64,000 nt of DNA from Verrucomicrobiia bacterium (GTDB lineage: Bacteria; Verrucomicrobiota; Verrucomicrobiia; Limisphaerales; JAEYXS01): the NCBI GenBank assembly GCA_036405135.1, contig DASWYF010000048.1, forward strand, positions 124,001 to 188,000, read 5' to 3'. Within the stretch, counting starts at the first letter, position 1. Each line of letters begins with the position of its first letter. Both the position numbers and the translations under genes were made by a program. The notes under the pieces were generated by a model. It was not told the origin of the DNA. It worked only from the letters and a program-made list of their open reading frames with translations, and searched no databases. This document shows positions 1 through 64,000 of the stretch, piece by piece.

Positions 1-2
1 GG

Positions 3-1292
3 CACCCGGATGCGGTGCAACTGATGACGGTGCACAAGAGCAAGGGCCTGGAATTTCCGGTGGTGGTGCTGGCGAATATCAATCGCATTGAGAACGTGCG
101 CTCGGTAAGTACGGACCTGCTTTGGAGTGAAGGGTTGGGGCTGGCTCCGCGCATCGTGCTGGAAGATACGGATCAACGCTACCCGAGCCTGCCGCACTGG
201 CTCATCAAGCGGCGCGAGTTACACGAGATGAAGGGCGAGGAGATGCGCCTGCTTTATGTAGCGCTGACGCGTGCGCGGGATACACTGATCCTGACCGGTT
301 GTGGCACCAAGAAGCTGTTGCAGGATCGGTGGGGTGCGCCAGCGGAATCGGCTGCGCAAATCACGGCTGAGATCAAACGCGGCCGCTCTTTCCTGGACTG
401 GTTGAAGATTTGGCTGCGTGAGGGTACGACGGATAGTGATTGGCTGGATGATTGCCATGGCAGTACGCCGTTAATCCGATGGCAATTGCACACGGGTGGT
501 GTGTTCAATGCAACTTCAGCGACGGTGGATGAAACTGTTGAAGTAGATGAAAATGATTCTGCTTTCGCGCCGGAATTGGCGGAGAATTTGCAATGGGCTT
601 ATCCGAATCCAGCAGCCACAGCAGAGACGGCCAAGACATCGGTGACGGTGTTGCGGAGGCGGAAGGATGAGGCAGATGAGGAGGCGAAGCCGTTATTGCA
701 GACGCAGTTTGCGTTCCAGTTCCCGGCACCGAAGCAGGAGGCGGGGTCGCGCTTGAGCGGTTCAGAGGTCGGCAAGGCGCATCATACGTTTCTGCAGTTT
801 GTGGATCTGACGCAGGCGGGTTCGCTCGAAGGCGCGACGGAAGAGGTGCGGCGATTGGTGGAGATGGGGGTCTTGAAGGAGGATGAGGCGGCGGCGCTGA
901 ATGTGAAATCGCTGGCGGACTTCTGGGCTTCTAAGATCGGGCAGAGCATCAGTGCACGCGCTCAGGAAGTGCAGCGGGAGATGCCGTTCACGGCACGATT
1001 CTCGACGGCGGATTTGATCCAGTGCGGCGTGGCGGGTGTGAGCCCGAGTCTGCCTGCGGAGGAGTTTGTGATCGTGCAGGGGACGATCGATCTGGCGGTA
1101 ATTTCGCCGAAGGAGATCTGGTTGCTGGATTTTAAATCCGATCGCGTGAAGCTGGAAGAGATGCCGGTGAAGCTAACGATGTATGAGCCGCAGTTGAAGT
1201 TATACGCGCTGGCGTTGGAACGGATTTATCAGCGGCCGGTGAAGCACCGGTGGCTGCATTGGTTGCATCTGGGGAAGACGGTGGAGGTGTGA
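3..1292 (+). CDS. AddA/UvrD-type helicase-nuclease, C-terminal part (5' truncated by window)
   Basis: The reading frame is open from the first bases of the window, so the gene begins upstream. What remains is the C-terminal half of a superfamily 1A helicase fused to a RecB-like nuclease. The opening motif (VQLMTVHKSKGLEFPVV) is helicase motif V, and MRLLYVALTRARDTL is motif VI. Near the C-terminus GTIDLA followed by WLLDFKSD and a QLKLYALAL stretch matches the PD-(D/E)XK nuclease of AddA/RecB proteins. Such enzymes process double-strand DNA ends for recombination, usually with an AddB partner, which would have to lie upstream because none follows. The family call is firm. Whether this is AddA itself or a relative cannot be decided from the fragment. 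Confidence 0.88.
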   Translation, partial: HPDAVQLMTVHKSKGLEFPVVVLANINRIENVRSVSTDLLWSEGLGLAPRIVLEDTDQRYPSLPHWLIKRRELHEMKGEEMRLLYVALTRARDTLILTGCGTKKLLQDRWGAPAESAAQITAEIKRGRSFLDWLKIWLREGTTDSDWLDDCHGSTPLIRWQLHTGGVFNATSATVDETVEVDENDSAFAPELAENLQWAYPNPAATAETAKTSVTVLRRRKDEADEEAKPLLQTQFAFQFPAPKQEAGSRLSGSEVGKAHHTFLQFVDLTQAGSLEGATEEVRRLVEMGVLKEDEAAALNVKSLADFWASKIGQSISARAQEVQREMPFTARFSTADLIQCGVAGVSPSLPAEEFVIVQGTIDLAVISPKEIWLLDFKSDRVKLEEMPVKLTMYEPQLKLYALALERIYQRPVKHRWLHWLHLGKTVEV

Positions 1293-1352
1293 TGTTATGG
1301 GCGATCCGGCCAAAACCGTTGACGGGATCTTCGAGCAAGGTTGCGTCAAGCA

Positions 1353-1649
1353 ATGGAGCCGATACGATACAGTGACGGCACGCTGGTGAAGATGGGTGAC
1401 CGTGTCAGAACAAGAATTTTCTTATTTTTCAAAGAGTTCGGTCGTGTAGTGTACATACCCGGCATATCGCCACAGCATGCGATGATGGAGCACAATGGTA
1501 TCAAACGGTTAGGGATAAAAACTGATACAGGCGGCTCAGGCGGATTTTGGATAGACCCCAAGACCAACGTGGTTATCCATACGGTCACGTTCTTGAAAAG
1601 AGACGATAGTGAACCTGGTAAACTTGCTACTACCGAGGAGTGGGATTGA
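1353..1649 (+). CDS. hypothetical protein, about 98 residues
   Basis: This is a small protein of unknown function. The ATG at 1353 is preferred over an in-frame TTG at 1341. The N-terminal half has a pattern (VKMGDRVRTR, then FGRVVYIPG) that resembles small beta-barrel domains of KOW or SH3 type, and FWIDPKTNVV looks like a further strand. There is no signal peptide or membrane segment. The base composition looks more AT-rich than the flanking genes. It lies 60 bp after the helicase-nuclease gene on the same strand and runs tail to tail with the HIT gene with only 3 bp between. I do not recognise the family. Confidence 0.55.
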   Translation: MEPIRYSDGTLVKMGDRVRTRIFLFFKEFGRVVYIPGISPQHAMMEHNGIKRLGIKTDTGGSGGFWIDPKTNVVIHTVTFLKRDDSEPGKLATTEEWD

Positions 1650-1652
1650 CCG

Positions 1653-2039
<387 letters not shown>

Positions 2040-2837
2040 TCATTTGGAAACTGGCTCTGAACGCAGTTGCTGCAAGTAAGCCACGATCTGCCAGCGTTGT
2101 TCTTCGGTGAGGGTTTCGGCGAAGGTGGGCATGGGTGTGCCGGTGATGCCTTGGGTCACGACGCGATACCAGTCGGGCATTTCCTGGCCTTGGCGAAGTT
2201 GTTCGGCGCGGAGGTTGCCGGGTTTGATGGGGAAATCCCAGTGGTCTTTCAACTGCGCGGCGTTGGGTCCGTTGCCTTCACCTTTCGGTCCGTGACAAGG
2301 GGCGCAGGTGAGGGTGAAGAGTTCGGCGCCTTTGGTGCGGTGAGCTTTTAGTTTGTCGCCGTCATCCATCCAATCGGGGGTGATGGCTCTGGGCAAAGGT
2401 GTGCCGTGGTTCTTGGGATTGTTCCAACGCGGGGAGAAGAATTTCACGTATTCCACCACAGCGCGACGATCTCTCTCCGGCAGGTGCGAGAAGATAGGCA
2501 TGGCGGTGCCGGTGATGCCGCTGCTCACGGTGCGATAGAGGTCATCGGTAGTGGGGAGTAGATCGTTGGCCGTGGATTTGTATTTGAAGAGGCCGGAACG
2601 GAAATCGCGCGGACGGATGTCGAGGGTGATGCCCATGGTGCCTTTGCCATCGCCTTTCTCGCCATGGCAGACGACGCAGTGTTTCTCGTAAACGTATTTT
2701 CCTTGGGAGAAGAGGCTGAAATCGGGGACTTCGAAGGAAGGCTTGCTCTTGGGCTTTGCCTGTTCTTCAGCTGCGGAGGCAGAGATGATGCCGCAGAGCA
2801 GGCTTAGGGCGATTAAAATGTATCTTAGATGCGTCAA
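2040..2837 (-). CDS. secreted dihaem cytochrome c
   Basis: This 265-residue protein has an N-terminal signal peptide (hydrophobic stretch at residues 5-22) followed by two cytochrome c domains. The haem sites are CVVCH (residues 54-58) and CAPCH (178-182). Each is followed by an HG.KG.G pattern and a later GTxMP segment whose methionine is the likely axial ligand. The start is a TTG at 2837, preceded by a good GGAGAGG ribosome-binding site. A dihaem protein of this kind usually shuttles electrons to a terminal oxidase or from a periplasmic dehydrogenase. No partner is adjacent, so its electron donor and acceptor are unknown. Confidence 0.9.
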   Translation of the reverse strand: MTHLRYILIALSLLCGIISASAAEEQAKPKSKPSFEVPDFSLFSQGKYVYEKHCVVCHGEKGDGKGTMGITLDIRPRDFRSGLFKYKSTANDLLPTTDDLYRTVSSGITGTAMPIFSHLPERDRRAVVEYVKFFSPRWNNPKNHGTPLPRAITPDWMDDGDKLKAHRTKGAELFTLTCAPCHGPKGEGNGPNAAQLKDHWDFPIKPGNLRAEQLRQGQEMPDWYRVVTQGITGTPMPTFAETLTEEQRWQIVAYLQQLRSEPVSK

Positions 2838-2969
2838 TTACCTCTCCACTTTACTGCAAGCGGTGCAGATTACTGAACAAAAATTGCTGGAAGCCGGCAA
2901 ATGATTGGCTGAGCGAACTGATTTTCCGCTTTACCCAAGGCGAAGATTTCATGGCATAGTGGGGTGGCC

Positions 2970-4082
2970 ATGTTTGCGCTCGGCACATTGTCGTTGAAGT
3001 CGAATCTCTTTCTGTCGCCGTTGGCGGGTTATACGAACCTGCCGTTCCGGCTGACGGTGAGGGAGGTCGGTGGCATTGATATGGCCACGACGGATCTCGT
3101 GAACGCGCGGTCGTTGCTGGAGAAGAATCCCAAGGCATTCAAGCTGATCGAGACTTGTCCTGAAGACAAGCCGCTGGCGGTGCAGCTCTTCGGCAGTGTG
3201 CCGGAAGAGATGCGGGATGCGGCGGTGTATCTGGAATCTATCGGCGTGGCGTCGGTGGATATCAACATGGGTTGTCCGGTGAAGAAGGTGTGTCGCGTGG
3301 GCGGTGGCTCGGCGATGATGACGGAGCTGGATAAGACATCCGCGCTGGTGAAGGGCATGGTGGATGCGGTGAAGATCCCGATCACGGCGAAGATGCGTCT
3401 CGGGTGGGATGATGAGAATATCACGGCGCCGGATCTGGTGAGGGCGTTGGAAGATGTGGGTGTGGCGGGAATCTTCATTCATGGTCGCACACGAGAGCAG
3501 GGTTTCAGTGGCACGGTGAATCTCGCGGGCATTCGCAAGGTGGTGCAGGCGGCGAAGCGCATCCCGGTGATCGGTAATGGTGATGTGACGACTCCGCAGG
3601 CAGCGAAGATGATGTTTGATGAGACGGGTTGCGCGGGGGTGAGTGTGGGGCGTGGGGCGTTCTATAATCCGTGGATCTTTGCGCACACGCGGCATTACGT
3701 GGATACAGGTGTGTTGTTGCCGGAGCCGACTTTCGAGGAGCGGGTGACGGTGATGTCACGGCATTTGGATCGCATGATCGAGGTGTTCGGTGAAGAGCAT
3801 GGCTGTCGGATGTTCCGCAAAGTCGCGCCGTGGTATAGCAAGCGGTTCGGGCCGGTGCATGTCTTCAACAAGCGCGTGGTGTTGCTGTCTTCACGGGCGC
3901 AGTATTACGAGATCATCGAGGAGTATCGTAACTGGCGGATGCAGTTCCTGGAGGATAACGGGGAATTGAAGGCGCAGTATCAGCCGCCGCCGATGGTGGC
4001 GTCTTTCATGCAGGAGAGCGAACCGGGTGTGGCGCAGCGACAGGCGATCCCGGTGCCTAAGGGGCCAGTGGAGGTGTGGTGA
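2970..4082 (+). CDS. dus: tRNA-dihydrouridine synthase (DusB-like)
   Basis: This is an FMN-dependent TIM-barrel enzyme that reduces uridines to dihydrouridine in tRNA D-loops. The N-terminal LSPLAGYTNLPFR is the FMN-binding start of the Dus fold. VDINMGCPVKKV carries the catalytic cysteine (about residue 102). KMRLGW, FIHGRTREQGFSG, PVIGNGDV and VGRGAFYNPWIF are the phosphate- and RNA-binding motifs of the family. About 370 residues fits DusB-type proteins plus a short C-terminal extension rich in proline and glutamine. The ATG at 2970 is preferred because a G-rich stretch lies just upstream; a GTG at 2964 is the alternative. The gene stands alone. Confidence 0.92.
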   Translation: MFALGTLSLKSNLFLSPLAGYTNLPFRLTVREVGGIDMATTDLVNARSLLEKNPKAFKLIETCPEDKPLAVQLFGSVPEEMRDAAVYLESIGVASVDINMGCPVKKVCRVGGGSAMMTELDKTSALVKGMVDAVKIPITAKMRLGWDDENITAPDLVRALEDVGVAGIFIHGRTREQGFSGTVNLAGIRKVVQAAKRIPVIGNGDVTTPQAAKMMFDETGCAGVSVGRGAFYNPWIFAHTRHYVDTGVLLPEPTFEERVTVMSRHLDRMIEVFGEEHGCRMFRKVAPWYSKRFGPVHVFNKRVVLLSSRAQYYEIIEEYRNWRMQFLEDNGELKAQYQPPPMVASFMQESEPGVAQRQAIPVPKGPVEVW

Positions 4083-4161
4083 GGTGTTTGGTGGAGATCT
4101 TGATTAAGCGTTATTGACGTCATCACGTCATGGGTGGATGGAGCATTCAGGCTTCGTCAGC

Positions 4162-4187
4162 GGCCCGCTGAGGACAGCGAGCCCTAC
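4162..4187 (+). repeat. REP-like hairpin repeat, copy 1 (shared with 58335 and 58496)
   Basis: The intergenic stretch has a left arm GGCCCGC, the loop TGAGGACA, a right arm GCGAGCC and a trailing CTAC. The arms are complementary except at one base. Closely related copies lie at 58335-58361 (opposite orientation) and 58496-58521. The rest of the space between the dus gene and the next gene contains no open frame that I can support. Confidence 0.7.
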
Positions 4188-4208
4188 CACGTTGGGCGTT
4201 TTGATGCT

Positions 4209-5477
4209 TCAACTGAACTTCGGGAACAGGTCTTCCTTGGGCCAGTCGGTGACTTTGCTGGCGGCTTTGTGGAGGGCGCCGTCGATCGCGCCATCGGAGA
4301 GCTTGGGATCACGGGAGCGTTGGTTGAAGAGGACGGCCCAGTCGAGTCCATCCCAGCGGCGCACGAGCAAGGTGCTGGTGCCGGGGAGGCTGCCGCTGTG
4401 CCAGGTGTTCATCTTGCCTTCGCGACCGACGGGGCGAACTTGCCAGCCAAGCGCGTAGTAAGTGTCTTTCAGTTTACCTTCCTCAGTGCGGGAAACAGGA
4501 GCGGCGGGTGTGGAGAACATTTCACGAATGGACTTGGCTTCGAGCACGGGGCATTTCTCCAAGGCATCGAAAGCGGAGGCGAAGCGGACGAGGTCCACGG
4601 CGGAAGCGATCCATGCGCCGTGGGCATCCATGGCTTCGAGATAGAAGCCGCCGTAGGGCCAGGGCACGCGGAGTTTGATGGCGGGGAAGACGGAATCGGC
4701 GGTGCCGTTATCGGGCATGTAATATTTCACCTCACTCTTGGCGCGGAGATCGGGCAAGGTGCCGCCGATCTGCATGTGGGTGATGCCGAGCGGTTTTAGC
4801 ACGGTCTGTTTCGTGTAATCTTCGTAGCCTTGTTTGGTGAGCTTCTCGATGACGCGGCCAAGGAGGCAGTAGCCGAAGTTTGAATAGGCGTAGCGCTGGC
4901 CGGGATCGAAATCGAGCTTGCGCGTCATCATGTAGCGGATGATGTGCTCGGGTTTCGCAGGGGCTTCGACGCTTAGTGTGGTGGCAATGGTGCCGGAGCG
5001 GAACATGGGATCGAAGGCCACATCGCGATCCCAGCCGCCCGTGTGATGGAGGAGTTGACGAATGGTGATCTGCTCCCAACGCGCATCGAGCGGTTTTTCG
5101 GGGAGGCGCAATATGTCCAACACCTTGTCATCGAGTTTCAGTTTGCCTTGCTCGACGAGTTTCAAAATGCCGACGGCGGTGATGGGCTTGGAGATGCTGG
5201 CGATGCGGAAAAGGGAATCGGCTGTTACGGGGGTGTTCTTCTCGCGATCGGCCACGCCGTAGCCACGCGCGTAGATGAGCTTGCGGTCTTTCACGATGGC
5301 GAGTGAGCCGCCGGGAATGCCGCGGTCTTTCATGAAGGATTCGACCTCGTCATCGAATGATTTCAGTGGGTGTGATTTGGCTTCGGCAGCGTGGGTGGTG
5401 AAGACGGATTGAGTGCCGAGAGCTACGCCGGTCAGGGCGACGCCTTGGATGAACTGGCGACGGGACGGGGTTTTCAC
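4209..5477 (-). CDS. Tat-exported serine hydrolase, beta-lactamase/class C fold
   Basis: This protein belongs to the beta-lactamase-related family (EstB, D-aminopeptidase, PBP-like). The nucleophile motif is SISK (serine about 94, lysine 97). The second motif is YSN (198-200), and a WHSG element near the C-terminus replaces KTG. A twin-arginine leader (SRRQFIQG) directly follows the GTG at 5477, which is why I take that start and not the longer open frame upstream, which would read through a repeat. The role is probably esterase or peptidase activity outside the cytoplasm. The substrate cannot be told from sequence, and these proteins are rarely true antibiotic-resistance lactamases. The gene is monocistronic. 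Confidence 0.88.
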   Translation of the reverse strand: MKTPSRRQFIQGVALTGVALGTQSVFTTHAAEAKSHPLKSFDDEVESFMKDRGIPGGSLAIVKDRKLIYARGYGVADREKNTPVTADSLFRIASISKPITAVGILKLVEQGKLKLDDKVLDILRLPEKPLDARWEQITIRQLLHHTGGWDRDVAFDPMFRSGTIATTLSVEAPAKPEHIIRYMMTRKLDFDPGQRYAYSNFGYCLLGRVIEKLTKQGYEDYTKQTVLKPLGITHMQIGGTLPDLRAKSEVKYYMPDNGTADSVFPAIKLRVPWPYGGFYLEAMDAHGAWIASAVDLVRFASAFDALEKCPVLEAKSIREMFSTPAAPVSRTEEGKLKDTYYALGWQVRPVGREGKMNTWHSGSLPGTSTLLVRRWDGLDWAVLFNQRSRDPKLSDGAIDGALHKAASKVTDWPKEDLFPKFS

Positions 5478-5581
5478 GGAAGGGATGGTAGCGAGGTTTT
5501 TGGGAAAACGGAGTGAAAAGTTCGCTGGGTTGAATGCGTGAGATTGATGTAAGAGAGTTATGCTGCGGCGGATGTCGCAGA

Positions 5582-5695
5582 CTGCCGGCTGGAATCCGGC
5601 AGCACGGGCGTAGGGCTGCGTCGTTCTGCTTGAAAGTCTTGCGTCCATATTTGTGCCATTGGGTTATTGGATGTTGCTGCGGGTCGGAGACCCGC
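5582..5695. repeat. two REP-like hairpins in the divergent intergenic region
   Basis: The space between the hydrolase and the amidohydrolase pair holds two perfect small hairpins. The first, 5582-5602, has arms CTGCCGG and CCGGCAG around a 7-nt loop. The second, 5679-5695, has arms GCGGGTC and GACCCGC around GGA. They are separate units of the kind that recur between genes in Verrucomicrobiota genomes (from memory, not checked). They create spurious open frames in both directions. Confidence 0.65.
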
Positions 5696-5744
5696 GCTCC
5701 TTTTGTGTGCGTGTGCGTTGACACTTGGGGACGCGGAGGGGTTA

Positions 5745-6548
5745 ATGGATGCAGTTGCTGTGATGAAGATTTGGGACGCACATTGTCATCTTTCCACGCC
5801 AGGACGCACAGTTGATGAGCGGATGGCGCGGCTGATGGAGATCGCGGATCGTGTGGGCGTGGAGCGAGTGGTGCTTTCCATGGGGTTACCGCCTCTGATC
5901 ACGAATCCTACGCCCGAGCAGCTTCGTAAAAAGAACGATGAGACGATGGAGGCGCTCTTGCATTGGAATCATCGGGCGTTCGGGTTGTGCTACGTGAGCG
6001 GGGAGCATGTGGAGGAGAGCCTCAAGGAGATCGAACGCTGCGTCGAGAAAGGGCCGCTGATCGGCATCAAGCTGTGGGTGGCTAAGCGGTGCAATACTCC
6101 CGAGGTCGAAGTGTTGGTGAAGCGGACGCATGAGTTGAAGGGACTGATCGTTCAACATGCGTGGCAGAAAACGAGTGGGAATCCGCCGGGTGAATCGACA
6201 CCTTTGGATGTGGCGGAACTGGCCACGCGACTGCCGGAGGTGCCGCTGGTCTGTTATCACGCGGGAGGAAATTGGGAGGCGGGCATACGCGCATTACGAC
6301 CGCATAAAAATGTTTATGTGGAGATCGCGGGATCGAATCCCACGGCGGGTTTCGTGGAGATGGCGGTACGTGAGGTGGGGGCGGAGCGCATCATCTATGG
6401 AAGTGATGCGGCGGGAAGAAGTTTCTCATCGCAAGTCGGCAAGCTGATGGGCGCGCAGATACCGGAGGTAGCAAAGGAGTTGATCGGCATGGGGAATTTG
6501 CGACGTATTATCACGCCGATTCTCAAGGCGAAAGGCATAACACCGTGA
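5745..6548 (+). CDS. amidohydrolase-family protein (metal-dependent, Amidohydro_2 type), first of a pair
   Basis: This is a TIM-barrel metal-dependent hydrolase of the Amidohydrolase_2 type. The N-terminal WDAHCHL supplies the H-x-H metal-binding motif just after the first strand. LVCYHAGGNW offers a later histidine, and IIYGSDA the late aspartate strand seen in this family. The ATG at 5745 has a GGAGGGG sequence just upstream; the internal ATG at 5763 is also possible. The gene overlaps the next amidohydrolase by 4 bp (GTGA), so the two are translationally coupled. Possible reactions include hydrolysis or decarboxylation of small lactone or aromatic substrates. The specific substrate is unknown. 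Confidence 0.8.
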   Translation: MDAVAVMKIWDAHCHLSTPGRTVDERMARLMEIADRVGVERVVLSMGLPPLITNPTPEQLRKKNDETMEALLHWNHRAFGLCYVSGEHVEESLKEIERCVEKGPLIGIKLWVAKRCNTPEVEVLVKRTHELKGLIVQHAWQKTSGNPPGESTPLDVAELATRLPEVPLVCYHAGGNWEAGIRALRPHKNVYVEIAGSNPTAGFVEMAVREVGAERIIYGSDAAGRSFSSQVGKLMGAQIPEVAKELIGMGNLRRIITPILKAKGITP

Positions 6549-7324
6549 GCGGGCCGATCATTGATACGAATGTGTTTCTCGGCCGCTGGCCATTTCGCCG
6601 TTTGCCTTTGGACGAAGCTCCATTGCTGGCGAAGGCATTGCGTGAGCGTGGAGTGGAGCAGGCTTGGGCGGGAAGCTTCGATGCCTTGCTACATCATGAT
6701 GTGGATGGGGTGAATGGGCGATTAGCCGCCTTGTGTCAGCGCACGGATGAGAAATTGTTTCTGCCCATCGGCACGGTGAATCCGGCGTTGCCGGATTGGG
6801 AGGAGGACTTGCGGCGGTGTCAGGAGAAGTATCGCATGTTAGGTATTCGAGTGTTCCCGAACTATCATCAGTATGCGGTGAATGCGCCGAGCTTTGTGAA
6901 GTTTTTGAAGCTGGCGACGGAGCGTGGCATGTTCGTGCAACTGGCCGTCAGCATGGAGGATGAGCGCACGCAGCATCCGTTGGTGCAAGTACCGCATGTG
7001 GATCTCGCGCCGCTCGTGGACGTGCTGAAAGCGACTCCCGGAGTGCGCTTGCAGTTGCTCAATGCGTTTCGATCATTGCGCCCGGATTTGCTGCTCAAGC
7101 TGGTAAGTGCAGCGCATGTCTCGGTGGAGATCGCCACGCTGGAAGGTGTCGCCGGGATTGAGGAATTGTTAAAGCAGGTGCCGGTGGAGCGGCTGATGTT
7201 TGGCTCACTAGCTCCGTTGTTTTATTTCGAAGCGGCGGCGTTGAAGCTGAAGGAATCGAAGTTGAGCGAGGCGCAAGCCACGGCGATCTGCCGAGGCAAT
7301 GCAGTTCAGTTCCTAAAGCGTTGA
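6545..7324 (+). CDS. amidohydrolase-like protein lacking the canonical H-x-H motif, second of a pair
   Basis: The 259-residue protein has the same fold outline as the gene before it: a first strand PIIDTNVFLGRWPFRR, mid-barrel strands, and a late LMFGSLAPLF segment. The metal-binding D-x-H-x-H of active amidohydrolases is replaced by DTNVF, so at least the two N-terminal histidine ligands are missing. The GTG start lies inside the stop of the preceding gene, which implies coupled synthesis, and the pair may form a hetero-oligomer with this protein as a non-catalytic or altered subunit. That last point is inference. Confidence 0.75.
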   Translation: MSGPIIDTNVFLGRWPFRRLPLDEAPLLAKALRERGVEQAWAGSFDALLHHDVDGVNGRLAALCQRTDEKLFLPIGTVNPALPDWEEDLRRCQEKYRMLGIRVFPNYHQYAVNAPSFVKFLKLATERGMFVQLAVSMEDERTQHPLVQVPHVDLAPLVDVLKATPGVRLQLLNAFRSLRPDLLLKLVSAAHVSVEIATLEGVAGIEELLKQVPVERLMFGSLAPLFYFEAAALKLKESKLSEAQATAICRGNAVQFLKR

Positions 7325-7338
7325 GCGGGATATCTCTT

Positions 7339-8784
7339 TTATTTGGCCGCAGTCACACCGTTGATCAGTGCCGGGAAAGGACAGTTCGCACAGGTGGAGT
7401 CCGCATGGTCGCAGAAGTCGCGCACGATCTGAATCAAGCCTTGTTGCTCAGCAGCCGTGGTCAGAATGCTCGGAGTAGAGTGACCGAGAAGTCGGCGACG
7501 TGCCTGACGCAGCACGGAGTTATCTTCCGCGCGCGGCCAAGTGAGATAGCGAGTCTCCACTTCTTCGAGCAACTGGCTGTTCTCGCCTTTCGCCGCGCGG
7601 AGCCAGAGCCAGGGCAGTACTACGTTGATGGCGATGTCAGTCAGCCGCGTTTCGCCGAGTAGCGGTTGCTCCTGGGTCATGCGAGCGGCTTTGAGCGTCC
7701 AGCGTCGGGACCAGAACTCGTCTTTATCCTCCTGCATGATCTCGAGCAGGGAGGGAACGAGATGGGTCTTGCGGACTTTTTGGCTAAGCCATTCTTCCAG
7801 ACGGATGGCCAAGTCTTTCTTCGCCAGCCAATGAGCGGCCAAGGCGAGACGACGTTGGGGATGGTTGGCGGGGCGGATGCCGTTAAAGCGCCAGACCTGT
7901 CGCGGCAAGATGTGTTCGTGCAATGAATGGCGGCGATGCCACCAGATCTCCCAGAGGTGGCGGACATAGGCGTCCACGGAATGACGCGGGTCACGCACTT
8001 CCTCCGGCAAGAGACTGGAGACGCCGAGCAAGATGGCTTGCAGTGAGGAAGCGCAACGCTCGCCATTCATGGCTTCCATGATGTGCGGCGTCATCTCACC
8101 GATGCGTTGCATGGGCCAGACGTTTTGCTTGTAGCCGAGAGCGCGGAAAAGCATCTCAATGAGCGATTGCTCCCAGCCGACTTGCCGCGCGCGGGCCTCG
8201 ATATGAGCGGCTTTGGCCTGCAGACGAATCAGGGAAGCTTGGCCTAAAAGATCGCGCCAGACGGCTTCATCGAGCAACTTTAACGGTGCAGAACACTGGC
8301 CTTGGAGGGATTGAGGCAAGGTTTCGCGAGAATCATTCGCCAGCCAATGCTGCAGATCGGCCATGGGTGAATCCAAGAATTCGCTAAGCGCCAAGGTCGG
8401 CAGGGGCGAACTGGTTTGGCTCTTCTCCCAAACCACGTGCAGAATCACGTTCTGGTAGTTCGGATTGGTATCGTGCTTGTGGGCGTGCCAGCCGTTGGAT
8501 TCGACATCCACCTCGATATCGCCCATTTGCGGTTCTTGACCGGAGAACTGTATGACGGCTTCCTGAAAGTCTGGGCCGGCAGCGCGGTTGAGCCAGCCGG
8601 GGTGAAGGATTCGCACGGGCTGACCGTCTATAGTCTTCAGTTCACCGCGTTTGAGCCGTTGTTGTTCCCAAATGGCCTGCATGAGCCGTTCGGCAGGTGG
8701 CTTTGGAGCAGCATCGTGCAATAGGGCACGGTTGCTCGTGCCCAGCCGCCAATGTACATAGTAATTCTGGGATGTCCTCCTCAC
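7339..8784 (-). CDS. DUF2851 family protein
   Basis: This 481-residue cytoplasmic protein matches the DUF2851 pattern as I know it. It has an N-terminal ERLMQAIWEQQ segment, then HPGWLNRAAGPDFQEAV and MGDIEVDVE, and SNGWHAHKHD running into NVILHVVWE. The C-terminus has a cysteine pair (CANCPFP) typical of the family. No biochemical function is established for DUF2851. The conserved acidic and histidine residues near the N-terminus have the look of a nuclease-like active site, but that is a guess. The gene is monocistronic and converges with the amidohydrolase pair, with a 14-bp gap. Confidence 0.8.
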   Translation of the reverse strand: MRRTSQNYYVHWRLGTSNRALLHDAAPKPPAERLMQAIWEQQRLKRGELKTIDGQPVRILHPGWLNRAAGPDFQEAVIQFSGQEPQMGDIEVDVESNGWHAHKHDTNPNYQNVILHVVWEKSQTSSPLPTLALSEFLDSPMADLQHWLANDSRETLPQSLQGQCSAPLKLLDEAVWRDLLGQASLIRLQAKAAHIEARARQVGWEQSLIEMLFRALGYKQNVWPMQRIGEMTPHIMEAMNGERCASSLQAILLGVSSLLPEEVRDPRHSVDAYVRHLWEIWWHRRHSLHEHILPRQVWRFNGIRPANHPQRRLALAAHWLAKKDLAIRLEEWLSQKVRKTHLVPSLLEIMQEDKDEFWSRRWTLKAARMTQEQPLLGETRLTDIAINVVLPWLWLRAAKGENSQLLEEVETRYLTWPRAEDNSVLRQARRRLLGHSTPSILTTAAEQQGLIQIVRDFCDHADSTCANCPFPALINGVTAAK

Positions 8785-8842
8785 TGGCCATTGCTTTTCG
8801 GGTTCGAATGGGGCATTGTCAAGCCTACGGAAGTGTTTGCAA

Positions 8843-8854
8843 GCAAGCGCTTGC
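8843..8854. promoter_or_regulatory. perfect 12-bp palindrome upstream of the HtrA gene
   Basis: GCAAGCGCTTGC is a perfect palindrome in the divergent space between the DUF2851 gene and the HtrA-like gene. It sits 104 bp before the HtrA start and could be an operator for either gene. No regulator is identifiable nearby, and a chance origin is possible. Confidence 0.25.
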
Positions 8855-8957
8855 GGAGGAATAGGCCCATCCGGCGGGGAGAATTTGTGGGCGGATAAAG
8901 TTATATGTTAAACCGTATATTGAACTTACAGAAAATGTCGCTGGTCGGATAGCCCGT

Positions 8958-10331
8958 ATGAAACGGTCGAAAACATTTTATAGCCTTTTTTTGGCTTTTG
9001 GACTGGGAACGGCAAACTGGGCTGGTGGAGCGTCCCTCAAAGTGGAGTTGGCCGCTGATGATGTCCGGATGGATGCCACCGTCAAAGCCGTGCAGAAAGC
9101 AATGCCTAGCGTGGTAAACATCGCTACCGAGACCTTGGAAGAGACCCGCACGCTGGAAGATGCGGCCTTCGAACTCTTCTACGGGTATCGTAAGCGTACC
9201 ACCGAGCGTCGCTACAGCGTCGGTTCAGGCATCATCATTGATGATGGCGGCTATATTCTTACCAATGAGCATGTGATCCAGCGAGCGAACCGCATTTGGG
9301 TAAAGCTGTCGGAAGAAGCAGGCGGGGGTGAGTATGAGGCCATCCGGATTTCCAGTGCCAGCCGGAGTGACGTAGCGGTATTGCGCATCCAGCCAAAGGG
9401 CACGGAAAAATTCAAGGCGATCGAGTTCGCGCCAGACGACGACCTTTTACTGGGCGAAACCGTGGTCGCTCTCGGCAATCCATTTGGGTTGGGCGGCTCC
9501 GTCAGCCGGGGAATCCTCAGCTCAAAGAGCCGTCGTCCTCCTATGGAGGGCCAAAAATTGGATGTGCTGGACTGGCTTCAGACCGATGCGGCCATCAATC
9601 CGGGCAATAGCGGCGGCCCGCTGATCAACATGAAAGGCGAGCTGATCGGCCTGAATGTCGCCGTTTATGGTCAAGGCCAGGGCATCGGTTTTGCCATTCC
9701 CATCAAACGGGTGGGCGAAGCCATGGCGGAACAGATGACTCCGGAAATATTACGCTCCTTATGGTTTGGGGCGCGCGTGAAGTCCGGCACCATTCCTCTC
9801 GTGGTAGGAACAGTGCAGCCGCAAAGTCCGGCCCACAAGGCCGGTCTGCGTGAGGGGGATGTGATTCTCCGCATCAACGGCAAGACGGTCCGCAGCTTGA
9901 TCGAGTTCACGCGGGAATTGCTGTTTTCCACGGCGGCAAAACCGGCCCATCTGCAAGTCCGGCAGGGAGAGGAGACGAGGGATGTGACCGTAAACCTGGT
10001 GCCTGAAAACACCTACTTCAATACGGAACTCATCCGGCAACGCACGGGCCTGACATTGCGGGAACTGACGCCTGATGAAGCCAAAGGGTTTAACCTGCCC
10101 TTCGGTGGGTTTGTGGTGGCTGATGTGGAAAAGGGCGGGGATCTGGCCAAAATGCTGCACAACAAAATCACCATCGTTCAAGGGGTCAACGGTGTGGCGT
10201 TCAACAATACGGTCAAACTGGCCCGTTTATTGAACGAAAAAGCACCGGGTGAAAAAGTGGGTCTGAACTGCGGCTTTATAGTACGCACGGGCGAGTCTGG
10301 CCGGGGCACGTTAGAAATAACCTTGAAGTAG
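8958..10331 (+). CDS. HtrA/DegP-like periplasmic serine protease with PDZ domains
   Basis: A signal peptide (residues 1-25) is followed by a trypsin-like protease domain with an intact triad: His105 in LTNEHVIQ, Asp138 in SRSDVAVL, and Ser218 in NPGNSGGPL. A first PDZ domain follows (about 245-340, with PQSPAHKAGLREGDVILRING). A second, more divergent PDZ-like region ends the protein (about 345-457). At 457 residues it matches DegQ/DegS-type proteins. The expected role is quality control of envelope proteins. The gene is followed after 71 bp by the ABC operon on the same strand and could be co-transcribed with it, but the gap makes that uncertain. Confidence 0.92.
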   Translation: MKRSKTFYSLFLAFGLGTANWAGGASLKVELAADDVRMDATVKAVQKAMPSVVNIATETLEETRTLEDAAFELFYGYRKRTTERRYSVGSGIIIDDGGYILTNEHVIQRANRIWVKLSEEAGGGEYEAIRISSASRSDVAVLRIQPKGTEKFKAIEFAPDDDLLLGETVVALGNPFGLGGSVSRGILSSKSRRPPMEGQKLDVLDWLQTDAAINPGNSGGPLINMKGELIGLNVAVYGQGQGIGFAIPIKRVGEAMAEQMTPEILRSLWFGARVKSGTIPLVVGTVQPQSPAHKAGLREGDVILRINGKTVRSLIEFTRELLFSTAAKPAHLQVRQGEETRDVTVNLVPENTYFNTELIRQRTGLTLRELTPDEAKGFNLPFGGFVVADVEKGGDLAKMLHNKITIVQGVNGVAFNNTVKLARLLNEKAPGEKVGLNCGFIVRTGESGRGTLEITLK

Positions 10332-10402
10332 TGATTTTTCGTTTGGTGCAGGGCCGATAAAATCGCAAGAATGGGCAATCCGATACAGTGGTTTAGTTTT
10401 AC

Positions 10403-11368
10403 ATGAGCGACGAGTGGATGATTGAAGTGAACAACCTGACGAAGCGGTATGCCGGGCATACCGCGATCGATGGGCTCAGCTTCAATGTCCGCAAAGGAGA
10501 AATCGCAGGCTTCTTGGGACCGAATGGTGCGGGCAAGAGCACCACCATGCGTATCCTCTCCTGTTTCATGGCGGCCACGTCCGGTTCCGCCAAGGTGGCC
10601 GGGCACGATATTTTCACCCAGGCGGATGAGGTCCGCCGCCGGATCGGCTACATGCCAGAGAACAATCCGTTGCACACCGACATGCGGGTCCGCGAGTACC
10701 TGAAATTCCGGGCACGCTTAAAAGGGCTGTCCCGTGCCAAAAGCCGGGAACGCGTGGATGTGGTGACAGAACAGTGCTCCCTGCAAGACGTCGCTTCCAA
10801 GGTCATCGGAACTTTATCCAAGGGCTACCGGCAGCGTGTCGGTCTGGCGGACTCCCTGGTGCATGAACCGGACCTGATCATTTTGGACGAGCCGACCATC
10901 GGTTTGGACCCGCATCAGATCCGCTCCGTGCGCCAGCTCATCAAGAGTTTGGCGGGCAAGCACACGATCTTGATCTCGACTCATATCCTGCCGGAAGTGG
11001 AGATGATCTGCAACCGGGTGGTCATCATCCGCGGCGGTAGAATTGTCGCATCGGACACACCGGAGAATCTGCGGAAGCTCGTCGGGCAGGACACGCAAGT
11101 GATAGCGGAGATCGCGGCACCGGAAACAGAACTGAAGCAATGCTGGGAACAGATCGCCGAGGTGGAATATTTCGACATCTCTCCTTCAGAGGGCGAATTC
11201 CTGCGCTGCTCGCTGACCGGGCGCGCAGGCGTGGACTTGCGGCAGATCGTCTCCGATACGGTTCACGGCAAGGGCTGGAAACTCCGTGAACTGACACGTA
11301 ACCGCCATTCGCTGGAAGACATCTTCGTGCGCATCACGCGGACGGACAAGGAAGAGGAGGGCTTTTAG
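10403..11368 (+). CDS. ABC transporter ATP-binding protein (GldA-like)
   Basis: This is the ATPase of an ABC-2 type exporter. It has Walker A GPNGAGKST (residues 39-47), a signature LSKGYRQRVGLA, Walker B LIILDEP and a switch histidine in LISTHI. The C-terminal 90 residues (after about 225) form the regulatory extension common in GldA/NatA-like ATPases. It is the first gene of a five-gene operon. The next start lies one base after its stop, so the two products are surely partners. GldA is named from gliding motility in Bacteroidota, but this ATPase type is widespread in non-gliding bacteria, so motility is not implied. Confidence 0.92.
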   Translation: MSDEWMIEVNNLTKRYAGHTAIDGLSFNVRKGEIAGFLGPNGAGKSTTMRILSCFMAATSGSAKVAGHDIFTQADEVRRRIGYMPENNPLHTDMRVREYLKFRARLKGLSRAKSRERVDVVTEQCSLQDVASKVIGTLSKGYRQRVGLADSLVHEPDLIILDEPTIGLDPHQIRSVRQLIKSLAGKHTILISTHILPEVEMICNRVVIIRGGRIVASDTPENLRKLVGQDTQVIAEIAAPETELKQCWEQIAEVEYFDISPSEGEFLRCSLTGRAGVDLRQIVSDTVHGKGWKLRELTRNRHSLEDIFVRITRTDKEEEGF

Positions 11369-11369
11369 C

Positions 11370-12122
11370 GTGCAAACGTTTGTGACCCTCGTGCGCCGTG
11401 AACTGGGTGCCTTCTTCGTCTCCTTGACGGGCTATGCCGTGATGGCGGGTGTGCTCTTCCTGCTGGGTTTGAGCATGACCCTCATGCTCAACTCGCTGGA
11501 TGCCACCCCCGTGGCGGTGCCGGTCATCGAGCTGTTTTACGAGACGGCATTTTTCTGGCTGATCCTGCTGCTGGCTGCACCGGTCATCACGATGCGGAGT
11601 TTTGCGCTGGAACGGGCCAGCGGCACATATGAGACATTGATGACCACACCAGTGAGCGATCTGGAAGTGGTGCTTGCGAAGTTCACTGGCAATCTCATCT
11701 TCTTCCTCATCATCTGGCTGCCGTTCCTGGCGTATCCTTTCATATTGCGGCGATACACAGCGGAACCGGATGCGGTGGCGACCGGGCCTTTGTCCACCAC
11801 GTTCCTCGGCATCTTCCTGTTGGGCTGCCTGTATATGTCCATGGGCATCTTTGCCTCATCCATCACGCGCAATCAGATTTTGGCGGCGATGAATGCCTTT
11901 GCCATGGGCCTGTGCCTGTTCTTTCTCAGCTTCGTTTCGAACATGGTGCCCTTGGGTGACGGCTGGTTGTCCAAGATCGCGGCACATCTCTCCATGTTCG
12001 AGCACATGCGGGACTTTGTGCAGGGCGTGATCGATACGAGACACATCACGTTTTACCTGAGCCTGACGGCATTGTTCCTCTATCTCACGCTCAAGGTAGT
12101 AGAAAGCAGGCGGTGGAAATGA
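11370..12122 (+). CDS. ABC-2 type permease (GldF-like)
   Basis: The 250-residue integral membrane protein has about six hydrophobic segments. The first is GYAVMAGVLFLLGLSM, and the last precedes a basic C-terminus (VVESRRWK). RSFALERASGTYETLMTTPVSDLEV between the second and third segments is the ABC-2/GldF signature loop. The GTG start follows the ATPase stop by one base. The protein should form the transmembrane channel with the ATPase. The cargo is not identifiable from sequence. Its stop overlaps the ATG of the next gene (ATGA). Confidence 0.9.
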   Translation: MQTFVTLVRRELGAFFVSLTGYAVMAGVLFLLGLSMTLMLNSLDATPVAVPVIELFYETAFFWLILLLAAPVITMRSFALERASGTYETLMTTPVSDLEVVLAKFTGNLIFFLIIWLPFLAYPFILRRYTAEPDAVATGPLSTTFLGIFLLGCLYMSMGIFASSITRNQILAAMNAFAMGLCLFFLSFVSNMVPLGDGWLSKIAAHLSMFEHMRDFVQGVIDTRHITFYLSLTALFLYLTLKVVESRRWK

Positions 12123-13600
12123 GCACTGAAGAGCACAACAATACTGCGCCCAGCTTCTCCGCCGGCCGCCGCTGGTTCATCGGCTTTCATGTGCTGCTGG
12201 CCGTCATCGCGGTGACGGCGATCCTGGGCATGGGGAATTACCTCTCCCTGCGCCATTTCATCCGGCACAGCATAAACGACAAGGGCGCCGGGCAGCTCAC
12301 ACCCGCGACATTGCAGGTCATCAAATCGCTGACAAATGATGTCCGTGTCATCATCTACTACAATCCCGAGGAACCGCTCTATCCGTACGTCAGTGCGATG
12401 CTGAAGGAATACGCCGCGCGGAGTCCGCATATCAAACTGGAATCGGTGAACTACGCCACACAACCGGGCGAGGCGACCAAGGTGATCACTGAGTTCGGCT
12501 TGAATCAAGGGACCAAGGATGTGGTGATTTTCGCCGCCAACAACCGGTCGGAATCGGTGAGCCAGGGACAACTTTCAGACTTGGACATGACCGCCCTGAT
12601 CCAGGGCAAGAGCAACGAGGTGAAACGGAAAGCGTTCAAGGGCGAGCTGTATTTCACCTCCAAGCTGCTGGCCGTCAGCAGTGCGAAACAATACACCGCT
12701 TATTACCTCAGTGGCCATGGGGAGCACGATCCCCGGCAGGATTCGGAAATGGGCTATCAAAAGTTCGCCGAGTTGATGGTGAACAACAACGTCTTCGTGA
12801 AGGCGCTGGATCTGCAACGCACGAACGATGTGCCGGCGGATTGTGACTTCCTCGTCATCGCGGGCCCGCGCTATGAACCTGCCGCCGTGGAACTGGAACG
12901 GATCGACAAGTATCTCGGCACCGGCGGACGTTTGCTCCTGCTCATGAACATCCGTTCGGCACCCGGCTGGGAGAGGTTGATGGTCAAATGGGGCGTGGCC
13001 ATGGGAAATGATGTGGTCTTTGACCCCCCGAACATGCAGGACATGGGCACATTGATGGTCGACAACATGGGTTCCCATGCGGTGACACAATCCAAAGAGC
13101 GCATATATATGCTCAATCCCCGTTCCGTCGGCAAAGTCCCCGGAGCGGTGCAGGCGGATTCGGCACAGGTCACCGAACTCTTCACCACTGGCCCGTCAGG
13201 CGTGGCACATACGGATTTCCAGAAAGGTGTATTGCTGCCGGCGGCCCATCCCAATGATCGAAAAGGCGAGATACCCCTGGGCGTGGCGGTGGAGAAGGGC
13301 GGTCTCAAGAACATGGCGCTGCAACGTGGCTCCACCCGGCTGATCGTGGTGGGTGATTCCGCCATGCTCGCCAACCTCTACATGATCGCCCCTGGCAACG
13401 AAGAGTTTGCGCGGCAATCCATCAACTGGCTGTTGGACCGCACGTTTCTGCTCAATTCCATCGGCCCGCGCGCTTTCACCGAATACCAGCTCACCATCAC
13501 GAATTCGCAGATGACGATCTTGCGCTGGATACTGCTCGGTGCGATGCCCGGCGGCGTTTTTATATTTGGTCTCCTGGTCTGGCTGAGGAGGCAGCGTTGA
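12119..13600 (+). CDS. GldG-like ABC transporter auxiliary protein
   Basis: This protein of about 493 residues has one N-terminal membrane segment (around residues 15-35) and one at the C-terminus followed by WLRRQR. Between them lies a large periplasmic region of the ABC_transp_aux (GldG) type. TYYNPEEPLYP-like and YYLSGHGEHDP segments are typical of the DUF4350/GldG glutamine-amidotransferase-like fold. The ATG at 12119 overlaps the stop of the permease gene; a GTG six bases earlier is the alternative. In known operons GldG sits with GldA and GldF. Its molecular role is unknown, presumably coupling the transporter to periplasmic partners. Confidence 0.85.
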   Translation: MSTEEHNNTAPSFSAGRRWFIGFHVLLAVIAVTAILGMGNYLSLRHFIRHSINDKGAGQLTPATLQVIKSLTNDVRVIIYYNPEEPLYPYVSAMLKEYAARSPHIKLESVNYATQPGEATKVITEFGLNQGTKDVVIFAANNRSESVSQGQLSDLDMTALIQGKSNEVKRKAFKGELYFTSKLLAVSSAKQYTAYYLSGHGEHDPRQDSEMGYQKFAELMVNNNVFVKALDLQRTNDVPADCDFLVIAGPRYEPAAVELERIDKYLGTGGRLLLLMNIRSAPGWERLMVKWGVAMGNDVVFDPPNMQDMGTLMVDNMGSHAVTQSKERIYMLNPRSVGKVPGAVQADSAQVTELFTTGPSGVAHTDFQKGVLLPAAHPNDRKGEIPLGVAVEKGGLKNMALQRGSTRLIVVGDSAMLANLYMIAPGNEEFARQSINWLLDRTFLLNSIGPRAFTEYQLTITNSQMTILRWILLGAMPGGVFIFGLLVWLRRQR

Positions 13601-13607
13601 TAAACTG

Positions 13608-15434
13608 ATGAACACCAAGAATACATGGAGTCTGGTGGCGGTGGCGGCCGCGCTCTTTGCGTTCATCTATTTCTTTGAACGTGATGACGGCAAAGACACC
13701 GCCAAAGTGGTCGAGCACCGTTTGATGAACAAACTCCAGGTGTCGCTGGTTTCCCGTATCGAGATCAACATCGTCGGCACGAACACGGTCACGCTTGAGC
13801 GGGCGAACACCAACTGGCGGGTCATCTCGCCCGTCAACTATCCGGCCCGGCAGCAGCAGGTGCGCAACTTCCTCGCCGGTGTGGCAGAGCTGGCTTATAC
13901 GAGCACCATCCCGGCGACGGAACTGGCCAAGTCACCCCGGGGTCTGGCCGATTACGGTCTGCAACCTCCGCGCGCGCAGATCGTCCTCGTGCAGAACAAT
14001 GAACGCCTCGAGTTGAACATCGGCAACGAAACGCCAGTCGGCGGCCAGCGCTATGTGCAGATCGGGCAGGACATTCTGGCGTATCTCGTGGATGCCAAGA
14101 TCGCTTCTTTAGTGCCCAGTTCTGCTACTGCATGGCGGGATGTCGGGATGTTGCCCGCCAATCTGGCCTTTAACCGCATCGAGATTCATGCCGGCAGCCG
14201 GGTGATGGAATTTCAGCGGGATGAGACGAACCAGGTCTGGCGCATGACCAAGCCCTTGGTGGCGCGGGCGGACAATCTGCGCATCCGGGACATGGTGCAG
14301 CAATGGCGCATGTGGCCGGTGAATTCTTTCATCAGCGACAATCCGCCCAATACCGAGCTTGAGCGCACGGGCTTTAAGCCGCCGGAATTGGAACTGTTGC
14401 TGGGGCAAGGAACGAACACCGCGTTTATGGTCCAGTTCGGCGGTCCTTTTCCGGACAAGCCCGAGTATATCTACGCATTACGTTCCACTCATACGAACCT
14501 TGTCCTCACACCCCAATCATTTGTGGAAGCCATGCGCAGCGCGCCCAATGACTTCCGTGATCGCCGCCTGCTCTCCTTCCCGGTCAACCTGCCGGACATC
14601 ATCGAAGTGCAGAGCGATGAGAAGTTCACCCTGCTCCGCCAGACCAATGGAACATGGCTGGTGGAGAATGACACGAATTTCACCGTGGATACCGTCCTCG
14701 TGAACGAGATGCTGATGAACTTGAACACTCTGGATGTGGTGGATTTCGAGAAGGACAACGTCACGGACTGGACGCCCTACGGATTGGTTCAGCCGGCGCA
14801 TCGCTACACCATGTCCGTCCTCAGCACCAATGCGGTCATCGGCGGCACGAACACCTTGGTGGCGCAACTGGAACTGGGCGTTTCCCCGGATCGTGTGAGG
14901 GTTTTTGCCCGCCGCCCGGATGAGTCCTCCGCTTACACTTTGCTGGATGGCGTGGCGCGGAAACTGCCGCGTAGCGTCTTTCATCTGCGTGACCGCCGGG
15001 TGTGGAGCTTCAACACCAATGACGTGAGGCGCATCAGCATCGAACAGGAAGGCCGCAAGAATGAACTGGTGCGCAACCCTAAGAGCCTCTGGGCTTTGGG
15101 TGAAGGTTTGCCGGGCATGGTCAACCCCTTCGCGGTGGAGGAAACGGTTTTCCGTCTGAGCGAGATGCAAGCCGTCCGGTGGGTGGATCGCGGGCCGACA
15201 GTGGCGCAACGTTACGGCATCACCCCGGATTCCCATGGCATCACGCTGACGTTGCAACGCGGCGGCGGACCGGAGGAGAAATTGATGTTGCGCCTCGGCA
15301 GCCTGACGCCTACGCGCAATGCCTATGCGGCGGTCATCCTGAACGGCACCACAGTGGTATTTGAAATGCCGCAAAGCCTGCACGAGTATATCTCCAAGTA
15401 TTTGAACGCCCCGACGTTGCCGGCTTCAAAATGA
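13608..15434 (+). CDS. DUF4340 domain-containing protein
   Basis: The 608-residue protein has a single N-terminal membrane anchor (residues 7-24) and a long periplasmic part. That part contains two or three repeats of a beta-rich unit. Each unit has a pattern such as RIEINIVGTNTVTLERANTNW, followed by ADYGLQPPRAQIVL and a strand array. This is characteristic of DUF4340, which is regularly encoded directly after GldG-like genes. Spacing to the neighbours is 7 bp upstream and 1 bp downstream. No enzymatic residues are evident. A structural role in a transenvelope assembly is inferred from context only. Confidence 0.85.
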   Translation: MNTKNTWSLVAVAAALFAFIYFFERDDGKDTAKVVEHRLMNKLQVSLVSRIEINIVGTNTVTLERANTNWRVISPVNYPARQQQVRNFLAGVAELAYTSTIPATELAKSPRGLADYGLQPPRAQIVLVQNNERLELNIGNETPVGGQRYVQIGQDILAYLVDAKIASLVPSSATAWRDVGMLPANLAFNRIEIHAGSRVMEFQRDETNQVWRMTKPLVARADNLRIRDMVQQWRMWPVNSFISDNPPNTELERTGFKPPELELLLGQGTNTAFMVQFGGPFPDKPEYIYALRSTHTNLVLTPQSFVEAMRSAPNDFRDRRLLSFPVNLPDIIEVQSDEKFTLLRQTNGTWLVENDTNFTVDTVLVNEMLMNLNTLDVVDFEKDNVTDWTPYGLVQPAHRYTMSVLSTNAVIGGTNTLVAQLELGVSPDRVRVFARRPDESSAYTLLDGVARKLPRSVFHLRDRRVWSFNTNDVRRISIEQEGRKNELVRNPKSLWALGEGLPGMVNPFAVEETVFRLSEMQAVRWVDRGPTVAQRYGITPDSHGITLTLQRGGGPEEKLMLRLGSLTPTRNAYAAVILNGTTVVFEMPQSLHEYISKYLNAPTLPASK

Positions 15435-15435
15435 T

Positions 15436-18400
15436 ATGGCCGAACGCGAACAGAAACGCTTCTGGCGGAACTGTCGGGTGTGCTTCCGCTGGTGCCGTGT
15501 CGCGCTCTTGCTGCTGGTCCTTTTCGTCGTCTGCCTGCTGATCTATGTCACGCGGATCGGCGTGCCCGAGTCCGTCAAACGCCCCCTGCTCTCCGAGTTG
15601 CGCCAGCGCGGCATCGACCTCCAGTTCCAACGCATGCGCTGGACCTGGTTCCGCGGCATCGTGGCCGAGGGGGTTACCATCGGGGAAACGAACCAGACCG
15701 GAGGATTGCAATTCAAGGCGCGAGAACTGGTGGTGCAGCTGGATGATGAGAAGCTGAAAAGTTTCAAATTCATCCCCCGCGTGCTCGTGCTGAACGAAGG
15801 CAAGATGGACCTGGCCTTGAATGAGACAAATCAGCCCGCCCGTCTTCTCAGCGTAGACAAAGTCTCCACCGAGATCCATCTGCTGCCCAATGATCAATGG
15901 GAACTGATGCACTTCAAGGCGAACACGCTGGGTGTGAACCTGAACCTGAGCGGCAGCATCACGAACGCCTCCAAGCTGCGTGAGTTGACGCGTAAGGAGA
16001 AGAAGCCGGGAGGCGGTGATGAGGATGCGAAAAAGCCGAAAGAGAAGGATGCTTGGAAACGTCAGTTGCGCGTGGTGACGGATACCATGGAGCGCATGCA
16101 ATTCGAGCATACGCCGGAGCTGTATCTCGTGGTGCGGGGTGATGCGAGTGATGCCGCTTCTTTCTTTGCGGAAGCGAACCTGGAAGCCAAGTCAGCGATG
16201 ACCCCGTGGGGCAGTTGGGAGAATCTCAAGCTGAGTGCTCCTTTGAATGCAAAGGAGATGAGCAACGGCCTTTTCCAGGCGGAGATGACCCTGCGCTTCG
16301 ATCAAGGACATACCCCATGGGGCGTCGTCAAGCAGGCCAAGGTGAATGTGCGGCTGGAACACAGCATCACGAACCCTGCGCCGTTCCGGGCCGACTGGGA
16401 TGTTTCGCTGAATGGGCTGCAACTCCCTTACGGACAATTGGTGGCGCAGCAGTTGAACTTGAGCGGTGTCACGCGCCGGGAAACGAATGCGCCATCTGAA
16501 CTGGAGACGAAGTTCAAATTGCGCTCCCAGGCAGTGAAAAGTGAGTGGGCGCAGGCAGCCGGAGCACAGTTGGATGCGCATGTGATCTCCTCCCTGACGA
16601 ACCCGATTCCCAATATCCGTTCTTTGGAACTGACCTTGGATCAGCCGCGTTCCGAGTGGGCACAGGCGCGCAAACTGAAACTCTCAGGAGAGTTTTCCCT
16701 GACCAATGCGCCCGTGAGGACCAACGAATCTTGGGGCTTCTGGGCCAAGCTCGCGCCATACGCGATTCAATGGAAGATCCAGAGCGAGAATCTGCGCGTC
16801 TGGCAATTGCGATTCCCGACCCTGGCAACGGCCGGCCGGTGGACGGCACCCAAGCTCGAAGTGACTTCGCTGGAAAGCGCCTTGGCGGGTGGTGAGGCGG
16901 ACATCGCAGCGCAACTGGACGTCACTGATCGCCGGGTTTGGACCAAGCTCCGAACCGATGTGGATATTCAACGCCTCGCCCACCTGATGTCCACGAATGC
17001 GCAGCAATGGCTGGGAGACATCAAATGGGACAAAGCGCCTGAACTGAATCTGGAAGGACGCATGGAGCTGCCACCATGGACTGGCAAGGCCACGAACTGG
17101 AATGAGATCCTCCTGAATCGTACGTGGGTCTCCGGCGGGTTGAGCGTCGGGCCGGTGGCGTATCAGGAGCTTTCGGTGAAATCACTGGAAGCAGATTTTG
17201 GTTTCACGAACGGCTTTTTGGCGGTCACGAATCTGCACCTGATCCGGCCCGAAGGCGAATTGCGGGTCACAGGACAGGCGGATTTCACCAAGCAAGAGTT
17301 CAAGGCGGATGTGGCAAGCAGCATCAATCCCTTGATCGTGAAGCCTTTGGTCAAGAAGCCGAAGACGCAGAAGGTCTTCAATGATTTCATACTGACCACC
17401 CCGCCTCATTTGCGTGCGCAGGTATCGGCGGTATGGACGGATTGGGAGACACTTCAGGCGGGGGGGCAGTTGAACTTCACCAATTTCAGCTATCAAGGCC
17501 ATGGCATCAGCAACCTCAGCACGCACATCGGCTTCACCAACCAGTTCCTCTCCTTCTCCAAGATCGATCTGCGGCGTAATGCGGAGGAGAACGCGATCGC
17601 GGATGGCGTAGGACTCGATTTGATCAAAGGGCTGGTCCATATCACAAACGGTTTGGTCTATTGGGACGTGGGAGATGCCACCGGCATCATCGGTCCCAAA
17701 ACGAAGGAGGCCGTCGATCCGTATCAGTTCGCCACGCCGCCACTGGTGCATGTGGAGGGAATGATCCCTCTGCGCGATGCGGAGAGCAGTGACCTTCATT
17801 TCAAATTGTTCAAGGGCGGTCCGTTCAACTACTGGCGCTTCAACCTGCCGGAAGTGCGGGCAGATCTGCACTGGGTGACGAACACCCTCGTCATCACCAA
17901 CCTCGCGGGGCAATTTTACGGCGGTGCCGTCCGGGGAGATGCCTTTTTTGACTTTGGCGGCACTAATGGCACGGACTACCGCTTTCACGCCATCATCACC
18001 AATTCAAACCTCAAACCGTTCCTCACGGACATGCTCCAACGCTCGAATACGCACGAGGGTGTCATCGATTGCGACCTGACTATCACGTCTGCGCAGGCCA
18101 AGGACATGAAGACGTGGAACGGTTTCGGCACGGCCAGCATGCGCGATGGTTTCCTGTGGGACATACCGCTGTTCGGCGCCATGACGCCACTGCTTGAAGG
18201 GGTGAACGAAGGTTTGGGCAAGAGCCGTGTGCGGGAAGGCTCGGCGAGCTATTTCATCACTAATAGTGTGATCTATACCCAGGACCTCGAGCTGAAGACG
18301 CCGACCATCCGGATGGCCTACAAGGGATCGATAGATTTTGATGCCAACGTGGATGCCAAGGTGGAAGGGGCGCTCTTCCGTGATTCACCACTGGTGATCA

Positions 18401-18645
18401 AGGTCTTTGGCTATCTGACCACCCCGTTCACCAAGCTTTATGAATACAAGGTGACCGGCACTTTGAGCGAGCCGAAGCTGGACACAGTGCATTTCGTCCC
18501 CAAGGTCGTCAAAGGGCTGCTCTTCCCGCTGCGTATCTTCAAGATATTCAGTGGCGGTGACCGGAAGAAGAATGACGAGCCTAAACCCGCCGTCACCCCG
18601 GAATCTGCTCCTCCGGCTCCCTCAACCCCGGAGAAAAAGCAGTAA
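15436..18645 (+). CDS. large AsmA-like envelope protein
   Basis: The 1069-residue protein starts with a basic region and one membrane anchor (about 19-40). The rest is beta-rich with recurring TNxxxxxxLxL strands. The C-terminal 250 residues resemble the AsmA_2/DUF3971 region: FYGGAVRGDAFFDF, then a GFGTASMRDGFLWDIPLFG stretch, and a late TGTLSEPKLDTVHF motif. A proline-rich low-complexity tail follows. AsmA-like proteins (AsmA, TamB, YhdP) form hydrophobic grooves that carry lipids between membranes, so with the upstream exporter genes this suggests lipid or lipid-linked traffic, by inference. It ends convergently, overlapping uppP by 24 bp. Confidence 0.78.
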   Translation: MAEREQKRFWRNCRVCFRWCRVALLLLVLFVVCLLIYVTRIGVPESVKRPLLSELRQRGIDLQFQRMRWTWFRGIVAEGVTIGETNQTGGLQFKARELVVQLDDEKLKSFKFIPRVLVLNEGKMDLALNETNQPARLLSVDKVSTEIHLLPNDQWELMHFKANTLGVNLNLSGSITNASKLRELTRKEKKPGGGDEDAKKPKEKDAWKRQLRVVTDTMERMQFEHTPELYLVVRGDASDAASFFAEANLEAKSAMTPWGSWENLKLSAPLNAKEMSNGLFQAEMTLRFDQGHTPWGVVKQAKVNVRLEHSITNPAPFRADWDVSLNGLQLPYGQLVAQQLNLSGVTRRETNAPSELETKFKLRSQAVKSEWAQAAGAQLDAHVISSLTNPIPNIRSLELTLDQPRSEWAQARKLKLSGEFSLTNAPVRTNESWGFWAKLAPYAIQWKIQSENLRVWQLRFPTLATAGRWTAPKLEVTSLESALAGGEADIAAQLDVTDRRVWTKLRTDVDIQRLAHLMSTNAQQWLGDIKWDKAPELNLEGRMELPPWTGKATNWNEILLNRTWVSGGLSVGPVAYQELSVKSLEADFGFTNGFLAVTNLHLIRPEGELRVTGQADFTKQEFKADVASSINPLIVKPLVKKPKTQKVFNDFILTTPPHLRAQVSAVWTDWETLQAGGQLNFTNFSYQGHGISNLSTHIGFTNQFLSFSKIDLRRNAEENAIADGVGLDLIKGLVHITNGLVYWDVGDATGIIGPKTKEAVDPYQFATPPLVHVEGMIPLRDAESSDLHFKLFKGGPFNYWRFNLPEVRADLHWVTNTLVITNLAGQFYGGAVRGDAFFDFGGTNGTDYRFHAIITNSNLKPFLTDMLQRSNTHEGVIDCDLTITSAQAKDMKTWNGFGTASMRDGFLWDIPLFGAMTPLLEGVNEGLGKSRVREGSASYFITNSVIYTQDLELKTPTIRMAYKGSIDFDANVDAKVEGALFRDSPLVIKVFGYLTTPFTKLYEYKVTGTLSEPKLDTVHFVPKVVKGLLFPLRIFKIFSGGDRKKNDEPKPAVTPESAPPAPSTPEKKQ

Positions 18646-19422
18646 CGCTGCCCCCAAGATGATCCGGTACCAGCCGAAAGCCACGAAGGTGTGTGTCTGG
18701 ACGAACTTCAAAAGCCACTTCACGGTGATGAAGGCGGTGATGGTCGCGGTGATGAATCCCAGTGCAAACAGCACCCAGTCCACCGACCCCAATCCTTCTT
18801 TAGCCACCTGTTTGGCGAAGCTCAACCCACCAGCAGCGATCAACGTGGGGACGCCGAGCAAAAAAGAAAACTCAATAGCCCGCGGACGGCTCAGACCAAG
18901 GATGAGGGCGACGAGAATAGTAGTCCCTGAACGGGAAGCTCCCGGAAAGGCGGCCGCAATCAATTGCGAGACACCGATGGCCAGCGCGATAGCCCATGTG
19001 ATTCGTTCCGAACCTTGTTTACCTTTCAACCAATGCTCAACCGCGATGAACAGGACACCGCCGATCAGGGTGGCCCATGCCACTGGGCCTACCGATTCCG
19101 GCAGTCGCATGCCCAGCTTCTTCAAAATGATGCCTCCGATCCCTGTGACCATAAAAGCGACGATCAGCTTGGAGACGTAATCGAAAGTTTCAGGCTGTTT
19201 CCAGTTGGTGGCCAATTCCTGCAGACGCTGTTTGAAATTCAGGATGACCGCCAGCACGGCTCCGCTTTGAATTCCGACATTGAACAATTCAGATTGGAGA
19301 AAGGGTGAATCGGCATGCAGAAACTTTTCCACGATAAGCAGATGGCCGGTCGAAGATACCGGCAGAAATTCCGTTATCCCTTCCACCACACCCAAAATGA
19401 TCGCTGCCAGCCAGTCTTGCAT
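18622..19422 (-). CDS. uppP: undecaprenyl-diphosphatase (UppP/BacA)
   Basis: This is an integral membrane phosphatase that recycles undecaprenyl pyrophosphate for peptidoglycan and other surface polymers. The N-terminal VEGITEFLPVSSTGHLL motif and the later FPGASRSGTTI motif are the two active-site signatures of the BacA family. Eight or so hydrophobic segments follow in the usual arrangement. The start at 19422 (MQDWLAA) fits the family; a longer frame upstream is unlikely. The 3' end overlaps the AsmA-like gene on the other strand by 24 bp. It is monocistronic. Confidence 0.95.
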   Translation of the reverse strand: MQDWLAAIILGVVEGITEFLPVSSTGHLLIVEKFLHADSPFLQSELFNVGIQSGAVLAVILNFKQRLQELATNWKQPETFDYVSKLIVAFMVTGIGGIILKKLGMRLPESVGPVAWATLIGGVLFIAVEHWLKGKQGSERITWAIALAIGVSQLIAAAFPGASRSGTTILVALILGLSRPRAIEFSFLLGVPTLIAAGGLSFAKQVAKEGLGSVDWVLFALGFITATITAFITVKWLLKFVQTHTFVAFGWYRIILGAALLLFLRG

Positions 19423-19543
19423 GCGGACTTTTAGACGGTAAAAACGCCATGGGCACAAGGCGTATCTTCCCCCATAGGCATTCTCCAAAAATCGAGATTT
19501 TCAAGCGAGAGAACCATGCAGGTTGAAAAGGAGTTTGAATTTA

Positions 19544-19579
19544 CCGGGGCTTTCCCCGTCCAAATCAGCCGCTGATTTG
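19544..19579. promoter_or_regulatory. two small hairpins in the leader of the propeller gene
   Basis: In the divergent space between uppP and the propeller gene, 19544-19557 forms a small hairpin (CGGGG, CTTT loop, CCCCG). Positions 19561-19579 form a perfect 9-bp inverted repeat (CAAATCAGC and GCTGATTTG around one C). These could be an operator or an RNA structure in the leader. No T-run follows, so a terminator is unlikely. Confidence 0.3.
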
Positions 19580-19699
19580 CGCGGGTGGGTGAATTAACCT
19601 AATTTTGCCTCTCGACGCGTTATTGCGGGTTGGGTAGAACAACCGCTCTTTGCCGTTTTCCGTGACCCGTTGCGTCAATGGAACTTTGTGTCAGGTGCC

Positions 19700-22072
19700 A
19701 TGTATAATAATATGAAAGTGTTGTCCCATGTCTGTGCCGCCTTGTGCGCGTTTTCCGTGCTGACCTTGAACGCGCAGGAGCAGCCGAAGCCTAAAGCCAA
19801 GTCTTGGAAAGAGACGAAGGCAGCGGTGTTGCAGGACGACTTCCCTTACACCAAGGCGTGCATCGGCGCGAAGTTCCCCGCGAACAATGACGCGGACAAG
19901 GGTATCGCACTTATTCTTGGCAATGAGGCTTTCGCGTGTTTTGACATGGATTTGCTGCGCGTCTCGGCATGTTGGACGGGGGGGTATATCAAGCCCAAGG
20001 GCGTCACGTTCGATGGTTCTCACGGCGGCCACCCCGTGATCGATGGTGAGCAGCAATTCGGCACGCCTGCTTTGCCCGGTTGGTCCAAGGACGGCGCTTT
20101 CACCGACCCCCGCAAGGAACCGTATGGTCCCCTGCCCAAGGAGATGGGCCGCTTCAAGGGCCTGTATGTCGTGGGCATGGATGTGGTGCTGACCTATGAT
20201 GTTTTCGGTTCCGATGTGGTGGAGCAGATCACCAGCATCGAGAAGGATGGCGCGACGGGTTTTGTCCGCACGCTGAAGCTAGATAAGACGAAGAGCGCAC
20301 TGACGCATCTCGTGGCGGAAGTGCCGGAAGGTAAAGGGCGCATCGATAAGGGTGAAGCGATCGTAGAGGGTGCGAATGGTGTGGTGACCCGCATCGCATT
20401 GGGCAGTGCGCCGAAAGGTGCGACGCTGGAGATCGCGGATAACAATCGCGTGATTCTGAAACTCGCGAAAGGCACCTCTGGTTTGTTCAAGCTGGTGCTC
20501 TGGCGCGGAAATGCGGTGGATGGTGCGAAGTTCGCAGCTTTGACGGAAGGTAAGCCACAGATAGTAGATTACGCCAAGGGTGGTGCGTCCCGCTGGCCGC
20601 AACCCGTGGTGACGAAAGGTGCCTTGGGCACCAGCACGACCCCGGATGGTGCTTACACCACGGATAGCCTGGCGCCGCCCTTCGAGAATCCTTGGAAGCG
20701 TCGCGTGCGTTTCGGTGGCTTTGATTTCTTCGCGGATGGCAAAAGCGCAGCTCTCAGCACTTGGGATGGTGATGTGTGGGTGGTGAGCGGCATCGATGAC
20801 AAGCTGGAGAACCTGCAATGGCGCCGGTTCGCCTCCGGCGGTTTCGAGACGCTGGGCTTGAAGATCGTGAACGGCACCATTTACACGGTGGGCCGCGACG
20901 AGATCACGCGTTACGTGGATGTGAATAAGGACGGTGAAGCCGATTTCTACGAGACGTTTAATAACGACATCACGTCATCACCGGGCTTTCATGAGTTCAC
21001 CTTCGATCTGCAGACTGACAAGCAGGGTAACTTCTACTTCGCTAAGGCGGCTCCCGTGAAAGGTGGAGGTCGTGGCTTCGGTGGCGGTGGCGGCAATGGT
21101 CAGATCAGCGCCAGCGCGGGCACTCTCATGAAGGTGTCCAAGGACGGCAAGAAATATGAAGTGGTGGCAACGGGATTCCGCGCGCCGAACGGTATCGGCG
21201 TCGGTCCTAATGGTGAACTGACGACGGGTGATAACGAAGGTACGTTTGTGGCAGCCTGTCCCATCAATTGGGTAAAGCCGGGTGGTTATTACGGCGTGGA
21301 AGACACGGCGCACAAATCGCCTTTGCCGGAACGGGATGCACCGCTCTGCTGGCTTTCGCATCGTGAATTCGATAACTCTGGTGGCGGTCAAGTGTGGGTG
21401 ACGAGCGATAAATGGGGTCCTTACTCGGGCGAGCTCCTGCACATGTCCTACGGTAAGAGTTCGTTGAATCTCGTGATGCGCGACATGGCGGGCAAGACGC
21501 CGCAAGGTGCGGTGGTGCAGTTCCCGTTGCGCTTTACATCGTCCGCGATGCGGGCGCGTTTCAGCCCGTTGGACGGTCAGCTTTATGTGGCTGGTTTGCG
21601 TGGTTGGCAGACGAGCGCGGCGAAGGACGCCGGTCTGGACCGCGTGCGTTACACAGGCAAGCCGGTTTATTCTGTGACGGGTACGAAGGTGGACAAGGCG
21701 GGCGTGCATCTGACTTTCTCGCAGCCACTGGACCCGAAGGACGCGACGGATCCGCAGAACTTCTCCATCCAGCAATGGAATTACCTGATGAAGTTTGATA
21801 CCGACAAGGTCGTGAACGGCAAACTGACCCGTGGCGAGGCGAAGAGCCCGAACTATGGTGGCCATGAAGTTTCCCGCGATGACGAGTTCAAGCCCGGTCG
21901 CGAAGCTGTGGAAGTGAAGAGCGCGAAGCTCTCCGCCGATGGTAAGACCGTGACGTTGGAATTCGCCAGCTTGAAGCCCGTGAACCAGATGTTGATCAAG
22001 TTCAACCTCGGCACGAAAGATGGGCAGATCATCAAGCAGGATGTGCTGCAGACGATCAATGAAGTGAAGTAA
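19700..22072 (+). CDS. secreted beta-propeller protein with N-terminal DUF6797-like domain
   Basis: The protein of about 790 residues has a signal peptide ending near ...LTLNAQ. The N-terminal third (after PYTKACIGAKF, through ACWTGGYIKPKGVTFDG) resembles the DUF6797-type region that accompanies secreted cytochromes in Verrucomicrobiota; that name is given from memory. The middle third, with GGFDFFADGKSAALSTWDGDVW and GFRAPNGIGVGPNGEL, is a beta-propeller of the sorbosone/glucose dehydrogenase type. The C-terminus is an Ig-like strand region. There is no CXXCH, so haem is supplied by the next gene. The ATG at 19700 has a weak AGGTG upstream; an internal ATG at 19712 gives a tidier signal peptide. 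Confidence 0.75.
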   Translation: MYNNMKVLSHVCAALCAFSVLTLNAQEQPKPKAKSWKETKAAVLQDDFPYTKACIGAKFPANNDADKGIALILGNEAFACFDMDLLRVSACWTGGYIKPKGVTFDGSHGGHPVIDGEQQFGTPALPGWSKDGAFTDPRKEPYGPLPKEMGRFKGLYVVGMDVVLTYDVFGSDVVEQITSIEKDGATGFVRTLKLDKTKSALTHLVAEVPEGKGRIDKGEAIVEGANGVVTRIALGSAPKGATLEIADNNRVILKLAKGTSGLFKLVLWRGNAVDGAKFAALTEGKPQIVDYAKGGASRWPQPVVTKGALGTSTTPDGAYTTDSLAPPFENPWKRRVRFGGFDFFADGKSAALSTWDGDVWVVSGIDDKLENLQWRRFASGGFETLGLKIVNGTIYTVGRDEITRYVDVNKDGEADFYETFNNDITSSPGFHEFTFDLQTDKQGNFYFAKAAPVKGGGRGFGGGGGNGQISASAGTLMKVSKDGKKYEVVATGFRAPNGIGVGPNGELTTGDNEGTFVAACPINWVKPGGYYGVEDTAHKSPLPERDAPLCWLSHREFDNSGGGQVWVTSDKWGPYSGELLHMSYGKSSLNLVMRDMAGKTPQGAVVQFPLRFTSSAMRARFSPLDGQLYVAGLRGWQTSAAKDAGLDRVRYTGKPVYSVTGTKVDKAGVHLTFSQPLDPKDATDPQNFSIQQWNYLMKFDTDKVVNGKLTRGEAKSPNYGGHEVSRDDEFKPGREAVEVKSAKLSADGKTVTLEFASLKPVNQMLIKFNLGTKDGQIIKQDVLQTINEVK

Positions 22073-22101
22073 GTCTGAGTTCGAAGCTTAAGATTACGGA
22101 A

Positions 22102-22153
22102 GGCCGGGGAGTGCCTCCTCTCCCCGGCCCTCTCCTCCGACAGCGGAGGAGAG
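22102..22153. repeat. tandem perfect hairpins between the propeller and cytochrome genes
   Basis: Two adjacent perfect stems are visible. The first has arms GGCCGGGGAG and CTCCCCGGCC (22102-22129). The second has arms CTCTCCTCC and GGAGGAGAG around GACAGC (22130-22153). The right part resembles the element at 42899-42918. They lie 30-80 bp after the propeller stop and could stabilise or attenuate the mRNA before the cytochrome gene. The rest of the 242-bp gap shows no open frame of note. Confidence 0.65.
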
Positions 22154-22314
22154 GGTGATGAGCCGCTCGTGCATTTGTATGCTTGGATGAATCGGGCAGG
22201 TTTGGCGGATTGATTTTTGAACGGTGATGAAGTGCAACCGGTGCTTCATCGTCGAATGGACAGGAAAACACAACGGGGCCGCCTTCATGCACGCGGCCTC
22301 GCGGTAAGCAACGC

Positions 22315-24288
22315 ATGCAGTTCGTGATGACATTGAAGCAAACCTTGGGGCTCGCCTTGGCCCTGTTAACGCTCAGTCAGGGCCGCGCCGTCGCGCAAGA
22401 AACGCCGAAGACCGAGCCCGGACTGATGGTGACCTTTACCGCAGATGGCGTCACCGATGCCACCACATTCCAGAACGTCTGGCTCTTCTCCGAGAGCGGC
22501 AAGCCAGTGACGCCGTTTCTGAATCCTGGCAAGTTCACCGCCACTTGGGATGGTTTCATTTCCGTGGATCTGCGAGACAACTATACGTTCAAGGCCGAGC
22601 TGAACGGCACCGTGAAGATCGAGGTGAACACGAATGTGGTCCTCGAAGCGACGGCGGCTAGCAGCGTCAGCGAGCCCAGCAAACGCGCACGTTTGAACAA
22701 AGGCCTCAATCCTATCAAGGTCATTTACACCGCGCCAGATGCCGGTGATGCGTATCTGCGCTTGGAATGGTCCACAGCGGACTTCGCGTTTGAGCCGTTG
22801 CCCGTCAGTGTGCTGAGCCACACGCCGGGTGGAGAAGCCTTAGTGAAAGGCACGCAGCTTCGCTTGGGCCGTGAACTGTTCATCGAAAACCGTTGCGTGA
22901 AGTGCCATGTGGGGCCTTCAGCCGCCACGTTGCCGGACCTCGCGCTCGATGCGCCAGATTTCAAGGGCATCGGTTCGCGACGTAACTTCGACTGGCTCGC
23001 GCACTGGATCGAGAATCCGAAAGCCAGCCGTGCGCTCGCGCAGATGCCGAAGATGGTTCACGGCGCGACTGCAAAAGCAGACGCCGATGCTATGGCTGCC
23101 TATCTTTCTTCCCTGAAAGACGCTGCTCCGGCGGGTGCTGAGCCTGCGGTCGATCTGGCGGTGAAGGGTGGCAAGTTGTTCGAGAGCCTGCATTGCGTGG
23201 CGTGCCACGTTTCTCCAACGGATGGCAAAGATGATCCGAAGAAGATCGCGCTGAAACAGGTGAAGCAGAAGTTTACGCCGGGTGATCTCGCGAAGTTCCT
23301 GCAAAAACCCACGGAACATTATGAGTGGATCCGCATGCCGAACTTCCACTTGAAGCCGGAAGAAGCGAATGAACTTGCTGCGTTCCTGAATTCCAAGGCA
23401 GATGCGGCGAACAATCGCCCTGCTCCAGCTGCTGATGCCATCGCGCGCGGCAAACAGCTCGTCACCACGGTCGGTTGCTTGAGCTGCCACAGCGGCACGG
23501 ATGACAATAAATTCGCTGGCAAACGCTTTGGCGAACTGGCGGCGGACAAGTGGACAGGCGGTTGCCTCTCGGAAACAGATAATGGCAAAGCTCCGTTCTT
23601 CGCCTTCAAGAAGGAAGAGCGTGAAGCGTTGCAGGCATTTGCGAAAACGGATCGCACCTCGCTCAAGCGTCATGTGCCCATGGAGTTCGCCGAACGTCAT
23701 GCGCGCAATCTGAACTGCACCGAGTGCCATGGTAAGTTCGAGGGCTTCCCGGTGTTCAATGTCCTCGGTGGCAAGCTGCGTCCGGAGTGGGCCACGCGCT
23801 TCATCGCCGGTGAAGTGGATTACAAGCCGCGCCCGTGGATCGAAGGCCGCATGCCGGGCTTCCCGAAATATGCGGAAGGTGTGGCACACGGTCTGGCCGC
23901 ACAACATGGCTTGCCTGCTAAGTCGCCGACGGAACCGGCCATCGACAAGGCGCTTGCCGAGACGGGCCGTCAGTTGATCGGCACGGATGGCGGCTTCTCC
24001 TGCATCGCCTGCCATGCCATCGGCAAGCTCGGCGCCACTCAGGTGTTCGAGAGCGCCGGTATCAATCTCGCCTACACTGGTGAGCGTTTGCTGCCGAACT
24101 TCTTCCATCGCTGGTTGCAGAACCCGTTGCGTATCGATCCGCAGACGAAGATGCCGGTCTATTTCGATCAGGGGAACAGCCCGCTGACGGACGTGCTCGA
24201 AGGCAAAGCGGACAAGCAGATCGAGGCGCTGTGGCAATACATCCGTCAGGGCAAGGACATGCCGATGCCGAAGGATGCACAACAGTAA
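22315..24288 (+). CDS. secreted PA14-domain pentahaem cytochrome c
   Basis: The 657-residue protein has a signal peptide (to about residue 28) and a PA14-like carbohydrate-binding domain (about 35-155). Five c-type haem motifs follow: CVKCH (194), CVACH (294), CLSCH (388), CTECH (468) and CIACH (563). The PA14 plus multiple cytochrome modules arrangement is found in Planctomycetota and Verrucomicrobiota surface proteins. With the preceding propeller protein it plausibly oxidises sugars or related alcohols outside the cytoplasm and passes electrons to the respiratory chain; this is inference. The ATG at 22315 was taken; an ATG at 22327 is equally possible. A strong terminator follows at 24306. 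Confidence 0.85.
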   Translation: MQFVMTLKQTLGLALALLTLSQGRAVAQETPKTEPGLMVTFTADGVTDATTFQNVWLFSESGKPVTPFLNPGKFTATWDGFISVDLRDNYTFKAELNGTVKIEVNTNVVLEATAASSVSEPSKRARLNKGLNPIKVIYTAPDAGDAYLRLEWSTADFAFEPLPVSVLSHTPGGEALVKGTQLRLGRELFIENRCVKCHVGPSAATLPDLALDAPDFKGIGSRRNFDWLAHWIENPKASRALAQMPKMVHGATAKADADAMAAYLSSLKDAAPAGAEPAVDLAVKGGKLFESLHCVACHVSPTDGKDDPKKIALKQVKQKFTPGDLAKFLQKPTEHYEWIRMPNFHLKPEEANELAAFLNSKADAANNRPAPAADAIARGKQLVTTVGCLSCHSGTDDNKFAGKRFGELAADKWTGGCLSETDNGKAPFFAFKKEEREALQAFAKTDRTSLKRHVPMEFAERHARNLNCTECHGKFEGFPVFNVLGGKLRPEWATRFIAGEVDYKPRPWIEGRMPGFPKYAEGVAHGLAAQHGLPAKSPTEPAIDKALAETGRQLIGTDGGFSCIACHAIGKLGATQVFESAGINLAYTGERLLPNFFHRWLQNPLRIDPQTKMPVYFDQGNSPLTDVLEGKADKQIEALWQYIRQGKDMPMPKDAQQ

Positions 24289-24305
24289 GGGTGAATGATT
24301 TCAGA

Positions 24306-24339
24306 GGCGGCCGAGGGGATTTCTCTCGGCCGCCTTTTT
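24306..24339 (+). terminator. rho-independent terminator after the pentahaem cytochrome gene
   Basis: A perfect 10-bp stem (GGCGGCCGAG and CTCGGCCGCC) with a 9-nt loop is followed by TTTTT. It begins 17 bp after the stop codon. Confidence 0.9.
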
Positions 24340-24349
24340 GCGTTTGGGA

Positions 24350-24558
24350 TTGGCCCAAAGGGCCAAAAGAATCCAGCCCAAGGCAGACATCTTAATGTCT
24401 GCCTTGGGTTAAATGAAGTTATGAGGACGCGGCCTGAATGGCCGCCAGACATTCTAGTGTCCCTTCAGGACACATCTATTTTTATTCGACAACCCAAGGC
24501 AACGTCCGCATGAGGCGAACGTTGCCCTGGGCTGAAATCTGTTGGCCCTTTGGGCCAA
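24350..24558. repeat. 209-bp nested palindromic element
   Basis: The element is bounded by inverted 17-bp identical ends, each itself palindromic (TTGGCCCAAAGGGCCAA). The similarity between the ends extends inward to 32 of the first 36 bases. Inside are a perfect 14-bp stem with a 4-nt loop (24377-24408, arm CCCAAGGCAGACAT), a GTGTCC/GGACAC hairpin, and an 8-bp GGCAACGT/ACGTTGCC stem. No protein is encoded. It looks like a non-autonomous dispersed element or a REP/BIME-like structure. Confidence 0.7.
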
Positions 24559-24820
24559 TGTTCATACCCAGAATTCATAGGAGGGTACAGAACTTTTCGC
24601 GCTTAACGGCACGGAAAAAAGGCTCGAAAATTCATCTGAAACGACCCAAAAACCAGGTGGTTTTTCTGAGGGTTTGTGTGGGTTTTACGCGATGAATGGG
24701 GGACTTTGCCGTTGACAGTCAGGGGCTCCAAGGTTGTCAATAAACGCGTTACCGAGAGCCTTGGCGAAGGGGCATTTTGCGCCTGCGCGCGGAGCTTTCA
24801 TCAATTTTTAAAGGGTCACC
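24559..24820 (+). other. non-coding leader before the Gfo/Idh gene
   Basis: No open frame or RNA family is recognisable here. A TTGACA at 24712-24717 is followed 17 bases later by TGTCAA, which together form an inverted repeat and may be a promoter -35 region or an operator. No convincing -10 box is visible at the right distance. Confidence 0.3.
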
Positions 24821-25942
24821 ATGAGCAAAAAACTGAATGTAGCGATCGTCGGTCTGGGCTTCGGGGCGGAATTCATCCCCCTCTGGCAGAAACATCCGCA
24901 CACCACCTGCTACGCCATCTGCCAGCGTGACCCGAAGAAGCTGGATACCATCGGCGATTACTTCGGCGTGGAGACGCGCTACACCGATTACGCCGAGATG
25001 TTGAAGGACCCGAACATCGACGCCGTGCATATCAATTCGCCCATTCCCGATCACGCGTGGATGTCCATCGCGGCATTGAAGGCCGGCAAGCACGTCGCCT
25101 GCACCGTGCCGATGGCCACCAGCATCGCGGACTGCAAAAAGATCGTGGACCTCGTGAAGCAGACCGGCCTGAAATACATGATGATGGAGACGGTGGTCTA
25201 TGCCCGCGAATACCTCTTCATGAAGGAACTGCTGGATAATGGTGAACTCGGCAAGCTGCAGTTCGTGCAAGCGAGCCATCAGCAGGACATGGACGGCTGG
25301 CCGAATTACTGGCCGGGCCTCCCGCCGATGTGGTATGCGACCCATTGCGTCGGCCCGGTGGCGGGCTTGATCGGCAAACCGGCGGAATACGTGAGCTGCT
25401 TCGGCTCCGGCACCATCCGCAAGGACCTGATCAAACAATACGGCTCACCCTTCGCCGTGGAGACCGCGCACATCAAGTTTAAGGACACGGATGTGAACGC
25501 CCGCATCATCCGCAGCCTCTTCGATACCGCCCGCCAATATCGCGAAAGCATCGATGTGTATGGCGACAAGAAGTCTGTGGAATGGCCTCTGGTGGAGCAT
25601 GAACCGCTCATCGTCCATACCGCCAAGAAGCCGGAACCGAAGATTCCGAAGCCGGTGAAATGCCCGGACTTCGCCAAGCGCCTGCCCAAGAGCATCGCGA
25701 AATACACGACCCAAGGTGTTTACGATTCTTCCAAGAAGACGCATTTGAGCTTCACCCAAGGCAGCGGACATGGCGGCAGCCATCCGCACTTGGCGAACGA
25801 ATTCGCGAATGCTTTGGCCGAAGACCGCGAACCGTTCCCGAACGCGAAACAGTCCGCCAACTGGACCTGCGTAGGCCTGTGCGCCCATGAATCCGCCCTG
25901 AAAGGCGGCAAAATCGTGAATCTGCCTAAGTTTACGCTTTGA
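24821..25942 (+). CDS. Gfo/Idh/MocA-family oxidoreductase with altered active-site motif
   Basis: The 373-residue protein has an N-terminal Rossmann fold (VAIVGLGFGAEF, residues 7-18) and a C-terminal alpha/beta dimerisation domain typical of Gfo/Idh/MocA enzymes, which oxidise or epimerise sugars and inositols with NAD(P). The usual C-E-K-P motif is replaced by C94-T-V-P97 (HVACTVPMATS), so the catalytic lysine is missing. There is no signal peptide, so the protein is cytoplasmic. The MFS transporter gene follows after 51 bp and probably supplies its substrate. Catalytic activity in the usual sense is doubtful; a changed mechanism or a binding role is possible. Confidence 0.85.
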   Translation: MSKKLNVAIVGLGFGAEFIPLWQKHPHTTCYAICQRDPKKLDTIGDYFGVETRYTDYAEMLKDPNIDAVHINSPIPDHAWMSIAALKAGKHVACTVPMATSIADCKKIVDLVKQTGLKYMMMETVVYAREYLFMKELLDNGELGKLQFVQASHQQDMDGWPNYWPGLPPMWYATHCVGPVAGLIGKPAEYVSCFGSGTIRKDLIKQYGSPFAVETAHIKFKDTDVNARIIRSLFDTARQYRESIDVYGDKKSVEWPLVEHEPLIVHTAKKPEPKIPKPVKCPDFAKRLPKSIAKYTTQGVYDSSKKTHLSFTQGSGHGGSHPHLANEFANALAEDREPFPNAKQSANWTCVGLCAHESALKGGKIVNLPKFTL

Positions 25943-25993
25943 GTTTAGCCCGAGGTAGGGCATAAACTGCCGCCTCGAACCCAAGAACACACT

Positions 25994-27547
25994 ATGTCAG
26001 CAAAAACTGAAGGTACAGTACCTAATGCAAGTCGTCTGCTTTGGGCAGGCTTTATGGCCATTTTGGCAGCCGGTGTCGGCTTCGCCATCCGTGGTGGCAT
26101 CTTCGATAACTGGGGCAAAGAATTCGGCTTCACGGCCACCCAACTTGGTGCGATCGGCGGTGCCGGTTTCACGGGCTTCTGCTTCGGCATCATCATCGGC
26201 GGCGTGATCGTGGACAAGATCGGTTACGGCAAACTGGTCGTAGCGGCTTTCGTCTGCCACGTGCTGTCGGCTTTTGTGACGTTTGGCGCGACGGGACCAG
26301 AGAATGCTGAACGAATGCTGACGTGGGGTATGTTCATCTTCGCCTTTGCGAACGGCACGCTGGAAGCCGTGGCGAATCCGCTAGTGGCGACGATTTTCCC
26401 CAATAACCGCACACATTATCTGAACATCCTGCACGCTTCCTGGCCTGCAGGTATGGTGATCGGTGCCGTGGCCGGCTGGATCTTGGACGACAAGATGCAA
26501 GTGGGCTGGAAGATGCAGTTGGCGCTCTACCTTATCCCGACTATCGCCTACGGCGTTATGTTCTTCGGTCAATCTTTCCCGAAATCGGAAGCGTCTGAGA
26601 AGGGCGCCAGCTTGGGCGAGATGTTCAAGTCTGTGGGTATCTTGGGCGCGTTGGTGGTTTGCTACCTGCTCTCCCTCTTCTTCGCGGGCAACCTTGGTCT
26701 GCCAGCAGCGGCTGCTTATGGTATCGCTGGTGTGCTGTTGGTCGCGGTCGGTGTGATCACCAAGTTCTCCATGGGCTCTATCCTTCTGTTCGTGCTGTTC
26801 ATCACGCACGCCATGGTCGGTGCCGTTGAGTTGGGCACGGACGGCTGGATCCAGAACATCACGGGCAACCTGTTCACCTCTGAGCAGGGCAAGTATCTCT
26901 TCATCTGGACCTCGGCCATCATGTTCGGCCTGCGCTTCTGCGCACACTGGATTGAGAAGACGTTGAAGCTGTCTCCGGTGGGTCTTTTGCTGGTTTGCGC
27001 TATCCTCGGCGTGGTGGGCCTGCAACTCGCCAGCATCATGGACACCTTCGTCATGGCACTCATCGCTTTGGGCGTTTACGCCGTGGGCAAGACCTTCTTC
27101 TGGCCGACTATGTTGGCCGTGGTTGGTGACCGCTTCCCGCGCTCTGGCGCTGTGGCCATGTCCATCATGGGCGGCATCGGCATGTTGTCCGCCGGTTTGA
27201 TCGGTGGTCCTGGCTTGGGCTACTCCAAAGACCGCTTCGCTGCTGAAGAGCTGAAGACCACGAATCCGGCGGTCTATGAGACGGTCAAGGCTGAGAAGCC
27301 GTCCAAGTTCCTGTTCTTCGCGGAAGTGAACGCCATCGACGGCACCAAGCTCGCTGCGGCCAAGGAAGCCAAGGAGCGCACTCCGGAGCAGACAGCCATC
27401 GTGACGGCTGACCAAAAGGGCGACCGCAAGACGCTGAAGGCTGACTCTGCTATTCCGGCGGCTATGGCGGTCATTTACCTGCTCATCTTGCTCTACTTCA
27501 AGTCTATCGGCGGCTACAAGGCGCTGAAGCTCGAAGAAGAGAAGTAA
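25994..27547 (+). CDS. MFS transporter, FHS/sugar-symporter-like
   Basis: The 517-residue protein has about twelve membrane segments. The [14 protein letters not shown] loop between segments 2 and 3 is the MFS signature loop. [18 protein letters not shown] in segment 4 and its loop, with [11 protein letters not shown] after it, resembles the fucose/glucose-galactose permease (FHS) branch. An unusual soluble insertion of about 80 residues rich in Ala, Lys and Glu lies before the last segment. It is co-oriented with the Gfo/Idh gene and followed by a strong terminator. The substrate is probably a sugar or polyol, by context. Confidence 0.85.
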
Positions 27548-27575
27548 GCAGACCTAGAATCCTGAACCAAATCTC

Positions 27576-27602
27576 AAAGGCGGCTCTTCGGAGCCGCCTT
27601 TT
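27576..27602 (+). terminator. rho-independent terminator after the MFS gene
   Basis: A perfect 11-bp stem (AAAGGCGGCTC and GAGCCGCCTTT) closes on a stable TTCG tetraloop and is followed by a T-rich tract. Confidence 0.93.
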
Positions 27603-27688
27603 TCTTTTTCGTTAACGCCCGAAATACTTTCGTAATATCTTGCCCTTGCGCTGTTGCGTGAGGCGGCTGCTTTTCCTAGTCTTAGTCC

Positions 27689-30460
27689 ATGCCGCGTAAG
27701 GATTCGGAAGAAAATAGCAACAAAGGCCACGGTTTAAACGATGTCATCGGCATCGTGCTCATCGGCGTGGCCGCGCTGCTGTTCCTTTCTCTTTTCTCCC
27801 ATCATCCGGCGGACCTGAATAAAGAGCCCGCTCCCGAGGTGATCCATAACTGGATCGGTACCATCGGCGCTCATCTGGCTAATGCTGTATTTTTTATCTT
27901 CGGTGCGGCCGGATATTTGGTCCCCTGTTTTTTGCTGCTTTACGGGTTGGCGCAATTCATCAGTTCGTTCGAACATCTGAATCGCCGTTGGGGTTGGGCG
28001 ATCGTGATGATCATCATCACGATGGAGGCGTTTCATCTGTATGGCAGCACGTTGGAAACGTTGCGCAAGACGTTGAATGCTCCTAGCGCAGGGGGCTTGA
28101 TGGGCATGACCCTAGACAAGTATGCCTTTTCCTATTTCGGCACAGCGGGGGCTACCATTATCCTGCTCATCCTCTACCTCATCGGCCTGCTTTACCTGAC
28201 GAATCATAGCTTCAAGGAACTGCTCGTGATGGCGCGGGAGATGAAGCCCAGCTTTGCCGGTACGGGTGCCGATGGTGGACTGGCTACAGGCAAGCCTGAC
28301 CTGGCGGAGAAGGAATTGGAGAAGAAAGCGCGTGAACTGGAGAAGCAAGCCAAGAAGTTGAAGGAGGAGATGGCGCGTGAGGAGAAGGGGCGGAAAGCTG
28401 AAATCGATGATGAGGAAGAAACAGAGAAGAAGCCTCTTTTGGGCGCGGATCTTCAGCCGGTACCTGAACCGACGGTTCGCGATTTGAGCGTGCCTGTGGC
28501 GCGTCAGCCGGAAGAACCAGCGGCTCCAGCCAAGCGTGGCAAAGGTAAAGCCGCGGCTTCCACACCTGAGCCGGCGATGATGGAGGTCGGGGATGTTATC
28601 AAAGCGGGCGAGATTCCCGCCGCTACGCTTTCCGATATTCTGGGCACGAAGAACAAATCGAAAACCGAAGAGTGGTCACCTTCTGCAAATCAATCTGAGC
28701 CCGTCGTGGCAGAAGTTCGCGCCATGGAAGTGGCGGAGGACAGCGCCGCATCGCTCAAGCCATTGCCAGAAGTAGATGAGCCTTTGCCCGTCCTGCCCAA
28801 GCCCAAGCCGGGACCGAAGAAGCCCAAGCCTATCACCGTGGCTTCCGTGCCGATGATTGGCAACTACCAGTTGCCGCCGATGGATTTCTTCCAGTATCCG
28901 GACACGACGTTGAAGCCTACGGAGTCGAAGGAAGAGCTGATGGCCAACGCCCGCCTCATGCAGGGCACGTTGTCGCAATTCGGCATCGACGTGCAGCTCG
29001 GCGACATCACGAAGGGCCCCACGATCACGCGTTACGAGTTGCATCCCGCACCGGGCGTGAAGCTGGAAAAGATCGCAAACCTGAACAACAACATCGCGGC
29101 TGCGTTGAAGGCGGAGCGTATCAATATTTTGGCGCCTGTGCCGGGCAAGAGTTCCGTGGGTGTGGAAGTGCCGAACGCGGTAAAGACGAAGGTCATCATG
29201 CGTGACCTGCTGGAATCTTCCGAATGGAAGAACAGCAAGGCGCGCATCCCGCTCGCGCTGGGCAAGGACGTGTATGGCAATCCGATCATCGCGGACCTCG
29301 CGGAGATGCCGCACTTGCTCATCGCTGGTAGCACGGGCTCCGGCAAATCCGTTTGCATCAATTCCATCGTCGCCTCGTTGCTCTACAAGTTTGGTCCGGA
29401 CCAGTTGCGCTTCGTGATGATCGACCCGAAGGTCGTCGAGTTGCAGCAATACAATGTGTTGCCGCACTTGGTCGTGCCTGTCGTCACCGATCCTAAGAAG
29501 GTGATCTTGGCCCTGCGCTGGGTGGTGAACGAGATGGAGAAGCGCTACCAGATCTTTGCGAAGGTCGGCGTGCGCAACATCAAATCGTTTAACGATCGCC
29601 CGAAGGACAAGCCGAAGCCCACGTCCAATGAAATGGAATTGCCGCTGACGGCCACCAAGGAACGGGTGGAAGCGGGTGCGGAAGGGTTCGCGGTGGAGCT
29701 GGATGAAGAGATCGTGGTGCCGCGTGAGGATGACATCATCATCCCGGAGAAGCTCAGCTACATCGTGGTGATCATCGATGAATTGGCGGACCTCATGCTC
29801 GTGGCTCCGGCAGATGTGGAAATGGCCATCGCCCGCATCACGCAGATGGCGCGTGCGGCTGGTATCCATTGCATCGTCGCGACACAACGTCCTTCCGTGG
29901 ACGTCATCACGGGCGTGATCAAGGCGAACATCCCGGCGCGTATCGCCTTCCAAGTGGCCTCTCGCGTGGACTCACGCACGATTCTGGATGCGATGGGCGC
30001 GCACAATCTGCTGGGCAAAGGTGACATGCTTTACCTCCCGCCGGGTTCCGCGAAACTTATCCGTGCGCAAGGCGTACTCATCACAGATCAGGAGCTCCAG
30101 TGCGCGGTGGACTTCATCGCTGCGCAGGCGAAGCCGAGTTACGAGATGGAGATCCATCAACAGCTTCAGAAACCGGTCAGCAGTCTCGATGGCGGTGGTG
30201 GCGGAGGCGGTGGTGGTGGCGGTAGTGATGAGGATGAAGATATCATCGAGCAATGCATCGAGGTCATCCGCAGTGAACAGAAGGCCAGCGTGTCATTGTT
30301 GCAACGGCGCTTGCGCCTCGGTTACACGCGTGCCGCGCGCATCATGGATGAGCTCGAGGATCGTGGTATCGTAGGGCCGAGCAAGGGTGCAGAGCCGCGG
30401 GATATCTTGATCGATCTGGACGGTGGTGGCGCGGATGGTGCGGGGCAGCATTCGGTGTAA
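27689..30460 (+). CDS. ftsK: DNA translocase FtsK/SpoIIIE
   Basis: This is the chromosome-segregation motor at the division septum. The N-terminus has four or five membrane segments (to about residue 175), followed by a charged and proline-rich linker (about 190-390). The motor domain holds Walker A GSTGSGKS (about 547-554) and Walker B VVIIDELADL (about 693). After it comes a run of eleven glycines (about 833-843). The C-terminal winged-helix gamma domain (LLQRRLRLGYTRAARIMDELE) binds polarity sequences. At 923 residues it is a normal length. It stands alone between a terminator and a repeat. The glycine run is unusual but lies exactly at a linker. Confidence 0.95.
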   Translation: MPRKDSEENSNKGHGLNDVIGIVLIGVAALLFLSLFSHHPADLNKEPAPEVIHNWIGTIGAHLANAVFFIFGAAGYLVPCFLLLYGLAQFISSFEHLNRRWGWAIVMIIITMEAFHLYGSTLETLRKTLNAPSAGGLMGMTLDKYAFSYFGTAGATIILLILYLIGLLYLTNHSFKELLVMAREMKPSFAGTGADGGLATGKPDLAEKELEKKARELEKQAKKLKEEMAREEKGRKAEIDDEEETEKKPLLGADLQPVPEPTVRDLSVPVARQPEEPAAPAKRGKGKAAASTPEPAMMEVGDVIKAGEIPAATLSDILGTKNKSKTEEWSPSANQSEPVVAEVRAMEVAEDSAASLKPLPEVDEPLPVLPKPKPGPKKPKPITVASVPMIGNYQLPPMDFFQYPDTTLKPTESKEELMANARLMQGTLSQFGIDVQLGDITKGPTITRYELHPAPGVKLEKIANLNNNIAAALKAERINILAPVPGKSSVGVEVPNAVKTKVIMRDLLESSEWKNSKARIPLALGKDVYGNPIIADLAEMPHLLIAGSTGSGKSVCINSIVASLLYKFGPDQLRFVMIDPKVVELQQYNVLPHLVVPVVTDPKKVILALRWVVNEMEKRYQIFAKVGVRNIKSFNDRPKDKPKPTSNEMELPLTATKERVEAGAEGFAVELDEEIVVPREDDIIIPEKLSYIVVIIDELADLMLVAPADVEMAIARITQMARAAGIHCIVATQRPSVDVITGVIKANIPARIAFQVASRVDSRTILDAMGAHNLLGKGDMLYLPPGSAKLIRAQGVLITDQELQCAVDFIAAQAKPSYEMEIHQQLQKPVSSLDGGGGGGGGGGGSDEDEDIIEQCIEVIRSEQKASVSLLQRRLRLGYTRAARIMDELEDRGIVGPSKGAEPRDILIDLDGGGADGAGQHSV

Positions 30461-30492
30461 GAAAAAACATCTGCCGTACAATTTTCAAAACC

Positions 30493-30558
30493 GTAGCCGC
30501 AGACATTAGTCTGCGCATGCTTCCCGAAAAGTAAGCGCCGACTAATGTCGGCGACTAC
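30493..30558. repeat. double-palindrome repeat element
   Basis: Two 24-bp arms (30493-30516 and 30535-30558) are inverted copies that match at 21 of 24 bases. Each arm also contains its own small hairpin: GCAGAC-ATTA-GTCTGC in the left arm and GCCGAC-TAAT-GTCGGC in the right arm. The whole could fold as one long stem or as two hairpins. It lies between ftsK and the FAD oxidoreductase gene. Confidence 0.7.
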
Positions 30559-30576
30559 GAACAGTAACAAGTTTTT

Positions 30577-31767
30577 GTGGATACGTATCGTTGTGACATT
30601 TTGATCGTGGGTGGCGGCATTGCTGGCCTTTGGACGGCGAACCGGCTGCTGCAAGGGGGCTGGAATGTTTGGTTGCTGGAAACGTCCGCTCTCGGTGCGG
30701 CACAGACGCTGGCTTCGCAAGGCATCATGCACAGCGGCGTGAAGTACGGCATCGATGGCAGCAATCGCGAGATCGCCCAGCAGTTGAAAACCTTGCCGCC
30801 GCGCTGGATGGATTGCTTGGCGGGTAAAGGAGAACTGGATTTGAGCAGTGTGAAGGTGCTTTCTCCGAACCAATACCTTTGGTCACGCGATCGCTTGGTG
30901 GGTGGATTTACTTCCTCAATGGCGGGCAAAGCGATGCAGGGTGAAGTGGAAGATGTGCCTAAGGAACGCTGGCCGGAGATGTTGAAGGCGAATCCTCCGA
31001 GCGGTTCTCTCTATGCGGTGAAGGAAGCGATCCTCGATATCCAAACGGTGGTGCAAGGTTTGATGCAACCGTTGAAGGGGCGGACCATCACAGGGCAGAT
31101 CCAGAAGTTTCATGCGGGTGAAAATGGCGTCACTGCTCTGGAAGTGAATGTTTCGGGTGGAAAGACGGTGAAGCTGGAAGCAAGCGCGTTTGTGTTCACG
31201 GCGGGTGAAGGGAATGAGCAAGCGGCGCAAGCGCTCGGTTTTGGATTGGAGTTCACGCAGCGAAGGCCTTTGCGAATGGTGTTGGCGAAGGGCTTGGCAC
31301 AGCCAGTGTATGGGCATTGTGTCACCACGAGTCCGAAGCCGCGTGCCACCATCACCTCGCATCCGCATGAAGGAAAATGGGTGTGGTATCTCGGTGGCGA
31401 AATCGCCGAGAAGGGCGCGCAGATGAATGACGAAGACACGCTCAAGCGCGCTAAGTCAGAGATGGAGAGCATTTTCCCTTCGGTGAATTGGGATGAAGTC
31501 GAGTGGGCGTGCTTTGCGATCGATCGCGCAGAGCCGCGTGATCCGAAGGGGCAACTGCCGCCGGAGCCGCGATTGCTGACGAAGGGTAGCAGTATCATCG
31601 CGTGGCCGACGAAGCTGGTTTACGCACCGTTGCTGGCGGATAAAGTGATCGCAGCGATGGAAAGTCAGGGCATTGAAAAAACTGCCACGACAGCATCACT
31701 GGATTTGCCTGCGGCGGAGATCGGCAAGCTGCCGTGGCAGCAGAATCTTTCATGGAGGCGCGTGTGA
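30577..31767 (+). CDS. FAD-dependent oxidoreductase (DAO family)
   Basis: The 396-residue protein opens with a dinucleotide-binding motif (CDILIVGGGIAGLWTA) and a TLASQGIMHSGVKYG segment that resembles the glycine/D-amino-acid/glycerol-3-phosphate oxidase group. The start is GTG at 30577. There is no signal peptide, so it should be cytoplasmic. It shares a 4-bp or 16-bp overlap with the aldo/keto reductase that follows, depending on that gene's start, so the two probably act on one pathway. The substrate is not identifiable. Confidence 0.82.
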   Translation: MDTYRCDILIVGGGIAGLWTANRLLQGGWNVWLLETSALGAAQTLASQGIMHSGVKYGIDGSNREIAQQLKTLPPRWMDCLAGKGELDLSSVKVLSPNQYLWSRDRLVGGFTSSMAGKAMQGEVEDVPKERWPEMLKANPPSGSLYAVKEAILDIQTVVQGLMQPLKGRTITGQIQKFHAGENGVTALEVNVSGGKTVKLEASAFVFTAGEGNEQAAQALGFGLEFTQRRPLRMVLAKGLAQPVYGHCVTTSPKPRATITSHPHEGKWVWYLGGEIAEKGAQMNDEDTLKRAKSEMESIFPSVNWDEVEWACFAIDRAEPRDPKGQLPPEPRLLTKGSSIIAWPTKLVYAPLLADKVIAAMESQGIEKTATTASLDLPAAEIGKLPWQQNLSWRRV

Positions 31768-32564
31768 GCAAGGTGCCGCAACGTCAGTTCGGGAAATTGG
31801 ATTTGCATGGCAGTGTCATCGGTCTTGGCACGGTGAAATGGGGGCGTAACCAGAAGGTGAAGTACGCGCCGTTTGAGTTGCCCGCCGATGAAGCCTTGAT
31901 GCAATTGCTGGATGCGGCGGAAGCGCTCGGCATAAATGTCATCGATACCGCGCCCGCCTACGGCATTTCCGAAGAGCGCGTAGGCAAGTTGCTGCAAGGG
32001 CGACGGGAGCGATATCTGCTGATGAGCAAGGTGGGTGAGGAATTCACGAATGGTGAATCGCATTACGAATTCACAGTTGAAAGTGTGGAACGAAGCATCA
32101 CGCGGAGCTTGAAACGCTTGCATACGGATCGGCTGGACTTGGTGATGTTGCATTGCCAGCCGGATGACATGAGCGCCATCACGGGTTCACCGGCGTTGGA
32201 GACGTTGGCTAAACTCAAGACGAAGGGGTTGCTGCGTTACTACGGTGTTTCTTCCATGACGTTAGAGGGCGGCTTGAAAGCGTTGGAACTGAGCGATGCG
32301 GTGATGGTGGCATGGAATTTCGAGTATCGTGCGCAGGAAGAAGTCATCCGTCAGGCAGGCAAGCAAGGCAAAGCGGCGTTGCTGAAACGAGCCTTGCTTT
32401 CAGGAAATCTGCATCAGGCGAGCACGGGGAAAAATCTGGTGGAGACGTGTGTGCATGAGGCGCTGAATTTGCCGGAGGTTTCATCGCTCATCGCGGGGAC
32501 GATCAATGTGGCGCATCTGCGGGAAAATGCAGAGGCGGCGATTAGTTGGCCTGGTAAGGTTTGA
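31752..32564 (+). CDS. aldo/keto reductase family protein
   Basis: The protein of about 270 residues belongs to the aldo/keto reductase family. VIDTAPAYG carries the Asp and Tyr, LLMSKVGE the Lys, and LVMLHCQPDD the His of the catalytic tetrad. It is somewhat short at the C-terminus compared with 300-330-residue relatives. The ATG at 31752 overlaps the FAD-oxidoreductase gene; a GTG at 31764 overlapping the stop (GTGA) is the alternative. Coupled translation suggests joint action on an alcohol or carbonyl substrate. It ends one base from the convergent esterase gene. Confidence 0.85.
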   Translation: MEARVSKVPQRQFGKLDLHGSVIGLGTVKWGRNQKVKYAPFELPADEALMQLLDAAEALGINVIDTAPAYGISEERVGKLLQGRRERYLLMSKVGEEFTNGESHYEFTVESVERSITRSLKRLHTDRLDLVMLHCQPDDMSAITGSPALETLAKLKTKGLLRYYGVSSMTLEGGLKALELSDAVMVAWNFEYRAQEEVIRQAGKQGKAALLKRALLSGNLHQASTGKNLVETCVHEALNLPEVSSLIAGTINVAHLRENAEAAISWPGKV

Positions 32565-32565
32565 A

Positions 32566-33408
32566 TTACTCTGTCGGTTCTTCGAGACGCATATCCGCCT
32601 GAAAGAATTTTACGACGGCTAGAGGCACATTGTCAGGGACTTCGTGTCCTCCCGGATGCACCAGTGCGAGCACCGGTGTGCCCGTCTTGGAACGATAGAG
32701 TTTTCCTTGGCGGCCCCATTGGCGGCCTGGCCCCTCGCATCCGTTCAACTTGCGCAAGCCCTCTACAGCTTCCATCTGATTATCGTATTTCACCAAAGCA
32801 TCCTTGAGTCCGGAGATGCTCAACACGGGTTTGGGCTTGAGCTGGGGAATCATCCGGTTTGCGTTAGGCGCCGCCGCCGGAGCGACCGCCGCGAGCTTGT
32901 CTCCGCGTGCCGCCCACAACACATAAGTGAATCCGCCACCGTTGGAAAAACCGGTCACATAGATATGCTTTTCATCCGCTTTGCCGGATTTGACCAACCG
33001 GTTCAGCACAGCGTCAAAGAATTTGAGATCACGATCGCCGTAATCGCCCGGCTTGTTCTGCCAGCCGGGCTTCTTGCCCTCGGGGTCTCCGGCAGAAGCC
33101 GTCGCCAATCCTTGCATATGTACAGAGATCGCCTCCGGCCAGTTCTTCGGCATGGTGAACTGCTCCAACGCCCGCTGAGATGAACCGCCATGCCCGTGGA
33201 ACACGAACACCACGGGAGCTGGAGCTTTCGAAGCTCCGGCAGGGATAAAGATGACTGCTTCACGGGCCACACCTTCGATGGTGAAAATCTCGCGATGAAA
33301 GAACTGGCGCATCCCTCCCTTCTCTGCCGACCACGCTGCATGAGTGAAGAAACACGCAGTCAGGAATAAAATCCTGAATGTAAAAGGCAAAAACCGGGTG
33401 AATATCAT
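32566..33408 (-). CDS. secreted alpha/beta hydrolase, PHB-depolymerase/feruloyl-esterase-like
   Basis: A signal peptide follows the ATG at 33408. After it comes a strand PVVFVFHGHGG (oxyanion region) and a nucleophile elbow GFSNGGG, typical of esterase family 1 (LpqC/poly(3-hydroxybutyrate) depolymerase, feruloyl esterase). LVHPGGHEVP near the end offers the catalytic histidine. At about 280 residues its size is normal. The protein is likely secreted and hydrolyses ester bonds of plant or polyester material; the exact substrate is unknown. It is monocistronic. Confidence 0.82.
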   Translation of the reverse strand: MIFTRFLPFTFRILFLTACFFTHAAWSAEKGGMRQFFHREIFTIEGVAREAVIFIPAGASKAPAPVVFVFHGHGGSSQRALEQFTMPKNWPEAISVHMQGLATASAGDPEGKKPGWQNKPGDYGDRDLKFFDAVLNRLVKSGKADEKHIYVTGFSNGGGFTYVLWAARGDKLAAVAPAAAPNANRMIPQLKPKPVLSISGLKDALVKYDNQMEAVEGLRKLNGCEGPGRQWGRQGKLYRSKTGTPVLALVHPGGHEVPDNVPLAVVKFFQADMRLEEPTE

Positions 33409-33572
33409 ATAGCCCTGCCCGGCGGAAGACCAAGACACCCGACGGGTAGTTTTAGGATGGAAGCACTTTTAAACGGCTTGGGCAATATGGAATCCCGCCG
33501 CTTCGGGCGGAACAGCTTTTAAGCATTAGCGGAGTGCAACACATCTCGGGAGGCAATCGGCGACCTCCACGA

Positions 33573-35327
33573 TCATTTCGTGCGGGCTTCAAGGAAGGTT
33601 TTCAGCTCTTGCGCAGCTTTGCCGCCGAAGCCGGGGACTTCGGCGATCTGTTCCAAGGTCGCCATACGAAGACGTTGCACGGAACCGAATTTCTTTAATA
33701 GAGCGGACTTACGGGCCTGACCGATACCGGGGAATTCATCCAGAATACTCTCGGAGATCTTCTTGATACGAAGCTGGGCGTTGTAAGTGTTCGCGAAGCG
33801 GTGGGATTCATCGCGCACGCGTTGCAGTAATTTCAACGCCCCTGTGTCGTGGCTCAAGCGCAACGGTTCGGAAATGCCGGGGCGATAAATCTCTTCGTAT
33901 TCCTTCGCGAGACCGATGATGGGGATGCCTTGCAGGCCGAGTTTGGCGAGTTCTTCACAGGCGGCGTTGAGCTGGCCTTTGCCGCCGTCGATTAGGATAA
34001 GGTCGGGAAGTTTCGCTTTGCTAGGTGGCTTGGGCACCCACGGGGCGTTGAGTTCTTCCGATGGCTCGAGAGGTTGAACATCCGCTTCGGCAGATCCATT
34101 TTCAGCAGGAGTTTCCGGCGACAGGATTGGTGGTTCGCCAGTGGAACGCACAGCCGCGGCATCTTGGTTTTTCTTCGCGCGTTTGCCCTGCCAGGCATCG
34201 CTAACGTCGTCTACGGCGCGTTGGATCTCGTCTTTGCTCGCGCCTCCGCCGGTGTCGGGTGTTTTTTCTTCGGCAGGGAGCGGTTCGCCTTTGATCTCTT
34301 TCAGCAGACGCGAGTATCGGCGCTGGATCGTTTCGGCCATGCAGGCGAAGTCGTTTTGTTCCGTCACCGTCTTCATCTTGAAGCGACGGTAGTTCGAGCG
34401 ATCGGGGCGTCCGTGCCAGAAGCTCACCATGGAAGATACCATGAATGTGCCGCTGATGTTCGAGATGTCGTAGCCCTCGATGCGCTCCGGTGCCTTGGCA
34501 AGGCCGAGGAGGCGGCCCAGCTCGCGCATGTCCGCTTCGGGATTGATGGCTACGGGCAGCTTGTAAGGGATGCGCTCGAACTTCTCGGTCTTCTGAGTGG
34601 TGCGTTTGAGATCGGCGATGAGATCGCGCAACTGCGCGGCCTTCTCGAAATCCAATTTAACGGCTGCATGCTTCATCTCCTTTTCCAGCTCGCCCAACAT
34701 CTCGTGACATTGGCCGTCAAGGAAGTCACAACCCGCAGTGACTTGGAGGAGATATTGTTCGCGCGTGACGTTGCCAATGCACGGTGCAGTGCAAACTTTC
34801 AGGTGGCCGAAGAGGCAATGCTTGTAATCAGATTCATTCGGCGTGAGCGGACGGCAGCCGCGCAGATTGAATTTATGACGGACGAGATTGAGCGTGCGCC
34901 GCATGGCTCCTGAGTTCGGGAAGGGGCCGAAGTAGCGCGCGCCATCATCATGTTTCTGGCGCGTGAGCGTGAAGCGCGGGATGGGATCGTTCAGGTTCAC
35001 CTTCAGCATGATGAACTGTTTGTCATCGCGGAAGCTGATGTTGTAGCGCGGATGAAATTCCTTGATCAGCTTGCTCTCGAGCAGCAGCGCCTCGGGCTCG
35101 CTCTTCACGATGTGCGTATCGAAATCGTGGATGGCATCGACGAGCGCATTGAATTTTAAATCCCAGCCCATGCGGCGTGAGGGATGGAAATACTGGCTCA
35201 CGCGTTTGCGGAGATCGCGCGCTTTGCCCACATAGATCACCGTGCCGAAACGGTCCTTCATCAGGTACACACCCGGTTTATGGGTGACCTGGCTCAGTTT
35301 GTTCCGTATGTGATCCGTAACGGGCAC
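33573..35327 (-). CDS. uvrC: excinuclease ABC subunit C, with a long internal insertion
   Basis: This is the dual-incision nuclease of nucleotide-excision repair. The N-terminal GIY-YIG domain (GVYLMKDRFGTVIYVGKARDL) is intact, followed by a UVR helix (KLDFEKAAQLRDLI). The C-terminal RNase-H-like nuclease has GYDISNISG and LPDLILIDGGKGQL, and helix-hairpin-helix repeats end the protein. Between the RRYSRLLKE helix and LPDLILIDGG lies an insertion of about 90 residues (about 345-435) rich in Pro, Glu and Ala, absent from typical UvrC as I know it. The start is a GTG at 35327. Confidence 0.94.
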   Translation of the reverse strand: MPVTDHIRNKLSQVTHKPGVYLMKDRFGTVIYVGKARDLRKRVSQYFHPSRRMGWDLKFNALVDAIHDFDTHIVKSEPEALLLESKLIKEFHPRYNISFRDDKQFIMLKVNLNDPIPRFTLTRQKHDDGARYFGPFPNSGAMRRTLNLVRHKFNLRGCRPLTPNESDYKHCLFGHLKVCTAPCIGNVTREQYLLQVTAGCDFLDGQCHEMLGELEKEMKHAAVKLDFEKAAQLRDLIADLKRTTQKTEKFERIPYKLPVAINPEADMRELGRLLGLAKAPERIEGYDISNISGTFMVSSMVSFWHGRPDRSNYRRFKMKTVTEQNDFACMAETIQRRYSRLLKEIKGEPLPAEEKTPDTGGGASKDEIQRAVDDVSDAWQGKRAKKNQDAAAVRSTGEPPILSPETPAENGSAEADVQPLEPSEELNAPWVPKPPSKAKLPDLILIDGGKGQLNAACEELAKLGLQGIPIIGLAKEYEEIYRPGISEPLRLSHDTGALKLLQRVRDESHRFANTYNAQLRIKKISESILDEFPGIGQARKSALLKKFGSVQRLRMATLEQIAEVPGFGGKAAQELKTFLEARTK

Positions 35328-35373
35328 AGGGATAGTTTACTGGATGGGCGCGGATGTGCAAATGGCGGAATGC

Positions 35374-35952
35374 TCAACGATCAGAAGCGAACGGGATATC
35401 ATTGGTAGCCACCGTTACCTTGCCCGGAAAGACATTGGTCTGATACATGCGCAAGCGGGTATAAGCGGCGGGCGGATCGGTGAACTCGAAGATGATCTGT
35501 TCATCCGTCAACCGGTTGGCGCCGGATGTGCCGACATTGATGGAATGAAAATTCACCACCCGTTGTAGACCGAAGTGCTCCTGTCCGGAAGCGGTGATCA
35601 GACTCAGCGAAAAACTCCCGTTCAAGTAACGCCGCTGTTGGAGATCATCCTCCGTGATCGGTTTGTTCAGCAGAACACCCAGCGAGTTCGTGCTGAGCGC
35701 AACGTGTATATACTGATAAGTTTTGAAGCGTGCAGGGACATGGTTTTTAAAAATCTGGTAGAATGCCATTTGTTGACGGTCCCCCATGTGGAAAACCAGA
35801 TTGCTGCCGCGGACCGATTCGATCACCTCAAAATGGCCGCCGCCAGTCAGGGGGAATGTCGGTAATGGTTGATATGAAAAGGCGAACAACACGAGGATGC
35901 CCAACAGTAAAAGTGAGCCACCAATGATAAGATGTCTTTTGGTGTTGGGCAT
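35374..35952 (-). CDS. hypothetical membrane-anchored protein, second of a tandem pair
   Basis: The 192-residue protein has one N-terminal membrane segment (residues 8-27) followed by a beta-rich soluble region with no cysteines or enzyme motifs that I recognise. It follows its upstream neighbour by 3 bp. Both share the order anchor, GGHFEVIES/DGSTLTVVD strand, charged turn, and C-terminal strand pair. That points to an old tandem duplication, but residue identity is low. Function is unknown. The composition looks more AT-rich than that of the flanking uvrC gene. Confidence 0.7.
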   Translation of the reverse strand: MPNTKRHLIIGGSLLLLGILVLFAFSYQPLPTFPLTGGGHFEVIESVRGSNLVFHMGDRQQMAFYQIFKNHVPARFKTYQYIHVALSTNSLGVLLNKPITEDDLQQRRYLNGSFSLSLITASGQEHFGLQRVVNFHSINVGTSGANRLTDEQIIFEFTDPPAAYTRLRMYQTNVFPGKVTVATNDIPFASDR

Positions 35953-35955
35953 GGA

Positions 35956-36480
35956 TTACTTTTTCAACCGCAGCTCGTTCGTGCGGTTCATCAGATAAAA
36001 GCGCAACGTTGGTTCAGGTCCCAAGGGAACCTGAATAACGCATACCATGAACTCTCCTGTTCCGCCCGTGAATCCTTTCATTTGGCCCGAAAACAGATGT
36101 TGGGCCGGATGTTCTTTCCCTTGAGAATCAATGGCCACAATTTGGTTGTTCAAAAGCATGTTGACCAAAGGTGAATTGGCCGGGCCAGTCCGATACCATG
36201 AAATCGTGGAATTATTCGTCGCATCCATGAATCCGGCGTTAAGATGTTTTTGGAGCTCGGTGTCTTTCACCAGCGGCATGAGCGCCTTTTTCCATGGCGC
36301 ACCTATGAACAGCTTTTCGTTCGGGCTTGTCGTGAAATCCACCACTGTCAGAGTAGAACCGTCGTCCAAAGTTATGGCAGGTTCGTTACTCTGGTGAAGA
36401 AAAACCCAACCTCCGATTGCGATGAGCCCCAGCGTAGTCAATGCGATCGCAAGATAACGGCGGGATTTGGGGCTTGGCAT
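35956..36480 (-). CDS. hypothetical membrane-anchored protein, first of a tandem pair
   Basis: The protein of about 174 residues has a basic N-terminus, one membrane segment (about 10-28) and a soluble region without recognisable motifs. The ATG at 36480 is preferred because it places a short basic stretch right before the membrane segment; the frame is open further upstream. With the next gene it forms a two-gene operon of similar architecture. No function can be given. Confidence 0.7.
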   Translation of the reverse strand: MPSPKSRRYLAIALTTLGLIAIGGWVFLHQSNEPAITLDDGSTLTVVDFTTSPNEKLFIGAPWKKALMPLVKDTELQKHLNAGFMDATNNSTISWYRTGPANSPLVNMLLNNQIVAIDSQGKEHPAQHLFSGQMKGFTGGTGEFMVCVIQVPLGPEPTLRFYLMNRTNELRLKK

Positions 36481-36577
36481 CGCCAGACTTCTAGCAAACC
36501 GGGCAGCATTTGAAAAGCCCGTGAGAGATTTCAGATGACACTGCATTCCTGCCCAAGTTAGATAGGGATGATCACCT

Positions 36578-37702
36578 ATGAATTCTCTTTGGTCTCGGCG
36601 TCATTTTCTGGCTGCTTGCTTTGCCGGCACAGCTTGGTTGGCCTTCGGTTGCAAAACCACTTCACCCAAGACCGGTGCGCCTAAAACCGAAGTCACCATC
36701 GCGGGTGAAGAATTCTATATCAACGGCCAGCCGACCTTCAAAGGGCGCACGTGGAAGGGGTATAAGATCCAAGGACTGTTACCAAACTCGCGGATGGTGC
36801 AAGGCACCTTCGATGATCTGAATCCTGAGACGGCGGCGCAATGGGCCTACCCGGATACGAAGAAGTGGGACGCAAACCGGAATGTGGAGGAATTTCTCGC
36901 GGCCATGCCGGTTTGGCGCAGACACGGTTTACTGGCGGTCACATTGAATTTCCAAGGCGGCTCGCCCTACGGCTATTCCAACGCTCAACCGTGGGAGAAC
37001 TCCGCTTTCGCGCCCGATGGCTCCCTTCGCGCGCCGTTCCTGAAGCGTATGGAACGGATCATCAATCGGGCTGATGAACTTGGCATGGTTGTGATCCTGG
37101 GCTACTTCTACTTCGGGCAAGATCAGCGCCAGCAGAATGAAAGCGCCATTGTTCGCGCGGTGGACAACGCCACGGATTGGGTGCTGCAGAAGGGTTGGCG
37201 CAATGTGGTCATCGAGGTAAACAATGAATGCAACGTCAACAAATACGACCATGCCATCCTCAAGCCCGACCGTGTGCATGAACTGATCGAGCGAGTAAAA
37301 TCGCGCCAGATGAATGGCCGGCGCCTGCTGGTGAGCACCTCGTATGGCGGCGGGGCGATTCCGCGTGAGAATGTGGTGCGCGCCTCTGATTTTCTGCTCC
37401 TGCATGGTAATGGCGTGAAAGACCCGAAACGCATCAGTGAGATGGTTGTGCAAACGCGCAAGGTGAAGGGGTATCGTCCGGTGCCCATCGTATTCAACGA
37501 GGACGATCATTTCGATTTCGACCAGCCGATGAACAACTTCCTCGCGGCTACAGAGGCTTATGCGTCCTGGGGATTCTTTGATTACCGTATGAGGGATGAG
37601 GGGTTTGATGAAGGTTATCAGAGTGTGCCGGTGAACTGGGGCATCAGCAGCGGGCGCAAGCGCGGGTTCTTCAAGCTACTGAAGGAGATGACGGGAGGGT
37701 GA
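36578..37702 (+). CDS. glycoside hydrolase-like lipoprotein (TIM-barrel, clan A type)
   Basis: The 374-residue protein has an export leader with twin arginines (WSRRHFLAA) and a lipobox-like LAFGC (cysteine 25). The mature part reads as a (beta/alpha)8 barrel. VIEVNNEC holds a candidate acid/base glutamate (217) and PIVFNEDDHF a candidate nucleophile (308), the spacing and strand positions expected for retaining clan A glycosidases. I cannot assign a GH family number. It faces the same way as the dimethylformamidase-like gene after it and may belong to the same cell-envelope metabolic set. Confidence 0.65.
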   Translation: MNSLWSRRHFLAACFAGTAWLAFGCKTTSPKTGAPKTEVTIAGEEFYINGQPTFKGRTWKGYKIQGLLPNSRMVQGTFDDLNPETAAQWAYPDTKKWDANRNVEEFLAAMPVWRRHGLLAVTLNFQGGSPYGYSNAQPWENSAFAPDGSLRAPFLKRMERIINRADELGMVVILGYFYFGQDQRQQNESAIVRAVDNATDWVLQKGWRNVVIEVNNECNVNKYDHAILKPDRVHELIERVKSRQMNGRRLLVSTSYGGGAIPRENVVRASDFLLLHGNGVKDPKRISEMVVQTRKVKGYRPVPIVFNEDDHFDFDQPMNNFLAATEAYASWGFFDYRMRDEGFDEGYQSVPVNWGISSGRKRGFFKLLKEMTGG

Positions 37703-37777
37703 ATACGGTGAATTGCAGACGATTGAATATCGTCAGGTTTTTAGTGGCGTTTATTGGCCGACATCATCGTGCAGCCT

Positions 37778-39313
37778 ATGCAATCTGAGTCCTCTTCATC
37801 ACGGCGAGATTTTTTGAAAGCCGCAGCAGTCACTGCTGCGGCGATGGGCATTGCTGGTGAAGTGAAAGGACAACAGAAGCCGAAACGCCAATCCGATCTC
37901 ATCCGGAAGGAGAATGCGAAAGAGGGGGCGCTGGACTGGCAATTGACGCGGGTGCGATTGGATAAGACGACGGGGTTTCGTTCGCCAGGGATCGAGGGGT
38001 ATTGCTCGCATCAGAGCATCAAGACGGGGGAGGAATTGCGCATCATGGTGAGCACGATTCCGGCGCGGAAGTTCATGATCGAGTTCTTTCGCATGGGTTA
38101 CTATGGCGGGCGTGGGGCGCGGTTGATGCAGAAGTTGGGACCTTTGGTGAGCAAGACGCAGCTGGTGCCGCCCGTGGGTGAGAATCGTTTGGTGGAATGC
38201 CGCTGGGAGCCGAGTGCGACGTTGAAGATTCCGGCAGATTGGCCGAGCGGCGTGTATCTGGGGCGGTTGACGACAGTGCCGGAGTCGGCAGTGGAACCGT
38301 ATTGGCAGAGTTACATCATCTTCATCGTGCGGGACGAGCGGCCGGCGGATGTGCTTTTCCAATGCAGTGACAATACTTGGCAGGCGTACAACAAGTGGCC
38401 GGATAATTACTCGCTCTATACGGATCCGCGTGGGGCGCATGCGGTGGGTGTGCAAGTGAGCTTTGACCGGCCGTATGGGAAGTATGCGCAGATATTTGAG
38501 CATCCGCTGTCCATCGGTTCAGGCGAATTTCTGCTGTGGGAGTTTACCTTGCTCTATTGGCTGGAGCAGCATGGGTATGATGTGACGTATTGTTCGAACA
38601 GCGATTGCTTGGATGCAGCAAACATCACGCGCTGCAAAACGTTTCTGAGCGTGGGGCATGATGAGTATTGGGATGTGCGGCAGTATGATGCGGTGAAGAA
38701 CAGCATCGAGTCAGGTGTGAATGCGTTGTGGCTTTGTGGCAATTCGGTGTTTGGAGTGACGCCGTTCTCGCCTTCAACGAGTGGCCAGGCGAATCGTATT
38801 TTGACGCGCAAAGGTATTTACGGCGGGTTAACGGATGCAGAGGTGCAAGAAGAGATCCGGGTGTTCACGAAGGATTGGAAGCGGGCGGGGCCGGATGAGA
38901 GCCTGATCATGGGCGCGCGCAGCATTGTTCCATTCAATGGTGGCGGGGACTGGATTTGCACGAAACCAGAGCATTGGATCTTTGAAGGCACCGGGATGAA
39001 GAAGGGAGATGCAATCCCGGGTTTGATCGGCTGGGAGCATCATGGGGCTCCGGCGAAGTTACCAGGGCTGGAGGTAGTGGCGGAAGGGACTTGCTGGCGC
39101 GGCGGAGTGACGCCTGCACATTGGACGGCGACGGTGCATCCGGGGCCGAAGAGGAACATCGTTTTCAATGCGGCCACGATCTTTTGGACTCAGGGATTGT
39201 CCAGTCCACCGGGGCATATTTTGCCGTGGTCGCACTGGAGCCGCCCGCATGGACCGGATGCGCGGGTGCAGAAGATCACGGAGAATGTATTGAAGCGGGC
39301 TTTGAGAAATTGA
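37778..39313 (+). CDS. Tat-exported N,N-dimethylformamidase beta-subunit-like protein
   Basis: The protein of about 511 residues has a clear Tat leader (SSRRDFLKAAAVTAAAMG). The rest resembles the C-terminal domain of the large subunit of N,N-dimethylformamidase: EFFRMGYYGGRGARL, QAYNKWPDNYSLY, and a glutamine-amidotransferase-like part with FLSVGHDEYWD. Proteins of this class are common in Verrucomicrobiota and Planctomycetota, and most have no known substrate. The ATG at 37778 gives the leader directly; a TTG at 37754 is less likely. Confidence 0.75.
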   Translation: MQSESSSSRRDFLKAAAVTAAAMGIAGEVKGQQKPKRQSDLIRKENAKEGALDWQLTRVRLDKTTGFRSPGIEGYCSHQSIKTGEELRIMVSTIPARKFMIEFFRMGYYGGRGARLMQKLGPLVSKTQLVPPVGENRLVECRWEPSATLKIPADWPSGVYLGRLTTVPESAVEPYWQSYIIFIVRDERPADVLFQCSDNTWQAYNKWPDNYSLYTDPRGAHAVGVQVSFDRPYGKYAQIFEHPLSIGSGEFLLWEFTLLYWLEQHGYDVTYCSNSDCLDAANITRCKTFLSVGHDEYWDVRQYDAVKNSIESGVNALWLCGNSVFGVTPFSPSTSGQANRILTRKGIYGGLTDAEVQEEIRVFTKDWKRAGPDESLIMGARSIVPFNGGGDWICTKPEHWIFEGTGMKKGDAIPGLIGWEHHGAPAKLPGLEVVAEGTCWRGGVTPAHWTATVHPGPKRNIVFNAATIFWTQGLSSPPGHILPWSHWSRPHGPDARVQKITENVLKRALRN

Positions 39314-39367
39314 TGAGAGATTTGTGTTTGCGCGAGGAAGGCGGTCGCTTATTCCTTAGACAAGGAT

Positions 39368-41146
39368 ATGGCATTCCAATGTGAAAACTGCGGAAAGGAA
39401 ACATCGCTCAAGGAATTAAAGGTGGTGGAGGCTCTCTCGGGAGATAACCCGCAGCTCTGTGACGTTTGCCAACGATTGAAGTTCAATCACCGGTTTTTAA
39501 TCGGGCTGGGGATAGTTGCGGTTACTTTGGTCGGCTTTTATGGATGGAGGCGTTCTTCTCCTGATTCGTTCTGGCTTTGCTTCATCTGGAATCTGCTGGT
39601 CATCCAGATGTTTCAATATGTTAGCACCATTCCTCATGAGATCGGACATGCCTTAGCGGCCAGACTGGTGGGTGGAAGGGTGGAAAAAATCGTGATCGGG
39701 AATGGCCGAATGGTGGCGAATTTCCGGTTCGGTGGATTACAGTTCGACTTTTGCAGCCAGCCATTCGGTGGGGCGATGTATCCAGGCAGGTTGGAACTCA
39801 AAGGCTGGCGCTGGAAAGGCGTGGTCATCTGGGCGGCCGGACCGCTCGCGAACATAATCTTGGGATTGCTCGCCTTTACTTGGATGCCTGACAAAACAAC
39901 CGCCAAGTTTGATCTGGGTGCCGAGGTTTCGTATTGGATACTTTTCATCATAGCGAATGTCATCATGACATTGGTGAGCTTGATACCTATGGTGATCACG
40001 CGCTGGCCGCATGGTCCCATGGTTAACGATGGTATGGGTTTGGTGCAGTTGATCTTCGAGGGAAAATGGCCATATGCGCCGGTTCGGCAATCACACGTCC
40101 TGACCATGGTTGAATCGCCGTTTCTCAGTTTCCTGAAAATATTTTTCGCGATGCTTTTTGTGATATTGGCGACCACTTTGATCCTGCTGAGCATCGCTCA
40201 TCTGCTATCTGGTTTAGGACGGGGAAATGAAGTATTGAAGCATTTGCTGGGTTCAGCCGCGCTGGTTGGATTTGCCGCAGCTATCTTTTGTCTGACATTT
40301 CGGATGATGAGGCCGTCTCCGCTTCCTGTTCTCGAGCCGGTGAAGAAGGCAGAGGAACAGTTTCAAGCCATGATCTCGGAAGCGGATTGGAATAAGAACA
40401 AGTGGCCTAAAAAAATATCACCACCGATACTGCTCCATAATATCACTTTGCTGTTTAACAGCGGGCAGTTTGAGCAAGGAGAGAAGGAAATCGATGAGGT
40501 GCTGAGGCAAGAGCCGGATAATTTTTGGTTGTTGCTCTGCAAGTCAGACACCTTGGCGGCTCAGAAGAGGTTTGAGGAAGCGGATGTTTTGATTCAGCGG
40601 GTAGTTGACTGGCCTGGCCTTGAATCTGGCTCACGGGTGTATGTGACCATGAACCGTCTCCTGCTTTGGGAGCATCAGGATAAAAAAGAACAGGTGAAAA
40701 CTAGGATGGCAGAGATACTGACAGAGAACTATAGCATTGATGAAAAGGTCTGGTTGTTAGATATGCTGAGCGGATGGCCCTTCCAGCTCAAGAAAATGGA
40801 ATATCTCACCGAAGCCAAGGAGTGGATTCAAACAGCGATAAGGCTGGCCCCGGACGCGATCACTTTACGGGGTACCTATGGAGCCCTGCTCTATGAGTCT
40901 GGTGAACTGGTAGCGGCGGAAACAGTGTTGCATGAGGTGTTTCAAAACAGCAAAGCGGCGCATGACCGGGGCATCAGCGCATTCTATCTGGCTTTACTAG
41001 CCAAGAAAAAGAGAGAATGGAACGAGGCGAGGAGATGGTTGCGGCAAGCGATGCGATGGTATCAGGAACCTTGGATGCTGGAGCGTGCAGATTTGGAATT
41101 CTCGGCGGAACCGCCCAGTGACAGCAAGAAAGAGCCAGTAAAATAG
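39368..41146 (+). CDS. zinc-ribbon, site-2-protease (M50)-like, TPR membrane protein
   Basis: The 592-residue protein starts with a zinc ribbon (C5-x2-C8 and C31-x2-C34). A membrane segment comes next, and then a peptidase M50 core: HEIGH (residues 90-94), AAGPLANIILG (155-166) and a late NDG (220-222), the expected S2P order of metal ligands. More membrane segments follow to about residue 305. The last 270 residues are helical with TPR-like repeats. This would be an intramembrane metalloprotease with cytoplasmic sensor and scaffold parts. The gene looks more AT-rich than its neighbours. Confidence 0.8.
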   Translation: MAFQCENCGKETSLKELKVVEALSGDNPQLCDVCQRLKFNHRFLIGLGIVAVTLVGFYGWRRSSPDSFWLCFIWNLLVIQMFQYVSTIPHEIGHALAARLVGGRVEKIVIGNGRMVANFRFGGLQFDFCSQPFGGAMYPGRLELKGWRWKGVVIWAAGPLANIILGLLAFTWMPDKTTAKFDLGAEVSYWILFIIANVIMTLVSLIPMVITRWPHGPMVNDGMGLVQLIFEGKWPYAPVRQSHVLTMVESPFLSFLKIFFAMLFVILATTLILLSIAHLLSGLGRGNEVLKHLLGSAALVGFAAAIFCLTFRMMRPSPLPVLEPVKKAEEQFQAMISEADWNKNKWPKKISPPILLHNITLLFNSGQFEQGEKEIDEVLRQEPDNFWLLLCKSDTLAAQKRFEEADVLIQRVVDWPGLESGSRVYVTMNRLLLWEHQDKKEQVKTRMAEILTENYSIDEKVWLLDMLSGWPFQLKKMEYLTEAKEWIQTAIRLAPDAITLRGTYGALLYESGELVAAETVLHEVFQNSKAAHDRGISAFYLALLAKKKREWNEARRWLRQAMRWYQEPWMLERADLEFSAEPPSDSKKEPVK

Positions 41147-41240
41147 GGCTTTTTGCCGCCCGTTCTGGTTTGACGTGTGGCTGGGCTTGGGTTCATGCTT
41201 TGCCTCAGGCCAGAAAACGTTCCAACCAGTGCCAGTCATT

Positions 41241-42797
41241 ATGATCGCTAGCAAGACACAAAACCAGAGGGGTTGGCTGCAGAAAACGGTGCTCGCCGTT
41301 GCTGTTCTGTTCGCAGCCAAGGTTCAAGCCGATGTCAAACTTCCAGCCATATTCACGGATAACATGGTGCTCCAGCAGGGCATCCAGGTGCCGATCTGGG
41401 GCTGGGCAGAGGAGGGAGAGGCCGTTACGGTGCAGTTCCGCGACCAACGCGTGGCGACCAAGGCGGTGAACGGCAAGTGGTCGGTGAAACTCAAGGCAGT
41501 AAAGGCGGGCGGTCCCGATGAACTCGTGGTTTACGGGCGCAACCGCATCCAGCTTAAGAACGTGCTGGTGGGCGAGGTTTGGCTGTGCAGCGGCCAGTCC
41601 AACATGGAGTGGCAGTTGATCCGTTCCTTCGAGCCGCAAGCAGATATCAAGAACTCGGCGAATCCGAACATCCGCCTGTTCAAGGTGGAGAATGTGAAAT
41701 CCGATGAGCCGCTGGATGATCTCAAGCAGCCGTGGAACGTGGGCAAGTTCGCCTGGCAGGAAGCGAATTCCCAATCTACACCGGAGTTTTCAGCGGTGGC
41801 ATATTACTTTGGCCGCATGTTGGAGAAGGAGCGTGGTGTGCCTATCGGTTTGATCCAGAGTGATTGGGGTGGTTCTCCGGCGGAAGTCTGGATGAGCCAG
41901 TCTGCCTTGGAAGCGAGCGCGGATTATAAGGCCAATATCTTGGAGAAGTATCCGGCTGCCCGCAAAGCGTATGAAGACGCGGCAGCGAAGCACAAGGCCG
42001 AGAAATCCAAGGCGGCGGCTCCGCGCGCTCCATGGAAACCAACGGAACTCTATAACGGCATGATCCACCCGATCCTGGGTTACGGCATCAAAGGCGCGAT
42101 CTGGTATCAGGGTGAATCGAATGCGAGCCGCGCCTGGCAGTATCGCAGCCTGTTCGCGGATATGATCAAGAACTGGCGCAAGGACTGGGGCCAGGGTGAT
42201 TTCCCGTTCCTTTTCGTGCAACTTGCTCCGTGGGACAAGAACAAGAAGCGTTCCATTGAAGAAATCACGAAGGAGCCGGTGGAGAGCGATTGGGCTGAGT
42301 TGCGCGAGGCACAGTCCATGACGCTGAAGTTGCCGAAGACGGGTATGGTGGTGATCACGGACGTGGGTGACAAGGATGACATCCATCCCACGAAAAAGCA
42401 GCCGGTGGGCGAGCGTCTGGCCTTGGCCGCACGGGCTTTGGTTTACAACGAGAAGATCGTTTACTCCGGCCCGACTTATAAGAGCATGAAGGTGAAGGGC
42501 AACGTGGTGACGTTGAGCTTTGACCACATCGGCGGCGGTCTGGAGGCCAAAGGCGGCAAGCTCACGGGCTTCGCCATCTGCGGCGAGGACAAGAAGTGGG
42601 TGTGGGCTGATGCTGAGACGGATGGTAAGGTGGTCACTGTGAGCAGCGCTGCCGTGGCCAAGCCGATCGCAGTGCGTTATGGCTGGGCGGATTTCCCGGT
42701 AGTGAACCTTGTCAACAAAGAGGGTTTGCCGGCGTCTCCGTTCCGCACGGATGAGTTCCAAGGGCTGACGCAGCCGAAGGAAGAGACAAAGAAGTAA
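41241..42797 (+). CDS. secreted sialate O-acetylesterase-like protein (SGNH/SASA family)
   Basis: A signal peptide follows the ATG at 41241. The nucleophile motif is GQSNMEWQ (serine 120), WYQGESNA is the block with the oxyanion residues, and DDIHPTKKQPVGERLA holds the Asp and His of the triad. At about 518 residues it matches SASA-domain esterases that remove acetyl groups from sialic acid or plant polysaccharides. Its role here is probably polysaccharide deacetylation outside the cytoplasm. The upstream in-frame start at 41175 would give a poor leader. A strong terminator follows. Confidence 0.9.
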   Translation: MIASKTQNQRGWLQKTVLAVAVLFAAKVQADVKLPAIFTDNMVLQQGIQVPIWGWAEEGEAVTVQFRDQRVATKAVNGKWSVKLKAVKAGGPDELVVYGRNRIQLKNVLVGEVWLCSGQSNMEWQLIRSFEPQADIKNSANPNIRLFKVENVKSDEPLDDLKQPWNVGKFAWQEANSQSTPEFSAVAYYFGRMLEKERGVPIGLIQSDWGGSPAEVWMSQSALEASADYKANILEKYPAARKAYEDAAAKHKAEKSKAAAPRAPWKPTELYNGMIHPILGYGIKGAIWYQGESNASRAWQYRSLFADMIKNWRKDWGQGDFPFLFVQLAPWDKNKKRSIEEITKEPVESDWAELREAQSMTLKLPKTGMVVITDVGDKDDIHPTKKQPVGERLALAARALVYNEKIVYSGPTYKSMKVKGNVVTLSFDHIGGGLEAKGGKLTGFAICGEDKKWVWADAETDGKVVTVSSAAVAKPIAVRYGWADFPVVNLVNKEGLPASPFRTDEFQGLTQPKEETKK

Positions 42798-42817
42798 TTA
42801 GGTTTTTCAAAGCACGA

Positions 42818-42849
42818 AGCCCGGCTGAGGAATCAGCCGGGCTTTTTTT
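42818..42849 (+). terminator. rho-independent terminator after the esterase gene
   Basis: A perfect 12-bp stem (AAGCCCGGCTGA and TCAGCCGGGCTT) has a GGAA loop and is followed by a run of T. Confidence 0.93.
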
Positions 42850-42898
42850 GTTAGAGTTTGTCTATGCTCGGGCGCGGTTCCTTTCCCCTCATCCCGGC

Positions 42899-42918
42899 CT
42901 TCTCCCCAAGGAGAAGGT
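42899..42918. repeat. small hairpin repeat related to 22102-22153
   Basis: CCTTCTCC and GGAGAAGG pair around CCAA, preceded by a CCCCTCATCCC stretch. The pattern resembles the element at 22130-22153. It lies between two converging transcription units. Confidence 0.5.
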
Positions 42919-42953
42919 GGCAACATTTCCATCGAACTGGCATTTTGATAATC

Positions 42954-42986
42954 AAAAGGGGTTGAACCATCAATTGGTTCAACCCC
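42954..42986 (-). terminator. rho-independent terminator for pilT (minus strand)
   Basis: On the minus strand a perfect 11-bp stem (GGGGTTGAACC and GGTTCAACCCC) with a 7-nt loop is followed by TTTT, 50 bp after the pilT stop. Confidence 0.85.
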
Positions 42987-43035
42987 ATTCCAAAAACTAG
43001 TTAGTCCTGCCTCGTAACTTCGGCAGCTACGTGGG

Positions 43036-44151
43036 TTAGCCCATGATGCGGCTGCCGCTGGTGAGCTTGATGCCTTTGAGCTCCATCTCAAGCTGTTGCG
43101 GATTGGAAGCTTTGGCGAGCGCTTCATCCTTAGTGATGATGCCAGCGTTGAAAAGGTCCAGCACGGCTTTGTTGAAGCTCTTCATGCCATCTTCGCCACC
43201 AGTCTCGATGGCCAGCGGCAATTCCTTGAGGCGGTTTTCCTCAATGAGCTTACGTACGATGGGCGAGTTCACGAGGATCTCCTGAGCGGGTACCATGCCG
43301 CCGCCGATCTTGGGGATCATGCGTTGCGCGACGATGGCTTGCAGCGTGCTGGCGAGCTGGCGACGAACCTGTTCGCGCTCGTTTTCCTGGAAGAAGTCGA
43401 GAATACGGGTGACGCCAAGCGCGGCGTTGGTGGTGTGCAGGGTGGACATCACCAAGTGACCTGTATCCGCCGCGCCCATGGCGGTGCGGAAGGAGATGGC
43501 ATCACGCATTTCACCGACCAGGATGATGTCCGGATCCTGACGCAAGGCGTGTTTCATGCCTTTCTGGAAGGATTCGCAGTCCAGACCGATTTCGCGCTGC
43601 TCGATGACGCATTGGTTGTCCTCGTAGCTGTATTCGATCGGGTCTTCGAGTGTGACGATGTGCTTGCGGTAATTGTCGTTCAGGTAGCTGATCATTGCCG
43701 CGAGCGTGGTGGACTTGCCGGAGCCGGTGCCGCCCGCCATCAGGATGATGCCACGGGGAGCTTCGGCGATCTTCAGTGTGAGTGGGTCGAGGCCCAAGCT
43801 TTCGAAGGAGGGCACTTCACTCTTCACATGACGCATGACGAGGGCGTAGGTGCCGCGTTGCATGAAGAAGTTCGTACGGAAACGACCGGCTTCCGGGGTG
43901 TAATAGGAGAAATCCGCGCCTTTTTCCGTTTCGAACTGGTGCTTGGCGTGCTTGGGGATCATGGCTTCTTCGAGGAACTCGAAGTATTCCTGATCGGGTA
44001 CGGGGGCTTCGATCGTGACGAGCTTGCGGTGGAGGCGGAAGACCACGGGGTGACCGGCCTTCATGTGCAAGTCAGAGGCGCCGGCGTCCACGGCGGCTTT
44101 CAGGATCTTATGGAAAAGGATGAGGCGTTCGTCAGTGATCGGGTGATGCAT
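43036..44151 (-). CDS. pilT: type IV pilus retraction ATPase PilT
   Basis: This is a hexameric ATPase that powers pilus retraction. The N-terminal domain (SDLHMKAGHPVVFRL) is followed by Walker A GGTGSGKST (140-148), the Asp box LEDPIEY, and the His box GHLVMSTLHTTNA. SPIVRKLIEENR corresponds to the AIRNLIRE retraction motif. At 371 residues the length is typical; PilU cannot be excluded. No other pilus gene is adjacent except a PilZ-like gene upstream, though a prepilin-like protein is encoded at 55104. Confidence 0.92.
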   Translation of the reverse strand: MHHPITDERLILFHKILKAAVDAGASDLHMKAGHPVVFRLHRKLVTIEAPVPDQEYFEFLEEAMIPKHAKHQFETEKGADFSYYTPEAGRFRTNFFMQRGTYALVMRHVKSEVPSFESLGLDPLTLKIAEAPRGIILMAGGTGSGKSTTLAAMISYLNDNYRKHIVTLEDPIEYSYEDNQCVIEQREIGLDCESFQKGMKHALRQDPDIILVGEMRDAISFRTAMGAADTGHLVMSTLHTTNAALGVTRILDFFQENEREQVRRQLASTLQAIVAQRMIPKIGGGMVPAQEILVNSPIVRKLIEENRLKELPLAIETGGEDGMKSFNKAVLDLFNAGIITKDEALAKASNPQQLEMELKGIKLTSGSRIMG

Positions 44152-44275
44152 GCCTCAACGAATACGCAGAAGAGCAGATGCCGTCTAGTACAGAGAAGCA
44201 GCCAGAAGTAAAATTCTGACGACGAAAGAACTGCCGGTCAGGAAACTTCGACCGGAGAAGAGGAAGGACGGCCAC

Positions 44276-44581
44276 TTAGGCCGCGGACAGTGCGCCCAAA
44301 CGTTCCTGCGCTTGTTTGGAAAGGTTCATGAACATGAAAGAGACGACGTATCCGCTTTGGCGGCTGCCTTCGCAGGCCACCACGACACCGGAGCCACGGA
44401 CTTTCTTGGAGTCAGGGGATTGGATGTCGATGGTCATCTCGGACCAGACCGGAACAGGCTTGCTGCTGAGGAACTCAATACCGTTGCTGCGAAATTTGAT
44501 CGCCTGGGAGGAAAGGGTAAGGCGCACTTCAGCCGATTGGCTGTCAAATACACCGGAAGTATCAAGTTTGCTCGTGCTCAT
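44276..44581 (-). CDS. PilZ-like small protein
   Basis: The 101-residue protein has the strand pattern of a PilZ domain: VRLTLSSQAIKFRSNGIEF, then SEMTIDIQSPD, and VRGSGVVVACEG with YVVSFMFMNLS. The R-x-x-x-R c-di-GMP-binding motif is absent, so if it is a PilZ protein it is of the non-binding type, which in pseudomonads and others supports pilus assembly. It lies 124 bp upstream of pilT and is oriented with it. The assignment is tentative because the protein is short. Confidence 0.6.
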   Translation of the reverse strand: MSTSKLDTSGVFDSQSAEVRLTLSSQAIKFRSNGIEFLSSKPVPVWSEMTIDIQSPDSKKVRGSGVVVACEGSRQSGYVVSFMFMNLSKQAQERLGALSAA

Positions 44582-44625
44582 CGCATTCTAAATTTACCAC
44601 ATCCGACTCAGGCGTCAATTCCGGG

Positions 44626-45663
44626 TTACCACTCAATTACAGCGGCACCCCAAGTGAGGCCGGCACCGAAGGCGAGAAGCAAAACAAGGTCACCGCGCTG
44701 GATACGGCCTTCACCCACAGCCTCATCCAAGGCGATGGCCACGGAGGCGGCGGAGGTGTTGCCGTATTTGTGCAAGTTCACGAAGAGCTGTTCTGGCTTC
44801 GCACCAAGGCGATCACCCACGGCATCGATGATGCGCTGGTTCGCCTGATGCGGAATGATGCACTTGATCTGGGTGATATCGAGTTCGCAGCGCTTCAAGG
44901 CTTCCTGTGAAGCGGTGTACATGGCGTTCACCGCGTTCTTGAAGGTTTCCTTGCCGTCCATGCGGAGGTAATGCAGACGGGCATCGAGCGATTTTTGCGT
45001 GGCCGGATGACGGCTGCCGCCACCAGGCATGGAGAGGAGCATCGCCTTGTTGCCATCTGCGCCCATGCACGCGGTCAACAGACCGTGCGTGTTCGGACGG
45101 TTTTGCAGGATCACGGCCCCGGCACCATCGCCGAAGAGCACGCAGGTGTTGCGGTCCGTCCAGTCGATGATGGAAGAAAGTTTTTCCGCGCCGATGACGA
45201 GAACAGTGTCATAGGTGCGGGACATGATGAACTGCTGGCCGACTTCCAAGGCGTAGATGAAGCCAGAGCAGGCAGCTTCGAGATCGAAAGCAGCGGCTTT
45301 TTTCGCACCCAATTTGCTTTGCACGAGACAGGCAGTGGCCGGGAACGGCATGTCCGGAGTGATGGTGGCGACGATAATGAGTTCAATCTGGTCCGCAGTG
45401 ACGCCGGCGCGTTCCATGGCTTTCAACGCGGCTTTGGTGGCGATGTCCGAAGTGTATTCGTCATCCGCAGCCATGCGGCGTTGTTTGATGCCGGTGCGGG
45501 TGGTGATCCATTCATCCGAGGTCTCGACCATCTTTTCGAGGTCGGCATTGGTCACGATCTTCTCGGGGACGTAGGAACCGACGCCGCTGACAGAACAGGT
45601 GCGGCCTTGGAAACCATGCGCGGCGCGCGGATTCTTGAGCTTGCGAGTGGAGTGGGAACTCAT
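44626..45663 (-). CDS. fabH: beta-ketoacyl-ACP synthase III (FabH)
   Basis: This enzyme condenses acetyl-CoA with malonyl-ACP to start fatty acid synthesis. The triad is clear: Cys132 in LEAACSGF, His272 in IPHQANQRI and Asn302 in YGNTSAAS. The N-terminal extension of about 25 residues before SVSGVGSYVPEK is longer than in most FabH proteins, so translation may start inside it. It is the last gene of the coaD-yceD-rpmF-plsX-fabH operon; plsX ends 18 bp upstream. Confidence 0.96.
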   Translation of the reverse strand: MSSHSTRKLKNPRAAHGFQGRTCSVSGVGSYVPEKIVTNADLEKMVETSDEWITTRTGIKQRRMAADDEYTSDIATKAALKAMERAGVTADQIELIIVATITPDMPFPATACLVQSKLGAKKAAAFDLEAACSGFIYALEVGQQFIMSRTYDTVLVIGAEKLSSIIDWTDRNTCVLFGDGAGAVILQNRPNTHGLLTACMGADGNKAMLLSMPGGGSRHPATQKSLDARLHYLRMDGKETFKNAVNAMYTASQEALKRCELDITQIKCIIPHQANQRIIDAVGDRLGAKPEQLFVNLHKYGNTSAASVAIALDEAVGEGRIQRGDLVLLLAFGAGLTWGAAVIEW

Positions 45664-45681
45664 GGTTGGGAAATATCTATC

Positions 45682-46707
45682 TCAGGCTGTGGGCGTGGCG
45701 GCAAGCACAGCGTTTGCAGCGGCGACTTCCGTTTGAATGGATTGATGGATGCGATGCTGCACGGATTCAGCCGCCACGCGGATGGCGTTCTGGATGGCGA
45801 ACTCTTTCGCAGAACCGTGCGCCTTGATGACGTTGCCGTTCAGACCGAGCAAAGGTGCGCCACCGTAGGCATCGGGATTGAGCGTGGACTTGATGGCATT
45901 CAACGCGCCTTTGGCGAGGAGCGCACCTGCTTTGCGCATGGGATTGGCGGTCAACTCACGCTTGAGCATGATGCCGACAGCCTTGCCCAAGCTCTCGCAG
46001 GATTTCAGTACAATGTTGCCGACGAAACCATCAGCAACGACGACATCAACGTGGCCTTCAAATAGGTCGTGACCTTCGACGTAACCGATACAATTCAGAT
46101 CAAGCTGGCGGCAGAGTTTCAGGGATTCACGGGTCAGTTCGGTGCCCTTAGACTCTTCCGTGCCATTACTCAAAATGCCGACGCGAGGTTTTTTGAGACC
46201 AAGGATTTCGCGGGCATACACATTACCCATCACTGCGAACTGCGCGAGGTGGATGGGTTTGCATTCGGGGTTGGCTCCGCCATCCAGCATCACAAAAGCA
46301 CCCGTGAGGCTGGGCATTACGGTAGCGAGAGCAGCGCGTTCGACGCTTTCAAGCGGGCGAAGCCGGATGGTGGCGGCCGTCATAAGGCCGCCGGTATTAC
46401 CAGGGGAGATGGCGGCGTCTGCCTTGCCTTCCTTGACCAGCTCCATGGTGCGCAAGATGGAGGAATCCTTTTTCTTGCGGATGGCCTCAAGGGGTTTGTC
46501 CTCCATGGTGAGGACTTCGCTAGCGTGATGAATGCGCAAGCGTGCATCACGCAAAGCGAGGCGTTCGATGCCGGTCTTTATCTCGGCCTCGTTGCCTACG
46601 ACAATGAGTTCGTGAATGTGGGGGTAGGCCGCAAGGGCCATTTTAACGCCAGCCAGAATAGTCTGGCTGCCGTGGTCTGCCCCCATCACATCCACCGCTA
46701 TGCGCAT
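45682..46707 (-). CDS. plsX: phosphate acyltransferase PlsX
   Basis: PlsX makes acyl-phosphate from acyl-ACP for phospholipid synthesis. The N-terminus IAVDVMGADHG and the later KEGKADAAISPGNTGGLM motif, with DGGANPECKP, are family signatures. At 341 residues the length is normal. It sits between rpmF and fabH, the conserved bacterial order. Confidence 0.96.
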   Translation of the reverse strand: MRIAVDVMGADHGSQTILAGVKMALAAYPHIHELIVVGNEAEIKTGIERLALRDARLRIHHASEVLTMEDKPLEAIRKKKDSSILRTMELVKEGKADAAISPGNTGGLMTAATIRLRPLESVERAALATVMPSLTGAFVMLDGGANPECKPIHLAQFAVMGNVYAREILGLKKPRVGILSNGTEESKGTELTRESLKLCRQLDLNCIGYVEGHDLFEGHVDVVVADGFVGNIVLKSCESLGKAVGIMLKRELTANPMRKAGALLAKGALNAIKSTLNPDAYGGAPLLGLNGNVIKAHGSAKEFAIQNAIRVAAESVQHRIHQSIQTEVAAANAVLAATPTA

Positions 46708-46760
46708 AGATGGAAAGAGCGCGGGAGGTGAAACACCAACCGCGCCCAGCTTCGGAAAGC

Positions 46761-46949
46761 TTAGCCTAAGGCTTCAACCGTGATGACCTGACGGCCTTTG
46801 TAGGTGCCGCAGCTCGGGCAAACCCGGTGCGGAACATACGGTGCATCGCACTGCGGGCACTTGGAAAGCTGCGGCAAAGTCAAAACACTGTTGTAAGCCC
46901 GGCGCATGCGCTGACGGCTCTTCGATGGCTTACGTTTAGGTACGCCCAT
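46761..46949 (-). CDS. rpmF: 50S ribosomal protein L32
   Basis: The 62-residue protein starts MGVPKRKPSKSRQRMRRA, typical of L32, and has a zinc-binding CPQC and CPSC pair. An AAGGAT ribosome-binding site lies 6 bp before the ATG. It is next to a DUF177 gene, as in most bacteria. Confidence 0.96.
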   Translation of the reverse strand: MGVPKRKPSKSRQRMRRAYNSVLTLPQLSKCPQCDAPYVPHRVCPSCGTYKGRQVITVEALG

Positions 46950-46959
46950 AAAATTATCC

Positions 46960-47466
46960 TTAATCCAGTTTCAGTTTATCCAATGCCGACCACGGCGACG
47001 GAGCTTCTTCCGTTGCTTCCGCCTGCTTGCGTGGAGACTTCTTCTGCGCCAGTTTTACCCAGCCTTTGCAGTCGTCTCCGCACACCGGACGTGTCGGCAA
47101 TTCGAGCAGCATATGTTCCCGGATGTGGGGAGTCAAGTCCACGCAATCGTTGTCCACGGTTGTCTTATCCTCTCCGCTCAAGGGCAGGTGGCAGGCCCAA
47201 GCCTCTTCGCTGATCTCGAAATCGAACGGTTTCAGGCAGCGCGAGCATTCGCACTTCAGGGTCATCTCCAGGCTGCCTTGGGCCAAAACCGAGTCTTCCA
47301 AGAGAGAGATTTCCAAATCATACTTTAACGGTAATGGAGTTTGGATAAGCTCATCAATACCAGTCAAACCCAGTTCTTCACCGGTCAATTCGCCAGTCTC
47401 TTGACGGGAGCCTTCCTCCAAGTGACGCAGATTTACGAGTAACGCCATGGCGTCAATGTCCGTCAA
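46960..47466 (-). CDS. yceD: DUF177 family protein (YceD-like)
   Basis: The 168-residue protein has the family pattern CECSRCLKPFDFEI near the middle and PVCGDDCKGW near the C-terminus. YceD-family proteins are linked to 23S rRNA maturation and always lie by rpmF. Its ATG overlaps the coaD stop by 4 bp, and rpmF follows 10 bp after it. Confidence 0.9.
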   Translation of the reverse strand: MTDIDAMALLVNLRHLEEGSRQETGELTGEELGLTGIDELIQTPLPLKYDLEISLLEDSVLAQGSLEMTLKCECSRCLKPFDFEISEEAWACHLPLSGEDKTTVDNDCVDLTPHIREHMLLELPTRPVCGDDCKGWVKLAQKKSPRKQAEATEEAPSPWSALDKLKLD

Positions 47467-47951
47467 TGTGTGGGATTTGCAAGCTTCTCCAGCAGGGCTT
47501 TTTTGACCCCGGCTGGGACAAACGGGGTGACATCGCCACCGAGGCGGGCGATTTCTTTGATGATGCGTGAACTTAAGAAAGTGTACGTATCTTTCGGCAT
47601 CATGAAGATCGTTTCCACGCGTTCGTTCAGATTCCGGTTCATGAGCGCGAGCTGGAATTCGAATTCGAAATCCGACACGGCGCGCAGTCCGCGGACGATG
47701 ACTTCCGCGCGACGTTGCTCCACGTAGTTCACGAGCAATCCGCTGAAGGCATCCACTTCCACGTTGTTCAAATCCTTCGTCGCTTCCGCTACCAAGTTCG
47801 TGCGCTCTTGCATGGTGAAGAGCGGAGATTTTCCTTCGTTCTCGGCGACGGCGACGATGACGCGATCGAAAATTTTCGATGCCCGTTGCACGACATCCAG
47901 GTGACCGTTCGTGAAGGGATCGAAGCTGCCGGGATAAACCGCTGTGCGCAT
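47463..47951 (-). CDS. coaD: phosphopantetheine adenylyltransferase
   Basis: CoaD catalyses the fourth step of coenzyme A synthesis. The PGSFDPFTNGH motif (residues 7-17, with T-x-G-H) binds ATP, and VIVRGLRAVSDFEFEFQ with FLSSRIIKEIA complete the nucleotidyltransferase fold. At 162 residues it is standard. It is the first gene of the five-gene operon. Confidence 0.96.
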   Translation of the reverse strand: MRTAVYPGSFDPFTNGHLDVVQRASKIFDRVIVAVAENEGKSPLFTMQERTNLVAEATKDLNNVEVDAFSGLLVNYVEQRRAEVIVRGLRAVSDFEFEFQLALMNRNLNERVETIFMMPKDTYTFLSSRIIKEIARLGGDVTPFVPAGVKKALLEKLANPTH

Positions 47952-47961
47952 AGTTAAAGGA

Positions 47962-47990
47962 GTTTCAAGTTTTCAGTGTTCAGTTTTCAG
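47962..47990 (+). repeat. 29-bp inverted repeat, left copy
   Basis: The stretch begins GTTTCAAGTTTTCAGTGTTC. It is a perfect reverse complement of 52447-52475. The two copies face each other across the adenylate cyclase/FecR/response regulator block. Confidence 0.85.
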
Positions 47991-48018
47991 CGGGGAAAAT
48001 TCACACTGTTTGGCTTCA

Positions 48019-50214
48019 TCATGTCTGGAGCGGAGTCTTCAGCTCGGCTGGCGCACTCTTCGCGAGCATCACGGTTTGGTCGGCCTCGGCATTGCTCTCG
48101 CGCCAAGGCACCTCATAGATGGGCACGGGGTCTTTGATGCCTTTGACCATCACGGGAGGAAGACTGGCGCATTTGGCGGCAAGCTCCGGCTCGAATTTTT
48201 GAAGTTCTTTGAAAGTCGCTTCGCCGATGATGATACGGCCGCGACCGGAGACGCCTTCCAAGCGGCTGGCCAAGTTCACTTCGCGGCCAAACACCGTGTA
48301 GTTCAATATGTGTTTATCGGAACCCATCAAACCCACGATGCAGATCCCGGTATTGATGCCCGTGCCCAAGGAGAGCAGCGGCAGCATAGGCAGAGGATAC
48401 TTTCCCTCCTCAGCGCGCTTCTCGTTTTCCTGCTCGCGCACCTTGTTTTTCTCGGCACGGTCCACGTTCAGCTTGTGCATCGCGCGCTGAGCATCGATGG
48501 CGGCTTGCACGCAAGATACGGCGTGCTGCTCATTCGGCGTGGGCGCGCCCCAAAAGGCCATCACGCAATCGCCCATGTATTTATCCAGCGTGCCATTGTG
48601 CAGCTTGATCTGGTCGGCGATGGTGGCGAGGTAGAGATTCACCGTCTCCAAAGTATCTTGGGCGGAATGGTCGAAATAAGCTTCCGCTGCCGCGCCTTGA
48701 AGATTGCTTTCTCGGACGAATTTTTCAGCGTTCGCCTGATTTGTATCCGTCATCTGGGTGAATCCGCGCACGTCAGAGAAGAACACCGTGATATGGCGGC
48801 GGCTGCCGGAGAGGTTCAGCTTCTCGGCGGTGAGCAGCTCGTTCACGACGTTTGGTGACACGAGTTTGGAGAACACGGCCTTGACGCGCTTTTTTTCACC
48901 CTCCACGAACACGACAAGATAGGTGACAAGGGCTACATGTGTGAGGAAGTTGCCGCCGATCACTGGCAGCGTGATCGGGAGCCAGTAGCGGTTGCCTACG
49001 TAAAGGCTCATCGCCGCCAGGATGTAAAACGCGCCAACAACCACAACCATGACGGACGGCCAGGGCGGGGGGAGGCGCAGGGTGAACCAAGTGCTCAGGA
49101 TGCCGAGCAGGACGATAAGCAAAATCTCCGTGAACATGCCGCTGCGGCGGACGAAGTCGCCGGTGATCACCGCGTTCGCCACATTCCAGTGCTTGCTGAC
49201 CAGATACGTTTCTTTTTCCAGTGCGGTGGCACCGATGTCCGAAATGTTGTTGCCCGCGCCGATGGAGCCGATGACGACGAGCTTGTCTTTGAAGGGGGTG
49301 TCGCCGCCGTGAAGCGTCTTGTCCTCGCGGAAGGTTTTCAGATAATCGCGATACTCTTCCATGGAGCGGTTCCGGCGCAGATGGTCGAGATTCAGCAGGA
49401 GGGTGACAGAGACTTGGGTGAGGCGGTCGGAATCGTTCCACGGCAGGCTCCAGTTAACGTAGAAAAACCCTTCCGAATCCAGCGGAATGATACGTTGGAC
49501 ACCATCGCCCAAGAGAATGATGCGATCATCCTGAACGATGCTCCGGCTCAGATCGAGTCCCAGCTCCTTGGCAGCGATTTGGATGCCCATGTGCCAGAGC
49601 CGCTTGCCTTCGGCGGGATCATCTTTGAACGGGCGGGCGCGACGTAAAACACCATCTGCATCCTTGTCGCTCGTAGCATGGCTGACGGCCATGGCATTGG
49701 TGCGGAACAGGTCGTTCGGATAGATCGGCTGCCAGACGTTGGTGTAAGTCTCACCGAAGGTGGCCAGGATGACACGGTCCGAGTTCTTCAATTCTTGGGC
49801 GAAGAAGGCGTCGGAACTGATCTCCTTGCCATCGGGGAGCTTTACGTTTGTTTCTTCATCCGGAGCCTGTAACTCGGAAAAAAGAACATCGAATGCGATT
49901 GCTTTGGCGCCTTGGGCGGTCAACTCGCGGACGACTTTTCCATAAAGCTGTCGTGGCCAAGGCCATTCGTAGCCCAAAGCTTCGTTGATATCTTTCAAGC
50001 TGAGATCGTCGATGAAGACGGCGCCCAAGTTGGTAGATGTGGTGGAGGGGTATTCGGCGGCCTTCTTGACGCGCCAGTCGTAGGTGAGATTCTCCACCTG
50101 TTCCACCACTTGCAGGGCCGGGACATCACGCTGGAAGATGCGGGCGAGGCAGAGCGTACAGATAACGAACGCCGCAATGATCAGGGGCAGGTTTTTCTGA
50201 AGTCGGGCGTTCAC
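48019..50214 (-). CDS. CHASE2-domain class III adenylate/guanylate cyclase
   Basis: The 731-residue protein has an N-terminal membrane segment, a periplasmic CHASE2 domain (about 35-340; VFIDDLSLKDI and FDVLFSE are typical), about three further membrane segments, and a class III cyclase domain (about 450-690). ITVFFSDVRGFT holds one metal aspartate, KYMGDCVMAFWGAP the second, and YTVFGREVNLASRLE the transition-state Asn/Arg. Between the first and second metal motifs lie about 30 extra residues (EKFVRESNLQGAAAEAYFDH). It should make cAMP in response to an envelope signal. It follows the FecR gene. Confidence 0.92.
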   Translation of the reverse strand: MNARLQKNLPLIIAAFVICTLCLARIFQRDVPALQVVEQVENLTYDWRVKKAAEYPSTTSTNLGAVFIDDLSLKDINEALGYEWPWPRQLYGKVVRELTAQGAKAIAFDVLFSELQAPDEETNVKLPDGKEISSDAFFAQELKNSDRVILATFGETYTNVWQPIYPNDLFRTNAMAVSHATSDKDADGVLRRARPFKDDPAEGKRLWHMGIQIAAKELGLDLSRSIVQDDRIILLGDGVQRIIPLDSEGFFYVNWSLPWNDSDRLTQVSVTLLLNLDHLRRNRSMEEYRDYLKTFREDKTLHGGDTPFKDKLVVIGSIGAGNNISDIGATALEKETYLVSKHWNVANAVITGDFVRRSGMFTEILLIVLLGILSTWFTLRLPPPWPSVMVVVVGAFYILAAMSLYVGNRYWLPITLPVIGGNFLTHVALVTYLVVFVEGEKKRVKAVFSKLVSPNVVNELLTAEKLNLSGSRRHITVFFSDVRGFTQMTDTNQANAEKFVRESNLQGAAAEAYFDHSAQDTLETVNLYLATIADQIKLHNGTLDKYMGDCVMAFWGAPTPNEQHAVSCVQAAIDAQRAMHKLNVDRAEKNKVREQENEKRAEEGKYPLPMLPLLSLGTGINTGICIVGLMGSDKHILNYTVFGREVNLASRLEGVSGRGRIIIGEATFKELQKFEPELAAKCASLPPVMVKGIKDPVPIYEVPWRESNAEADQTVMLAKSAPAELKTPLQT

Positions 50215-50234
50215 GTGGCTTTAGGAAAACAAAA

Positions 50235-50265
50235 AACCCAGAGCAACTCAAGGTCGCTCTGGGTT
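50235..50265 (-). terminator. rho-independent terminator after the FecR gene (minus strand)
   Basis: On the minus strand a perfect 10-bp stem (AACCCAGAGC and GCTCTGGGTT) with an 11-nt loop is followed by a T-rich tract. It stands between the FecR gene and the cyclase gene, so the cyclase is expressed by read-through or from its own promoter. Confidence 0.85.
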
Positions 50266-50282
50266 TTGTTGGGAAAGTAAGA

Positions 50283-51029
50283 TCAGTCGTATTGGGGCGG
50301 CGGAGTCGTATGAGCCGGCTCGGAGGACGTACGCGTGGGACCGGCTTGTGCTGTCACGGTAATCTGGATATCGCGGACCAAGGCCGGAGGCAGGGAACCA
50401 TCTTCTCCGAAGCTCAACACATCTCTGATGAGGGCAACAATCTCACGCGGGGTGTTGAGCACCACGAGTTGACCGTTGGCACCGATCGCCGCCATCTGGC
50501 CAGGCCCGAGCGTGACCGGAGGGAGTGCCACGCCGTTTACAGTCATGCTGACCACCACGGAGCCATCGAAACAAACCACGCCGATGTTCGGCAGCACGGC
50601 CCAAGCTGTGCCGCGGATGCCAGCCACGCCTTGGGCGTGCTTGACCTTGTAATCAGACGACTTGGAGATTTTCTTTACGTTACCGATGAGGCCGCCTTGC
50701 TTCAGGTCCAGTTCGGTGTTGTGCTTGAGCTTGCCGCCCTTTTCCTGTTCGAACTGGAGCCTGGTCAGAACCACTTCGGAGTTCGGTTCCACGTTCAACT
50801 CGCTGTCCGCAAAGGTCAGCTTCACTTTGGAAGTGGCACCTACGGTGGCGATTTTATCGCCCTCTTTGACCACTGAATCTTTGGTCAGCGGCTGGCCATT
50901 CACGGTTGCAGTGCCAGAAACCGCCTCAACCTTCACGGTCGCCGTTTCAGCCTGCGCGGAGGTGGTGACCAGCATCGCGGCCAGCGCCAGCAAGCTGGCG
51001 GAAATCTTCAGGAACGAAAATGGTTTCAT
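50283..51029 (-). CDS. secreted FecR-domain protein
   Basis: The protein of about 248 residues starts at ATG 51029, which has a GGAG ribosome-binding site upstream. A signal peptide (to about 27) is followed by a FecR domain: VVKEGDKIATVGATSKVKLTF, then SEVVLTRL and a long VAGIRGTAW motif. The C-terminal tail is rich in Pro and Thr. FecR-domain proteins next to CHASE2 cyclases are common in diverse bacteria and are thought to be sensors. No sigma factor is adjacent, so the classical FecIR system does not apply. Confidence 0.82.
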   Translation of the reverse strand: MKPFSFLKISASLLALAAMLVTTSAQAETATVKVEAVSGTATVNGQPLTKDSVVKEGDKIATVGATSKVKLTFADSELNVEPNSEVVLTRLQFEQEKGGKLKHNTELDLKQGGLIGNVKKISKSSDYKVKHAQGVAGIRGTAWAVLPNIGVVCFDGSVVVSMTVNGVALPPVTLGPGQMAAIGANGQLVVLNTPREIVALIRDVLSFGEDGSLPPALVRDIQITVTAQAGPTRTSSEPAHTTPPPQYD

Positions 51030-51078
51030 ATTTGAGACTCCGATATTTTTCGACAAGTCGCCCTGTCTATTTGACACA

Positions 51079-51107
51079 TAGTTAACCCGCTATCGCCTCA
51101 TCGTCAA
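51079..51107 (-). promoter_or_regulatory. candidate promoter for the FecR gene
   Basis: On the minus strand TTGACG (51102-51107) and TAACTA (51079-51084) are 17 bp apart and 50-80 bp before the FecR start. The -35 box is good and the -10 box weak. Confidence 0.3.
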
Positions 51108-51266
51108 TGGCATAATCCTTTATTCAAGTTACGTTTTCATGGCCATTGAGACCTGTTTTCAAGCAGCACGTTCCAAGCCACATCTTTTTTTGCGAACGGT
51201 TCGGATTTTACTCCACTTTTCCCTGCAAGTCGTGGCATCCTGTTTCTCAACGGGGCTTGAGCAGCC

Positions 51267-52331
51267 ATGAATCCAGCCACCAGTCAACCATTGCGGAAGA
51301 CCGCCTCCCGTTACGGCGGACGCCTGCTGATTGTCGATGACAACCAGTTGAACCGCACTCGCTTGGCCCAGCGCCTCCGCGATAACGGCTACGAAGTCGA
51401 GACCATTGAGGACGGCTTTAAATCGTTGGAACTCATTCGTAGAGAGGCGTTTGACCTCGTTTTGCTGGATACCATGATGCCCGGCATGCCGGGCGAAGAG
51501 GTGCTGCGGGAGTTGAAGGATGATGCCGTTACTCGTGACATCCCGGTGATCATGATTTCCGGTCTGGATGAAGCGGAATCCGTCGCCACCTGTATTGAAT
51601 TAGGAGCTGCGGACATCCTCTCCAGCCCGTTCGATCCCGTTTTATTACGCGCTCGTATCGATGCTTGCCTGGAAACCCGCCGTCTGCGCGAGCAGGAAGC
51701 CAAGTATCTTCAGCAGCTTCAAGCAGAGATGGAGCATACGGATCGTCTGGTGAACGTGGTGATTCCAATCGGTCTGGCCCTGATGCGCGAGCCGAACTAC
51801 GACCGTCTCCTGGAGAAGATACTGTTAGAGGCCAAATCCATCTGCCATGCAGACGGTGGCACCCTCTATCTCAGGTTTGCGGATAAGTTTCTGAATTTCG
51901 CCCTGGTCAGGAATGATTCCCTGAAGATCAACTTGGGTGGCAGTACAGGTAACCCCATCAAGTTCCCGCCGCTTAATCTCTACGACCCATCCACCGGCAA
52001 GCCGAACCACCAGCAGGTGGCGTGTCACGTCGCGTTGCTCGGCAAATCTGTGAACATTGTGGATGCCTACAATGTTGAGGGTTTCGATTTTCGCGGCACA
52101 CGGGAGTTCGATCAACGGACTGGCTATCGCTCGCAATCCTTCCTCACGGTGCCGCTTCTGAACGAGCAGAATGAAGTGATCGGCGTGCTTCAGCTGATCA
52201 ATGCTCAAGATGACGAAGGCAAGGTCATCCCCTTCGACCCCATCCTGCAACAATCTGTGGAATCACTCTCCCTCCTGGCCGCCGCGGCCGTGGAGAATTA
52301 CCAAAGACTGCAAGCGATTCCCGCGACGTAA
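51267..52331 (+). CDS. response regulator receiver-GAF protein lacking the conserved lysine
   Basis: The 354-residue protein has a receiver domain (residues about 18-130) with Asp24-Asp25, phospho-acceptor Asp68 in LVLLDTMMPG and Ser98. A coiled segment (about 135-160) and a GAF domain (about 165-345; SICHADGGTLYLRF, SFLTVPLLNEQNEVIGVLQLIN) follow. The canonical Lys of K-P-F is Ser120 (DILSSPFDP), so phosphorylation-dependent switching may be impaired. There is no output effector, so it may bind a ligand and act on the cyclase or a histidine kinase elsewhere. It diverges from the FecR gene across a 237-bp gap. Confidence 0.85.
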   Translation: MNPATSQPLRKTASRYGGRLLIVDDNQLNRTRLAQRLRDNGYEVETIEDGFKSLELIRREAFDLVLLDTMMPGMPGEEVLRELKDDAVTRDIPVIMISGLDEAESVATCIELGAADILSSPFDPVLLRARIDACLETRRLREQEAKYLQQLQAEMEHTDRLVNVVIPIGLALMREPNYDRLLEKILLEAKSICHADGGTLYLRFADKFLNFALVRNDSLKINLGGSTGNPIKFPPLNLYDPSTGKPNHQQVACHVALLGKSVNIVDAYNVEGFDFRGTREFDQRTGYRSQSFLTVPLLNEQNEVIGVLQLINAQDDEGKVIPFDPILQQSVESLSLLAAAAVENYQRLQAIPAT

Positions 52332-52394
52332 GGTCCTGCTCGTAATCGTCCTCGATTTCAGTTTCGCTTCGTGTTTCGCAAGAAGCTCCACTCG

Positions 52395-52475
52395 CATCCG
52401 TGAAAATCCGTGTCGATCTATGGCTAAAAATTCCTCAGTTTCCCAACTGAAAACTGAACACTGAAAACTTGAAAC
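52395..52475 (+). repeat. repeat cluster, including the right copy of the 29-bp inverted repeat
   Basis: Positions 52447-52475 are a perfect reverse complement of 47962-47990. Just before it, 52395-52430 contains CATCCGTGAAAATCCGTG, a phrase I recall as recurring between genes in environmental genomes. No gene is encoded in the 247-bp gap. Confidence 0.7.
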
Positions 52476-52578
52476 TTCCCCCCGTTCCTCCCGTGCCATT
52501 TGTGACCGTCTAGTCATATAACTCTATTTTGCTTTCTGCGGAACTATAAAAGATTGGAATGCTTGCTGCTATTAGCAA

Positions 52579-53091
52579 ATGGCAGAAGTTGGACTATTTT
52601 TGGGAATGACGGACGACATGAAGGACAAATACTCCATGGTAGAGGGCTGGATCGAGTTGGGGAATTACGAGGAAGCAGATCTCGAGTTTCAAAAACTCGC
52701 CCCACGGGACTTGGCCACAGAACGCGGTCTCAAAGTGTGGCTCAAGCTCTCCCGCGTCCTGAAGCGTTGGCCTGAGATGGAGGCCGCTGCGAACCAATTG
52801 CGTGCGCTGCGTCCGAAAAGCACGCTTCCCATCCTATGTGAGACCGAAGCCCTTCATCATCAAGGGCGTACCGTAGAAGCGGTGGCGCTTCTGTCGGCCA
52901 GTGCAGCCTGTTTCACCGGACGTGAATGGTCCACCTATATCGATCTGCTCAAATCATATGTGGATTTGGCTGACTTGCCAGAACTGCAGAGGGCCAAGTT
53001 TGAAACCATTTTGAAGGCAGAAAATACCCGGCGCCACCTGAGTGAACTTTCCGTTTCCTTTATAGAAGATGTGGAGATTTCACAGAGCTGA
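52579..53091 (+). CDS. hypothetical helical (TPR-like) protein
   Basis: The 170-residue protein is all-helical with paired amphipathic helices (GWIELGNYEEADLEFQKLA; PILCETEALHHQGRTVEAVALL) that read as three or four TPR-like units. There is no signal peptide or membrane segment. Alternative starts lie at 52606 and 52618. It probably serves as a cytoplasmic interaction module; the partner is unknown. A GNAT gene follows 175 bp later on the same strand. Confidence 0.7.
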   Translation: MAEVGLFLGMTDDMKDKYSMVEGWIELGNYEEADLEFQKLAPRDLATERGLKVWLKLSRVLKRWPEMEAAANQLRALRPKSTLPILCETEALHHQGRTVEAVALLSASAACFTGREWSTYIDLLKSYVDLADLPELQRAKFETILKAENTRRHLSELSVSFIEDVEISQS

Positions 53092-53265
53092 TATGCAGGA
53101 TTAAGATTTGGGCCATGGCGGGTGTCCAAATTTCTTGGGACACTGTCCTGTGTTCAGGCAGTTGGATGGCTTCATTTTGCTCTACTGTTCCCCATTTTCT
53201 CTTTTCTCGCATTTCTTCGCGACCAGCCTTGCCATGGGAAGATGTTCGGGAGAAATCTGCCACGG

Positions 53266-53808
53266 ATGAAAGCAATATGGCATCCCGCTTTGGCCGCCTC
53301 AGGAGATATCCCTGAGCTTGAGGTGCTCATCCCACTCTCGGTCCGCAAACTGCAAGCAGCATGGTATACTTCTGAGCAGATGGAAGCTGCACTCGGCCCG
53401 GTCTTCGGCGTGGACCGCCAATTGATTGAGGACGGCACTTACTACGTTGTTCGTCAGGACAGCCAGATCATCGCAGCCGGGGGATGGAGCCGGCGCAAAT
53501 CACTTTTCGGTGGCGATCAAAGCCGTCTGGCACCCGATCCAGAATTGGATCCCGCACACGATCCCGCACGTATCCGCGCATTCTTCGTGCATCCAGATTG
53601 GGTGCGGAGAGGACTTGGACGCGTTCTGCTTAACACCTGTGAACAAGCCATTCGCAACGCCGGCTTTCGCCAAATCGATCTCGTGGCCACCTTGGCTGGG
53701 GAACCGCTCTACGCTGCTGCGGGTTATCAAGTGATTCGGCGGTTTGATATTCCGTTACGCGATGGCTTGCTGCTGCCAGGCGTGCAGATGGGAAAGCGGC
53801 TGGGTTGA
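53266..53808 (+). CDS. GNAT-family acetyltransferase
   Basis: The protein of about 180 residues matches the GNAT fold. Motif A is RAFFVHPDWVRRGLGRVLL (pyrophosphate loop RRGLGR), followed by the beta-bulge strand FRQIDLVATLAGEPLYAAAGY. The longer open frame upstream is not supported; ATG 53242 and 53266 are both possible starts. The substrate could be an amine, a protein N-terminus or an antibiotic; nothing decides. Confidence 0.85.
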   Translation: MKAIWHPALAASGDIPELEVLIPLSVRKLQAAWYTSEQMEAALGPVFGVDRQLIEDGTYYVVRQDSQIIAAGGWSRRKSLFGGDQSRLAPDPELDPAHDPARIRAFFVHPDWVRRGLGRVLLNTCEQAIRNAGFRQIDLVATLAGEPLYAAAGYQVIRRFDIPLRDGLLLPGVQMGKRLG

Positions 53809-53819
53809 GGGTTTTTCCC

Positions 53820-53974
53820 TTAGAGCGTTTCAAAAAACATTGTGGCCGATTGGGGCGAGGCTTTGACGAAGGAGCAAAGATCCTTTGACTGAGCCGAAAC
53901 GAAGCCAGAATCCAAAAAGACCGCCCGCTTCACTCCCCAGACAATCGGCTACAGTATTTTTTAAACCGCTCTAA
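53820..53974. mobile_element. MITE-like element with 33-bp terminal inverted repeats
   Basis: The 155-bp non-coding segment has ends 53820-53852 and 53942-53974 that are inverted copies matching at 28 of 33 bases (starts TTAGAGCG, inner end GCCGATTG). A TA pair sits at each outer edge, as expected for IS630/Tc1-type target duplication, and the middle can form a small AAGGA/TCCTT hairpin. No transposase is present. Confidence 0.65.
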
Positions 53975-54038
53975 GAGTCCAAGTTGGCGAAAACTCCCCT
54001 TTACATTCTTCTCCGCCTCGGCAATCTACCCCGCTGTT

Positions 54039-54158
54039 ATGAATTCAGAAACGTTCTGGAGTGTTGGTGCGATGCCCATCGGGCTGGTCGTTTGCTTTGC
54101 CCCGGCCATCTTGGTCTGGATCAAGATGGGTGCCGGCTCGAAGAATTCGGAAGATTGA
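54039..54158 (+). CDS. candidate 39-residue single-pass membrane protein
   Basis: ATG 54039 opens a 39-codon frame with one hydrophobic stretch (AMPIGLVVCFAPAILVWI) and a basic, polar C-terminus. It has no clear ribosome-binding site. A strong terminator at 54221 ends a transcript that otherwise has no gene, which supports it. The overlapping longer frame has an implausible Cys/Pro-rich product. No function is known. Confidence 0.45.
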   Translation: MNSETFWSVGAMPIGLVVCFAPAILVWIKMGAGSKNSED

Positions 54159-54220
54159 TTCCGGTTCCTCCGCCTTTTCAGTGCGGCATTCTCAAGCCGC
54201 AATTTACCCGAAAACTCTAC

Positions 54221-54249
54221 CCGCCTCTGCCCCTTAGAGGCGGTTTTTT
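54221..54249 (+). terminator. rho-independent terminator
   Basis: A perfect 8-bp stem (CCGCCTCT and AGAGGCGG) with a 7-nt loop is followed by six T. A second small stem (TGCGGC/GCCGCA) lies just upstream at about 54182-54201. Confidence 0.85.
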
Positions 54250-54604
54250 CATGTCTATTTTCATCAAGTAACCTGTATTGTTATTAAAAATATTAATGAA
54301 TTACTATCTATTGTTTCTTTCAGTTAATAAATTTCATTTCGTTGAAGAGTGATACACGACGTTAGTTGGATGTCACAGAAGGGAAAAACTGCGATTTGTC
54401 ATATCTTCCGATGCGCTGTTTTCTCGATTAAATCACTTATTACAAACAAGTTACCTTCATTTTCTATCCGACTATTTGATGGCCGTTGATTAGATGAAAA
54501 CTTAAAATAGTTTATTTCTCTGATGTAAATGAATTCTGTTATCTTATTATTAAAATCAACTTGTAGACAGAATAAAAAACTGGAATATAATATTCGCAAT
54601 CCAT
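54250..54604 (+). other. AT-rich non-coding stretch upstream of the lipoprotein gene
   Basis: This stretch is markedly richer in A and T than the rest of the window, with runs such as TTATTAAAAATATTAATG. It has no convincing gene, and the frames present would be short and of odd composition. It may hold promoters for the lipoprotein gene that starts at 54605, or be a silenced foreign remnant. Confidence 0.6.
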
Positions 54605-55057
54605 ATGAGATTTGCGAATGTATATTGCGCCTTTATCTTCGTCCTTCTTGTTGCTTGTTCCAAGCAGGAGGAATCCTCCGTCGCCCCTCCCCCCTCTGCG
54701 GTTGCCAGTGTGGATGTGACGCCACCGGCTCCAGCGGCAACTCCTGATCAAACGGCTCCTCCTCCTGTCGCTCTCCCTGCTACTGCCATCCCTGCGTCTG
54801 CGGTTCCTCAAGAAGACCCCAAGGAATACAAAGACATCGATGGGAAAACCATTTCCTTGATCGAATATTTGGAGTCCTTGGCGAGCGGTTATGAGCGCAC
54901 TCGCGCCAGCCAAAGTGATGGCACCCCTTGGCCGCCGCTCACCAGCTTGGACCAGCTTGTCGCCTATCGCTTCGTCTCCCGACTTCCGGCTGCTCCGGTG
55001 GGACAAAAATTTGTTTACGACCCGCAGACCGGCAAGGTGTCCTTGGCCGCCAAATGA
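54605..55057 (+). CDS. proline-rich lipoprotein
   Basis: The 150-residue protein has a lipobox LLVACS (cysteine about 18) after a short leader. A long Pro/Ala-rich linker follows to about residue 75, and then a small domain: SLIEYLESLASGYERTRAS, PPLTSLDQLVAY and VGQKFVYDPQTGKV. The C-terminal part resembles those of secreted prepilin-associated proteins, and the next gene encodes a prepilin-like protein 46 bp downstream, so joint function is likely. Confidence 0.7.
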   Translation: MRFANVYCAFIFVLLVACSKQEESSVAPPPSAVASVDVTPPAPAATPDQTAPPPVALPATAIPASAVPQEDPKEYKDIDGKTISLIEYLESLASGYERTRASQSDGTPWPPLTSLDQLVAYRFVSRLPAAPVGQKFVYDPQTGKVSLAAK

Positions 55058-55103
55058 ATTTTAAACCCCAAACCCCTAAATCAACAACCACCACAACCAC
55101 ATC

Positions 55104-56126
<1,023 letters not shown>

Positions 56127-56149
56127 CCCGATAGACGCACTATCTCACC

Positions 56150-56180
56150 AAAGGACAGGCGCATTGCGCCTGTCCTTTTT
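56150..56180 (+). terminator. rho-independent terminator after the prepilin-like gene
   Basis: An almost continuous 14-bp inverted repeat (AAAGGACAGGCGCA and TGCGCCTGTCCTTT) has a minimal loop and is followed by a run of T. Confidence 0.92.
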
Positions 56181-56246
56181 TATTGCCGCCTTTTTTCCGC
56201 TTGGGCTTTGAACTTCCCGGTGCCGCCCGTTAGTTTGCGCTCATAC

Positions 56247-57149
56247 ATGAGCATCCGCCTGGAAATGTTGCAGGTCGCGCGCGTCTCCCCCAAAACTTTG
56301 GGGGATTCCGCCGATCTTGTGCGTGATTTCCTTCTCAGCCAGCAAAATGACGATGGTGGTTTCCGCGATCGCATCGGCACAAGCGATCTCTACTATACCG
56401 TGTTCGGTCTGGAAGGACTCCTCGCATTACGTGCAGACATTCGGGTGACTGCCGTGGCGGATTATCTGACTAGCCAAGGTTGCGGTGAACGGCTGGACTT
56501 CGTCCACCTCTGTTGTCTCGCCCGTTGCTGGGCCGCACTGGCGAATCAGCAGCCGGACATCCTGCAGGAACGCCCGGTGGATTTTCAGACGCGAGTGTCT
56601 GCGCGCATCGAAGAGTTCCGCGCCAATGATGGGGGTTATCACCCTCTGCCCAAAAGCCAGTCCGGCACAGCCTATGGCTGCTTCCTCGCTTTGGCGGCAT
56701 ATCAGGATATGGGGCTGGAACTGCCCGAACCACTGCGCGTGGTGCAATGCCTGAAATTTTTGGAGACACCCGATGGTGGCTGGACAAATGAGCGGGGCAT
56801 GAAATTCGGCGCCACCAATTCCACTGCGGCGGCCATCACTCTGCTGCGTCACCTGCGCCTGCCCATCACCGCACAAGTTGGCCAATGGCTGTTGAAGCAA
56901 GCGCATCCCCAAGGCGGCTTCCTCGCCATCCCCGGCGCACCCATACCTGATTTGCTCTCCACCGCCACCGCATTGCATGCCCTTTCAGGATTGGAAGTGT
57001 CTCTCGATCCCGTACGCGAACCTTGCCTCGATTTCATCGACACACTTTGGACCGCCGAAGGCTCCTTCCACGGCAACTGGACCGATGACCACCTCGACTG
57101 CGAATACACCTATTACGGTTTGCTGGCGTTAGGGCATTTGAGTTTGTGA
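56247..57149 (+). CDS. prenyltransferase/squalene-cyclase-fold alpha-alpha toroid protein
   Basis: The protein of about 300 residues has repeated helix-loop units with the QxxDGGF/W theme (QQNDDGGFRD, ANDGGYHP, ETPDGGWTNE, HPQGGFLAIP), as in protein prenyltransferase beta subunits and squalene/oxidosqualene cyclases. The end DDHLDCEYTYYGLLALGHL recalls the metal-binding D-x-C...H region of prenyltransferase beta subunits. It lacks a second subunit nearby. It could bind isoprenoids or peptides; the function is unknown. The ATG at 56247 was chosen. Confidence 0.75.
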   Translation: MSIRLEMLQVARVSPKTLGDSADLVRDFLLSQQNDDGGFRDRIGTSDLYYTVFGLEGLLALRADIRVTAVADYLTSQGCGERLDFVHLCCLARCWAALANQQPDILQERPVDFQTRVSARIEEFRANDGGYHPLPKSQSGTAYGCFLALAAYQDMGLELPEPLRVVQCLKFLETPDGGWTNERGMKFGATNSTAAAITLLRHLRLPITAQVGQWLLKQAHPQGGFLAIPGAPIPDLLSTATALHALSGLEVSLDPVREPCLDFIDTLWTAEGSFHGNWTDDHLDCEYTYYGLLALGHLSL

Positions 57150-57225
57150 AGGAACGTAACCGTTCCTCCACAGCGACGCGTCGCGTCGTCACAACCGGCC
57201 ATACCCTGTGACGGGGAAGGCCTGC

Positions 57226-58254
57226 TCAAAACTTAAACGCTGGGATCTGCTTCACCAGTTCTGCTGCCTGCTGATGCGTATGCACATCGCTGTCCAGCTC
57301 GATCAAGACCCACTTCTCCGGAAAGGAATACGATTCACCCGGCGCGATGTTCGCCTCCGGGCTTAGCGGCTCGATCTCCGCGAAGTTCTCGTTCCAATAG
57401 ATCTCCACTGAATTGCCGCCATCGGAATAATGCCCCTTCGCCGAATATGGAAAATACTTGATGAAAAGCAGATTGCCCTTCACATAAGCCATCCAGCCCG
57501 CATCACTGTCCGAGCCGATCTTGGCCTGCGGCCCTTTGCAATAGGCCACGAGCGTGTTCTTGATGATCTTCACGTTCTCGTGCTGCGGATTGATCCCATC
57601 GTAGAAGTATTTGCCCTCTGCCTGGCCGCGGATGGACCACTTCGCCGGGAACTTGCTCTTCTTCGGCAACGGGAAGAACGCAAACCCGCCGCCTTTGCAC
57701 AGGGTGCGATCCCACACACAGTAGGAGATGTTCGTGGCTGAGATGTTCTTGATCGTCTGCAAGACGCCCAGTTCACCATTGATCGGGTCCAAAGTGATGT
57801 CCCGGATCAACTGCACGCCCGTGGGCTTGTGCTCTTCACTCTCCACTTTTATCGAAAGGTCACGCGGAGCCGAACCTTTGTAAGGCCCGATAAAAAGTGA
57901 TTGTCGCGAAGGAATCGGCGGCACGCGCAATTCCGGCCCGATATCTGATTGGTGCCCCCCAGAAGAAAACCCTTTCGGATGCGTCTCCAGCGTGCGACCT
58001 GGCGCATCTCCTGCCATCCACATGATATTGTTGCCGTCGTAGGAGAACTCCATGATGCGTCCGCCCACCTCCGGCACCACCACCACCTTCACATCGGCAT
58101 CCGGTGCTTCGAGCACCAGAGAATCTTTCCAGCCTTGGTACATGATCTTCCGCACCCCGGGAACCAATTGCGGAACTTCCGGCACCGGCGAGGGCTGGGC
58201 AGAAGCAACGGTCGCACAGGCCACGAACAAAAAAGCATTCAAGATACGGCGCAT
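57226..58254 (-). CDS. secreted DUF4380-like protein
   Basis: The 342-residue protein has a signal peptide (about residues 1-19). The body is beta-rich with strands like KVVVVPEVGGRIMEFSYDGNNIMW and VLQTIKNIS, reminiscent of the galactose-mutarotase-like fold and of DUF4380, which I name from memory. It has no known catalytic residues. It is a lone gene; a palindromic stretch (57153-57200) separates it from the toroid gene. Confidence 0.7.
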   Translation of the reverse strand: MRRILNAFLFVACATVASAQPSPVPEVPQLVPGVRKIMYQGWKDSLVLEAPDADVKVVVVPEVGGRIMEFSYDGNNIMWMAGDAPGRTLETHPKGFSSGGHQSDIGPELRVPPIPSRQSLFIGPYKGSAPRDLSIKVESEEHKPTGVQLIRDITLDPINGELGVLQTIKNISATNISYCVWDRTLCKGGGFAFFPLPKKSKFPAKWSIRGQAEGKYFYDGINPQHENVKIIKNTLVAYCKGPQAKIGSDSDAGWMAYVKGNLLFIKYFPYSAKGHYSDGGNSVEIYWNENFAEIEPLSPEANIAPGESYSFPEKWVLIELDSDVHTHQQAAELVKQIPAFKF

Positions 58255-58334
58255 AACGCCCCCAACTTTGACGCAACCCTGCCCGAAAACAAGTGCGCGT
58301 TATTGACGCTTTGGTGACGGCGAACTTTGCGCTC

Positions 58335-58361
58335 GTAGGGTCCGTCTGTCCTCAGCGGGCC
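58335..58361 (-). repeat. REP-like hairpin repeat, copy 2 (inverted)
   Basis: Read on the minus strand, this is a relative of the 4162 copy (GGCCCGCTGAGGACAG, then CCCTAC). Together with the copy at 58496 it forms an inverted pair around about 130 bp of non-coding DNA. Confidence 0.6.
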
Positions 58362-58495
58362 GAAGTCGAAGTCTGTGAACTACGAATATCATAAGCGTAA
58401 CAAAGACGAGGGCTTTAGAACTTTCCTGTGTGGGAACGATCAGATCATCTGACGTCACCAAGTCACTGGTGCACGCTTGCCTTCGGCTCCGTCAC

Positions 58496-58521
58496 GGCCC
58501 GCCGAGGACAGCGGGCCTTAC
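58496..58521 (+). repeat. REP-like hairpin repeat, copy 3
   Basis: The arms GGCCCGC and GCGGGCC are perfectly paired around CGAGGACA, followed by TTAC. It lies directly at the 3' end of the YD-repeat gene on the minus strand and could also act as its mRNA end structure. Confidence 0.7.
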
Positions 58522-58526
58522 CTTTT

Positions 58527-59138
58527 TCACGTCTCCGGCACGATGATCAACCGGTAAAACCTCTTCGCTGATCCATCGCTCGTCTCGTCAAAGAATGACG
58601 ATTGCGTGGAGTTCGCCACAAATGGATCGAAAGCATTCGTCCAAGTCGGGCTGTTCAAGTCATCCTTATATTGCAACAGGTATCGCTTTCCCGGCACCGT
58701 CGGCCATTCCACGCTATAATGCCCGCCACCTTCTTTCACGAGCGTCGTCTTCAGCTTGGATTGCGCATCCGTTGGATCAGTCCCCGCGAGATACTCGTCC
58801 CGGTCGCTCATCCCGTCGTTATCGAAATCCAAGGCGCCAGTTCGCGATGTATTGCCGAAGTATTGTTGCTCCCATGCATCATTCATCTGATCGGTATCGG
58901 TATCGGCAAACACCGTGACCGTCTTGCGCAGCAGATTGCTGGAAGAATCGTAGATGTACTCGATGGACTTGCCGCCGCCGAGATTCACAAACGTAAGACG
59001 GCCGCCTGCGTCATAATAGTAGTTCACCGCAGAATGGGCGCACGCCTCTGGCGCTATGAATGCTCCCCCTGTGAACACCCCACAGAGGGCAAATGCGGTG
59101 ATCCTTTTGAAGCGGGTAAATATTTTCATAAGCTTCAT
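58527..59138 (-). CDS. secreted small YD-repeat protein
   Basis: The 203-residue protein has a signal peptide (about 12-34), then two YD-type repeats (YYYDAGGRLTFVN; YIYDSSSNLLRKT). A calcium-binding-like Asp-rich loop follows (DTDTDQMNDAWE and DFDNDGMSDRDEYLAGTDP), as in thrombospondin type 3 repeats. The C-terminal beta domain (YSVEWPTVPGKRYLLQY) is common in secreted Verrucomicrobiota proteins. It lies 8 bp after the large RHS gene and is co-transcribed. Its place suggests an immunity gene, but the leader and YD repeats argue for a companion surface protein. Confidence 0.8.
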   Translation of the reverse strand: MKLMKIFTRFKRITAFALCGVFTGGAFIAPEACAHSAVNYYYDAGGRLTFVNLGGGKSIEYIYDSSSNLLRKTVTVFADTDTDQMNDAWEQQYFGNTSRTGALDFDNDGMSDRDEYLAGTDPTDAQSKLKTTLVKEGGGHYSVEWPTVPGKRYLLQYKDDLNSPTWTNAFDPFVANSTQSSFFDETSDGSAKRFYRLIIVPET

Positions 59139-59146
59139 TGGTTAAG

Positions 59147-62100
59147 TCAGTAGAGTATCCCTTCAAACCATGAATCCGTGCCGATAGCCTGTCCCACACT
59201 TGTGGCGCCATCGATATAGTTCGAGGTGAACAGCCCGAAATCCGGGATGAATCCGCCGAGCGATTCCAATCCCGTGCGGAAGGAATCCAGGGCAAGGTCT
59301 GCATAGTAGGTGTCATCCAATTCCAGCAACCGCATGCGCAACAGGAAGTTGGCATCGATCAGACGCCGCTTGAGCTGGTAGTAATTGATCTCCTTCCGTT
59401 CGTAAGCGGCAAAAGCATTTCTGGCGATCAGTTCGGAAGCATGCAGGGCATTTGCCGCGCCGCGTTCATACTCGGAAGCGTTCTTGCCCAGCTTGTCGTG
59501 CAGCTTCCACATGTTCTGCGCCAAACCGATGACCTGAGCCGCCGTGCCGGCGTGACCCAAGGCTTTCAAGCCCTTGCTGTTTGCCATGCCGCTCAACTTC
59601 GCTGCCTGTTCCTCCGCCTTGATCGCCTTAGTGGAGCCATTGATGAATTCGTCGGTGTTCTGAAAACCTTGCGAGTAGTCCTTGGCGAACTTGGTCGCTT
59701 CGGTGAGCTTGGCTTCCGCCGCATCTCCCACCATGCCTACTACGCTGCCTACGGTATCCACAGTGGAACGCGTAGCATCTGCTACGATGGCGACATCACC
59801 CGCCTCAGGAGCCATGCCCAACGGATCAAAGAACCGCAAGGGATTGCCCGCTGCATAAGCATAGGGATTCAGTGCCTGTGGATTCAGATTGGGGAACGCC
59901 TCGTCTCGGCTTAGGAATCTGCCTGAGTACGCCTCGTAGGGCCGCACGCCCATGATGTAGAGATTGTTCTCCGTCTCCGTCAGCACCGACCACGCGCCTT
60001 GGAATGTGAAAAGATTCTCACCCGGATTGCCATCCACCTGCTTCTCGCCGTAAGGCAGATACGCATAAACCGCCGTCGGATCGCCGCTGCCATCACTCAG
60101 GAAGAGTGTGTTTCCCATCTCATCAAAGTGATAGAACGTCCGCGCATTGTTCGCTGCTTCCATGCTGTAGAGCAATTGTCCCGAAGGCAGATGGATGTAG
60201 TAACGATGATCGCTCCCGTTCCGCTTCTCCTTCGTGATGCGTGGGAACCGAAAGGAATAATTCCACACGAGATCACGGTTGATACCGCTCTCCGTCCTGC
60301 GGGTGACATGGCCGAAACCGTTATGCTGGAACTGCACCGTGCGGGTGGGACTTGTATAGCCCGTCATAAGCCCGGCGAGATTCCAAGTATAGGTGATGCC
60401 ACCGGAACTGGTCGCCCGGCCCAAGGCATCATACGTCGTCCCCGTCTTTCTTTCCGCACTCGTGAACTGCTGGTTCACGAAACTGGATGTGAATGAATAC
60501 TCCAGCGGTTGATGCCGTGAATCTCCGATCAGATTCCCCTCGCCATCACGTTCCAGCTCGATCTCGCACAGGTTGTTGTTCACGAAGATGCCGTTGAGCC
60601 GTCCATCTTTGTTGTAGGTATGGGTGGTGATCAGGCCATTGGGCCGTGTGATGTTCGTGAGTTGGCCGCGCGCATCGTAGTAAAGCATCGTCGTGGCACC
60701 TGCCCAGTCAGTCACCACTGTCACATTTCCCGCAAGATCGTAGGTGTAGCTCACATCCTTGCCCGGAGCTACGGACATGGTGGTGATGCGGCCTGTGTTC
60801 AGATCGATGGTGTTGGTGATGCCATTGCACGATGTGATCCGTCCTTCCTTGTCATAACCGATCTTAACTCCGTTCAAGAGCGTGAGCCGGCCCACTGAAT
60901 CGAATGTGTAGTTCACATCCAGCCCGTCTGAATACAGACGACGCGTGATCTCGTTCACACCATTGTACGTCAGTTGCACCGTTCCCATGCCATCGGGATA
61001 CGTCATCGTCGCGATGCGATTCCGGTTGTTATGAGTGGTCGTGGTGGTTTTACCCGCAGGATCGGTTTCAGATGTAGCTCGGCCAGAAGTGTCATATGCA
61101 AAATTCCACTGATCCCCACGTGGCGTGATGATCTTAGTGATCTGCCCCCGACCATTTCGTTGAAACGTTGTTGAAACGCCAGGCTCCAGAACACCCATGT
61201 TTGTCACCCAACCGCGCCCATCGAATTTCATTTCTGTGGGCCGCCCGCCGGAGCCTTGAAACGCCGTGACACGATGAGAGCTGTCGTAGGCAAACTCCTT
61301 CGTGTGATTCTCTGGGGAGACTATGCCGGAGATGCGCCCCTGGTCATCGAACTCATAATGATTCGTTTCCCCCAACGTATCCACCACTGCGGTCATGCGG
61401 CCATTGGTATCGAAGTAGTTCGTGCGGACTTGCCCGAGTTTATTGGTGATGAAGCGCATGTTTCCTGCCGTATCGTAACCATAACCTATCGTCGCACTGT
61501 CCGGCGACATCACCTGCTTGATGCGCCCCATCGCGTCGTAGCGATAACGCGTAGTCACATTGTGACGGTCACGGATTGAGGTCAGCCGGTCGTTCAAGTC
61601 ATAGCCGTAAGTGGTAGTATTGTTCGCCGCATCAGTCAGCGTTGCGAGATTGCCGTTGTTGTCATAAGTGTGCTGCACCACCTGCCCGACCTCGTTGGTC
61701 CATTTCAGGATACGATCTTGGTTGTCATAATTCCACTGGCGGAACGTCGTGTCCGGATGCGTGATCTTGATGAGGCGTTTCAGCGCGTCGTAGGCATACG
61801 CCGTCGTGTTGTTAGCAGGGTCTTTGCGCGTGGCGAGTGTACCATCCGCGTTATAGGTAAACGTCATCGTGCCGCCAAGCGGGTTCAGTTCCGTGAGGAT
61901 TTGGCCGCGCGTGTTGAATGTGCTTGTCCATTGATTGCCGCTGCGATCACAACGCACCAAGCGGTTGCCATTCGCATCGTGGAAAAATGCCTCGTAAGTG
62001 CCGTCAGGATGATTGACGCGACTAAGCTCGCGATATGTGAAACCATCCGCATCCGTCTGATTCGTATAGACGAACTGCGTGATGCCTCCTAACGCATTGG

Positions 62101-63511
62101 TAACATATTCCACCAAGCCGCTCGTTTGATTGAAGGCGAACCGTTGCGACACGTTGCTGGCATTGGTCACCTGGCTGCGCAGACCGAGCGCATCGTAGCC
62201 GATCTTGATCAGGCCCGAGCCGGACCGTATCGAGTTGATGAGCCGCCCAGCAGAATCGTGCGTGTGGACCAGTGAACCGCCATCCGGTGCTGCCACGGTG
62301 GTTTGCAGCCCGTTGTAAGTGAACGTGTGCACATTGTTGCTGCCATCCTTCTGCGTGGCCACGCGCAAGCTGGCATCGAACGTCTGCGAAATAGGTTTGT
62401 TGAAGAGCGGCTTGGTGACATCAAGCAACAGGACACGCCGATCACCGCTGAAAGAATCGTAATTATATGCGGTCGTAAGCCCGCGCGTATCCAGCACTGA
62501 AGAGATGCGGTCATTGGAATAGCCGAAGGTAACAGTGCGCGTGCCATCGGACACGGTTTGCAGAAACTGGAAGCCGAAATAAGTGAGTGTAAGCGTACGG
62601 CCAAGGCCGTCGGAGATCGTCGCCGGGTTCACGCCATTGCCACCATCGGAATAGGTGACGGTGTGAGTGTTGTTGTTCCGGTCCTTGATGGAAAGGAGAC
62701 GGCCTTGGCTGTCGAAGGTGTATCGTCGCTTCGTTTCGGGATCGAGCATGACGTAGTTCGCCCCCACTTCGCGCAGGTCATAGCGGACATCCTTGGGCGA
62801 GACGAGCGTCCACACACCGCCACTTTGCTCGAAGCGGATGGGGCGCCCTTGCAGGAAGGTAACGGTGGCATTCGTGGACAGGCGGTTTAAAAAGAGATCA
62901 AAATTATGCCGCCACGCGACACCCAGATTGCTGAGCGGGACGCCAGACTGCATCATGAGGGAGGAATAGTAGCGCTTAAACTCCAGAGGCATCGGGCCGC
63001 CGAGGGCGATGTCCGGATTGGTATCGAAATAGAGTTCGCCATTGGCGGTGTTCACCGGGTCATTGGCATCGCCGCCGTTGTGTTCTTCAGCGGCAGGTTT
63101 CGGACGAGTCTCAGTCGGAACGACAATGATGGTGACAGAACATTGGCTTCCCTGATTGTTAGGAGAGTAAAACCAACTGGCGGTCATGGAGGTGGTTCCG
63201 ACCTTTCGCCCGTAAATGGTCCACTCACCGTAATTGTATTCGAAGAACGGCCCCAAGGGGCCGACCTCCACGATGGTGGAATCCGGTGGCGTCACGACGC
63301 CATAAGCCGTCTCTTGGGATTCAGCCACGTCCGCCTTGATGCGCCAGGTGACGGTCTTGCCGACCTCAACGGTTATGGTCGCAGGACCACAGATGTGTGC
63401 CGAGAGGGGAGTAAGTGATGCCAGCAATACAACGACGATTGCCGGCCAACAGTTCAAGCGTAAGCTCTGCCCGAAAACGCAAGGCAAAAGCCCGGTAGGG
63501 CTGGTTTTCAT
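59147..63511 (-). CDS. secreted RHS repeat protein with C-terminal variable tip
   Basis: The 1454-residue protein has a signal peptide, an Ig-like N-terminal domain (about 40-130), a DUF6531-like entry (VNTANGELYFDTNPDIALGGP), then more than 20 YD repeats. The RHS-core end is GRFLSRDEAF with NPLRFFDPLG (to about 1231). The tip (1232-1454) is mostly helical and not recognisable as a known toxin. The start has an AGGAG ribosome-binding site. Polymorphic toxins and adhesive shells share this layout. The tip and the next gene are the places to look for toxin or immunity function. Confidence 0.92.
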   Translation of the reverse strand: MKTSPTGLLPCVFGQSLRLNCWPAIVVVLLASLTPLSAHICGPATITVEVGKTVTWRIKADVAESQETAYGVVTPPDSTIVEVGPLGPFFEYNYGEWTIYGRKVGTTSMTASWFYSPNNQGSQCSVTIIVVPTETRPKPAAEEHNGGDANDPVNTANGELYFDTNPDIALGGPMPLEFKRYYSSLMMQSGVPLSNLGVAWRHNFDLFLNRLSTNATVTFLQGRPIRFEQSGGVWTLVSPKDVRYDLREVGANYVMLDPETKRRYTFDSQGRLLSIKDRNNNTHTVTYSDGGNGVNPATISDGLGRTLTLTYFGFQFLQTVSDGTRTVTFGYSNDRISSVLDTRGLTTAYNYDSFSGDRRVLLLDVTKPLFNKPISQTFDASLRVATQKDGSNNVHTFTYNGLQTTVAAPDGGSLVHTHDSAGRLINSIRSGSGLIKIGYDALGLRSQVTNASNVSQRFAFNQTSGLVEYVTNALGGITQFVYTNQTDADGFTYRELSRVNHPDGTYEAFFHDANGNRLVRCDRSGNQWTSTFNTRGQILTELNPLGGTMTFTYNADGTLATRKDPANNTTAYAYDALKRLIKITHPDTTFRQWNYDNQDRILKWTNEVGQVVQHTYDNNGNLATLTDAANNTTTYGYDLNDRLTSIRDRHNVTTRYRYDAMGRIKQVMSPDSATIGYGYDTAGNMRFITNKLGQVRTNYFDTNGRMTAVVDTLGETNHYEFDDQGRISGIVSPENHTKEFAYDSSHRVTAFQGSGGRPTEMKFDGRGWVTNMGVLEPGVSTTFQRNGRGQITKIITPRGDQWNFAYDTSGRATSETDPAGKTTTTTHNNRNRIATMTYPDGMGTVQLTYNGVNEITRRLYSDGLDVNYTFDSVGRLTLLNGVKIGYDKEGRITSCNGITNTIDLNTGRITTMSVAPGKDVSYTYDLAGNVTVVTDWAGATTMLYYDARGQLTNITRPNGLITTHTYNKDGRLNGIFVNNNLCEIELERDGEGNLIGDSRHQPLEYSFTSSFVNQQFTSAERKTGTTYDALGRATSSGGITYTWNLAGLMTGYTSPTRTVQFQHNGFGHVTRRTESGINRDLVWNYSFRFPRITKEKRNGSDHRYYIHLPSGQLLYSMEAANNARTFYHFDEMGNTLFLSDGSGDPTAVYAYLPYGEKQVDGNPGENLFTFQGAWSVLTETENNLYIMGVRPYEAYSGRFLSRDEAFPNLNPQALNPYAYAAGNPLRFFDPLGMAPEAGDVAIVADATRSTVDTVGSVVGMVGDAAEAKLTEATKFAKDYSQGFQNTDEFINGSTKAIKAEEQAAKLSGMANSKGLKALGHAGTAAQVIGLAQNMWKLHDKLGKNASEYERGAANALHASELIARNAFAAYERKEINYYQLKRRLIDANFLLRMRLLELDDTYYADLALDSFRTGLESLGGFIPDFGLFTSNYIDGATSVGQAIGTDSWFEGILY

Positions 63512-63739
63512 GGGACGACTCCTGAGTATGTCTACGACGACTGCTCAGCAGAAACAGCAGGATTGCTGCCAAAACACGCAAATGAGGCACCCCCTGACGC
63601 CGCCCTCAGACAACTCCTTGAGTGCTAACTGTTTCTTAAATGAGTTCCTAAAAGAGAAACCTGAGAAGACGGGCATCCACCCTTCTCACATTGTTGAGAA
63701 TGCATGTCACTGTCTTGTTTTATGCAATGAGCGAAAGGT

Positions 63740-64000
63740 CTACTTCTTCTTCAAAAGCTCGATCGCCTTGTCGAGCTGAGGATCGCGTCCGTTCAACCAG
63801 TCATCCGGTGACATGGGCACACGGACATCCGGCACTTCGCCCAAATTTTCCATCGGCGTGCCATCGAGACGGAAGACACCGCTCTGGGGCATGCGGGCAT
63901 TAGTGCCATCGACAAGCCGCATATTCATCGTCCAGATGACGTAGCCGGGCGTAGGCATGCCCACGAGCTGCGCCAAACCACGTGTCCGCATGGCGTTCGG
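63740..64000 (-). CDS. S41-family-like peptidase, C-terminal part (truncated by window)
   Basis: The gene continues past the right end of the window. The visible 87 residues end in PDVRVPMSPDDWLNGRDPQLDKAIELL, which matches the C-terminus of tricorn/S41-type peptidases; the part before it (TRGLAQLVGMPTPG) fits the same fold. The catalytic serine region lies outside. The identification is tentative. The 228-bp space to the RHS gene holds no other gene that I can support. Confidence 0.6.
   Translation of the reverse strand, partial: PNAMRTRGLAQLVGMPTPGYVIWTMNMRLVDGTNARMPQSGVFRLDGTPMENLGEVPDVRVPMSPDDWLNGRDPQLDKAIELLKKK

Follow-up and report, generated by a model that had tools for sequence, protein, structure and literature searches.

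A ribbon-S2P-TPR protein from a Verrucomicrobiia bacterium and its relatives

Described S2P proteases and TPR adaptors

The passages of a 2023 review that treat S2P grouping (PMC10202637) distinguish proteins with a PDZ domain (group I), proteins with a CBS domain (group III) and two groups without an added domain. For SpoIVFB, which belongs to group III together with mjS2P, the published account places a CBS domain beneath the TM helices, has the interdomain linker in contact with pro-sigmaK, and describes the substrate as being held by beta-sheet augmentation, in the portion of the paper drawn on here (PMC11486902). The protein described in the following is encoded in the window, i.e. the whole stretch of 64,000 nucleotides that was analysed. 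It shares the S2P core with SpoIVFB and mjS2P, and its six TM helices, the HExxH on TM2, the re-entrant element between TM2 and TM3 and the C-terminal domain past TM6 have their counterparts in the cited part of the SpoIVFB account (PMC11486902). It differs from both in carrying a TPR domain in place of the CBS domain, in an added N-terminal four-cysteine ribbon, and in an [NST]DG motif that follows a longer loop; no CBS domain was among its Pfam matches at E ≤ 1. Furthermore, eight of the 12 aligned family members lack TM5 and TM6. The analogy between the CBS and TPR domains is loose, because the CBS domain, according to the same part of that account, contacts the substrate only to a limited degree and is dispensable (PMC11486902).

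RseP represents group I. The modelled core of the window protein (residues 68-233) shares its catalytic fold: superposed on 7w6y, the RseP structure from Kangiella, it aligns 151 residues at an rmsd of 3.7 (Z 14.8). TIGR00054 matches locally at residues 72-135. However, this match reaches 24.9 bits against a cut-off of 147.55, and the PDZ domain, a feature of RseP, was absent from the Pfam matches at E ≤ 1.

Two TPR proteins that serve proteases are also comparable. LbcA is described as an outer-membrane lipoprotein of Pseudomonas and as the TPR partner of CtpA, a C-terminal processing protease. It is the best structural match of the TPR domain from a short-form relative in genome G027 (Z 16.0, rmsd 3.1, 192 residues aligned), with many unrelated TPRs lying within 1-2 Z. 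LbcA is, however, a separate protein and CtpA is not an S2P, whereas ribbon, S2P and TPR form one chain here. LapB/YciM, a partner of FtsH, combines TPRs with a C-terminal rubredoxin and is likewise a separate protein. The likeness lies in the pairing of TPRs with a small Cys4 metal site, next to a metalloprotease of the membrane; the relation in sequence is a ribbon match below the cut-off in one relative.

Also close in architecture are ribbonless S2P-TPR proteins of the same class, in which the frame of an M50 core continues into TPRs, in many cases with a GTRG/GTLG repeat. They differ in the missing ribbon and in the residue at the GPxxN position (D, S or N), and three of them carry HExxR. 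A description of a ribbon-S2P-TPR protein was not found in searches of open-licence papers.

Modules and predicted structure of the window protein

The gene is an uninterrupted open reading frame that encodes 592 amino acids plus stop (Table 1). Its ATG at 39368 opens the sequence MAFQCENCG, and most relatives likewise start shortly before the first CxxC. Pfam assigns Peptidase_M50 to residues 85-223 (E 4.3e-14, 52.8 bits against a cut-off of 27.2), while TPR_19 (E 2.9e-08) and TPR_2 (E 3.2e-07) both match above cut-off between residues 365 and 564. The initial annotation, made from the sequence, had reported all three modules in a single chain, and this observation is confirmed. It had also pictured the protease as framed by the ribbon and TPR-like helices. 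The TPR assignment stands; two further TM helices precede the TPRs.

Table 1. Features of the ribbon-S2P-TPR gene and its surroundings (positions in the window)
Feature	Position	Strand	Basis
Whole gene, ribbon-S2P-TPR protein	39368..41146	+	open frame; Pfam M50 and TPR above cut-off
N-terminal four-cysteine ribbon (C5, C8, C31, C34)	39368..39469	+	cysteines in 12/12 aligned ribbon-bearing members; beta hairpin in G027 model
TM1 (residues 42-61)	39491..39550	+	hydropathy; model helix
TM2 (68-100), bears HEIGH	39569..39667	+	model helix; missed by Kyte-Doolittle scan
HEIGH zinc-binding motif (residues 90-94)	39635..39649	+	H90, E91, H94 in 12/12 ribbon-bearing members
Long beta hairpin (105-139), S2P re-entrant sheet type	39680..39784	+	two strands in window and G027 models
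TM3 (147-171) with AAGPLAN	39806..39880	+	hydropathy and model
TM4 (189-205)	39932..39982	+	hydropathy and model
NDG third motif (220-222), D221 as predicted third zinc ligand	40025..40033	+	D in 17/17 rows of the wider alignment
Extra TM hairpin TM5-TM6 (251-281, 286-313)	40118..40306	+	hydropathy; 4/12 aligned ribbon-bearing members
TPR solenoid, about six helix pairs plus cap (352-578)	40421..41101	+	Pfam; model helices; TPR structures Z 14-16
Stretch missing between the same two flanking genes in G001 and G002	39305..41149	+	blastn HSP ends

Conservation was judged on 12 of the 16 ribbon-bearing genomes, three close congeners and one masked copy being left out. The annotation had named HEIGH, AAGPLANIILG and NDG as a complete S2P active-site set, and had made the value of the combination as a functional unit depend on conserved ribbon cysteines and a conserved NDG. 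C5, C8, C31, C34, H90, E91, H94, N162, N197, P207 and D221 are invariant in all 12 members. The combination thus withstands that check, except that G222 of NDG is glycine in 10 of them, and in 15 of the 17 rows of the wider alignment. The third motif is better written as N/S-L-x-P, a longer loop and [NST]-D-[GMA], with N, S or T rather than L ahead of DG. Other S2Ps in these genomes read NLLPIYPLDGG (L011, L013) or, in the RseP of the window genome, NMLPVPVLDGG; S/TDG forms resembling the third motif occur in other M50 proteins. L011, L012 and L013, found in G007, G017 and G012 of the same order, are of a different S2P type (NLLPIYPLDGG) with C-terminal cysteine-rich ribbons.

The ribbon, also pointed out in the annotation, is spaced CxxC-x22-CxxC within the first 34 residues. 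The pattern C-x2-C-x(10-30)-C-x2-C did not occur in the first 50 residues of any of 20000 shuffles of the window protein, compared with 255 of 20000 that held HExxH at any position. Among curated ribbon families Zn_ribbon_8 was the best match to the window ribbon (E 0.011) and did not reach the cut-off of that family. In the model of the G027 protein, strands at 19-22 and 29-32 place two CxxC knuckles on a beta hairpin. The protein in G041 (L071, 4156-4371) has an additional classical zinc ribbon ahead of the family ribbon.

Full-chain structure prediction, suggested as a check in the annotation, gave a pLDDT of 74.6 and a pTM of 0.52 for the window protein, the ribbon blocks reaching about 52-68 and both the ribbon and TM5-TM6 being weak. 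The G027 short form, which is 17-49% identical to the 16 rows aligned with it, was modelled with a pLDDT of 92.6 and a pTM of 0.84; this model spans the ribbon, four TM helices, the hairpin and the TPR. Its core aligns with RseP over 143 residues (rmsd 3.4, Z 14.3). Motifs, re-entrant beta hairpin and core fold all correspond to S2P, and the HExxH on a TM helix, the predicted zinc-binding aspartate D221 and a three-TM core place the protein in the S2P/M50 family, as a putative protease.

In S2P proteins, the first TM helix of the core runs inwards and HExxH lies close to the cytosolic side. This helix corresponds to TM2 in the window protein; therefore, TM1 should run outwards and the ribbon should be cytosolic. 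The chain would be cytosolic again after TM4, and the optional TM5-TM6 pair would bring it back to the cytosol. Over the 12 members, K/R and D/E were counted as 108 versus 31 between TM2 and TM3, and 93 versus 63 in the ribbon. The corresponding counts are 6 versus 14 in the TM1-TM2 loop and 15 versus 20 in the TM3-TM4 loop. Such a charge distribution fits a cytosolic location of the ribbon, the hairpin and the TPR.

On balance, the protein is probably an intramembrane zinc metalloprotease of S2P (M50) fold that carries cytosolic, client-selecting adaptor parts in the same chain. Ribbon and TPR, both predicted to be cytosolic, would capture a single-pass client by its cytosolic end, either directly or through a partner that holds the client. 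The membrane segment of the client would then be placed along the beta hairpin and cut at the zinc site formed by HExxH and D221, releasing a piece. SpoIVFB is the nearest described model for such a mechanism.

The TPR domain has also been considered as a sensor that opens the protease on binding a small peptide or ligand, with the ribbon as a metal or redox gauge. The four conserved cysteines are compatible with such a gauge, and Rap-type peptide-receptor TPRs rank among the highest-scoring matches of the window model (for RapI, Z 16.3 over 227 aligned residues at an rmsd of 5.9). These matches, however, are level with many unrelated TPRs and their rmsd is high, and a structural zinc explains the cysteines equally well, which makes a sensor very doubtful. 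A HOP-like carboxylate clamp, for which Lys/Asn are expected in the first helix, was also looked for in the last TPRs; by eye, these residues are absent from the G027 sequence, and the candidate was rejected.

Distribution, selection and the wider family

A first search of 58 genomes at a threshold of E ≤ 0.001 returned 11 genomes with some match; two weak ones whose frames were read (L009, L010) are ordinary RseP-like proteins. The order was then covered with a five-row alignment as query, and 20 of 320 genomes matched at E ≤ 1e-18. Ribbon, protease and TPR lie in a single open frame in 14 of these 20, namely G000, G018, G027, G041, G050, G486, G513, G517, G604, G645, G679, G680, G685 and G687. 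The G511 frame has ribbon and protease and stops inside the TPR, while in G510 the ribbon is present and the frame is split by a masked stretch. The G022 copy is disrupted by stops or frameshifts, G453 holds the TPR end only, and G503 has a partial protease frame without the ribbon. The fusion is thus uncommon, as the annotation had stated, yet it is not confined to the window genome. In G667 (L065, 1102-2112), a 337-aa frame contains TM helices and a TPR domain resembling that of the family, and no protease domain.

Selection was estimated from the four congeners G679, G680, G685 and G687, which form six pairs. The full-length dN/dS is 0.155-0.276 in all six. By part, it is 0.135-0.226 for the protease and 0.122-0.249 for the TPR, and looser for TM5-TM6 (0.069-0.730); the ribbon shows too few changes among the four for a judgement. 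Going by these ratios, the gene is under purifying selection in these congeners. A chance product or artefact, be it a frame fusion, an assembly error or a decaying gene, might be suspected from the two congeners of the window genome that are without the gene and from the broken G022 copy. Yet the same three-part frame occurs in 14 genomes and shows purifying selection, and since the conserved frames already refute an artefact, it is regarded as extremely improbable.

Beyond the ribbon-bearing members, M50-TPR frames without a ribbon were found in the class or phylum in G346, G328, G274 (three), G783, G750, G830 and G833, and M50-only frames for example in G867, G806, G841 and G808 (one). Many further phylum-wide matches span the M50 core alone and are comparable to the weak L009 and L010 matches. 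The three paralogs in G274 (L085, 7131-8288; L086, 7076-8197; L087, 6596-7723) have HExxR and keep D221, and are possible pseudoproteases. Because they retain the TPR with HExxR, the wider family may in part bind rather than cut. Extended to the whole family, this would make the protein mainly a membrane scaffold whose TPR and ribbon bring a complex together, with proteolysis lost or of secondary importance. The protease-less TPR relative in G667 would agree with a scaffold as well. Nevertheless, HExxH and the aspartate are kept in all 12 aligned ribbon-bearing members, and the low dN/dS of the protease part likewise speaks against loss of its function, so that a scaffold is judged distinctly unlikely.

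A conserved S2P form with TPR and ribbon offers a compact system for studying how S2Ps choose their clients. The putative adaptor can be removed or exchanged inside a single chain, and nature provides relatives that lack the ribbon, TM5-TM6 or the second histidine.

In both trees the ribbon-bearing rows are split over more than one clade, which would fit repeated gain or loss of the ribbon, or a mere lack of signal. The S2P-core tree has weak support in its deep branches, and the PDZ insert throws the RseP rows out of alignment at the third motif; the tree was therefore set aside. A conserved-peptide scan of all sequenced genomes with a four-member alignment returned two loci, both from Verrucomicrobia. 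The scan missed known members and therefore gives no proof that the family is confined to Verrucomicrobia. Two plasmid matches were rejected as family members, both being short RseP-like proteins without ribbon or TPR.

Genomic context and proposed role

In the window, the gene is flanked on the same strand by two genes, one for a DMFA2_C protein that carries a TAT signal and one for a SASA esterase; a T2SSE/PilT-like ATPase follows on the minus strand. UvrC (assigned by eye from the sequence) and FabH- and PlsX-type families lie further off. The annotation had noted that an anti-sigma factor or substrate gene is missing next to the protease. In agreement, the window proteins scanned by Pfam included no sigma or anti-sigma gene and no obvious substrate gene next to the protease. 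The same held for 20 neighbour proteins from 10 relative loci, in which the L078 and L079 proteins are not always the nearest frame. Neighbours were also compared all against all between the window and 18 relative loci, of which 11 are ribbon-bearing (L077 with a truncated TPR), L081 is masked, L082 is broken and five are ribbonless. Among the matches listed, no neighbour recurs: the S2P is the sole widely shared protein and others join two or three loci, the frames stemming from a crude ORF picker that chose wrong frames at the L080 S2P gene and probably at other GC-rich loci. The client gene must presumably sit elsewhere in the genome, and the S2P gene is an accessory single-gene trait.

In G001 and G002, both congeneric genomes searched, orthologs of the DMFA2 and SASA genes are 84-90% identical and adjoin without the S2P gene. 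The blastn homology breaks off at 39304; it starts again at 41150 in G002, with 25 bases between the flanks, and at 41238 in G001. As the flanking genes are adjacent in both congeners, the gene was gained or lost as one unit. Its GC content is 0.500, whereas the genes on either side have 0.566 and 0.574 and the window as a whole 0.561, which leans towards gain over loss. This signal is weakened by two adjacent small genes on the minus strand (35374-35952 and 35956-36546), which are about as AT-rich (GC 0.509 and 0.492, within 35374-36429). Terminal repeats that could mark the borders of a mobile element were absent in a repeat search of 39280-41200, and promoter-like and terminator-like counts were not above those of shuffles. 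Each of the two small minus-strand proteins has a single N-terminal hydrophobic stretch and no Pfam family, and nothing was found that links them to the protease.

Besides an RseP, the window genome encodes a minimal S2P of 220 aa and an S2P-containing protein of 722 aa. Therefore, the ribbon-S2P-TPR protein is not the housekeeping S2P. An alternative role is that of a general membrane clean-up protease for signal-peptide remnants and misfolded single-pass proteins, with TPR and ribbon docking to a chaperone, the translocon or an FtsH-like protease. It would suit an orphan gene that has no recurrent neighbour among the matches listed, the TPR resembles adaptor TPRs such as LbcA, and LapB, with TPR plus rubredoxin, serves the membrane protease FtsH. 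On the other hand, a gene with matches in 20 of the 320 genomes searched within the order and absent from both congeners is a poor fit to broad housekeeping, for which the window genome has its own RseP. A clean-up role is accordingly unlikely.

Under the favoured reading of a protease with built-in adaptor parts, it is tentatively proposed that these proteins could constitute a separate S2P group. The client would be recognised inside the cell by the built-in TPR/zinc module, cleavage would be initiated on the cytosolic side with no need for a site-1 protease, and the single accessory gene would come and go as a unit between otherwise adjacent genes.

A defence role was dismissed, as the window protein matched no PADLOC family and the G027 protein gave one match at E 0.076. 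The 722-aa protein of the window genome (L117, G000:C22:338707) contains an M50 domain and looks by eye like an HlyD-type fusion. A CHASE2-adenylate/guanylate cyclase protein is encoded at 48019-50214 on the minus strand of the window.
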